38,588 nt of DNA, from positions 1-38,588 of the forward strand of contig JAFRUA010000033.1 in the NCBI GenBank assembly GCA_017434855.1. The letters are read 5' to 3'. Below are positions 1-38,588 of this stretch, one piece after another. A program made the position numbers and the translations under genes. Every line of letters begins with the position of its first letter. Positions within the stretch are counted from its first letter, which is position 1. The stretch is from Clostridia bacterium (GTDB lineage Bacteria > Bacillota > Clostridia > Oscillospirales > Acutalibacteraceae). A model generated the notes under the pieces. It saw nothing but the letters and a program-made list of their open reading frames with translations. It did not search any database and had not been told where the DNA came from.

Positions 1-142
1 GAATTTTGAGGACGCCAGCCGTACGATCGTTGCTTACATTGAGCTCTATTACAACGCTCAGAGAATCCATTCCGGCATCAATTATTTGATCCCGAATGAT
101 TTTTTCACTCTTTTATGTGTCCACTAATCTTGACAAGTTTCA
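1..142 (+). mobile_element. Right end of an IS3-family insertion sequence (left part outside window)
   Basis: The window opens inside the transposase gene of an IS3-type element. Its coding end is followed at once by a TTGACAAGTTTCA stretch, which would be the right terminal inverted repeat ending in CA near position 142. IS3 ends normally read TG...CA, and the transposase stop codon often lies within the terminal repeat, as here. The left end is outside the window, so the full inverted repeat and target duplication cannot be checked. Immediately downstream is the GGTCGCG core of an intergenic repeat, so the insertion appears to have landed in that repeat's arm. Confidence 0.7.
2..127 (+). 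CDS. IS3-family transposase (OrfB), C-terminal 41 residues only
   Basis: This is the last part of a DDE integrase-type transposase, cut by the window edge. The reading frame ends at TAA 125-127. It encodes the C-terminal signature of IS3/IS150 OrfB proteins: a YIELYYNAQRIHSGINYLIP stretch, which matches the family's usual 'YN..R.HS.L.Y..P..F' tail after the catalytic Glu. The catalytic residues lie upstream and are not visible. The following 15 bases look like the IS end. Whether the full gene is intact cannot be judged. Confidence 0.75.
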   Translation, partial: NFEDASRTIVAYIELYYNAQRIHSGINYLIPNDFFTLLCVH

Positions 143-443
143 TTGAGGTCGCGGGGGAAATCTTCGCGGCCTTTTTTGTTTGCCCCGCGAAGGGACGCAC
201 AGGTGACTGCTGCGTTCCTTTTTGGTACGTGGGCAAGGATGATGCAAGTCGATGGGCGGACACATCGGTCCGCCCCTACGCGACCGCAGCGTGATCACAC
301 CCCGCAGCGGCGGCGCATTTCTCATCGCAGCACGACGGTTCCCCGTGTACAGAAAAAAACAAATAAAGCGCGGGTCAAACCTTTCCATTCCGGAAACGTC
401 CCCCGCGATCTAACATCTAACATCTAATATCTAATATCTATCA
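143..443. repeat. Heptad-armed intergenic repeat, copy 1 (composite, left arm broken by the IS)
   Basis: This roughly 300-bp gap shows no credible gene. It starts with GGTCGCGGG and a hairpin of CTTCGCGG, a T-tract and then CCGCGAAGGG, closely resembling 5194-5250. Hairpin 254-275 pairs GGGCGGA with TCCGCCC. At 369-407 it has a CGCGGG...CCCCGCG module also found at 5125-5160 and 5510-5560. The right arm (408-443) is a heptad array of ATCTAAC/ATCTAAT units that runs into the stop codon of the exporter gene at 441-443. The left arm is missing; the IS end sits there instead. Confidence 0.75.
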
Positions 444-941
444 TTTGATCAATTCCGGCAGCCCGTACGACAGCGCGGCCGTAATCACGCCCGCGATCAC
501 CACCCCCGCGGCAATGACCGGCAGTGCATGCTTCATGCGGATATCCAGAAACGCGGCGGCCAGTGCGCCCGTCCACGCGCCGGTGCCCGGCAGAGGGATC
601 GCCACCAGCAGCAGCAGACCCCACAGGCGGTATTTCACCACGCGGCGCGCCTTGCGAACGGACCGGGCCTCGACCTTTTCGATCAGGGCCTCCACCTTAT
701 GGAACCGCTTGAGCAGCGCAAAAATGCGGCGAATGAACAGCAGCAGAAACGGCACCGGCAGCAGGTTGCCGACCACGCAAACGGTGAATGCAGGCCAAAA
801 CGGAAGTTCCAGCAGCTTTGCGGCGATCAGCCCGCCGCGCAGCTCCAGCACCGGCAGCATGGAAATGAGAAAGACGATCAGGTCGGCGGCGAGCTTGCCG
901 TCCATGGAATCCACAAACGTGCGCGTCAGGTGCTCAGCCAT
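441..941 (-). CDS. Small multidrug-export-type integral membrane protein (COG2426-like)
   Basis: A 166-residue hydrophobic protein related to the 'small multi-drug export protein' family; the transported substrate is unknown. Membrane segments are visible around LIVFLISMLPVLELRGG, FTVCVVGNLLPVPFLLLFI, the WGLLLLVAIPLPGTGAWTG region and the C-terminal ALPVIAAGVVIAGVITAAL. The ELRGG and PLPGTGAWTG motifs are typical of the family. I chose the ATG at 941 because GGAGG lies 6 bases upstream; a longer in-frame extension into the Nudix gene has no ribosome site. The gene overlaps the stop of the upstream Nudix gene by 8 bp, so the two are cotranscribed and translationally coupled. Its TGA stop is followed directly by a heptad-repeat array. 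Confidence 0.8.
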   Translation of the reverse strand: MAEHLTRTFVDSMDGKLAADLIVFLISMLPVLELRGGLIAAKLLELPFWPAFTVCVVGNLLPVPFLLLFIRRIFALLKRFHKVEALIEKVEARSVRKARRVVKYRLWGLLLLVAIPLPGTGAWTGALAAAFLDIRMKHALPVIAAGVVIAGVITAALSYGLPELIK

Positions 942-1677
942 GGCGGTCCTCCGCTTCGGCCAGGAATTGCTCGGCATCCCTGAGAATGCGCTTGTCATTT
1001 TCATAGTTCAGTCGGCGCATCGCATCGTCAAAGGTGAACCAGCCGCAGTCCTCGATCTCTTCCTCCTGCATCTTCAGGCAGCGCGACCGGCACCTTGCCA
1101 GAAAGATGGTGACCGATTTTTCGATCTTGCCCTGGATGGTATAGTCCGACCGCTTTTCAAACCCGGGCAGCAGCTCGATATCGACGCCGGTCTCTTCCCT
1201 GACCTCGCGGATGGCGGTCTCGCGATAGGTCTCGCCATATTCCACATGCCCCTTCGGAAACCCCCAGTGGGCGCTGCGGCGGTTGCGGATCAGCAAAAAT
1301 TCACGTTCGCCGTCTTCGGGTTCATAAAAGACCACGGCACCGCAGGAGCTTTCATAAAAGCATTCCAGCGTGTAGGAATCACGATTCTCCGCAAAGCGGA
1401 TGGCCTCGTTGATCTCGTTGTTGATGAAGCGCGTGCTTTTCGGCGCAACGACCCAGGCGGCGCCGCGGCCGTTTTTGCGCCGGATCACGGCGATCACGCG
1501 GCCGTCAAAAAAGCGGACCGGATGATTGATCCCCATGATGTATGCCCCGCGCACGGTGTTTTTCGGGACGGACCCGCCCTCCACAAGGCCGTAGTTGAGC
1601 TGATAGCGATAACCGCAGCGCTTGTTGTAGGAGTGCATGGGGAACGTCACGCGTACCTTGACAAATTTCCCTAACAT
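934..1677 (-). CDS. Nudix hydrolase fused to an N-terminal pyrophosphatase-like domain
   Basis: A 247-residue cytosolic hydrolase. Residues 143-165 form a complete Nudix box (G-x5-E-x7-REVREE-x-G-V), which binds the metal and cleaves nucleoside diphosphate-linked compounds. The surrounding sequence (RSAHWGFPKGHVEYGET) resembles diadenosine tetraphosphatase-type Nudix enzymes, but the substrate is not settled. Residues 1 to about 105 (LGKFVKVRV...YQLNYGLVEG...AYIMGI...WVVAPKS) resemble the small stand-alone proteins annotated as inorganic pyrophosphatase in Clostridia, so I read this as a two-domain fusion. AGGAG lies 7 bases before the ATG. A strong promoter at 1782-1810 and a structured leader precede it. 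The exporter gene follows in an 8-bp overlap. Confidence 0.85.
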   Translation of the reverse strand: MLGKFVKVRVTFPMHSYNKRCGYRYQLNYGLVEGGSVPKNTVRGAYIMGINHPVRFFDGRVIAVIRRKNGRGAAWVVAPKSTRFINNEINEAIRFAENRDSYTLECFYESSCGAVVFYEPEDGEREFLLIRNRRSAHWGFPKGHVEYGETYRETAIREVREETGVDIELLPGFEKRSDYTIQGKIEKSVTIFLARCRSRCLKMQEEEIEDCGWFTFDDAMRRLNYENDKRILRDAEQFLAEAEDRHG

Positions 1678-1775
1678 GATGTTTCTCCTCTGACAAAATG
1701 CAGTCCTTGTTTTTCATGTTCACGCCGGAGCCAAGGTATGCCCGGCGGCGGTCCTACGACTGCACAGATATAGAT
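1678..1775 (-). promoter_or_regulatory. Structured 5' leader of the Nudix-exporter operon
   Basis: The predicted transcript start near 1775 leaves about 98 untranslated bases. They contain nested inverted repeats: an outer 7-bp stem (1699-1705 with 1758-1764, TGCAGTC/GACTGCA) enclosing a 6-bp GC stem (1723-1728 with 1742-1747, CGCCGG/CCGGCG). The ribosome site follows the closing stem by only a few bases. I do not recognise a known riboswitch class; it could be an uncharacterised cis-regulatory RNA or a chance fold. Confidence 0.4.
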
Positions 1776-1781
1776 GATGGT

Positions 1782-1810
1782 ATTATACAGGCTTTTTTTG
1801 AATTTTTCAA
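1782..1810 (-). promoter_or_regulatory. Sigma-A-type promoter for the Nudix-exporter operon
   Basis: On the minus strand, TTGAAA (1810-1805) and a perfect TATAAT (1787-1782) are separated by 17 bases. It is surrounded by AT-rich DNA unlike the GC-rich genes. It lies about 105 bases upstream of the Nudix start, with the structured leader in between. Confidence 0.75.
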
Positions 1811-1901
1811 TAGCTTTTCAAAAATTCCGTGCCCCAAGCGAAAAACTTCTTTGCCGTTTGTTGCAATATTAAGAATAAATTATAAATTTCCGCGACACTT
1901 G

Positions 1902-1930
1902 TTGCGTTTTTATCGATGAAGTGGTATACT
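1902..1930 (+). promoter_or_regulatory. Sigma-A-type promoter for the HAD-HD-CmpB-TetR operon
   Basis: TTGCGT (1902-1907) and TATACT (1925-1930) with a 17-base spacer lie about 125 bases before the HAD gene. The -10 box sits exactly at the junction with a truncated repeat element, so most of the untranslated leader would be repeat-derived. It is divergent from the promoter at 1782-1810. Confidence 0.6.
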
Positions 1931-2038
1931 GATTTACACACTTGCCGTTGTGAAAAAACTTTCTTCGCGGCGCAAAGCTGACGGTTGCCGCGGTATTCGG
2001 CGCGACAATAATTCCGAATTCATAATTCCGAATTACCA
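1929..2038 (-). repeat. Heptad-armed intergenic repeat, truncated copy 2
   Basis: On the minus strand this matches the first half of the element at 8442-8520 closely: GTCGCGCCGAATACCGCGG, then the CCGTCAG...GCGCCGCGAAGAAAG block, then the AAGTGT...AATCAG block. It stops there, so the distal half of the core and the second arm are missing. The remaining arm (2007-2038) is built of heptads of the GAATTCG/GAATTAT type. It forms the leader of the downstream operon. Confidence 0.8.
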
Positions 2039-2055
2039 GAGGGGGGCCTTGCCAA

Positions 2056-2895
2056 ATGAAAACGCTCTACCTTTCCGACCTGGACGGCACCTTTCTTCGG
2101 TCTGACGGGTCGATCAGCGATTTTGCAAAGCGGGAGCTGAACCGCATGACAAGGGCGGGCCTTTGGTTCACGGTGGCCACGGCGCGCACCTATGCCACGG
2201 TGGTGCCGATGTTCCGGGGGATCTCTCTCCCCTGCCCGCTGGTGCTGATGAACGGCGTGTGCATCTATGACGGCAGCAGGCAGACCACGCTGCGCCACCA
2301 CGCGCTGCCCAAAGACGTGGGCCGGCAATGTGAAGCGATCTTTGCCAGGTACGGCAAAAACCCGATGCTCTATTTTGAAGCCGACAGCCGCATTCGCGTG
2401 GAATACAAATTCCTGGTCAACGACCCGCAGCGCGCCTATGTCGCCCAGCGCGACAATTTTTTCAACAAGGGCTTCACCCGCGTGGAGCGTTACAGCTTTG
2501 ACAGCGGCGACGACCTGATCTATGTGGTGACGCTGGACCGCAGGGAAGAGATCGAGGACCTGTGCCGCGACGTGCGAACGCTGCCCGGTACCGACTGGAA
2601 TTTTTATGCCGATACCTATACCGGCTGCTATTTTCTGGAAGGGATGCCAAAGGGCGTCAGCAAAGCCAGCGGCGCACTGGAGGTCAAACAAATGCTGGGT
2701 GCGGACCGGATCGTGGCCTTTGGCGACAATGTCAACGACATTCCGCTGTTTGCCGCCGCAGACGAGGCCTATGCCGTATCCAACGCCTGCGACGAACTGA
2801 AGGCCGCTGCGACCGGGGTCATCGGCTCCAACGACGACGATGCCGTGGTCCGCTTTTTGACGGAACGATTTGAAAAGGAGAACCCGAATGCGTGA
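2056..2895 (+). CDS. Cof-type HAD-superfamily (IIB) hydrolase
   Basis: A 279-residue cytosolic phosphatase of the Cof/YidA group, which removes phosphate from sugar phosphates, nucleotides or cofactors; the substrate is not predictable. Motif I is DLDGT with nucleophile D8 and general acid D10. Motif II is the ATARTY region near 41-46, the motif III lysine is K203 in PKGVSKASG, and motif IV is FGDNVND with D224 and D228. The cap domain between about 85 and 190 is the IIB type. It is the first gene of a four-gene plus-strand operon; its stop overlaps the start of the HD-domain gene by 8 bp. Confidence 0.9.
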   Translation: MKTLYLSDLDGTFLRSDGSISDFAKRELNRMTRAGLWFTVATARTYATVVPMFRGISLPCPLVLMNGVCIYDGSRQTTLRHHALPKDVGRQCEAIFARYGKNPMLYFEADSRIRVEYKFLVNDPQRAYVAQRDNFFNKGFTRVERYSFDSGDDLIYVVTLDRREEIEDLCRDVRTLPGTDWNFYADTYTGCYFLEGMPKGVSKASGALEVKQMLGADRIVAFGDNVNDIPLFAAADEAYAVSNACDELKAAATGVIGSNDDDAVVRFLTERFEKENPNA

Positions 2896-3445
2896 GCTTT
2901 ATCAAGATTACTGCACCGCCTATCAGTTGACAAACGACAATTCCCACGGCTTTTTTGACGTGGTGGGGCCGCTGTATTACAGCGAGGAGGTGCAGTCGCT
3001 GCAGCAGTATGAGCAGCACCTGGAGATCAACCGCCTGCAGCACATCACGTCTGTGGCCTATGTGGCCTATCGTGTGTGTCAGCGCCTGGGGCTGGACGCA
3101 GCCGCCGCTGCCCGGGCCGCCACGATGCACGACCTGTTTTATTATGACTGGCGCGACGGAGAGACCGGCCGCTGGCACAAGCTGCACGGCTACAAGCACC
3201 CGCACTATGCCGCGATGAACGCCAAAGAGCTGTATCCCGCGCTGACCAAAAAGGAAGAGGACATCATCCGCCGCCACATGTGGCCGCTGACGCTGCGCCT
3301 GCCAAACAGCCGCGAGGGCTTTGTGGTCAGCCTGTCTGACAAATACTGCGCCGCGCGCGAGCTGATCTTTTCCACCAGCAAACGGTATAAAGAACGGTTT
3401 GCCCGCGATCTGAAGGCGATCGGCACGGCGGCTGAGAGGGACTGA
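2888..3445 (+). CDS. HD-domain metal-dependent hydrolase
   Basis: A 185-residue protein of the HD superfamily, probably a phosphohydrolase. Metal-ligand candidates are H52 (RLQHITSVA), the H81-D82 doublet in TMHDLF, H104/H106, H130 in RRHMWP and D151 in SDKY, the usual spread for an HD fold. The start at 2888 is preferred because AAAGGAG lies 7 bases upstream; it overlaps the HAD gene by 8 bp, so translation is probably coupled. The next gene starts 2 bases after its stop. Substrate unknown. Confidence 0.85.
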   Translation: MRELYQDYCTAYQLTNDNSHGFFDVVGPLYYSEEVQSLQQYEQHLEINRLQHITSVAYVAYRVCQRLGLDAAAAARAATMHDLFYYDWRDGETGRWHKLHGYKHPHYAAMNAKELYPALTKKEEDIIRRHMWPLTLRLPNSREGFVVSLSDKYCAARELIFSTSKRYKERFARDLKAIGTAAERD

Positions 3446-3447
3446 GT

Positions 3448-4272
3448 ATGGAAACGATCTTATATTATGTCATCGAGTTTTTCTTTTACAGCGCCGCGGG
3501 CTGGCTGGTGGAGTGCATCTATCGTTCCATCGGTGAACGGCGCCTGATCAACACCGGCTTTCTGACCGGGCCCATGTGCCCCATCTACGGCACGGCCGCG
3601 CTGTTTTTGACAGTGCTGCTGTATAACAATTTCCGCGACTGGCCGCTTTTGATCTTTTTGCTGGGCATGGTGCTGTGCGACGTGGTGGAATTTGTTACAA
3701 GCTGGCTGATGGAAAAGCTCTTTCACGCCCGCTGGTGGGACTATACCTATGAATTTCTCAACATCCAGGGGCGCATCTGCATCAAGCACACGCTGTATTG
3801 GGGCATCATTTCCATCGCCTTTGTGATGGTGCTGCACCCCGCCGTCGATTCGCTGCTGCACCGGCTGCCCGCGCGGTACTACGGTGTGGTGGTGGCGCTG
3901 ATCATGGCGGTCTTTTTGCTGGACGTGGCCAACGCCGTGCGCAAGGCGGCGGATATCCGCTCGCTGCAGGATAAGCTGCACGGTCTGACCGAATCGCTGA
4001 CCGGCACCCTTGCGTCGGTCAAGGCGGCGGTGGAAAACCGCGGCGACCGCGTCAGCGATTCCATCAACAACCGTCTGGAACAGGCGCAGGACTTCCTGAC
4101 CCAGTTTGAGCTGCGCTTTTCCACCCGCGGCGACAAAAAGGACCGCTTTACGCGCCGCATATTCCGCAACAACTTTTCCATTGCGCAGGCCACGCGAAAG
4201 CGTGTGGAAAAACTCAAGGCCATCCGTGACGAGATCCGCGTTGTTCTGCGTGAGGACGACGAACTGCAATAA
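3448..4272 (+). CDS. CmpB-type putative transporter permease with C-terminal coiled coil (PF06541-like)
   Basis: A 274-residue membrane protein. About five membrane segments lie at roughly 5-22, 46-60, 65-85, 115-130 and 143-163. The family motifs AAGWLVECIYRS, NTGFLTGPMCPIYG, EFVTSWLMEKLFHARWWDY and GRICIKHTLYWG are clear; they define the group named putative ABC transporter permease in databases. No ATPase partner is nearby, so a transport role is unproven. Residues about 165-274 are charged and helical (a likely cytoplasmic coiled coil). It sits 2 bases after the HD gene and 12 before tetR. Confidence 0.8.
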   Translation: METILYYVIEFFFYSAAGWLVECIYRSIGERRLINTGFLTGPMCPIYGTAALFLTVLLYNNFRDWPLLIFLLGMVLCDVVEFVTSWLMEKLFHARWWDYTYEFLNIQGRICIKHTLYWGIISIAFVMVLHPAVDSLLHRLPARYYGVVVALIMAVFLLDVANAVRKAADIRSLQDKLHGLTESLTGTLASVKAAVENRGDRVSDSINNRLEQAQDFLTQFELRFSTRGDKKDRFTRRIFRNNFSIAQATRKRVEKLKAIRDEIRVVLREDDELQ

Positions 4273-4284
4273 AGGGTGAATCGT

Positions 4285-4881
4285 ATGAAAAAAATGGACG
4301 TCCGTGTCAAAAAAACCTATAACCTGCTCAGCGACGCGCTGCTGCGGCTGCTGCAGCAAAAGAGCTTTGCAGACCTTTCTGTGCTGGAGATTTGCGACGA
4401 GGCAAACGTGCACCGCGCCACGTTCTATAAGCACTTTGTGGACAAGTATGATTTTCTGGACAGCTGCTTTCGCGCCAAGATCGACGAGCTGTCGTTTGAA
4501 ACGGGCGAAACCGTCACCACGCCCGAAACGCTCAAGCGCCACATTAACCGCCTGATCTCCAACGTGCTGCTGTTTGTGGATAAAAACCGCGCGCTGTTCT
4601 TTTCCGTCAGCAGCGACAAGTATGCTTCGTCCTTCAACGACATTCTGTTAAACGCGATCAGCAATTACATCATCGGGCGCATGACGCAGAACGTTCAGTT
4701 GTATGCCGCGTTTGAATCGAAGATCCCGCTCATCGCCAACTATTATGCCGGCGCCATCGTGGGTCTGATCAAATGGTGGGGCAAGGATGAAAACGCCTGC
4801 ACCGTGCAGGACTTTCTGAGCTTCATCCAGCCGAAGATCAAGGAGTTTTGCGATTATATCATCGGGCAGAGAGCAAGCTGA
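4285..4881 (+). CDS. TetR/AcrR-family transcriptional regulator
   Basis: A 198-residue DNA-binding regulator. The N-terminal helix-turn-helix is at about 28-58 (LSVLEICDEANVHRATFYKHF), followed by a KYDFLD linker and an all-helical ligand or dimer domain ending IGQRAS. The C-terminal part resembles the DhaS-like (TetR_C) subgroup. I prefer the ATG at 4285, with AAAGGGTG 6-7 bases upstream, over the GTG at 4276. As last gene of the HAD-HD-CmpB operon it may autoregulate the operon, but no operator palindrome is obvious near 1902-1930. The TGA stop is followed directly by a TAGCGGT heptad array. Confidence 0.85.
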   Translation: MKKMDVRVKKTYNLLSDALLRLLQQKSFADLSVLEICDEANVHRATFYKHFVDKYDFLDSCFRAKIDELSFETGETVTTPETLKRHINRLISNVLLFVDKNRALFFSVSSDKYASSFNDILLNAISNYIIGRMTQNVQLYAAFESKIPLIANYYAGAIVGLIKWWGKDENACTVQDFLSFIQPKIKEFCDYIIGQRAS

Positions 4882-5740
4882 TAGCGGTTAGCCGTTAGCG
4901 GTTAGCGCGCTGGGAAATCTGATTGCGGTGAAGCCGCCACATTGCAAGGCTCCCCCGATTTCGGGGCTGCGGGTTCCCGGTGGGAACCTTTGCGCAGCAA
5001 AAGCAGCGACCGAGTTGCGGGTTGCCGGTGGCAACCTTTGCGGCAACGCAGCAAAAGCAACGACCGACGCGGCAGCGGAGAACGGCAGGCGAGACTGAGC
5101 TGCTGAGCATAGCGAAGCTGAGGGGGTGTTTCCGGAATGGAAAACGTACACCCCGCGCGAATGAATTGAGAATGAAGAATTAAGAATTGAAAATTGAGGT
5201 CGCGGGAGAAATCTTCGCGGCCTTTTTTTGCGCCGCGAAGGGATGTACAGGTGACGGTGATGTTTCTTGTTGGTACGCGGTGCGAGTCTCCGGTGGGGAC
5301 CCGCACCCAATGACCGCTCATTGGGCTGCGGATTGCCGGTGGCAACCCACAAGTCGGTCGGCGCTTCTGCCTGCGGCAGAGGTTTCCACCGGGAACGAGC
5401 GCCCCTCTCCAAAGGGGGAGGGCTAAACACGTTCCCTTCACCGCCGCGTTATGTTGGCGGCGCGTCACTTACGGCAGCAGAGCCGTTCCCTGCGTACCCT
5501 CAATGACGACAACAAAAAAAGCCGCGGGGCACACGTTCTCATTTCGGGAACGCTTCCCGCGTACAAAAAAAGAAACGCAGCAGTCACCTGTGCATCCCTT
5601 CGCGGCGCTGACCTTTCGGCAGCGGCAAGCTTTCAGCGCGAACTGCACACTGCACACTGCAAACTGATTCGCGCGGGGCATACGTCCCCATGTTGGAAAC
5701 GCTCCCCGCGCGCTGACTGCTGACTGCTGACAGCTATTCA
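4882..5740. repeat. Nested composite of heptad-armed repeats (about 860 bp, no gene)
   Basis: No convincing coding region occurs here. The outer arms are inverted: TAGCGGT/TAGCCGT heptads at 4882-4909 ending in GCGCGCTGGG, and CAGCAGT-type heptads read on the minus strand at 5740-5704 ending in GCGCGCGGGG. Inside lie two approximate 50-60-bp repeats around 4968-5068, each with a GTTCCCGGTGGGAAC- or GTTGCCGGTGGCAAC-like palindrome. There is a GAATTGA-type array at 5156-5193, a GGTCGCGGG/CTTCGCGG hairpin module at 5194-5250, and hairpins at about 5400-5425 and 5442-5463. A CACTGCA heptad array (5641-5668) is bounded by CGCG on both sides. The element fills the gap between the convergent tetR and alpha/beta-hydrolase genes. 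Confidence 0.75.
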
Positions 5741-5748
5741 GTTTCAAC

Positions 5749-7308
5749 TCAGCCCTTCACTCTTGCAAACAGCTTCTGCGCCATTTTGACCAGGAACATC
5801 AGGAACCGCGCCAGCGTGCCGAACCATGACAGGCGACTGCTGCTGTCGGTCTGCTGTGCCGGTGCGTCGCCCGCAGTCAGCGGGCTGAGCGTCTTGGCCG
5901 CTTCGTCATACTGCAGGAACTGCGGCAGCGTGGGGTCGGTGAACACATCCAGGTTCTCATAGATGATCTTATTGATCATGTCAAAATAATCGTCGCACTT
6001 GGTGCCGTGCCACAGGTCCTTGATGAACCAGGTGTGTTCCGGCAGCAGGCAGGTGGACGCATCGATCATCCGGTCGGGAGAGAGATAATTGACGTCAGTG
6101 AATTTTTGCAGGGTATAATCCGCCGGCAGCGTGCCGCGGCTTTTGGCCGCCGTGGCGCCGAAGGACGCTGTCTCCACCGGCATGATGCCGTCGCTCAGCG
6201 CGTTGTCATCCGCCGACACGGGGATGGTGGCGCTGTTGTATTTGCAGATGACGGCGCAGTGTACGCCGCTTGCCTGCGCGTCCAGCAGGATGTCTGACGC
6301 ATGGTTGAAGACCTCGTAATGATAATAGGTGATGCGGTCGATCAGGCCCTGATAGGTCTCCTTCTCCCCTTCTTTGCCGAACATATAGTCGATGGCTGCT
6401 TCAAAGTGTTCGTCATCCACAAAGCTCCAGAACGACGGCATGGTGGCGACCGTGTCATGCAGCGCGTCGTGCAGCGCATGGGTAAAGGCCGCCTTCAGCG
6501 CCGGGGTCAGCACATCGCTCAAAAGGATCTGCAGGGCGCCGCTCTTTTCCAGCACCTCGATCAGCGGGTCAAACTCCGAGGTCTGCTCCAGACCCTTCAG
6601 CGTGTCACGCAGCGCCTTGGCGTCAAACGAAAAATCACCCGTAAACAGGTCGCCGACCATCCGGACCCCACCGACCGTGGGCACGCAAAGCAGCACGGAA
6701 TCGATGTTTTCACAGCCGTATTCATGCAGATACGCCTCAACCACCGCTGCGCCGTAAGAGGATCCGACCAGCTCGATCTTGTCGGTCACGGTGTTGTGGT
6801 ACCGGCTCATCGTGACCCGGCCCTCTGCCTTGACCCAACGGATGTAATCATCCAGCTCTTTGGCAATGTCCACCGGGTCCAGCCGCGCGTCAAACTGGAA
6901 CAGGAACTTGTTGCCCTCCATCTGATAAAGCTTGGTGGGCGGCACGGTCACGGTGTCTTTCATGGTATAGCCGTCCGGCAGAAGCGCGGCCTCGCCGAAA
7001 AATTCCACCAGCGGGTCATACATCGCGTGGTACAAAAGATCGGGGTCGCCCTTGGCCAGCGCGTCCTTCATATAATCGGTCGCGTGTGAAAACGCGGTCA
7101 TCAGGCGGCCGGTATCCACCGGGGTAAACAGCGACACGCCCGGTTCGTCCGGATGGGTGACCCATTTGGATACCAGGCCCTCCACATAGATCTGGGTATA
7201 GTGGTCGTCGCGGTCATAGGGATACCGCGCGCCGAGCGCGGGCACGCACAGCGTCAGCGCCAGCACCAGCGCCAAAAGCAGACTCAGAAGTCGGGAACGC
7301 AGTTTCAT
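5749..7308 (-). CDS. Secreted alpha/beta-hydrolase (lipase/esterase-like)
   Basis: A 519-residue exported protein. Residues 1-27 are a signal peptide (MKLRSRLLSLLLALVLALTL..., cleavage near ALGA). The nucleophile elbow is G182-S-S184-Y-G186 in ELVGSSYGAAVVEAYL, preceded by a strand (DKIELV), as in alpha/beta-hydrolases that act on esters or glycans. The catalytic acid and histidine cannot be assigned with certainty. The last 27 residues (LSWFGTLARFLMFLVKMAQKLF...) are amphipathic or hydrophobic and basic, perhaps a membrane-binding tail. The second of two ATGs (7308) is chosen because AAAGGAG is 7 bases upstream. A strong promoter lies at 7347-7375. The stop is 8 bases from the repeat at 4882-5740. 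Confidence 0.75.
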   Translation of the reverse strand: MKLRSRLLSLLLALVLALTLCVPALGARYPYDRDDHYTQIYVEGLVSKWVTHPDEPGVSLFTPVDTGRLMTAFSHATDYMKDALAKGDPDLLYHAMYDPLVEFFGEAALLPDGYTMKDTVTVPPTKLYQMEGNKFLFQFDARLDPVDIAKELDDYIRWVKAEGRVTMSRYHNTVTDKIELVGSSYGAAVVEAYLHEYGCENIDSVLLCVPTVGGVRMVGDLFTGDFSFDAKALRDTLKGLEQTSEFDPLIEVLEKSGALQILLSDVLTPALKAAFTHALHDALHDTVATMPSFWSFVDDEHFEAAIDYMFGKEGEKETYQGLIDRITYYHYEVFNHASDILLDAQASGVHCAVICKYNSATIPVSADDNALSDGIMPVETASFGATAAKSRGTLPADYTLQKFTDVNYLSPDRMIDASTCLLPEHTWFIKDLWHGTKCDDYFDMINKIIYENLDVFTDPTLPQFLQYDEAAKTLSPLTAGDAPAQQTDSSSRLSWFGTLARFLMFLVKMAQKLFARVKG

Positions 7309-7346
7309 AAACATGCTCCTTTCGGTGGAAAGATTTTACAAAATCT

Positions 7347-7375
7347 ATTTTACAGGAAAAGTGCAAACTTGTCAA
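7347..7375 (-). promoter_or_regulatory. Sigma-A-type promoter for the secreted alpha/beta-hydrolase
   Basis: On the minus strand, consensus TTGACA (7375-7370) and TAAAAT (7352-7347) have a 17-base spacer, about 38 bases before the start codon. The 15 bases AAAAACCGCTTGACA (7384-7370) are identical to those at the infC promoter (33940-33926). A heptad-repeat arm begins immediately upstream. Confidence 0.8.
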
Positions 7376-7385
7376 GCGGTTTTTA

Positions 7386-7622
7386 TAATTCGTAATTTGT
7401 AATTCGAAATTGGCAATTGTGGTCGCGGGTTGACGGATCACCATCTCAGCATTGTACCCGCGAAAGAACCGTGCAGGTAACCGAACGCCCATTGATTAGA
7501 TATGCAACTTACAGGTCTCATTCTGATTGACACACTTATTATTGAAATCAAGTTTCCTTTGCGGCGCAAACCTGACAGTTGGTGCAAGGCGTTCGGCGCA
7601 CAACTGCGAATTGCGAATTCAT
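7386..7622 (-). repeat. Heptad-armed intergenic repeat, copy 3 (both arms, inverted orientation)
   Basis: The left arm, 7386-7420, has TAATTCG, TAATTTG and TAATTCG units; the right arm, 7601-7622, is GAATTCG and CAATTCG read on the minus strand. The core (7421-7600) read on the minus strand follows copy 8407-8669: the CTGTCAGGTTTGCGCCGC block, a GTCAATCAGAA block, GGGCGTTCGGTTACCTG, GGTTCTTTCGCGGG, then CCCGCGACC. The right arm ends at the TGA stop of the phosphatase gene. Confidence 0.85.
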
Positions 7623-8348
7623 TCAGTGTCTCGTCCCATCCGTGAACTGCTCACAGAACCGCGCCTGGAACGACGACGGTTCGTTGCCCGCCCAAAGGTG
7701 CGACAGGTCGCCGAACGAAAGCATCCGAAAGATCGCGCAGCCTTCCTCGCGCTCCTCGGTCACGAGCGTCGTGACCGACGTGGTCAGCGCGCAGGTGTTG
7801 TGCCAGAACACCATCGGCGACACCCCGAACAGATGCGAAAGCAGCACGCTTTCCACTCCAAAGTGGCAAAACAGCACCACCACGTCGTCGCTGCGCTGTG
7901 TCACGTCAAAATGCCGCCCGCTGTGCCGGTACCCGTGACGCGCCAGCAGGTCGTCCAGCCCCGCGCAGACCCGGTGATACTCCGCTTCCACATTGGTGTT
8001 CTGATACTGCTCCCACCGGTACCACAGGGGCGTATAGCACAGGTCGTCCTCTGTCCAGTCAGACGGCAGACGGTCCCAGCAGCAGGTGTCGTTCCCCTGC
8101 TCGTCTTTGACGCTGCCCTCAAATTCGCGCAGCCAGTCCAGCGTTTCGGCCGTCCGGCCCAGGGCGTCCAGCGTATGGGACGCCGTCTTTTGTGCCCGGC
8201 CCAGCGGCGAGCAATACAGATGTACGCCGTCACGGTTCAGCATGGGGACCAGCCGCTTTGCCAGCAGCTTTGCTTCACGCTCCCCCTTTTCGGTCAGGGA
8301 ATCGATGGAATAATCCGGGTCGCCGTGGCGGACGATGAGAAGACGCAT
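7623..8348 (-). CDS. Histidine phosphatase family protein (phosphoglycerate-mutase-like)
   Basis: A 241-residue cytosolic phosphatase. The catalytic RHG motif is R7-H8-G9 in LLIVRHGDPDY, where the His is phosphorylated. The second arginine lies in the CSPLGRAQKTA motif, the acidic residue is in REFEG, and the second histidine is in VVLFCHFGVESVL, giving the usual set. It may act on small phosphorylated metabolites; no specific substrate is suggested. I chose the ATG at 8348, preceded by AAGGAGG. Its stop codon abuts a repeat arm, and another repeat element separates it from prmA upstream. Confidence 0.88.
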   Translation of the reverse strand: MRLLIVRHGDPDYSIDSLTEKGEREAKLLAKRLVPMLNRDGVHLYCSPLGRAQKTASHTLDALGRTAETLDWLREFEGSVKDEQGNDTCCWDRLPSDWTEDDLCYTPLWYRWEQYQNTNVEAEYHRVCAGLDDLLARHGYRHSGRHFDVTQRSDDVVVLFCHFGVESVLLSHLFGVSPMVFWHNTCALTTSVTTLVTEEREEGCAIFRMLSFGDLSHLWAGNEPSSFQARFCEQFTDGTRH

Positions 8349-8406
8349 GGTAAGGGGACCTCCTTCTATATGGAAAAACAAGCGGATAACCAGAGCGGTG
8401 CGTTGA

Positions 8407-8669
8407 GAATGAAAAATGGAAAATGGAGAATGGAGAATTGCGGTCGCGCCGAATACCGCGGCAACCGTCAGGTCTGCGCCGCGAAGAAAGATTTTTCATA
8501 ACATCAAGTGTATCAATCAGAACAGAACCGTTGGATTTACATTTTGATCAACAGGCGTTCGGTTACCTGTACGGTTCCTTCGCGGGTACAGAATTCAAGA
8601 TCGTGTATCTGTCGCCCGCGACCATAATTTTTCATTCTTCATTCATCATTCTTCACTCATCATTCTTTG
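8407..8669 (+). repeat. Heptad-armed intergenic repeat, copy 4 (reference copy)
   Basis: The left arm (8407-8441) reads GAATGAA, AAATGGA, AAATGGA, GAATGGA, GAATTGC and leads straight into GGTCGCG. The right arm (8624-8669), read on the minus strand, has GAATGAT, GAGTGAA, GAATGAT, GAATGAA, GAATGAA, AAATTAT and then GGTCGCG. The core 8442-8623 has end repeats GGTCGCG/CGCGACC and an inner pair, GCCGCGAAGAAA (about 8478-8489) against TTCCTTCGCGGG (8575-8586). It would therefore fold into nested hairpins. The right arm ends 3 bases from the prmA stop. Confidence 0.88.
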
Positions 8670-8671
8670 AA

Positions 8672-9604
8672 TCATTGGCCATCCGCCGATGATTCAAAGC
8701 ACACCCACCCCTTGTCGCAGCGGCGGTTTTTGACCCGGAAACCGTGCCGGGCAAAGGCGGCCAGCACGTCCGCTTCGCGCGTGTCGATGATGCCGCTGGT
8801 GATAAAGACGCCGCCGGGCTTCAGGTACTGCCCCACGTCGGCGCAGAACGAGATGATGACGTCGGCCACAATGTTGGCCACGATCACGTCATACTGTCCG
8901 CTGACCTGCGCGGTCAGGTTGCCGCGCAGCACGGTGTACCGGGGAGAAACAAAGCCGTTTTCTGCCCCGTTTTCGATCGCGGTCTTGACCGCCAGGGCGT
9001 CGATGTCCACGCCGACGGCGCGTTTGGCGCCCAGCAGCAGCGCCGCAACCGACAGAATTCCGCTGCCGCAGCCGACGTCCAGCACGGTGGTGTCCGGCGT
9101 GATATACTGTTCCAGCGCCGTCAGGCACAGCCGGGTCGTTTCATGCGTGCCGCTGCCAAAGGCCAGACCCGGCTCGATCGACAGCACGGCGCGGCCCTTC
9201 GGGTCGTCCAGCGGCTCCCACTTTGGCTTGACGATCAGCCGCTCGCCGATCTCCATGGTGTGAAAGTACTGCTTCCAGTTGTTTTCCCACTCCTCTTTGC
9301 GGCAGGCAGACAGGTCGATCTCGTGCGCAATGCCCTCAGCCGTCAGCCGCTCGCGCAAAAAGGCCACGGCCTCCATCGGGCTTTCCTCCGGCGAGATATA
9401 GATGTGCACAAAGGCCTTGCTGCGGTCCTTTTGCAGCAGCGCCTCGTCGATCAGGTCGATGTGGGCAATGTCCCACGCCTGCTGCTCCAGGTCGCGGTAA
9501 TCTTCGATATAGATGCCATAGGGCACCGCCATCATGGCGATGTCACCGGCACGGTCAACGTCATCGGCGCTGACGCTGATTTTGACTTCGGTCCAGTCGG
9601 ACAT
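8672..9604 (-). CDS. prmA: Ribosomal protein L11 methyltransferase
   Basis: A 310-residue SAM-dependent methyltransferase that trimethylates lysines and the N-terminus of ribosomal protein L11. The N-terminal substrate-binding domain is followed by the family motif EPGLAFGSGTHETT (144-157), SAM motif I DVGCGSG (176-182), the acidic VGVDID at 197-202 and the NIVAD catalytic-loop motif (244-248). Length and motifs match the family. It stands alone between two repeat elements rather than beside dnaJ/dnaK or rsmE, its common partners in Firmicutes. Confidence 0.95.
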   Translation of the reverse strand: MSDWTEVKISVSADDVDRAGDIAMMAVPYGIYIEDYRDLEQQAWDIAHIDLIDEALLQKDRSKAFVHIYISPEESPMEAVAFLRERLTAEGIAHEIDLSACRKEEWENNWKQYFHTMEIGERLIVKPKWEPLDDPKGRAVLSIEPGLAFGSGTHETTRLCLTALEQYITPDTTVLDVGCGSGILSVAALLLGAKRAVGVDIDALAVKTAIENGAENGFVSPRYTVLRGNLTAQVSGQYDVIVANIVADVIISFCADVGQYLKPGGVFITSGIIDTREADVLAAFARHGFRVKNRRCDKGWVCFESSADGQ

Positions 9605-9666
9605 TGATAGGCCTCCTTCTTTGAATTGACGAGGGTGGTATCATGTAAAAGACGGGGTTCATTCGC

Positions 9667-9919
9667 GTGGAGTGTGCAGTGTGCAGTGTGCAGTTAAGGT
9701 CGCGCTGAAATGATCTGGCAACCGTCAGGTTTGCGCCGCGAAGAAATCGTTTCCTTTGCGACAAATGTGAAAATCAGAACAAGACAATCCGGTTGTTATT
9801 CTAATCAAAGCGCTTTTGGTTGCAATATGGTCCCTTCGCGGGAAGAATGTCAGAGTATGAACCAAACATATCCGCGACCACAACTTCACACTGCACACTC
9901 CACACTGCACGCAAACTGC
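9667..9919 (+). repeat. Heptad-armed intergenic repeat, copy 5
   Basis: The left arm 9667-9696 is made of GCAGTGT heptads; the right arm 9880-9919 is the same type inverted (CACACTG). The core 9698-9879 has GGTCGCG and CGCGACC ends, the GGCAACCGTCAGGTTTGCG block followed by CCGCGAAGAAA, AATCAGAACA, and CCCTTCGCGGG, aligning with the copy at 8407-8669 in the same orientation. 34 bases at 9876-9909 are identical to 12806-12839. The right arm runs up to the stop of the GH13 gene. Confidence 0.88.
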
Positions 9920-9920
9920 T

Positions 9921-11786
9921 TCATGCACTTTCTTTATGCAGAATGACCCCTTCCATCGCCTCCAGCGTGACGCTGTTGGAAATCTGCTTGCCGCCGAGCA
10001 GGCAGGCCGCGCCGTGCCAGTGGACCGGCAGATGATAGACGATGGGGTGGTCGTTGCGGTTGATGATGGTCAGCACCTCGTCACTGTCGCCCACGCGGGC
10101 AAAGCACAGGCAGCCCAGCATCTCAGACACGGTATGGAAGCGGCCGTCCTTCAGGCAGGCGCAGCTATGCCGCACATGGCCCAGCGCCCGATAAAAGGCC
10201 AGCAGATCGGCGTCCTCTTGCCCCCAGGGATAACACACACGGTTGAAGGGGTCCTTGTAGCCCTGCATCCCGGCCTCGTCACCGTAATACAGCGACGGCA
10301 CGCCAGGCAGCGTGTATTGGATCATGGCGGCCAGCTTGAGCAGCCGCACGCCGCGGGCATAGCCCTCCGGTGATAATGCTGTGGTGCTTTGCCAGTCGCG
10401 GTCATGGTCGGCGCAGTCTTCCCCCGCCAGTGCGGTGACGGCGCGCATGGTGTCGTGCGTGCCGATGTGGTTCATCAGCACGTCGGTCACGTCCTTGGGA
10501 TAATGCTCCAGAATCGTATAGATTTTTTCCGAGAAGCCTTCCACAATGCCGGAGCGGATAAAATCGAGGATCGCGCGCGCAAAGGGATAGTTCATCACGC
10601 TGTCAAGCTGTTTGCCCTGCAGATAGCGGCGGCGAAAGCCGTAGCTGCACTTGTTGGAGGCGTCCTCCCACACTTCGCCCAGAATCAGCGCCTCGGGGTC
10701 GGTGGCCTTGACCCGGGCACGGAACGCATCCAGAAACGCGTCGGGCAATTCATCTGCAACATCCAGCCGCCAGCCGGACGCGCCCAGATTCAGCCATTCC
10801 TGCGCCACGCCGTGCGGCCCCGCGATGAAATCGATATAGGACGGCGTCTCTTCCCGCACCTCCGGCAGAATGTCGATCCCCCACCAGGAGGCATAGCGGT
10901 CCGGCCAATGGCGGAATTTGTACCATTCAAAATAGGGGCTGTCTTTGGACTGATACGCCCCCGTGTCGGGGTACCGCCCGTATTTGTTGAAATAACGGCT
11001 GTCGTCGCCCGTGTGGCTGAACACGCCGTCAAGGATGATGCGCACGCCGAAGGCCTTCGCCGTTCTGCACAGCGACGCAAAATCTTCTTTGGTGCCCAGA
11101 AGCGGGTCGATCTGATGATAGTCCGCCGTGTCATAGCGGTGATTGCTTTGCGCCTCAAAGATCGGGTTGAGATAGATGCACGTCACACCCAGGCTCTTGA
11201 GGTACGGCAGCTTGTGCTCAATGCCCTTCAGGTCGCCGCCGAAATAGTCGTTGTTCAGTACGCGGCCGGTTTTGGTCGGTCGCCATTTCGGTTCGCCGCC
11301 CCAGTCGGCACGCCTCTCGCGGTCATCCGGAACATGTTGCTTCGGGGTTTCGCTTGCACAGAACCGGTCGGGAAAGATTTGATAAATCAGTCCGCCGCGC
11401 AGCCACCCGGGCACCGTGAAGTCGCGGTCAAAAACCGTGAGCTGCCACCGCCGGTGCCCGCCAAGCAGCATGCCGCAGGACCCTTCGCCGCACAGCAGCT
11501 TGGTTTCGCCGAACGGCGTGTCGTATTCAAAATAATAGAAATACAGCCCGCTTTGCGCGATCACGGCGTCCAGCGCCCACCATTCCTCTTCGGCGCCCTG
11601 CATCCGGTCCCAGGTGAAGGAAAACCGGGTGGTGGCACCCGTGTCATTTTCCAGCACCAGTGTGACGCCGCTGCACACGATCGACCGCGGCAGCACCACA
11701 TGCAAATGCAGCGTGTCCCCGGCCCGCAGGGCAGAGAACGGCGATTTGAACAGCTCGTTTCTTGAATCAAAGGGAATGTAGTCCAT
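9921..11786 (-). CDS. GH13 alpha-glycosidase (cyclomaltodextrinase/neopullulanase-like)
   Basis: A 621-residue alpha-amylase-family enzyme with no signal peptide, so it probably acts inside the cell on maltodextrins or cyclodextrins. Residues 1 to about 120 form the N-terminal beta domain of GH13_20-type enzymes. The barrel starts at GGLIYQIFPDRF. Conserved regions are DGVFSHTG (253-260), GWRLDVADE with nucleophile D342, GEVWE with acid/base E371, and NHIGTHDT with D445, so all three catalytic residues are present. PSLYYGDEAGM (497-507) is also typical. The exact linkage specificity cannot be read from sequence. It stands alone between two repeat elements. Confidence 0.92.
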   Translation of the reverse strand: MDYIPFDSRNELFKSPFSALRAGDTLHLHVVLPRSIVCSGVTLVLENDTGATTRFSFTWDRMQGAEEEWWALDAVIAQSGLYFYYFEYDTPFGETKLLCGEGSCGMLLGGHRRWQLTVFDRDFTVPGWLRGGLIYQIFPDRFCASETPKQHVPDDRERRADWGGEPKWRPTKTGRVLNNDYFGGDLKGIEHKLPYLKSLGVTCIYLNPIFEAQSNHRYDTADYHQIDPLLGTKEDFASLCRTAKAFGVRIILDGVFSHTGDDSRYFNKYGRYPDTGAYQSKDSPYFEWYKFRHWPDRYASWWGIDILPEVREETPSYIDFIAGPHGVAQEWLNLGASGWRLDVADELPDAFLDAFRARVKATDPEALILGEVWEDASNKCSYGFRRRYLQGKQLDSVMNYPFARAILDFIRSGIVEGFSEKIYTILEHYPKDVTDVLMNHIGTHDTMRAVTALAGEDCADHDRDWQSTTALSPEGYARGVRLLKLAAMIQYTLPGVPSLYYGDEAGMQGYKDPFNRVCYPWGQEDADLLAFYRALGHVRHSCACLKDGRFHTVSEMLGCLCFARVGDSDEVLTIINRNDHPIVYHLPVHWHGAACLLGGKQISNSVTLEAMEGVILHKESA

Positions 11787-11848
11787 AAGTCGCTTCCTTT
11801 ACGTCTAACCTGAAGGCGGAGAGCATATAACAAGAGTGAAGACTGGAA

Positions 11849-12104
11849 TTCAGTTTGGAGTTTGGAGTGTGGAGTTTGGAGTTGATGTCGCGGGAAACCG
11901 CGTTAAAATCGCTGCGTCTGCACCGCGAAAGAACCTGACAACTGGCGGGAACGCGGTTGATCAGAATGGCACATATTGGCGGCATTCGATACAATTCGAC
12001 ATTCTCATGTGATATCCTGACTGACTTCGCGGACGAAAGCTTGCCGTTGGAACAGCGTATCAACGCGACCATAACTCCAAACTCCAAACTCCACACTCCA
12101 AACT
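11849..12104 (-). repeat. Heptad-armed intergenic repeat, copy 6
   Basis: The left arm 11849-11885 has GGAGTTT, GGAGTGT and GGAGTTT; the right arm 12071-12104, read on the minus strand, has GGAGTGT, GGAGTTT, GGAGTTT. The core is more diverged. Read on the minus strand it keeps GGTCGCG, TCCGCGAAG, TGATCAACC, GCGTTC, GGTTCTTTCGCGG and CCCGCGACA. It is the only clear copy between two divergent genes (GH13 and the DUF4830-like gene), so it has no stop codon next to it and may contain their promoters. Confidence 0.85.
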
Positions 12105-12130
12105 AAAAAAGCCGAAGGGGTGGTTCTTTT

Positions 12131-12598
12131 ATGTTCATCATTTCCGTCCGTTCCAAAACAGTCCGCGTTGCTGCGGCCGTGCTGCTTTGCGCCGCGTTTG
12201 TCACCATCGGCGGGGTCTATTTTGTGTCGCACCGGGCATCGCAGCCCGCCATGGCAGCCGTCGGCCCGGACATTCCGGCAGAGACAGAAGACGAACGGCT
12301 GGCGTTTTTGACCGCGCAGGGTTTGTCGGTGGATAAAGCGAAGCGCACCGTGCGAGAGCTTGTCATCCCGGAATCGTTTGACGAAACCTGGACGCGGTAC
12401 AACGCCTTGCAGCAAAGCCAAGGCTTTGACCTGCTGCCCTTTCGCGGTAAACGGGTCAAGGTCTGGTCCTATCCCCTTCTGGACGAAGAGACCCGCTGCG
12501 CCAACCTGATGGTCTGCGGCGGCAAGCTGATCGCCGGGGATGTGGCCGACGCCGCGATCGACGGGAAGATGGAAGGCATTAAAAGAGTGGGGAGTTGA
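12131..12598 (+). CDS. DUF4830-like membrane-anchored protein
   Basis: A 155-residue protein of unknown function. Residues about 11-33 (VRVAAAVLLCAAFVTIGGVYFV) form one membrane segment or uncleaved signal. The outer part carries the DUF4830 pattern: FLTAQGLSVDKAKRTVRELVIP, then ETWTRYNALQQSQGFDL, then GKRVKVWSYPL. This small domain is common in Clostridia and often sits in sporulation or envelope contexts; the role is unknown. The last codons (KRVGS) and the TGA stop are part of a GAGTGGG/GAGTGAA heptad array, so the C-terminus may have been set by the repeat. It converges on hflX with one repeat element in between. Confidence 0.75.
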   Translation: MFIISVRSKTVRVAAAVLLCAAFVTIGGVYFVSHRASQPAMAAVGPDIPAETEDERLAFLTAQGLSVDKAKRTVRELVIPESFDETWTRYNALQQSQGFDLLPFRGKRVKVWSYPLLDEETRCANLMVCGGKLIAGDVADAAIDGKMEGIKRVGS

Positions 12599-12863
12599 GA
12601 GTGAAGAGTGGAGAGAAGTGTGCAGTGTGAAGTTGCGGACAGTTCGACAACTTCAACATTCTTTCCGCGAAAGTACCGAGGCGCCAAAAATAAGCGTTTT
12701 GATTAGAATGTGAACCCAACGGTTCTGTTCTGATTGACAATTTTGCCATTGTGAAAAAGTCTTCTCCGCGGCACAAACCTGACGGCTGCGGTTTCGTGTC
12801 AACGTGACCACAACTTCACACTGCACACTCCACACTGCAAACTCCACTCTTCACTCTTCACTC
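12582..12863 (-). repeat. Heptad-armed intergenic repeat, copy 7 (arms overlap both flanking stop codons)
   Basis: The element lies between convergent genes. Left arm 12582-12633 and right arm 12810-12863 (minus strand) share not only heptad type but order: GAGTGAA, GAGTGGA, then later GTGTGCA, GTGTGAA, GTTG. The core, read on the minus strand, matches 8442-8590 well: the CCGTCAGGTTTGTGCCGCG block, TCAATCAGAACAGAACCGTT, TAATCAAAACGC, and CTTTCGCGG. The DUF4830 stop (12596-12598) and the hflX stop (12858-12860) both lie inside the arms. Confidence 0.88.
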
Positions 12864-14111
12864 CAAAACGGTCCACATCTCCATCTCGTCCAGCAGCGCC
12901 GCGTCGGCGATGACGCGCAGGAACAGTCCCGTGTCGCGGTACTCCTCTTCCAGAACCGTGGCCTCTTTGCGCAGCTTGGCGGCGTCTGCACCGTTTTTGA
13001 ACGGGACAAGCAACGTCGCCTCGCGCCGTGTGGCGGGCAGATGTTTCACAACGGCGTCCAGAAGGGTGTCCAGCCCCCGGCGGTCCAGCGCAGAGATCAG
13101 CACAGTGGAGCCAAAGGTGGGCAACGCATAAATATTGCCCACCTTGTCGCATTTATTCATCACGGTGATGGTGGGAGTGTCGCCGCAGCCAAGCTCATTC
13201 AGCAGGGATTTTGTGACCTCCAGCTGCTCGTTGGCATGGTCGTCGGACGCATCGCAGACGTTGAGGATCAGGTCTGCCTCTGCGGCGGCCTCCAGCGTGG
13301 ATTTGAACGCTTCCACCAGCTTGTGCGGCAGGCGGCGGATCAGGCCGACGGTGTCGACCAGCATCACCTCGCGCCCGTCTGGCAGCGTCAGGGCGCGGCT
13401 GGTCGGGTCCAGCGTGGCAAAGAGTTTGTTTTCGGTCAGCACGCCCGCGTCGGTCAGGGCGTTCATCAGGGTGGATTTGCCGGCGTTGGTATAGCCCACG
13501 ATGGCCACGGTGACCACGCCGGTCTTTCGGCGGCGCTTGCGCTGCAGGTCGCGGCGCTTTTCCAGCTCGGCGAGCTGCTCTTCCAGCTTTTGGATGCGCC
13601 GGCGGATGTGACGGCGGTCGGTTTCCAGTTTGGTTTCGCCGGGGCCGCGGGTACCGATTCCGCCGCCGAGACGTGACAGCGCGGTGCCCTGCCCGGCCAG
13701 GCGAGGCAGTTGATAGCGTAGCTGCGCCAGTTCCACCTGGAGCTTGCCCTCCCCTGTTCTGGCGTGAGCGGCAAAGATGTCAAGGATCAGCATGGTGCGG
13801 TCGATCACGCGGCAGTCCGTCAGCTTTTCCAGCGTGCGGCCCTGGGTCGGCGTCAGTTCGCCGTCGGCAATGATGAGGTCCGCGCTGCGGTCCTTGCAGA
13901 ACCAGATCAGCTCCGCCAGTTTGCCGGTACCAAGAAAGGTCGCAGCCTCCGGATGTTCACGCCGCTGAATGATGGAACCGACCACGCCCGCGCCGGCGGT
14001 CGTTGCCAGCTCGGTCAGCTCTTCCATGCTGACAAACGGGTCAAACGTGCCGTCATCCACGCTGATGAGCATGGCGCGTTCTTCGGCCGTTTTGTTTTCA
14101 TAGAGTTCCAC
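12858..14111 (-). CDS. hflX: GTPase HflX (ribosome-splitting factor)
   Basis: A 417-residue translational GTPase that binds 50S subunits and splits stalled ribosomes under stress. Residues 1-200 carry the HflX N-terminal domain with the glycine-rich SRLGGGIGTRGPGETKLE stretch (146-163) and a basic coiled coil. The G domain has P-loop GYTNAGKST (206-214), DTVG (253-256) and NKCD (319-322). The start is GTG at 14111. It follows the aminopeptidase gene by 14 bases, so the two are probably cotranscribed. The stop TGA is within the heptad array of the downstream repeat. Confidence 0.95.
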   Translation of the reverse strand: MELYENKTAEERAMLISVDDGTFDPFVSMEELTELATTAGAGVVGSIIQRREHPEAATFLGTGKLAELIWFCKDRSADLIIADGELTPTQGRTLEKLTDCRVIDRTMLILDIFAAHARTGEGKLQVELAQLRYQLPRLAGQGTALSRLGGGIGTRGPGETKLETDRRHIRRRIQKLEEQLAELEKRRDLQRKRRRKTGVVTVAIVGYTNAGKSTLMNALTDAGVLTENKLFATLDPTSRALTLPDGREVMLVDTVGLIRRLPHKLVEAFKSTLEAAAEADLILNVCDASDDHANEQLEVTKSLLNELGCGDTPTITVMNKCDKVGNIYALPTFGSTVLISALDRRGLDTLLDAVVKHLPATRREATLLVPFKNGADAAKLRKEATVLEEEYRDTGLFLRVIADAALLDEMEMWTVLE

Positions 14112-14125
14112 GGGCTGTCCTCCGT

Positions 14126-15187
14126 TTATAAGATGATGAGGTCTTTTTCAAAATCGGTCAGGCTGCGGCAGCCATCCGGCGTGATGAGCGCCATGTCTTC
14201 GATCCGCACGCCGAATTCTCCGGGCAGATAGATGCCCGGCTCCACCGTGACGATGTGGCCTTGCTGCAGCACCCAGTCGCTGCGCTGGTTCAGCACAGGG
14301 TTCTCATGGATTTCAACGCCCACGCCGTGGCCCAGGCCGTGGCCGAAGCATTCGCCAAAGCCGGCTTGCGCAATGACGTCGCGCGAGACTGTGTCGATCT
14401 CTTTGCCGGTCTTTCCCGGGAAAAGCGCGGCAAGGCCGGCGGTCTGCGCCGCCAGAACCGTGTCATACACCTGTTTCATTTTGTCGCTGACCTCGCCCAC
14501 GGCAAAGGTCCGCGTCATGTCGCTGTGATAGCCGCGCACCACGGCGCCGAAGTCGATCGTCACAAAGTCGCCGCGCGCGATTTTTTTATCCGTCGGGACC
14601 CCGTGCGGCTTGGAGGTGTTGCTGCCGCTGATCAGGATCGTGTCAAACGACAACGCCTCTGCCCCGCCGCGCAGCATGGCAACATCGAGCATCAACTGCA
14701 GCTCGCGCTCCACGGCGCCGGGCCTGATTTCGGGTAACAGGCCGCGCAGGGCGGTTTCGGCGATGCGCTGGGCCCTGGTCACGGCCGCAACCTCTTCGTC
14801 GGTTTTGACCGCGCGGATATGATCGACCAGGGTATCCAGCCGGTCGGCGTCCACCGTACAGGACGGAAACAGCGCCCTGAGCGTTTCATACCGCTTGACG
14901 GTGATGCGCGCGCCCTCAAGCAGCAGGGACTTTGCGCCGCAGGAAACGACCGCCGGCGCCACGCTGTCTTTCAGCGTTTTCAGCTCCAGTACGTCGTCGC
15001 AGCCCGTCACGGTGCGCTGCGCTTCTTCCAGATAGCGGCTGTCGGTCCAATACAGCGCCGTGTCTTTTGTCACCAGCAGCGCGGCGTTGGTGGACGGGAA
15101 GGACGTGAAATAGCGGGTGTTTTCTTCGCTGAGCAGCAGCGCGGCCTCGCCCAAAGCAAGCTGCGACTTCAGAATCGAAATGTTCAT
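14126..15187 (-). CDS. Xaa-Pro aminopeptidase (M24 family, aminopeptidase P)
   Basis: A 353-residue cytosolic metallopeptidase removing N-terminal residues that precede proline. The creatinase-type N-terminal domain spans about 1-125 and the pita-bread domain about 130-353. Metal ligands are D212 (TIDFGA), D223 (HSDMTRTF), the His in FGHGLGHGVG (281-290), E316 (TVEPGIYLPG) and E330 (VRIEDM), so the site is complete. The ATG at 15187, with GGGG 5 bases upstream, is preferred over an upstream TTG that lies in the ribosome site. It begins just past the rpsU terminator; transcription probably comes from rpsU read-through. Confidence 0.92.
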   Translation of the reverse strand: MNISILKSQLALGEAALLLSEENTRYFTSFPSTNAALLVTKDTALYWTDSRYLEEAQRTVTGCDDVLELKTLKDSVAPAVVSCGAKSLLLEGARITVKRYETLRALFPSCTVDADRLDTLVDHIRAVKTDEEVAAVTRAQRIAETALRGLLPEIRPGAVERELQLMLDVAMLRGGAEALSFDTILISGSNTSKPHGVPTDKKIARGDFVTIDFGAVVRGYHSDMTRTFAVGEVSDKMKQVYDTVLAAQTAGLAALFPGKTGKEIDTVSRDVIAQAGFGECFGHGLGHGVGVEIHENPVLNQRSDWVLQQGHIVTVEPGIYLPGEFGVRIEDMALITPDGCRSLTDFEKDLIIL

Positions 15188-15204
15188 AGGGTCCCCTTTC
15201 AAAG

Positions 15205-15233
15205 AAAAAGAGCCGTCAGACGACAGCTCTTTT
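15205..15233 (-). terminator. Rho-independent terminator after rpsU
   Basis: On the minus strand, GAGCTGTC pairs with GACGGCTC (one G-U pair) around a GTCT loop, extended by AAAA/TTTT on the outside and followed by a T-run. It starts about 11 bases after the rpsU stop. Partial read-through would supply the aminopeptidase gene. Confidence 0.85.
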
Positions 15234-15243
15234 CAAAACAACC

Positions 15244-15420
15244 TTACTTAAACTTGCGCTTACGAGCGGCCTCAGACTTCTTTTTTCTGGCAACAGAAGG
15301 CTTTTCGTAATGTTCTCTTTTACGAACCTCCTGAATGATCCCGTCGCGTGAAGTCTGGCGTTTAAAACGTCTCAGTGCGCTGTCAAGAGATTCATTCTCT
15401 TTCACCTTCACCTGGCTCAT
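15244..15420 (-). CDS. rpsU: 30S ribosomal protein S21
   Basis: A 58-residue basic protein of the small ribosomal subunit, which helps pairing of the Shine-Dalgarno sequence with 16S rRNA. It begins [20 protein letters not shown], continues with [18 protein letters not shown] and ends [10 protein letters not shown], the classic S21 pattern and length. A GGAGGGAGG ribosome site lies about 10 bases upstream. It has its own consensus promoter (15481-15509) and a strong terminator (15205-15233), so it is largely an independent unit between leuS and the aminopeptidase gene. Confidence 0.97.
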
Positions 15421-15480
15421 CTATACATTCCCTCCCTCCGCCTGTGAGCAGGGGTAAATTTCCACAAAGGATACTCTGAT

Positions 15481-15509
15481 ATTATACTGAAAGCACCGGC
15501 AATTGTCAA
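15481..15509 (-). promoter_or_regulatory. rpsU: Consensus sigma-A promoter for rpsU
   Basis: On the minus strand, perfect TTGACA (15509-15504) and perfect TATAAT (15486-15481) are separated by 17 bases, about 60 bases before the rpsU start. It is the only fully consensus promoter in the window, fitting high expression of a ribosomal protein. Confidence 0.9.
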
Positions 15510-15571
15510 GGGTTCTTGTGCAATTTCTTTGAATTTTTTTGGAACCGATGCCGTTGCATTCGTGCTTTTGC

Positions 15572-17977
<2,406 letters not shown>

Positions 17978-18005
17978 AAGAACCCCTCCTTGGTTTGCTC
18001 TTGGG

Positions 18006-18359
18006 TTATTCGCTGGTGACGTCAGACAGGTCGATCAGCTGGGCGTCTGACCACAGGCGCTCCAGATTATAATACGCGCGGCTCTCCGGCGTAAAGATGT
18101 GCACGATCACGCTGCCGTAATCCAAAAGGATCCAGCCCGTGGCGCGGCCCTCGATGTGGTCCGGCTCCACGCCCTGCTGCTTCAGCTCATATTCGACGTC
18201 GTCGGCCAGCGACTTGACGTGCGTGTTCGACGTACCGGAGGCGACGACGAAATAATCCGCAACGATGGAATATTCCGTGATGTGGATCGCCTTGATGTCT
18301 GTGGCTTTTTTCTTATCCAGCACGGCGGCGATCGCTTTGGCCAGTTCAAGTTCTTTCAT
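18006..18359 (-). CDS. rsfS: Ribosomal silencing factor RsfS (YbeB/Iojap family)
   Basis: A 117-residue protein that binds ribosomal protein L14 and blocks subunit joining during starvation. The family core is visible: DIKAIHITEYSIVADYFVVASGTSNTHVKSLADDVE, then EGRATGWILLDYGSVIVHIFTPESRAYYNLERLW. The start overlaps the yqeK stop by 4 bp (ATGA-type), in the conserved nadD-yqeK-rsfS order. Confidence 0.96.
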   Translation of the reverse strand: MKELELAKAIAAVLDKKKATDIKAIHITEYSIVADYFVVASGTSNTHVKSLADDVEYELKQQGVEPDHIEGRATGWILLDYGSVIVHIFTPESRAYYNLERLWSDAQLIDLSDVTSE

Positions 18360-18949
18360 TGCTTTCTCATCCTTTCATGGTTGATCACCAGTTCATTGTA
18401 AAATGCCAGGCTGTCGGGGTGGATCGGCAGCTTCTTTTTGCTGAGGGACCCGAAGGTGTACTGCAGCGAATACAGGGCGGCTGCTTCCAGACTTTGTGCG
18501 CTGAGCGTCCGCATCACGTCGGCGTCGGGATAATCGCGCTCGACAGAGATGTAATCGGCAATATAGATCACGGTTTCAAGCAGCGTCATGCCGGCCTTGC
18601 CCGTGGTGTGACAGCGCACCGCGCCCAGAATGTCGGGGTCGTCGATGCCCAGCTCGTTTTTCAGCACCGGCGGCGCGCTCATGGCGTGCCACAGCTTCGG
18701 GTTGCTTTTTTCAACATCGCTGAGTATTATATCATTATCCGCAAAAATTTGCAACTGCTTTTCTTCGGTTTCATTTTTTGTAATATCATGCAGCAGTCCG
18801 GCGACATAGGCTTTTTCTTCGTCCGCGCCGTATTTTTGCGCCAGCATGCGCGCGGCGTCGGCCACATTCAGCGAATGCACAAAGCGTTTCGGCTTCAGCC
18901 GTTTGCGCAGCAGGTCTTTATATGCTTCGACGGGGTACGGCGTACTCAT
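18356..18949 (-). CDS. yqeK: YqeK-type HD-domain diadenosine tetraphosphate hydrolase
   Basis: A 197-residue HD phosphohydrolase. Members of the YqeK family split Ap4A symmetrically into two ADP and need iron. Metal-ligand candidates are H25 (RFVHSLNVAD), H54-D55 (GLLHDITKNE), H88 (LWHAMS), H114 (RCHTTGKAGM) and D132 (IADYI). Four-base overlaps join it to nadD upstream and rsfS downstream. Confidence 0.93.
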   Translation of the reverse strand: MSTPYPVEAYKDLLRKRLKPKRFVHSLNVADAARMLAQKYGADEEKAYVAGLLHDITKNETEEKQLQIFADNDIILSDVEKSNPKLWHAMSAPPVLKNELGIDDPDILGAVRCHTTGKAGMTLLETVIYIADYISVERDYPDADVMRTLSAQSLEAAALYSLQYTFGSLSKKKLPIHPDSLAFYNELVINHERMRKQ

Positions 18950-19554
18950 CTGTAAAACCCCTTCTCTTTGATATAAGCGTTTGCCGCGTCGGTCACAAGG
19001 CCGTCGATCGCTTCGCCGGCGCGCACCCTTTCACGGATCGCCGTGGACGACAGCACCTGCGGCAGGTCGGTCAGGATCAAAAGGTCGCCGTTTTCACGCG
19101 ACAGGCCCAGCACCGTTTCGGCAAAGGCGGCCAGATCGTCGGGCAAAATGTCGGTTTCACGCGACAGAACGATCAGCTTTGCCATGGACAGGATCGTTTC
19201 ATAATCGCGCCACTGATGAAAGGTCAGCAGCATGTCGGACCCGATAATCAAATACAGCGCGTCCGGCGCATAATGCTTTTGCACCTCGCGCACGGTGTCC
19301 ACGGTATAGCTTTTGCCCGTGCGGCGCAATTCCAGGTCAGACACCTGAAACACCGGCTCGGTAAACGTGCGGCGGCAAAGCTCCAGCCGGTCGCCGCCCG
19401 AAATCAGGGCGCTTGAAACCTTGTGCGGCGGTTCGGCGTCCGGCATGATGAGCACCGTGTCCAGGTTTGCAGCCTCGGCTGCCCTCAGCGCCAGCATTTT
19501 GTGCGCCAGATGCGGCGGGTTGAATGTGCCGCCGAACAGTCCCAGCCGCGTCAT
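18946..19554 (-). CDS. nadD: Nicotinate-nucleotide adenylyltransferase
   Basis: A 202-residue enzyme that joins NaMN and ATP to deamido-NAD in NAD synthesis. Nucleotidyltransferase signatures are GLFGGTFNPPHLAH (5-18, with the HxxH-type pair H15/H18), IIGSDMLLTF (103-112) and LSSTAIRERV (168-177). Length is typical. It overlaps yhbY upstream and yqeK downstream by 4 bp each. Confidence 0.96.
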   Translation of the reverse strand: MTRLGLFGGTFNPPHLAHKMLALRAAEAANLDTVLIMPDAEPPHKVSSALISGGDRLELCRRTFTEPVFQVSDLELRRTGKSYTVDTVREVQKHYAPDALYLIIGSDMLLTFHQWRDYETILSMAKLIVLSRETDILPDDLAAFAETVLGLSRENGDLLILTDLPQVLSSTAIRERVRAGEAIDGLVTDAANAYIKEKGFYR

Positions 19555-19946
19555 CGCCGTTTTTCACCGCGCTTCACGGTGACACGGCGGTGCTCTTTTT
19601 TGGCCGCCATCAGCTTTTCACGCTGCTTTTTGGCGGCGAGCTTTTTATTCTTTTCTTTCTGCGCGGCCTTTTCTTTCAGCTCGGGGCTTTCGCGATACAG
19701 CACCAGCACCCCGCCGATGACCTGGATCACCTCGGCGCCCGTGGCGGCCGCCAGTTGGTCCGCCGCTTCCCGCGCCGTGACCGGCGAGGATTCCAGCAGC
19801 ACTTTGAGTTTGATGAGTTCGCGCGCACGCAGCGCGTCGTCGGTCTGGGCGATCAGCGCGTCGTTGATGCCGCCCTTGCCGATCTGAAACAGCGGGGCCA
19901 GCCCGTTGGCCTTTGCACGCCAGCCGGCGCGTTCTTTGCCTGTCAT
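19551..19946 (-). CDS. yhbY: YhbY-type (CRM domain) RNA-binding protein
   Basis: A 131-residue protein with a CRM/YhbY fold (about 1-95) thought to bind pre-50S ribosomal RNA. Visible motifs are RAKANGLAPLFQIGKGGI, ARELIKLKVL and AEVIQVIGGVLVLYRES. The C-terminal 35 residues are a very basic Lys/Arg-rich tail that makes it longer than the usual 95-100 residues; it may add RNA contacts. Four-base overlaps with rdgB and nadD. Confidence 0.93.
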   Translation of the reverse strand: MTGKERAGWRAKANGLAPLFQIGKGGINDALIAQTDDALRARELIKLKVLLESSPVTAREAADQLAAATGAEVIQVIGGVLVLYRESPELKEKAAQKEKNKKLAAKKQREKLMAAKKEHRRVTVKRGEKRR

Positions 19947-20539
19947 TCTTTTTCCTCCTCTTGCTTCAATGCGGCGGCCAGCTTTTGCAGCGCGTCGCCC
20001 CGGTGACTGATGCGGTCTTTTTCTTCTTTGGTCAGTTCGGCAAAGCTTTTTTCGCCGACCATAAACACCGGGTCATAGCCAAAGCCGCCCTGTCCGTGGC
20101 GCTCAAATCCGATCCTGCCGCTGCAGCGGCCCTCGACCTCGACGACGCGCCCGTTCGGAAAGCACAGGCACACCGCGCACGCAAAATGCGCCGACCGTTT
20201 GCCCTTGGGCACGGTTTGCAGTTCCTGCAGTAATTTGTCAATGTTGGCGTCGTCGTTGCCGTGCACGCCGGAAAACCGGGCGGAAAACACCCCCGGCGCG
20301 CCCCCCAGCGCATCCACGCACAGGCCGCTGTCGTCTGCCACACAGGGCAGCCCTGTTTCGTCGCAGCCGCTTTTTGCTTTCAGGTACGCATTTTCACGGA
20401 AGGTCTTTCCCGTTTCTTCCACGTCGGTCAACGTCACGCCGGCCATCTCTGCCGTCAGCACGTCAAAGCCCAGCGGCGACAGGATGCGCTGCATTTCGGC
20501 CTGCTTTTTCAGGTTGTGTGTCGCAATCAGCAGCTTCAT
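19943..20539 (-). CDS. rdgB: XTP/dITP diphosphatase (RdgB/HAM1 family)
   Basis: A 198-residue house-cleaning enzyme that hydrolyses XTP, ITP and dITP to monophosphates. Motifs: THNLKK (7-12, substrate site), ADDSGLCVDALGGAPGV (68-84, with catalytic D70), GFGYDPVF (152-159) and SHRGDAL (178-184). The ATG at 20539, one base past the ftsY stop, gives the standard N-terminus MKLLIATHN; an upstream in-frame extension would lie inside ftsY. It overlaps yhbY by 4 bp. Confidence 0.95.
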   Translation of the reverse strand: MKLLIATHNLKKQAEMQRILSPLGFDVLTAEMAGVTLTDVEETGKTFRENAYLKAKSGCDETGLPCVADDSGLCVDALGGAPGVFSARFSGVHGNDDANIDKLLQELQTVPKGKRSAHFACAVCLCFPNGRVVEVEGRCSGRIGFERHGQGGFGYDPVFMVGEKSFAELTKEEKDRISHRGDALQKLAAALKQEEEKE

Positions 20540-20540
20540 C

Positions 20541-21479
20541 TCAGGCGTCCTCGTCAGCATGGGTCTCTGCGGTGTTTTCAAACAGCGCCTTGGCAAAGAC
20601 CTGCTGGTTGAACGGCTGCAGGTCGTCCAGCTGTTCGCCGACGCCGATGAACTTGATCGGCAGCTTCAGCTCGTTTTTGATCGCCAGCACCACGCCGCCG
20701 CGCGCCGTACCGTCCAGCTTGGTCAGCACAATGCCGGTCAGCTCGGCCACGTTCATGAATTCCTTGGCCTGACTGATGGCGTTCTGGCCCGTGGTTGCGT
20801 CCAGCACCAGGAAAATTTCACGGTCGGCATAAGGCAGTTCCTTGTCGACCACGCGATAGATCTTTGCCAGCTCTTCCATCAGGTTCTTTTTGTTGTGCAG
20901 GCGGCCCGCGGTGTCAATGATGATGATGTCAGTGTCGCGCGCAATGCCGGCCTGAATGGTGTCATACACCACGGCTGCGGGATCGGAGCCCTCTTTGTTT
21001 TTGATCAGCTCCACGCCGGCGCGGTTGGCCCAGACCTCCAACTGTTCGATGGCTGCCGCGCGGAACGTATCCGCCGCGCCCAGCAGCACCTTTTTGCCCT
21101 GGGATTTATACATGGCCGCCATTTTGCCGATGGTGGTGGTTTTGCCCACGCCGTTGACGCCGATGACCAGAATGACCGACGGAATGGTGATCAGGCCCCA
21201 GTCCTCGCCGCCGTCCAGCATCTCGGCCACGATCTCTGCAATGATTATTTTGGCGTGCTTCGGGTTGCGCACGTCGCCCTTTGCCACGCGCTTGCGCAGT
21301 TGTTCCACGATCTCGGTGGCCGTGGTGACGCCCACGTCCGCCATGATGAGCGCTTCCTCCAGGTCGTCATACAGGTCGTCGGTGATCTCTTCATACGCGC
21401 CCAGCACGTCCTCCAGTTTTTTATCCAGACCTTCTCTGGTCTTTTTCAGGCCGAAGCCGAATTTTTTAAAAATACCCAT
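20541..21479 (-). CDS. ftsY: Signal recognition particle receptor FtsY
   Basis: A 312-residue SRP GTPase that docks ribosome-SRP complexes at the membrane for cotranslational insertion. A short N-terminal A region is followed by the N domain (about 20-90). The G domain has P-loop [10 protein letters not shown] (107-116), DTFRAAA (137-143), DTAGRL (189-194) and [10 protein letters not shown] (253-262). GGAGG lies 8 bases before the ATG. It lacks the long acidic A domain of E. coli FtsY, as usual in Firmicutes. A 263-bp gap with a repeat separates it from smc, an interruption of the common smc-ftsY pair. Confidence 0.97.
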
Positions 21480-21544
21480 CAGAGTGTACCTCCTGTTGTT
21501 CTGTAATTTTGCTGCGCTTTTCGGCCGGCCATTGGCCGGCGCTG

Positions 21545-21745
21545 CGGACTATGGACGATAGGCCGTAACGCAGCGTGTCGACAATTGTACTCCCTCAGTC
21601 ACGCGCTTTTTACGTTTCATGTATTGCCGATAGGACGTGGTCGCGTGACAGCTCCCTCAAGGAGGGAGCCATTAAAAAGTCTCCCTTTCACACACGGCCC
21701 GACCGACCAGTGCACTACGGACCATAGACTACGGACTATGGACTA
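21545..21745. repeat. Intergenic repeat between smc and ftsY (GGACTAT heptads)
   Basis: The array 21713-21745 (ACTACGG, ACCATAG, ACTACGG, ACTATGG, ACTAAG) contains the smc stop codon TAG (21743-21745). A shorter array of the same family and same orientation lies at 21545-21560. Between them are a GTGGTCGCGTGAC segment near 21637-21649, recalling the GGTCGCG core end, and a perfect hairpin GCTCCCTC/GAGGGAGC at 21651-21669. On the minus strand the hairpin could act as a weak terminator for smc. No gene is seen in the gap 21480-21742. Confidence 0.7.
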
Positions 21746-24700
21746 AGTCGTAATCCCAAGCCGGTTCGCCAGCTCGGCGGTTTTCAGTTCCAGCAGCTTT
21801 GACACGCCCTGCTCCTGCATCGTGATGCCGTACAGCACGTCCGCTTCCTCCATGGTGCCGCGGCGGTGCGTGATCAGAATGAACTGGGTGTTTTTGGTCA
21901 TGCGGCGCACATACTGGGCATAGCGGCCCACGTTGGCGTCGTCCAGCGCGGCCTCCACCTCGTCAAAGATGCAGAACGGCGCGGGGTTGACCTTGAGAAT
22001 GGCAAACAGCAGCGCGATGGCGGACAGCCCCTTTTCGCCGCCGGACAGGGCGTCCAGCCGCTTGACGTTTTTGCCCGGGGGCTGCAGACGGATGTCGATG
22101 TCGCTTTCCAGCACATCGGCCGGGTCGGCCAGCTGCAGTTGCGCCCGTCCGCCGTCAAACAGTTCGCGAAACGTTTCGTCAAAATACTGATTGATCTTTG
22201 AAAACTGCTCGCGAAAGCGCGTGCTCATGCGGTCGGTCAGGTCAGAGATCAGGCGCGTCAGCTCTGCCTTGGATTTTTCCACATCGCTGAGCTGCCCGCT
22301 GAGGAAGTCATAACGCTCGGAGACTTCTTTGTATTCGTCGATGGCGCTGACGTTGACCGAGCCCAGGGCGCGGATCTTGTTTTTCAGCTCTGCCAGGCGT
22401 TTTTTGGATTTTGTGATCTCTTCACAGGGCGCATACGCCTCCTGCGCCTCGCGCAGCGAAAGCTGATAGTCGTCATAAAGCTTGGACACCGTGTCGTCAT
22501 AGTCGCGGCGCATGGCCTCGCGGCGCTCTTCCAGCCGGGCCTTTTCCAGACCGATGCGTTCGCGCTCGGCGGACTTTTCTCGTTGCTCGGCGCGCAGGGC
22601 GGCGCTTTTCGCTTCGCTTTCGCTGCGCTGCGTCTGCAGGGAAAGGATCTCTTCGTTTTTGTCGTCGGCGCTTTTGCGCAGCGCGGCGGCTTCGGTTTCG
22701 CACGCCTTGACGGTGTCGTGCAGGGCGGCGTTCTTTTCGCGGATGGCGGCGATCTCGTCGTCTTTTTCGCGGTCGCGGTCCTCGTGGCTGACCAGCCGCG
22801 CCTTCAGCAGATTCATGGCCGTCAGGCGGGCAGCGCGGTCTTTTTCACCGTCGTGAATCTCAAGATTGACTTTTTCCAGCGCCGCGGCGGTCGCTTCCTT
22901 TTCCTGCAGCAGCGTGCGGCGTTTTTCATCCAGATGCAGCAGCTTTGCCTTGACGTCGTCCTGCTTTTGCAGCAGTTCGGTTTCGGTCTCGTCGGCGGCG
23001 TCGCGTGCGGTTTCCTGCGCAGTGCGGCGGTCCAGTTCCTTTTGCCGGTCGGCCTGCAGCGCTTCGGCCTGTGCCCTTGATGTGCGGACCTGCTCTTCGG
23101 CCAGACGCACGTCGGCCTGGCGCAAAATCAGCGTTTCTTTGGCTTCGCGCAGCGCGGCCTGCGCCGTGTGCGCCTGCGCCTCAATGGCGGTCAGCGCAGC
23201 TTCGGCGGCGGCATAGTCTTCTTTCAGTTTTGCGACCTTTGTTTCCAGCGCGGCAGAGGTTTCGCGCAGCGACGCGATCTCGCTGCTGCGGGTGAGCAGA
23301 CCGGCCGTTTTGGCCTGGCTGCCGCCGGTCATTGAGCCGCCGGTGTGGATGACCTGGCCGTCGATTGTGACCACCTTGAAGCGGTGGCGATAGGCTTTTG
23401 AAAGCGTAATGGCGCTGTCCAGGTCCTCGGTGATGACGGTCTTGCCCAAAAGCGCGCGCATCACGCTGTCGTACTGCGGGTCATAAGTAATCAGGTCGGC
23501 GGCAATACCCAGCACGCCGTCATGGTCCAAAAGACCGGTTTCTTCCAGCGCGGCGGGCTTCACCGCAGACAGCGGCTGGAAGGTGGCGCGGCCCAGCGCG
23601 TTCGCTTTCAGGTACTCGATCGCGGCTTTGGCGTCGCTTTCACGGTCGCAGACAATGTGCTGCACGGCGGCGCCCAGCGCGGTTTCGATGGCCACGGCAT
23701 AGTCCGGCTTCATGGAAATGAGCTTGGACACGGCGGCGTGGATGCCAAACAGGCTCCCCTGCTTTGCGCGGCGGATGACCGCCTTGACCGCGCCGGAATA
23801 GCCCTCCATGTTCTGCTCCAGCTCTTCCAGCATTTTGGTCTGGGCTTGCTTGCGCTGCAGGTCAAAGGCGCTTTCGTCCAGCGCTTTTTTCAGCCGGTCG
23901 GCGTCGTCGGCGCGTTTTTTTGCCTTGAGCGCCAGCCCGGCGGCGATGTTGTCTTTTTCTTCGGCGTCATGTTCGGCCCCCTCGCGGGCGGCCTCGGCCT
24001 CGGCCTGGCGGGCCAGCAGCTCGTCCAGCGCCGTGGTTTGCTGCGCCAGCGCCTCGTCCAGTGCGGTCAGACGCAGCGTGATCTCTTCCAGTGACGAGCG
24101 GGCCGTGGAGGACGCCACCCGGTTGTCTGCCGCCTGCTGCAGCAGGGCGGACAAGGCGTCGTTCAGTTCGGCGGCGTGGCTGTCCAGCGCGGTGTCTGCG
24201 GTGTCGGCCTTTGCCAGCTTTGCGCGGACGGCGTCGGCTGCGGCGCGTTTTTCGGTCAGGATGGCGTCGATCTGCTTCAGCAGACCCTCTTCCACCGCGA
24301 TCTCGCTTTCCAGTTGTTCGCGGTTTTTCTGCGACGCGTCCTTTTCGCGCTCGATGCGCTCGATCGTTTCGTTGTTGTGGACGATGGACGTTTCCATCAC
24401 GGCGCGCTGCGCGTCCAGTTTTGCGGCGTCCTCCCTTTGCAGAGAGATGCTGCGCCGCAGATCGTCAATGGCTGTGGTGATGGTCTGGGCGGCGGACAGG
24501 GCCGCTTCGCTTTGCGCTTCAATGGCTTCCAGCGCCGCTTCGGCACGGGCATAGTCGGTTTCCGCAATGATGATGACGTCCTCCTGCGAACGCAGGTTTT
24601 GCTTCAGCCGGTCGATCGTGGCCAGCCACAGACCGATCTCGACCTCTTTGCGTTCGGCGGCCAGGACCAAGAACTTTTCGGCCTTTTCGCTTTGCGTTTT

Positions 24701-25318
24701 CAGCGGGCCGATGCGGTCCTCCAGCTCGGTCAGGATGTCGCGCAGACGCAGCAGGTTTTCTTCCGCCTGGGTCAGCTTTTTGATCGCGTCGCTGCGGCGA
24801 TAGCGAAACGCGGAAATGCCGCACGCTTCCTCCAGCATATCGCGGCACTCGCGGCCCTTGCCGGCGATCAGGTCGGCGATCTTGCCCTGGCTGACCAGCG
24901 AATAGCCGTCGCGGCCAAGGCCGGTATCCATAAACAGCGCGTGCAGGTCCTTCAGCCGCACGGTCTTGCCGTTGACTTTGTATTCGCTTTCGCCCGAACG
25001 GAAAAACCGCCGGGTCACGACGATCTCGTCTTCGTCCGGGTCCGGAATGGCGCGGTCGGTGTTGTCCAGCCGCAAGGTGACGGCGGCAAATCCGTGGGCC
25101 TTGCGCGTGCCGGTGCCGTCAAAAATGACGTCTTCCATCTTGCTGCCGCGCAGCGATTTGGTGGACTGCTCGCCCAGGACCCAGCGCACCGCGTCAGAGA
25201 TGTTGCTTTTTCCGCTGCCGTTTGGGCCCACCACGGCGGTGATGCCGCGGTCAAAGGTCAGCACGGTCTTTTCGGGAAAGGACTTGAAGCCCTGCATTTC
25301 AATGGCTTTTAAAATCAT
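21743..25318 (-). CDS. smc: Chromosome segregation protein SMC
   Basis: An 1191-residue condensin ATPase, full length for the family. Walker A is GPNGSGKSN (31-39). Two long coiled-coil arms flank the hinge (about 504-680; GYSGAVKAVI to GGSMTGGSQAK). The C-terminal head has the LSGGEKGLSAIALLFAI signature from 1091 and Walker B APFCIFDEVEAALDD (about 1113-1127). It forms rings that organise and separate chromosomes with ScpA/ScpB, which are not in this window. The start overlaps the radical SAM gene by 4 bp. The stop TAG lies inside a heptad array. Confidence 0.98.
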   Translation of the reverse strand: MILKAIEMQGFKSFPEKTVLTFDRGITAVVGPNGSGKSNISDAVRWVLGEQSTKSLRGSKMEDVIFDGTGTRKAHGFAAVTLRLDNTDRAIPDPDEDEIVVTRRFFRSGESEYKVNGKTVRLKDLHALFMDTGLGRDGYSLVSQGKIADLIAGKGRECRDMLEEACGISAFRYRRSDAIKKLTQAEENLLRLRDILTELEDRIGPLKTQSEKAEKFLVLAAERKEVEIGLWLATIDRLKQNLRSQEDVIIIAETDYARAEAALEAIEAQSEAALSAAQTITTAIDDLRRSISLQREDAAKLDAQRAVMETSIVHNNETIERIEREKDASQKNREQLESEIAVEEGLLKQIDAILTEKRAAADAVRAKLAKADTADTALDSHAAELNDALSALLQQAADNRVASSTARSSLEEITLRLTALDEALAQQTTALDELLARQAEAEAAREGAEHDAEEKDNIAAGLALKAKKRADDADRLKKALDESAFDLQRKQAQTKMLEELEQNMEGYSGAVKAVIRRAKQGSLFGIHAAVSKLISMKPDYAVAIETALGAAVQHIVCDRESDAKAAIEYLKANALGRATFQPLSAVKPAALEETGLLDHDGVLGIAADLITYDPQYDSVMRALLGKTVITEDLDSAITLSKAYRHRFKVVTIDGQVIHTGGSMTGGSQAKTAGLLTRSSEIASLRETSAALETKVAKLKEDYAAAEAALTAIEAQAHTAQAALREAKETLILRQADVRLAEEQVRTSRAQAEALQADRQKELDRRTAQETARDAADETETELLQKQDDVKAKLLHLDEKRRTLLQEKEATAAALEKVNLEIHDGEKDRAARLTAMNLLKARLVSHEDRDREKDDEIAAIREKNAALHDTVKACETEAAALRKSADDKNEEILSLQTQRSESEAKSAALRAEQREKSAERERIGLEKARLEERREAMRRDYDDTVSKLYDDYQLSLREAQEAYAPCEEITKSKKRLAELKNKIRALGSVNVSAIDEYKEVSERYDFLSGQLSDVEKSKAELTRLISDLTDRMSTRFREQFSKINQYFDETFRELFDGGRAQLQLADPADVLESDIDIRLQPPGKNVKRLDALSGGEKGLSAIALLFAILKVNPAPFCIFDEVEAALDDANVGRYAQYVRRMTKNTQFILITHRRGTMEEADVLYGITMQEQGVSKLLELKTAELANRLGITT

Positions 25319-26310
25319 AGAGTCATTCCTGCTCTCACTTCATATTGGTTCAGGTCCGCCGCCGGGTGAAAGCGGACCGCAAAACCGCGGTCGCCAAGGG
25401 CGCGGACGTTTTGTTTGTGGTGGCCGACGGCCTGCGACAGATACCGCGCGCCGACAGTCAGATCATAGCTGCCCGGCGCTTTGCCGGCAAGGCATTGCAG
25501 CGCCCGGTCCAGATAGATGCGGCTTTCGCACAGTTCGCGAAACGCCGGGTGGAACGGCCCCGCCAAGCAGGCGCGGGCGCCGTCGTCGGCATGCAGCCCC
25601 AAACGGATGACCCGCACGCCGTGCTGCGCAAACAAAAGCAAAAGCTCGCTGCACAGCGCCACGGCCTCGTCCAGCGATTGCGGGCGGTACGTCCCGGCAC
25701 GGTACAGATCATCAAGGCGCGTGCCCGCAAACACCAGCGTGGGATAGATGCGCGCCGTGTCGGGCGCAAGGGCGATCAATTGCTCTGCCGTGCGGCGGTC
25801 GGTGACGTCGCTGCTGCCGGGCAGGCCGGTCATCATCTGGACACCAAGCGCAAAGCCGAAGTCTTTGACCAGCCGGCAGGCCAGCACGGTATCGGCTGCG
25901 GTGTGGCCGCGCTGGGCAAGGCGCAGCACGTCGTCGTCCATGCTTTGGCAGCCGAGCTCGATGGCTGTGACGCCATACTGTCTCAAAAGAGACAGCCGCT
26001 CGGGATCAATGCCGTCCGGCCGGGTCGAAACACGAATGCCGCCGATCACGCCGGCATTCAGGTACCGCTGCGCCTGTGAAAGATAAGCGCACATACGCAC
26101 GCGGTCAATGCAGGTGAAGCTGCCGCCGAAAAAGGCCAGCTCCGCGGTCTGCGGGTCAATGCCGGAGCGAACGGCGGTCTGCACGGCAGCGTCGATCTCA
26201 CGGGCGGTTGCCGCGTGCTTTGCGCCGGAGATCGTCTTTTGATTGCAGAACACGCACCGGTGCGGGCAACCGAGGTCCGGGATAAAGACGGCGATGTTGG
26301 CGTGCCTCAT
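25315..26310 (-). CDS. Radical SAM protein, Elp3-like (rnc-smc intergenic type)
   Basis: A 331-residue radical SAM enzyme. The [4Fe-4S] cluster motif is C15-x3-C19-x2-C22 (GCPHRCVFC), followed by FFGGSFTCID (about 60-69) and RVSTRPDGID, which match the catalytic half of Elp3-like proteins. The C-terminus lacks an acetyltransferase domain. This type lies between rnc and smc in many Clostridia; its substrate is unknown, with tRNA modification a reasonable guess. Four-base overlaps with rnc and smc show tight coupling. Confidence 0.88.
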   Translation of the reverse strand: MRHANIAVFIPDLGCPHRCVFCNQKTISGAKHAATAREIDAAVQTAVRSGIDPQTAELAFFGGSFTCIDRVRMCAYLSQAQRYLNAGVIGGIRVSTRPDGIDPERLSLLRQYGVTAIELGCQSMDDDVLRLAQRGHTAADTVLACRLVKDFGFALGVQMMTGLPGSSDVTDRRTAEQLIALAPDTARIYPTLVFAGTRLDDLYRAGTYRPQSLDEAVALCSELLLLFAQHGVRVIRLGLHADDGARACLAGPFHPAFRELCESRIYLDRALQCLAGKAPGSYDLTVGARYLSQAVGHHKQNVRALGDRGFAVRFHPAADLNQYEVRAGMTL

Positions 26311-26996
26311 GTGCGCACGCCCATCAGCTCCAGCGCCTTTTTGGCGGCGTCCTGCTCGGCGGCCTTTTTGCTGTGGCCCTCGCCGACGCCGATGACGTTG
26401 CTGTTCAGGTGGACCTCGACCTCAAAGCATTTGCGATGGTCCGGCCCGCTTTCTGCCGCAAGGACATAGGTCAGGTGTTCGTCCGGGTTTTTCTGCACGA
26501 TCTCCTGCAGCGCGGTCTTATAATCGTTGAGCTTGACCGACTGATGCGCGGCGGTTTTCAAAAAGCGCAAAACAAATTCGCGCGCCTGCTCCAGTCCGCC
26601 GTCCAGATAGATCGCGGCGATCACCGCCTCAAACGCGTCGGCCAGGATGGACGGGCGCTCCCGCCCGCCGTTGCGTTCCTCGCCCTTTCCGAGCAGTATG
26701 TATTTGCCAAGATCGATTTCCTTTGCAAAGTCAAAAAGCGATTTTTCGCAAACGCACGCTGCACGGCGCTTTGTCATTTCCCCTTCGGGCAGGTTGTTGA
26801 GGTTGTGGTAAAAGTAATCGGCAGAGATCACGCCAAGCACCGAATCGCCGAGAAATTCCAGCCGCTCGTTGCAGTCGCGCCGCAGCCCGCGCTCGTTTTT
26901 AAAGGATGAATGGGTAAACGCGGTCTCCAGCAGGTCCGGATTTTTGAAATGATAGCCGATGGCGTCTTCAAACGCCAGACGTTCAGATTTCTGCAT
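26307..26996 (-). CDS. rnc: Ribonuclease III
   Basis: A 229-residue double-strand RNA endonuclease that processes rRNA and regulatory RNAs. The signature NERLEFLGDSVL (43-54) has E47 and D51; the second acidic pair is D120/E123 in ILADAFEAVIAAIYLDGG. A double-stranded RNA-binding domain spans about 158-226 (DYKTALQEIVQK to SKKAAEQDAAKKAL). The ATG at 26996 shares one base with the trmFO stop (TGATG) and has GGAGG 8 bases upstream; a GTG one codon earlier is less likely. Confidence 0.97.
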   Translation of the reverse strand: MQKSERLAFEDAIGYHFKNPDLLETAFTHSSFKNERGLRRDCNERLEFLGDSVLGVISADYFYHNLNNLPEGEMTKRRAACVCEKSLFDFAKEIDLGKYILLGKGEERNGGRERPSILADAFEAVIAAIYLDGGLEQAREFVLRFLKTAAHQSVKLNDYKTALQEIVQKNPDEHLTYVLAAESGPDHRKCFEVEVHLNSNVIGVGEGHSKKAAEQDAAKKALELMGVRT

Positions 26997-35077: not shown

Positions 35078-36334
35078 TTATGCGTCGTAGTTTTCCTTCA
35101 GGCCCTGCTCGTCAAGGATGAACAGCGCGTTCAGGCAGATGTCAATGCTTTTTTCGATTGTTTTGGGCACCAGAAGCTCTTCGGTGTCACGGCGGGTATG
35201 ATAATAGCGCGGGCCGGTGGGCTCCATCGCGGCCAGTGTTGCGGCGGGCACGCCCAGCTTGGTGACGGCGGCGGCGTCAGAGGCGCCCAGATACACGCTG
35301 TGGTACGGCAGATCCATGCCGCATTCGGCGCCGGCCTTTTTCATCAGGGCGCACACGCGCGGGTCGTTTTTGACCGTGCCGGTCATGTCGCGGCTGTAGA
35401 TTGCCATATCGTCAAAGTCGCGCAGCGTATCCATGCAGAAGAACACCGTCGGCACGGCGGTCAGTTCGTCCTTGTGCTGCTTGACATAGGCGCGGGAGCC
35501 GCGCAGGCCGCATTCCTCGCAGCCGACGGTTGCGGCAACGACCTCGGTATGCTCGAAGCGGATGTTGTTATCCTGAAGATATTTCAGCACCGCGATGGAC
35601 GTGACCGTGCCGGTCAGGTTGTCGTTGGCGCCGGTGACGGGGTTGTGGAAGTTGGTGAAGAACATGATGAGGACAAAGCCCGGCACAAAGCCCAGCTCGA
35701 CCCAGCGCAGCACCCAAAGCGCGCCGTCGGGATCGGCGCCGAGGAACGGGCCGCACTGCACGATCTGCAAAATCGAGATGACCAGCAGATACAGCAGGCC
35801 CGCCACCGCATAGCCCGTGCCGCCGAAAAACAGCGCGTGGCCGCCGATGTGCATGAAGCGCCATTCCCAGGCGGAATCGACGTGGCCGGAAAAGACGATG
35901 CGCTGTTTGACCTCGCCCGTGGGCTTGCGCGTGCCGATGCAGTTGCAGGACGTCTTTGCGGGGAAGAACGGGTCAAGGAATTCCCAGTACATCAAAAACT
36001 CGGTGAACAGGCACAGCACGGCAAAGACCGTCAGCGCCAGCGAGATGACCGGCATATTCAAAAACGAGAACAGCACCGCCAGCAGCAGCGAAATGCCGTC
36101 GATCACGACCCACGCCATGAACGCGACGGGGTGCACCCGGAAGTCCTCAAGCACCACATGGTCAGAGCAGGTTTCCAGCTCGCCCTTGAAATGTTCCTGC
36201 GCCTCGCGCTCTTTGTCGCTGCCGGAGGCACGCGGCCCGATGGTCTTGCAGACCTTTTTGATCTCGCGCGTTGTGTAATTCGCATACATACGCAGCGTGG
36301 ACGGATAGTTTTTCACACTTTCAGAAGCTTTCAT
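35078..36334 (-). CDS. M28-family metallopeptidase with transmembrane segments inside the catalytic domain
   Basis: A 418-residue membrane-bound zinc aminopeptidase-like protein. Metal and catalytic candidates are complete: H151 (FSGHVDSAW), D238 (GANDNLTG), E273/E274 (GCEECGLRGS), D302 (FCMDTL) and H379 (RYYHTRRDT). Hydrophobic segments lie at about 72-92, 94-116, 166-193 and 212-230; the last two fall between the first and second metal ligands. Two C-rich spots are also seen (NCIG, GCEEC). Peptide substrate and topology are unknown. The ATG at 36334 has AAAGGAG 8 bases upstream, and a good promoter lies at 36417-36445. Confidence 0.85.
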   Translation of the reverse strand: MKASESVKNYPSTLRMYANYTTREIKKVCKTIGPRASGSDKEREAQEHFKGELETCSDHVVLEDFRVHPVAFMAWVVIDGISLLLAVLFSFLNMPVISLALTVFAVLCLFTEFLMYWEFLDPFFPAKTSCNCIGTRKPTGEVKQRIVFSGHVDSAWEWRFMHIGGHALFFGGTGYAVAGLLYLLVISILQIVQCGPFLGADPDGALWVLRWVELGFVPGFVLIMFFTNFHNPVTGANDNLTGTVTSIAVLKYLQDNNIRFEHTEVVAATVGCEECGLRGSRAYVKQHKDELTAVPTVFFCMDTLRDFDDMAIYSRDMTGTVKNDPRVCALMKKAGAECGMDLPYHSVYLGASDAAAVTKLGVPAATLAAMEPTGPRYYHTRRDTEELLVPKTIEKSIDICLNALFILDEQGLKENYDA

Positions 36335-36416
36335 GAAAGCACTCCTTTCGTCATTTGTCCGCCGCCGCAACGAAATGCAACGTGCGACACGGCAACAACT
36401 TTTTTCACAGTTTTAT

Positions 36417-36445
36417 ATTATAACACAAAAACGCCCGTTTGTCGA
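36417..36445 (-). promoter_or_regulatory. Sigma-A promoter of the M28-VanY genes
   Basis: On the minus strand TCGACA (36445-36440) and perfect TATAAT (36422-36417) are 17 bases apart, about 80 bases before the M28 start, in AT-rich DNA between the gene and a repeat block. Confidence 0.7.
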
Positions 36446-36477
36446 GCGTTCAAGGAAAATTTTTGGAAATATTAATA

Positions 36478-36702
36478 ATGGAGCGGAGAGCGGAGAGAAG
36501 AAAGAAAATAGTTTTCAGGGTGAAGTGTGGAGTGTGCAGTGTGGAGTTGATTCTGTGTTCCGGCAGCGATAAGCGCTCGGCGCGACCGCAATTCTTCATT
36601 TTCCATTCTTAATTCTCCATTTATCCGCGCGGCGCAAACCTATCGGCAGCAACGCAGTCCCCCGCGCGCTAACAGCGAACAGCGAACAGCTGACTGCTGA
36701 CA
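36478..36702 (-). repeat. Heptad-repeat composite upstream of the M28 gene
   Basis: Four arrays lie in about 225 bp: GGAGAGC units (36478-36497), GGAGTGT/GCAGTGT units (36519-36549), ATTCTTC/ATTCTCC units (36588-36622) and ACAGCGA/GACTGCT units (36669-36702). Between them are partial cores. One is a segment ending CGGCGCGACC (36578-36587), like the start of the reference core inverted. Another is GCGCGGCGCAAACCTATCGG (36626-36645), like the TTTGCGCCGC block inverted. It looks like two partial elements joined. The last array ends 2 bases from the deacylase stop. Confidence 0.75.
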
Positions 36703-36703
36703 A

Positions 36704-37195
36704 TCAGCACCCGATCCACAACAGATCGTTCCCCTGCGCCTCGACGAACCGCACCAGGTCGGCCGGCTTCAGCCACACAAAAGCCGTGTTGACGTTGGGG
36801 TGAAAGCCGACAACGTCACGGTTCAGGAGGTCGCGGTCCAGCGCAACGACGACGTCATGCGTCGGATCGTTGAGGATGCCGAAGGGCGACACCGCCCCGG
36901 GCAGCAGCCCCAGGTGCTTCATCAGCCGCTCGTCGGAACCGAAGCTCAGGCGAGAGGAGCCGAGCTGAGAACGCAGGGTGGTCTGGATGTCGGGATGCTT
37001 GTCCTTGCACAAAGAGACAACATAGTGGATCTTTCCGCTGGCGTTGCGCAGAAAGAGGTTCTTGCACGCCTCCCCTTTTGTGAAGACGCCCAGGGCGTCC
37101 ATCTCTTCCATGGTGTGCACCGGCGGGTGCTCGATGACTTCATAGGGAATATGCAGCGCGTCCAGCGCCGCAAGGACCTGTTCTTTTTGTTCCAT
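36704..37195 (-). CDS. YbaK/ProX-type aminoacyl-tRNA deacylase (PrdX-like)
   Basis: A 163-residue stand-alone editing domain related to the INS domain of prolyl-tRNA synthetase; members hydrolyse Ala-tRNA-Pro or Cys-tRNA-Pro. Key features are K45 in CKNLFLRN, the LGSSRLSFGSDERLMKHLGLLPGAVSPFGI block, and the late HPNVNTA motif with its conserved His. These fit the ProXp-ala/PrdX subgroup better than YbaK proper. It lies 7 bases after the next gene upstream, so both share a transcript. Confidence 0.88.
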   Translation of the reverse strand: MEQKEQVLAALDALHIPYEVIEHPPVHTMEEMDALGVFTKGEACKNLFLRNASGKIHYVVSLCKDKHPDIQTTLRSQLGSSRLSFGSDERLMKHLGLLPGAVSPFGILNDPTHDVVVALDRDLLNRDVVGFHPNVNTAFVWLKPADLVRFVEAQGNDLLWIGC

Positions 37196-37202
37196 GTGCG
37201 CC

Positions 37203-38345
37203 TTACCTCGTCAGGGTCCGTGTCACGGCGGATTCGGTGTCGGTCATCAGAAGGCTGCCGTCCTCCTGCTGCGCCAGGGTCCAGTTTTCGGTGATGTGGG
37301 TGTCATACGCCGTATAGATCAGGCGCAGGGCCGTGCCCTCCAGCGTATAGACGCCGGGATAGGTGCCGCTGATGGGCTTTTGCAGCGCGGCCACGTTGCA
37401 GTCGGTATAGGTGATGCTGACCACGTTGCCCTCATTGAAGGTATAGCGCACGGTGCCGTCGGCGGTTTTCCACGTACCGCGCAGATTTTCCGGGGCCGTA
37501 GCCTCGTCCGGCAACGTGCCGGCGCGGACCAGCAGCGTCTTGCTGCCGTCGGCAGCCGTCAGGCTCATGGTGTTGTGCTCCACATCACAGGTCCCCTCCA
37601 CAGTCAGGGTTTCGCCGTTCATGGCAAACTGCAGCGTCAGGGCGCCGTTTTGCAGAAAATACAGGCCCTCGGCCGTTCCGCTCAGTGCGTCGTCGCGGCC
37701 GGGCAGCTTTGCGTCGCGCAGCGTCACAGACAGGGTTTTGCCGTCTGCGTCAAAGGTATAGGCCACGGCGTCGTCGGCAGACACCCACGCACCGATCAGG
37801 TCGTCAACCGTCACTGCGGCGTCGGGGTCGCTGATGCTGCCGGTACGCTGAAAGGTCGTGACCTGGCCGTTCCCCTTTTCAAACAGCGAAAGCTGATCGT
37901 CGCGGACGGTGACGGTGTATTCAAACGTGTAGCGCGTGGTCCCCAGTCGGTAGTTGATCTTGAGCTGATCGCCCGTCAGGGTATAGTCGCCGTGGATGCT
38001 GCTGTCGATGGGCAGCTCGGCGCCGAGGATCTGATCCAGGTCGATGATCTTCAGCAGCACGGTGCCGTCGGCCAGAAATTCATAGCCGCTGACGCCGGTC
38101 AGGCCGCCGGTCCACGCGCCGAGAATCAGCTCGGAAAGCGCCGGCTCGGTGGGCAAGGGTTCGGTTTCGGTCGGCTCTGTGGCGTCGTCGGTGGGCGCGG
38201 CAGTGTCGCTTTCGCTGACGTCTGACACGGTGGTGTCGTCTGCGGGGTCAGACTTGACCCAGGGCTTTTTGATGACGACCAGCGCAGCGATCGCGGCGCA
38301 CAGCAGCACCGCCAAAACGATGATGAGGATGGACTTTTTCTTCAT
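37203..38345 (-). CDS. Membrane-anchored protein with three beta-rich repeats (unknown function)
   Basis: A 380-residue protein with one N-terminal membrane segment (about 5-26), an acidic Asp/Thr/Pro/Glu linker (32-70) and an exported part made of three diverged repeats of about 90 residues: 73-167 (LGAWTG...YEFLADGTV), 183-275 (IGAWVSA...YTFDADGKT) and 288-378 (RGTWKTA...YTFNEGNVV). Each starts with a G-x-W motif and has a G-x-Y or Y-T-L strand, suggesting small beta-barrel domains similar to lipoprotein DUF repeats in gut Clostridia. No catalytic motif is seen. The ATG at 38345 has AGGTG nearby. It is cotranscribed with the deacylase gene. Confidence 0.7.
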   Translation of the reverse strand: MKKKSILIIVLAVLLCAAIAALVVIKKPWVKSDPADDTTVSDVSESDTAAPTDDATEPTETEPLPTEPALSELILGAWTGGLTGVSGYEFLADGTVLLKIIDLDQILGAELPIDSSIHGDYTLTGDQLKINYRLGTTRYTFEYTVTVRDDQLSLFEKGNGQVTTFQRTGSISDPDAAVTVDDLIGAWVSADDAVAYTFDADGKTLSVTLRDAKLPGRDDALSGTAEGLYFLQNGALTLQFAMNGETLTVEGTCDVEHNTMSLTAADGSKTLLVRAGTLPDEATAPENLRGTWKTADGTVRYTFNEGNVVSITYTDCNVAALQKPISGTYPGVYTLEGTALRLIYTAYDTHITENWTLAQQEDGSLLMTDTESAVTRTLTR

Positions 38346-38399
38346 AAGGAACACCTGCTTTCATAAAGTTTGTGACTGTTTGAACGTGGAGAGCGAGGT

Positions 38400-38588
38400 T
38401 GAATTCGGAATGGGGCACCTCTAAAAACTCAAGTCGTTTGAGCGCGATGCAGATTTTACCGTCAGATTGCATAAATTTGACGCAGGAATCCTTTCGGCTT
38501 TCAAGGATAATTTGGGCAATATGACGGTGAAAGGTGCGCGCGATCGAGCGGCGCGCAGTTTTTAGAGGTGCCCAATGCGGAATGCGGA
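38400..38588. repeat. Heptad array (GAATTCG/GAATGCG) interrupted by a MITE
   Basis: Left of the MITE is TGAATTCGGAATG and right of it is AATGCGGAATGCGGA. Taking out the MITE and one copy of AATG gives a clean run of GAATTCG, GAATGCG, GAATGCG, GA. The array continues beyond the window, so any core cannot be seen. Confidence 0.7.
38413..38573. mobile_element. 161-bp MITE with perfect 17-bp terminal inverted repeats
   Basis: GGGCACCTCTAAAAACT (38413-38429) and its exact complement AGTTTTTAGAGGTGCCC (38557-38573) bound a non-coding 161-bp element. It is flanked by the direct repeat AATG on both sides (38409-38412 and 38574-38577), as expected for a 4-bp target duplication. It has no gene, so it must depend on a transposase elsewhere; the ends and 4-bp duplication suggest an IS5-like partner, but that is a guess. 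Confidence 0.88.

Follow-up and report, generated by a model that had tools for sequence, protein, structure and literature searches.

What are the heptad-bordered palindromes that recur between the genes of this Clostridia contig, and how might they have come to lie there? The window—the whole analyzed stretch of 38,588 nucleotides—holds five full copies of one plan: a common core of ~182 bp, imperfectly palindromic (GGTCGCG...CGCGACC), placed between inverted arms of 7-bp repeats.

Anatomy of the window elements

The initial annotation had described these five copies, and all are present, one of them (11886–12070) in a divergent form. Its reading of them as a single family of nested inverted repeats is supported, and both sequence and model searches find many genomic copies. 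The features are given below, with core strands in the orientation used by the initial annotation.

7386..7622, minus strand: full element 1; arm 7386–7418, core 7421–7602, arm 7603–7622; AATT-type heptads
8406..8669, plus strand: full element 2; arm 8406–8441, core 8442–8623, arm 8625–8668; CATT-type heptads
9665..9919, plus strand: full element 3; arm 9665–9697, core 9698–9879, arm 9881–9910; ACT-type heptads
11851..12104, no strand given: full element 4, divergent; core 11886–12070, arms 11851–11884 and 12072–12104; ACT-type heptads
12590..12865, minus strand: full element 5; core 12634–12809; ACT-type arms
1859..2034, minus strand: half copy; core half 1929–2007, single heptad arm 2008–2034
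5168..5668, no strand given: related composite; heptad arrays 5168–5197 and 5638–5667, weak model match 5520–5643 (E 9.3e-4)
36481..36694, no strand given: composite; three detected heptad arrays and a core-like fragment
28331..28425, no strand given: coreless heptad hairpin; TAGTCCG-type arrays 28331–28370 and 28396–28425, ~25-bp loop
406..444, 4882–4908, 5710–5736, 21727–21747 and 33946–33970, no strand given: isolated heptad arrays

With the core model, the divergent core scores 39.3 bits and the other four window cores 142–171 bits, these four having themselves been part of the model's alignment. The arms of elements 3, 4, and 5 are 85–93% complementary over 30–44 nt; those of element 5 reach, by eye, into the stop codons of both adjoining ORFs. 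A partial copy annotated at 1929–2038 is real (90% identity over 78 bases; model match 1859–2007). The "copy" annotated at 36478–36702 turned out to combine heptad arrays with a short stretch resembling the core, and it gives no model match at E 0.001.

All window copies are intergenic—divergent, convergent, and tandem gene gaps are represented—and the window bears no rRNA match. Tandem degenerate heptanucleotides are present in the intergenic DNA of window and genome, as in the STRR repeats of cyanobacteria. The window contains 21 period-7 arrays, compared with a mean of 0.03 and a maximum of 1 in 30 order-1 Markov windows; no array was detected at periods 5 and 8–11, and six at period 6.

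The data do not support an RNA fold of the core under selection; RNA structure was among the functions that the initial annotation had considered. The paired base changes anticipated for its stems did not emerge: the 29 core pairs display no covariation, with one pair changed on both sides compared with a mean of 1.7 in shuffles. The two core strands fold about equally well without strand preference, and the RNAalifold consensus is weak (−8 kcal/mol for one orientation). A search of Rfam for a described RNA family, as had been proposed, returned no family in the window at gathering threshold. Read in one orientation, the central hairpin has mostly G.T at four positions—a hint of RNA, from too few positions to count.

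Genomic copies and empty sites

A search of the 2.74-Mb genome with core DNA yields 26 matching places. A covariance model, a check suggested earlier for further copies and here built from 16 copies, finds 33 distinct genomic places (38 rows, of which five repeat a listed copy on its other strand); this is a lower bound, with 78 of 782 first-look candidates scored. Eleven copies matched on both strands in the initial round of profile searching and, hence, the core itself is near a palindrome. Blastn with the core found nothing in 33 congeners at up to eight scored candidates per genome. The species-specific origin that this suggested was overturned by the model search, which matched 10 places in congener G030 (nine of them fetched) and a single place in each of G008 and G009. 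Judged from these matches, the G030 places are a remote homologous family of the core. Among the 34 genomes of the genus, 19 contain the heptad pattern, with 91 matches in the source genome, while the reversed pattern used as control has no match in any of the 34. For the core pattern, viral contigs hold no exact match and genome contigs—a set that possibly leaves out the source genome itself—a single one, on a Marinosulfonomonas contig, which is taken as chance on our own estimate of the expected number.

Relatives with empty sites, which the initial annotation had pointed to as a check, exist for elements 2 and 3. In five congeners (five of the six congener loci inspected) the flanking genes abut, both between prmA and the next gene (element 2) and between an amylase-like gene and prmA (element 3); the stop-to-prmA distance is 320 bp in the source genome versus −8 to 6 bp in these five. 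Hence, elements 2 and 3 are insertions. Of the 28 congener prmA loci (about 2–4 kb each), six were read, among them L034, which is not informative as cut, and 22 were scanned for arrays alone; three of the 28 contain heptad arrays, and none of the five empty-site loci does. Nested and truncated copies occur. Neither transposition nor target duplication nor excision was observed among the copies, and none of the elements turned up at two unrelated sites with the same ends.

Heptad arms around IVP genes and in rRNA

PF05635 describes the 23S rRNA intervening-sequence protein (S23/IVP), an Avd-like four-helix bundle. Its genes are found in 32 of 34 genomes of the genus, and the nine matches of the source genome all lie on contigs other than that of the window. 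At 100 PF05635 loci, inverted and locus-specific heptad arrays were detected on both sides in 51 cases, on one side in 18, and on neither in 31; these loci are mostly best-scoring matches, not a random sample. They comprise 30 from the genus, 29 from the phylum, 20 hand-chosen loci (the eight remaining own copies and some of G028, G001, G016, and G006), 19 plasmid loci, and 2 from viral contigs. Own loci L187 and L188 had first been met via their heptads (as L106 and L104), as had L151 (as L092); L107, found via its heptads, is excluded from the PF05635 counts. The complementarity of left and right flanks over the 100 loci has a median score of 23, compared with 10 for mismatched loci. For the first-fetched 59 loci, arrays lie within 170 bp on both sides in 33, on one side in 12, and on neither in 14; in this subset, control windows 700 bp away contain arrays in 2 of 113 cases, and periods 5, 6, and 8–12 never occur on both sides. 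Plasmid loci (19 of 29 records counted) bear arrays at 14 of the 19 scanned, 12 of them both-sided; those with arrays include Nostoc, Calothrix, Anabaena, and Riemerella. A further plasmid locus, L234, was used outside these counts, in the comparison of IVP duplicates alone.

L107, an IVP element of a congener, ends on the right in a stretch that recurs in payload-less units of G001 and G028 (28–29 nt) and in a G010 IVP element (36 nt); nothing matched its left inner end. Snap-back hairpins beside the arms were seen at 12 of 38 ends of the G001 and G028 units versus 1 of 38 in shuffles, the one control for these units; the figures are 2 of 15 versus 1 of 15 for the own cores, and 9 of 122 for IVP elements versus 1 of 122 in shuffles and 9 of 345 positions elsewhere.

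In 17 of 20 copies the two arms belong to the same class, a value reached in 1 of 100,000 permutations. On the core tree the arm class is unclustered, with 9 changes versus a shuffled mean of 8.8, the tree itself being poorly supported (0 of 14 branches starred). As arm classes do not follow this weak tree, arms and cores look exchangeable. The idea of a specific IVP donor in the own genome for each core arm class proved weak, since the three of five own armed IVP loci that share a heptad with core arms are not clearly above the 11 of 29 congener IVP loci.

Intragenomic IVP duplicates did not serve for reading element ends, as similarity spans nearly the whole stretches; their comparison brought out the rRNA link. 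In three genomes, near-identical IVP copies lie in 23S rRNA (Rfam RF02541; G153, G212, and G277) and have heptads in their stems, where at most one outer arm was picked up by the detector and the remaining stem was read by eye. For one rRNA intervening sequence (IVS), PMC4990558 describes direct heptamers beside a 28-bp terminal stem, their number differing between strains. The window elements share with IVSs that carry an S23/IVP gene the pairing of complementary ends—in the IVS, a long stem around that gene—and heptamers in the arms. They differ in being intergenic, gene-less, and built on a palindromic core, whereas known IVSs sit in rRNA helices, from which RNase III removes them.

Other known repeats share single traits. 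REP/BIME/REPIN sequences, which are short, non-autonomous, intergenic palindromic repeats, and ERIC-type sequences, which are long (about 130 bp) imperfect intergenic palindromes without a known autonomous partner, both resemble the window elements; neither type is known to carry heptad arms. The TAACTGA heptamers of Beggiatoaceae form intergenic arrays as well, but there a single invariant heptamer is repeated, nearly always in direct orientation and for the most part immediately before start codons (PMC4679880). In the P6b stem of Nostoc trnL, degenerate heptads of class TDNGATT or NNTGAGT, with repeated shifts between classes, form two paired hairpin arms (PMC4476775), a pattern that resembles the arm classes of the window. 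Hairpin-forming STRRs are also described and are proposed to stabilize transcripts or couple translation (PMC2670836). Unlike in the window elements, neither a conserved core nor an IVP link accompanies these repeats in the relevant passages of the two papers. The link to STRR made in the initial annotation was hence a good lead; its statement that no such family was described went too far, since paired heptad arms are in print for Nostoc trnL, hairpin STRRs, and one rRNA IVS. Our literature search found no paper linking heptads with IVP genes in general.

Candidate origins of the elements

No IVP gene lies in the window elements, which can hence at most be non-autonomous relatives of IVP elements. 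We consider it probable that they are such relatives of heptad-armed IVP/IVS elements and belong to a class of mobile insertions, small and hairpin-shaped, whose hallmark would be two arrays of 7-bp repeats in inverted orientation. Autonomous-looking members would bear the IVP/S23 gene between the arms, classical 23S rRNA intervening sequences would be members inserted into an rRNA helix, and gene-less members would hold a fast-diverging palindromic core, as in the window, or a short loop alone. The mobile form might be the folded hairpin, as RNA or single-stranded DNA, which would insert between genes that are transcribed together or into the loops of hairpins already present. IVP might act in trans as a hairpin-binding factor, and arrays might change through slippage in 7-bp steps and through one arm serving as template for the other. 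Against a role of IVP as mobility factor, PMC4990558 suggests that the S23 protein of Coxiella is not synthesized in vivo.

Alternatively, a Y1 transposase (IS200/IS605 or RAYT) could move the hairpins in trans as single-stranded DNA in the manner of REP/REPIN elements, the heptads being incidental slippage products. Hairpin anatomy and intergenic placement fit, and Y1_Tnp (PF01797) is found in 21 of 34 genomes of the genus, with one match in the source genome, and in six of seven heptad-rich genomes. However, G016 has 92 heptad matches and no Y1 match (at 76% genome completeness), and the heptad arms around IVP genes and in rRNA IVSs would stay unexplained; this is not a strong refutation, and we regard such an origin as unlikely. 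Somewhat less likely still is retromobility, in which IVP (related to Avd, the accessory protein of DGRs) and a reverse transcriptase would copy the folded RNA in trans. PF05635 resembles Avd (PMC10053308), three of four proteins match Avd models, albeit below the models' cut-offs, and copies diverge rapidly. A reverse-transcriptase partner is disfavored by the lack of RVT_1 matches in the source genome (97.9% complete) and in five of six other genomes with at least 70 heptad matches (74–90% complete).

An equally improbable account would see host regulatory structures—3′-end hairpins, RNA stabilizers, or translation couplers—spread by ordinary recombination, with heptads as binding sites of a host protein. 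The placement in gene gaps, the roles proposed for STRR hairpins (PMC2670836), and the proposal of Beggiatoaceae heptamers before start codons as translational-regulator sites (PMC4679880) speak for it; the use of all three gap orientations, the empty sites in relatives, the nested and truncated copies, and the absence of strand preference and covariation speak against it. Very improbable, finally, is polymerase slippage accumulating heptad arrays at any palindrome, with IVP genes and cores merely lying in slippage-prone gaps. A polymerase-contact account of 7-nt units is cited in PMC4679880, and heptamer number varies among strains (PMC4990558), but arrays are inverted, bracket a defined payload, have all but vanished at a distance of 700 bp, and are rare to absent at the congener prmA and empty-site loci.

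For the IVP/IVS kinship, the shared heptad arms suggest one little-recognized class of mobile DNA. A wider reading is tentative: a single bacteria-wide class of mobile, heptad-armed hairpins, whether or not they carry an Avd-like IVP gene, would need neither a transposase of its own nor a reverse transcriptase and might account for three phenomena described separately: the STRR of cyanobacteria, the intervening sequences of rRNA, and palindromic intergenic repeats specific to a lineage, such as those of the window. Cores and arms would then be exchangeable modules because new copies enter the centers of existing heptad hairpins. The function of cyanobacterial heptanucleotide repeats and that of S23/IVP proteins of rRNA inserts are given as unknown in passages of PMC2670836 and PMC4990558, respectively; if one class stands behind both, both would become directly testable via IVP removal or expression. 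Such a shared class, if real, may also explain IVP occurrence near CRISPR genes. The abbreviation 23S rRNA IVP stands among the domain abbreviations in a figure legend of PMC10910872, and in our set an IVP gene lies in the cas6–cas4 gap at L209 and L210 and between cas10 and a cmr3-family gene at L217.

Heptad-armed elements in the window and the host genome

Within 7386–12865, the window bears five intergenic elements of ~240–280 bp each. A core of ~182 bp, typically starting with GGTCGCG and ending with CGCGACC, lies between two arms of tandem 7-bp repeats (heptads), which read NAYTNNN from the core outwards. The window—one entire contig of the host genome (2.74 Mb, 77 contigs, 97.9% complete)—holds 21 period-7 arrays versus a mean of 0.03 in order-1 Markov windows; scans for periods 5 and 8–11 find no array, and that for period 6 finds six. 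Eleven core copies matched on both strands in the first profile round; hence, the core is an imperfect palindrome whose two half-units have diverged. The core DNA matches 26 places in the host genome and a covariance model from 16 copies at least 33, with nested and truncated copies present. Two results speak against an RNA function of the core, such as the 3'-end structure put forward in the initial annotation: covariation in the stems was looked for and none was found, and both strands fold about equally well.

At the window margins, bases 1–140 are the same ~140 bases that start another contig (C17; L247 1–140)—a putative IS3-type transposase end—and heptads or a core-like unit follow directly in both. 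Heptad-like sequence surrounds or adjoins an IS- or MITE-like end (GGGCACCTCTAAAAACT / AGTTTTTAGAGGTGCCC) at 38403–38429 and 38557–38583, and likewise in the fetched loci L004, L013, L018, L187, and L190, often close to contig ends; the placement of this end looks as if heptad arrays were a favored target. By eye, a perfect or near-perfect snap-back hairpin at the neighboring gene's end adjoins the outer heptad end at 8660–8690, and similar gene-end hairpins stand beside heptads in L110, L111, L112, L114, L117, L118, L126, and L189. In the compared genomes G001 and G028, such hairpins are enriched (12/38 ends versus 1/38 shuffled). They may record fold-back copying during insertion or just be terminators.

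Empty sites, core relatives, and apparent arm exchange

The window elements at 8406–8669 and 9665–9919 flank a prmA-like gene. Amylase-like, prmA-like, and phosphoglycerate-mutase-like genes—names assigned by reading—are contiguous in five of six inspected congeners, one of which (G016) has an interrupted prmA frame and a second junction read from sequence only. The gap between the preceding stop and the prmA match is 320 bp in the host versus −8 to 6 bp in five congeners, and none of the five empty-site loci carries a heptad array. As the flanking genes abut in five congeners, the window elements at these loci are, by sequence comparison, insertions; the closest congener, with 80% identity in prmA, is too distant for an exact insertion junction.

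Among the best candidates of each genome (at most eight), blastn detected no core in the 33 congeners, in 26 further genomes of the family, or in 38 of the order. The model search places homologous copies at 10 places in G030 and at one each in G008 and G009. The G030 copies have the GGTCGCG/CGCGACC-type ends in common, but differ in their heptads and appear AT-rich in the body; one or more arrays accompany eight of nine fetched copies. CACTGCA/AATTCCG-type arrays are present in 19/34 genus genomes (0 to 158 matches per genome), and the reversed heptad pattern, taken as control, matches in none of the 34. In G001 and G028, heptads flank other cores, mostly similar in size and with GGTCGCG or GACGC-type ends. 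One heptad-armed, GGTCGCG-ended G028 unit (L126 375–875) has a 166-codon ORF in place of the core.

The heptad class is identical on both sides in 17/20 core copies, and arm class changes nine times along the core tree—a weak tree with no starred branches—versus a shuffled mean of 8.8. Arms and cores thus look like separate modules, as far as their sequences tell. Either existing heptad hairpins may receive cores in their middle, or arms may be rewritten after insertion and then equalized, one arm serving as template for the other.

Heptad arms around IVP genes

Several armed units in the genus carry an apparent gene for a four-helix-bundle protein. All four tested proteins belong to PF05635 (23S_rRNA_IVP) and TIGR02436, the 23S rRNA intervening-sequence protein (IVP), and three of the four resemble, below threshold, the Avd protein of diversity-generating retroelements—a resemblance also stated in PMC10053308. 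PF05635 is present in 32/34 genus genomes, 57/299 sampled phylum genomes, and 0/14 control genomes.

At 59 IVP loci, period-7 arrays lie within 170 bp of the gene on both sides in 33, on one side in 12, and on neither in 14; no locus has arrays of period 5, 6, or 8–12 on both sides and few have them on one, and control windows 700 bp away hold arrays in 2/113 cases. With 41 further loci, the counts are 51, 18, and 31 of 100. Flanks are more complementary within a locus than between loci (median score 23 versus 10 at 100 loci), and 47/100 loci exceed the 99% level of a null that is itself inflated by heptads shared between loci. In the host genome, the array scan detects arrays at five of nine IVP loci; a sixth is seen by eye. 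A very long degenerate array of ~50 heptads stands on one side of the IVP gene in L170 (1831–2208).

IVP elements and armed units without an IVP gene also have an end sequence in common. The right inner end of the G001 IVP element L107 matches the payload-less L121 of G028 over 28/28 nt, the payload-less L108 and L115 of G001 (29 nt, 93%), and the IVP element L138 of G010 (36 nt, 92%). For the left inner end of L107, no match was found among the sequences compared.

By tblastn, 29 plasmid records carry an IVP relative, 23 of them cyanobacterial by count of the table; arrays flank 12 of 19 scanned plasmid loci on both sides, two on one side, and five on neither. Judging by annotated neighbors—annotation is absent from the fetched stretch in 2/20 plasmid records—several plasmid IVP genes lie in gaps between co-directional genes, as in the order nrdB, IVP (antisense), nrdA. 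Gaps of this kind also occur among CRISPR genes, where the IVP gene sits between cas10 and a cmr3-like gene in Picosynechococcus (L217; no arrays by the scan) and between cas6 and cas4 in Pseudanabaena (L209) and Anabaena sp. 90 (L210), both with heptad arrays on both sides.

Described heptad stems and candidate partners in movement

In G153, G212, and G277, near-identical IVP copies lie inside 23S rRNA (L227, L229, and L231, matching Rfam RF02541), and their stems contain TGAGAGG, CGAAGTT, and GACAGAT-like heptads. In L227 and L229, the scan finds one arm and the eye the complementary one; in L231, it finds solely both arms of an inner hairpin, a payload-free heptad hairpin (1156–1236) that breaks the IVP gene within the rRNA intervening sequence (IVS). 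At least two 23S motifs occur at four of 100 IVP loci (L174, L180, L185, and L225).

Three papers describe the same anatomy. The Coxiella IVS has a 28-bp terminal stem and two to three tandem, strain-variable heptamers, with the RNase III site at the first, and common IVS sites are helices 9, 25, and 45, where the tetraloop is replaced (PMC4990558 and work cited therein). In Nostoc, the trnL P6b stem is made up of 7-nt repeats that belong to either of two classes and have shifted class repeatedly (PMC4476775). Of the cyanobacterial heptanucleotide repeats (STRR), described without function, one hairpin lies in the hoxW promoter region and others between hupS and hupL (PMC2670836). Heptads have thus already been published for one IVS and for STRR hairpins. 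In the open-access literature searched, outside which most subscription journals lie, no general link between IVP/S23 genes and heptad arms was found; this general link may be new, and an unusually wide unifying claim is attached to it.

Insertion, arm modularity, shared arms, and one shared end are demonstrated by comparing sequences; the movement itself is inferred to proceed through the folded hairpin, with IVP acting in trans. A reverse transcriptase is an unlikely partner, because RVT_1 is lacking in the host and rare among heptad-rich genomes: it matches in 6/34 genus genomes and in one of the seven with at least 70 heptad matches, the host being among these seven. A Y1 transposase is a possible partner, with matches in 21/34 genus genomes and in six of the same seven.
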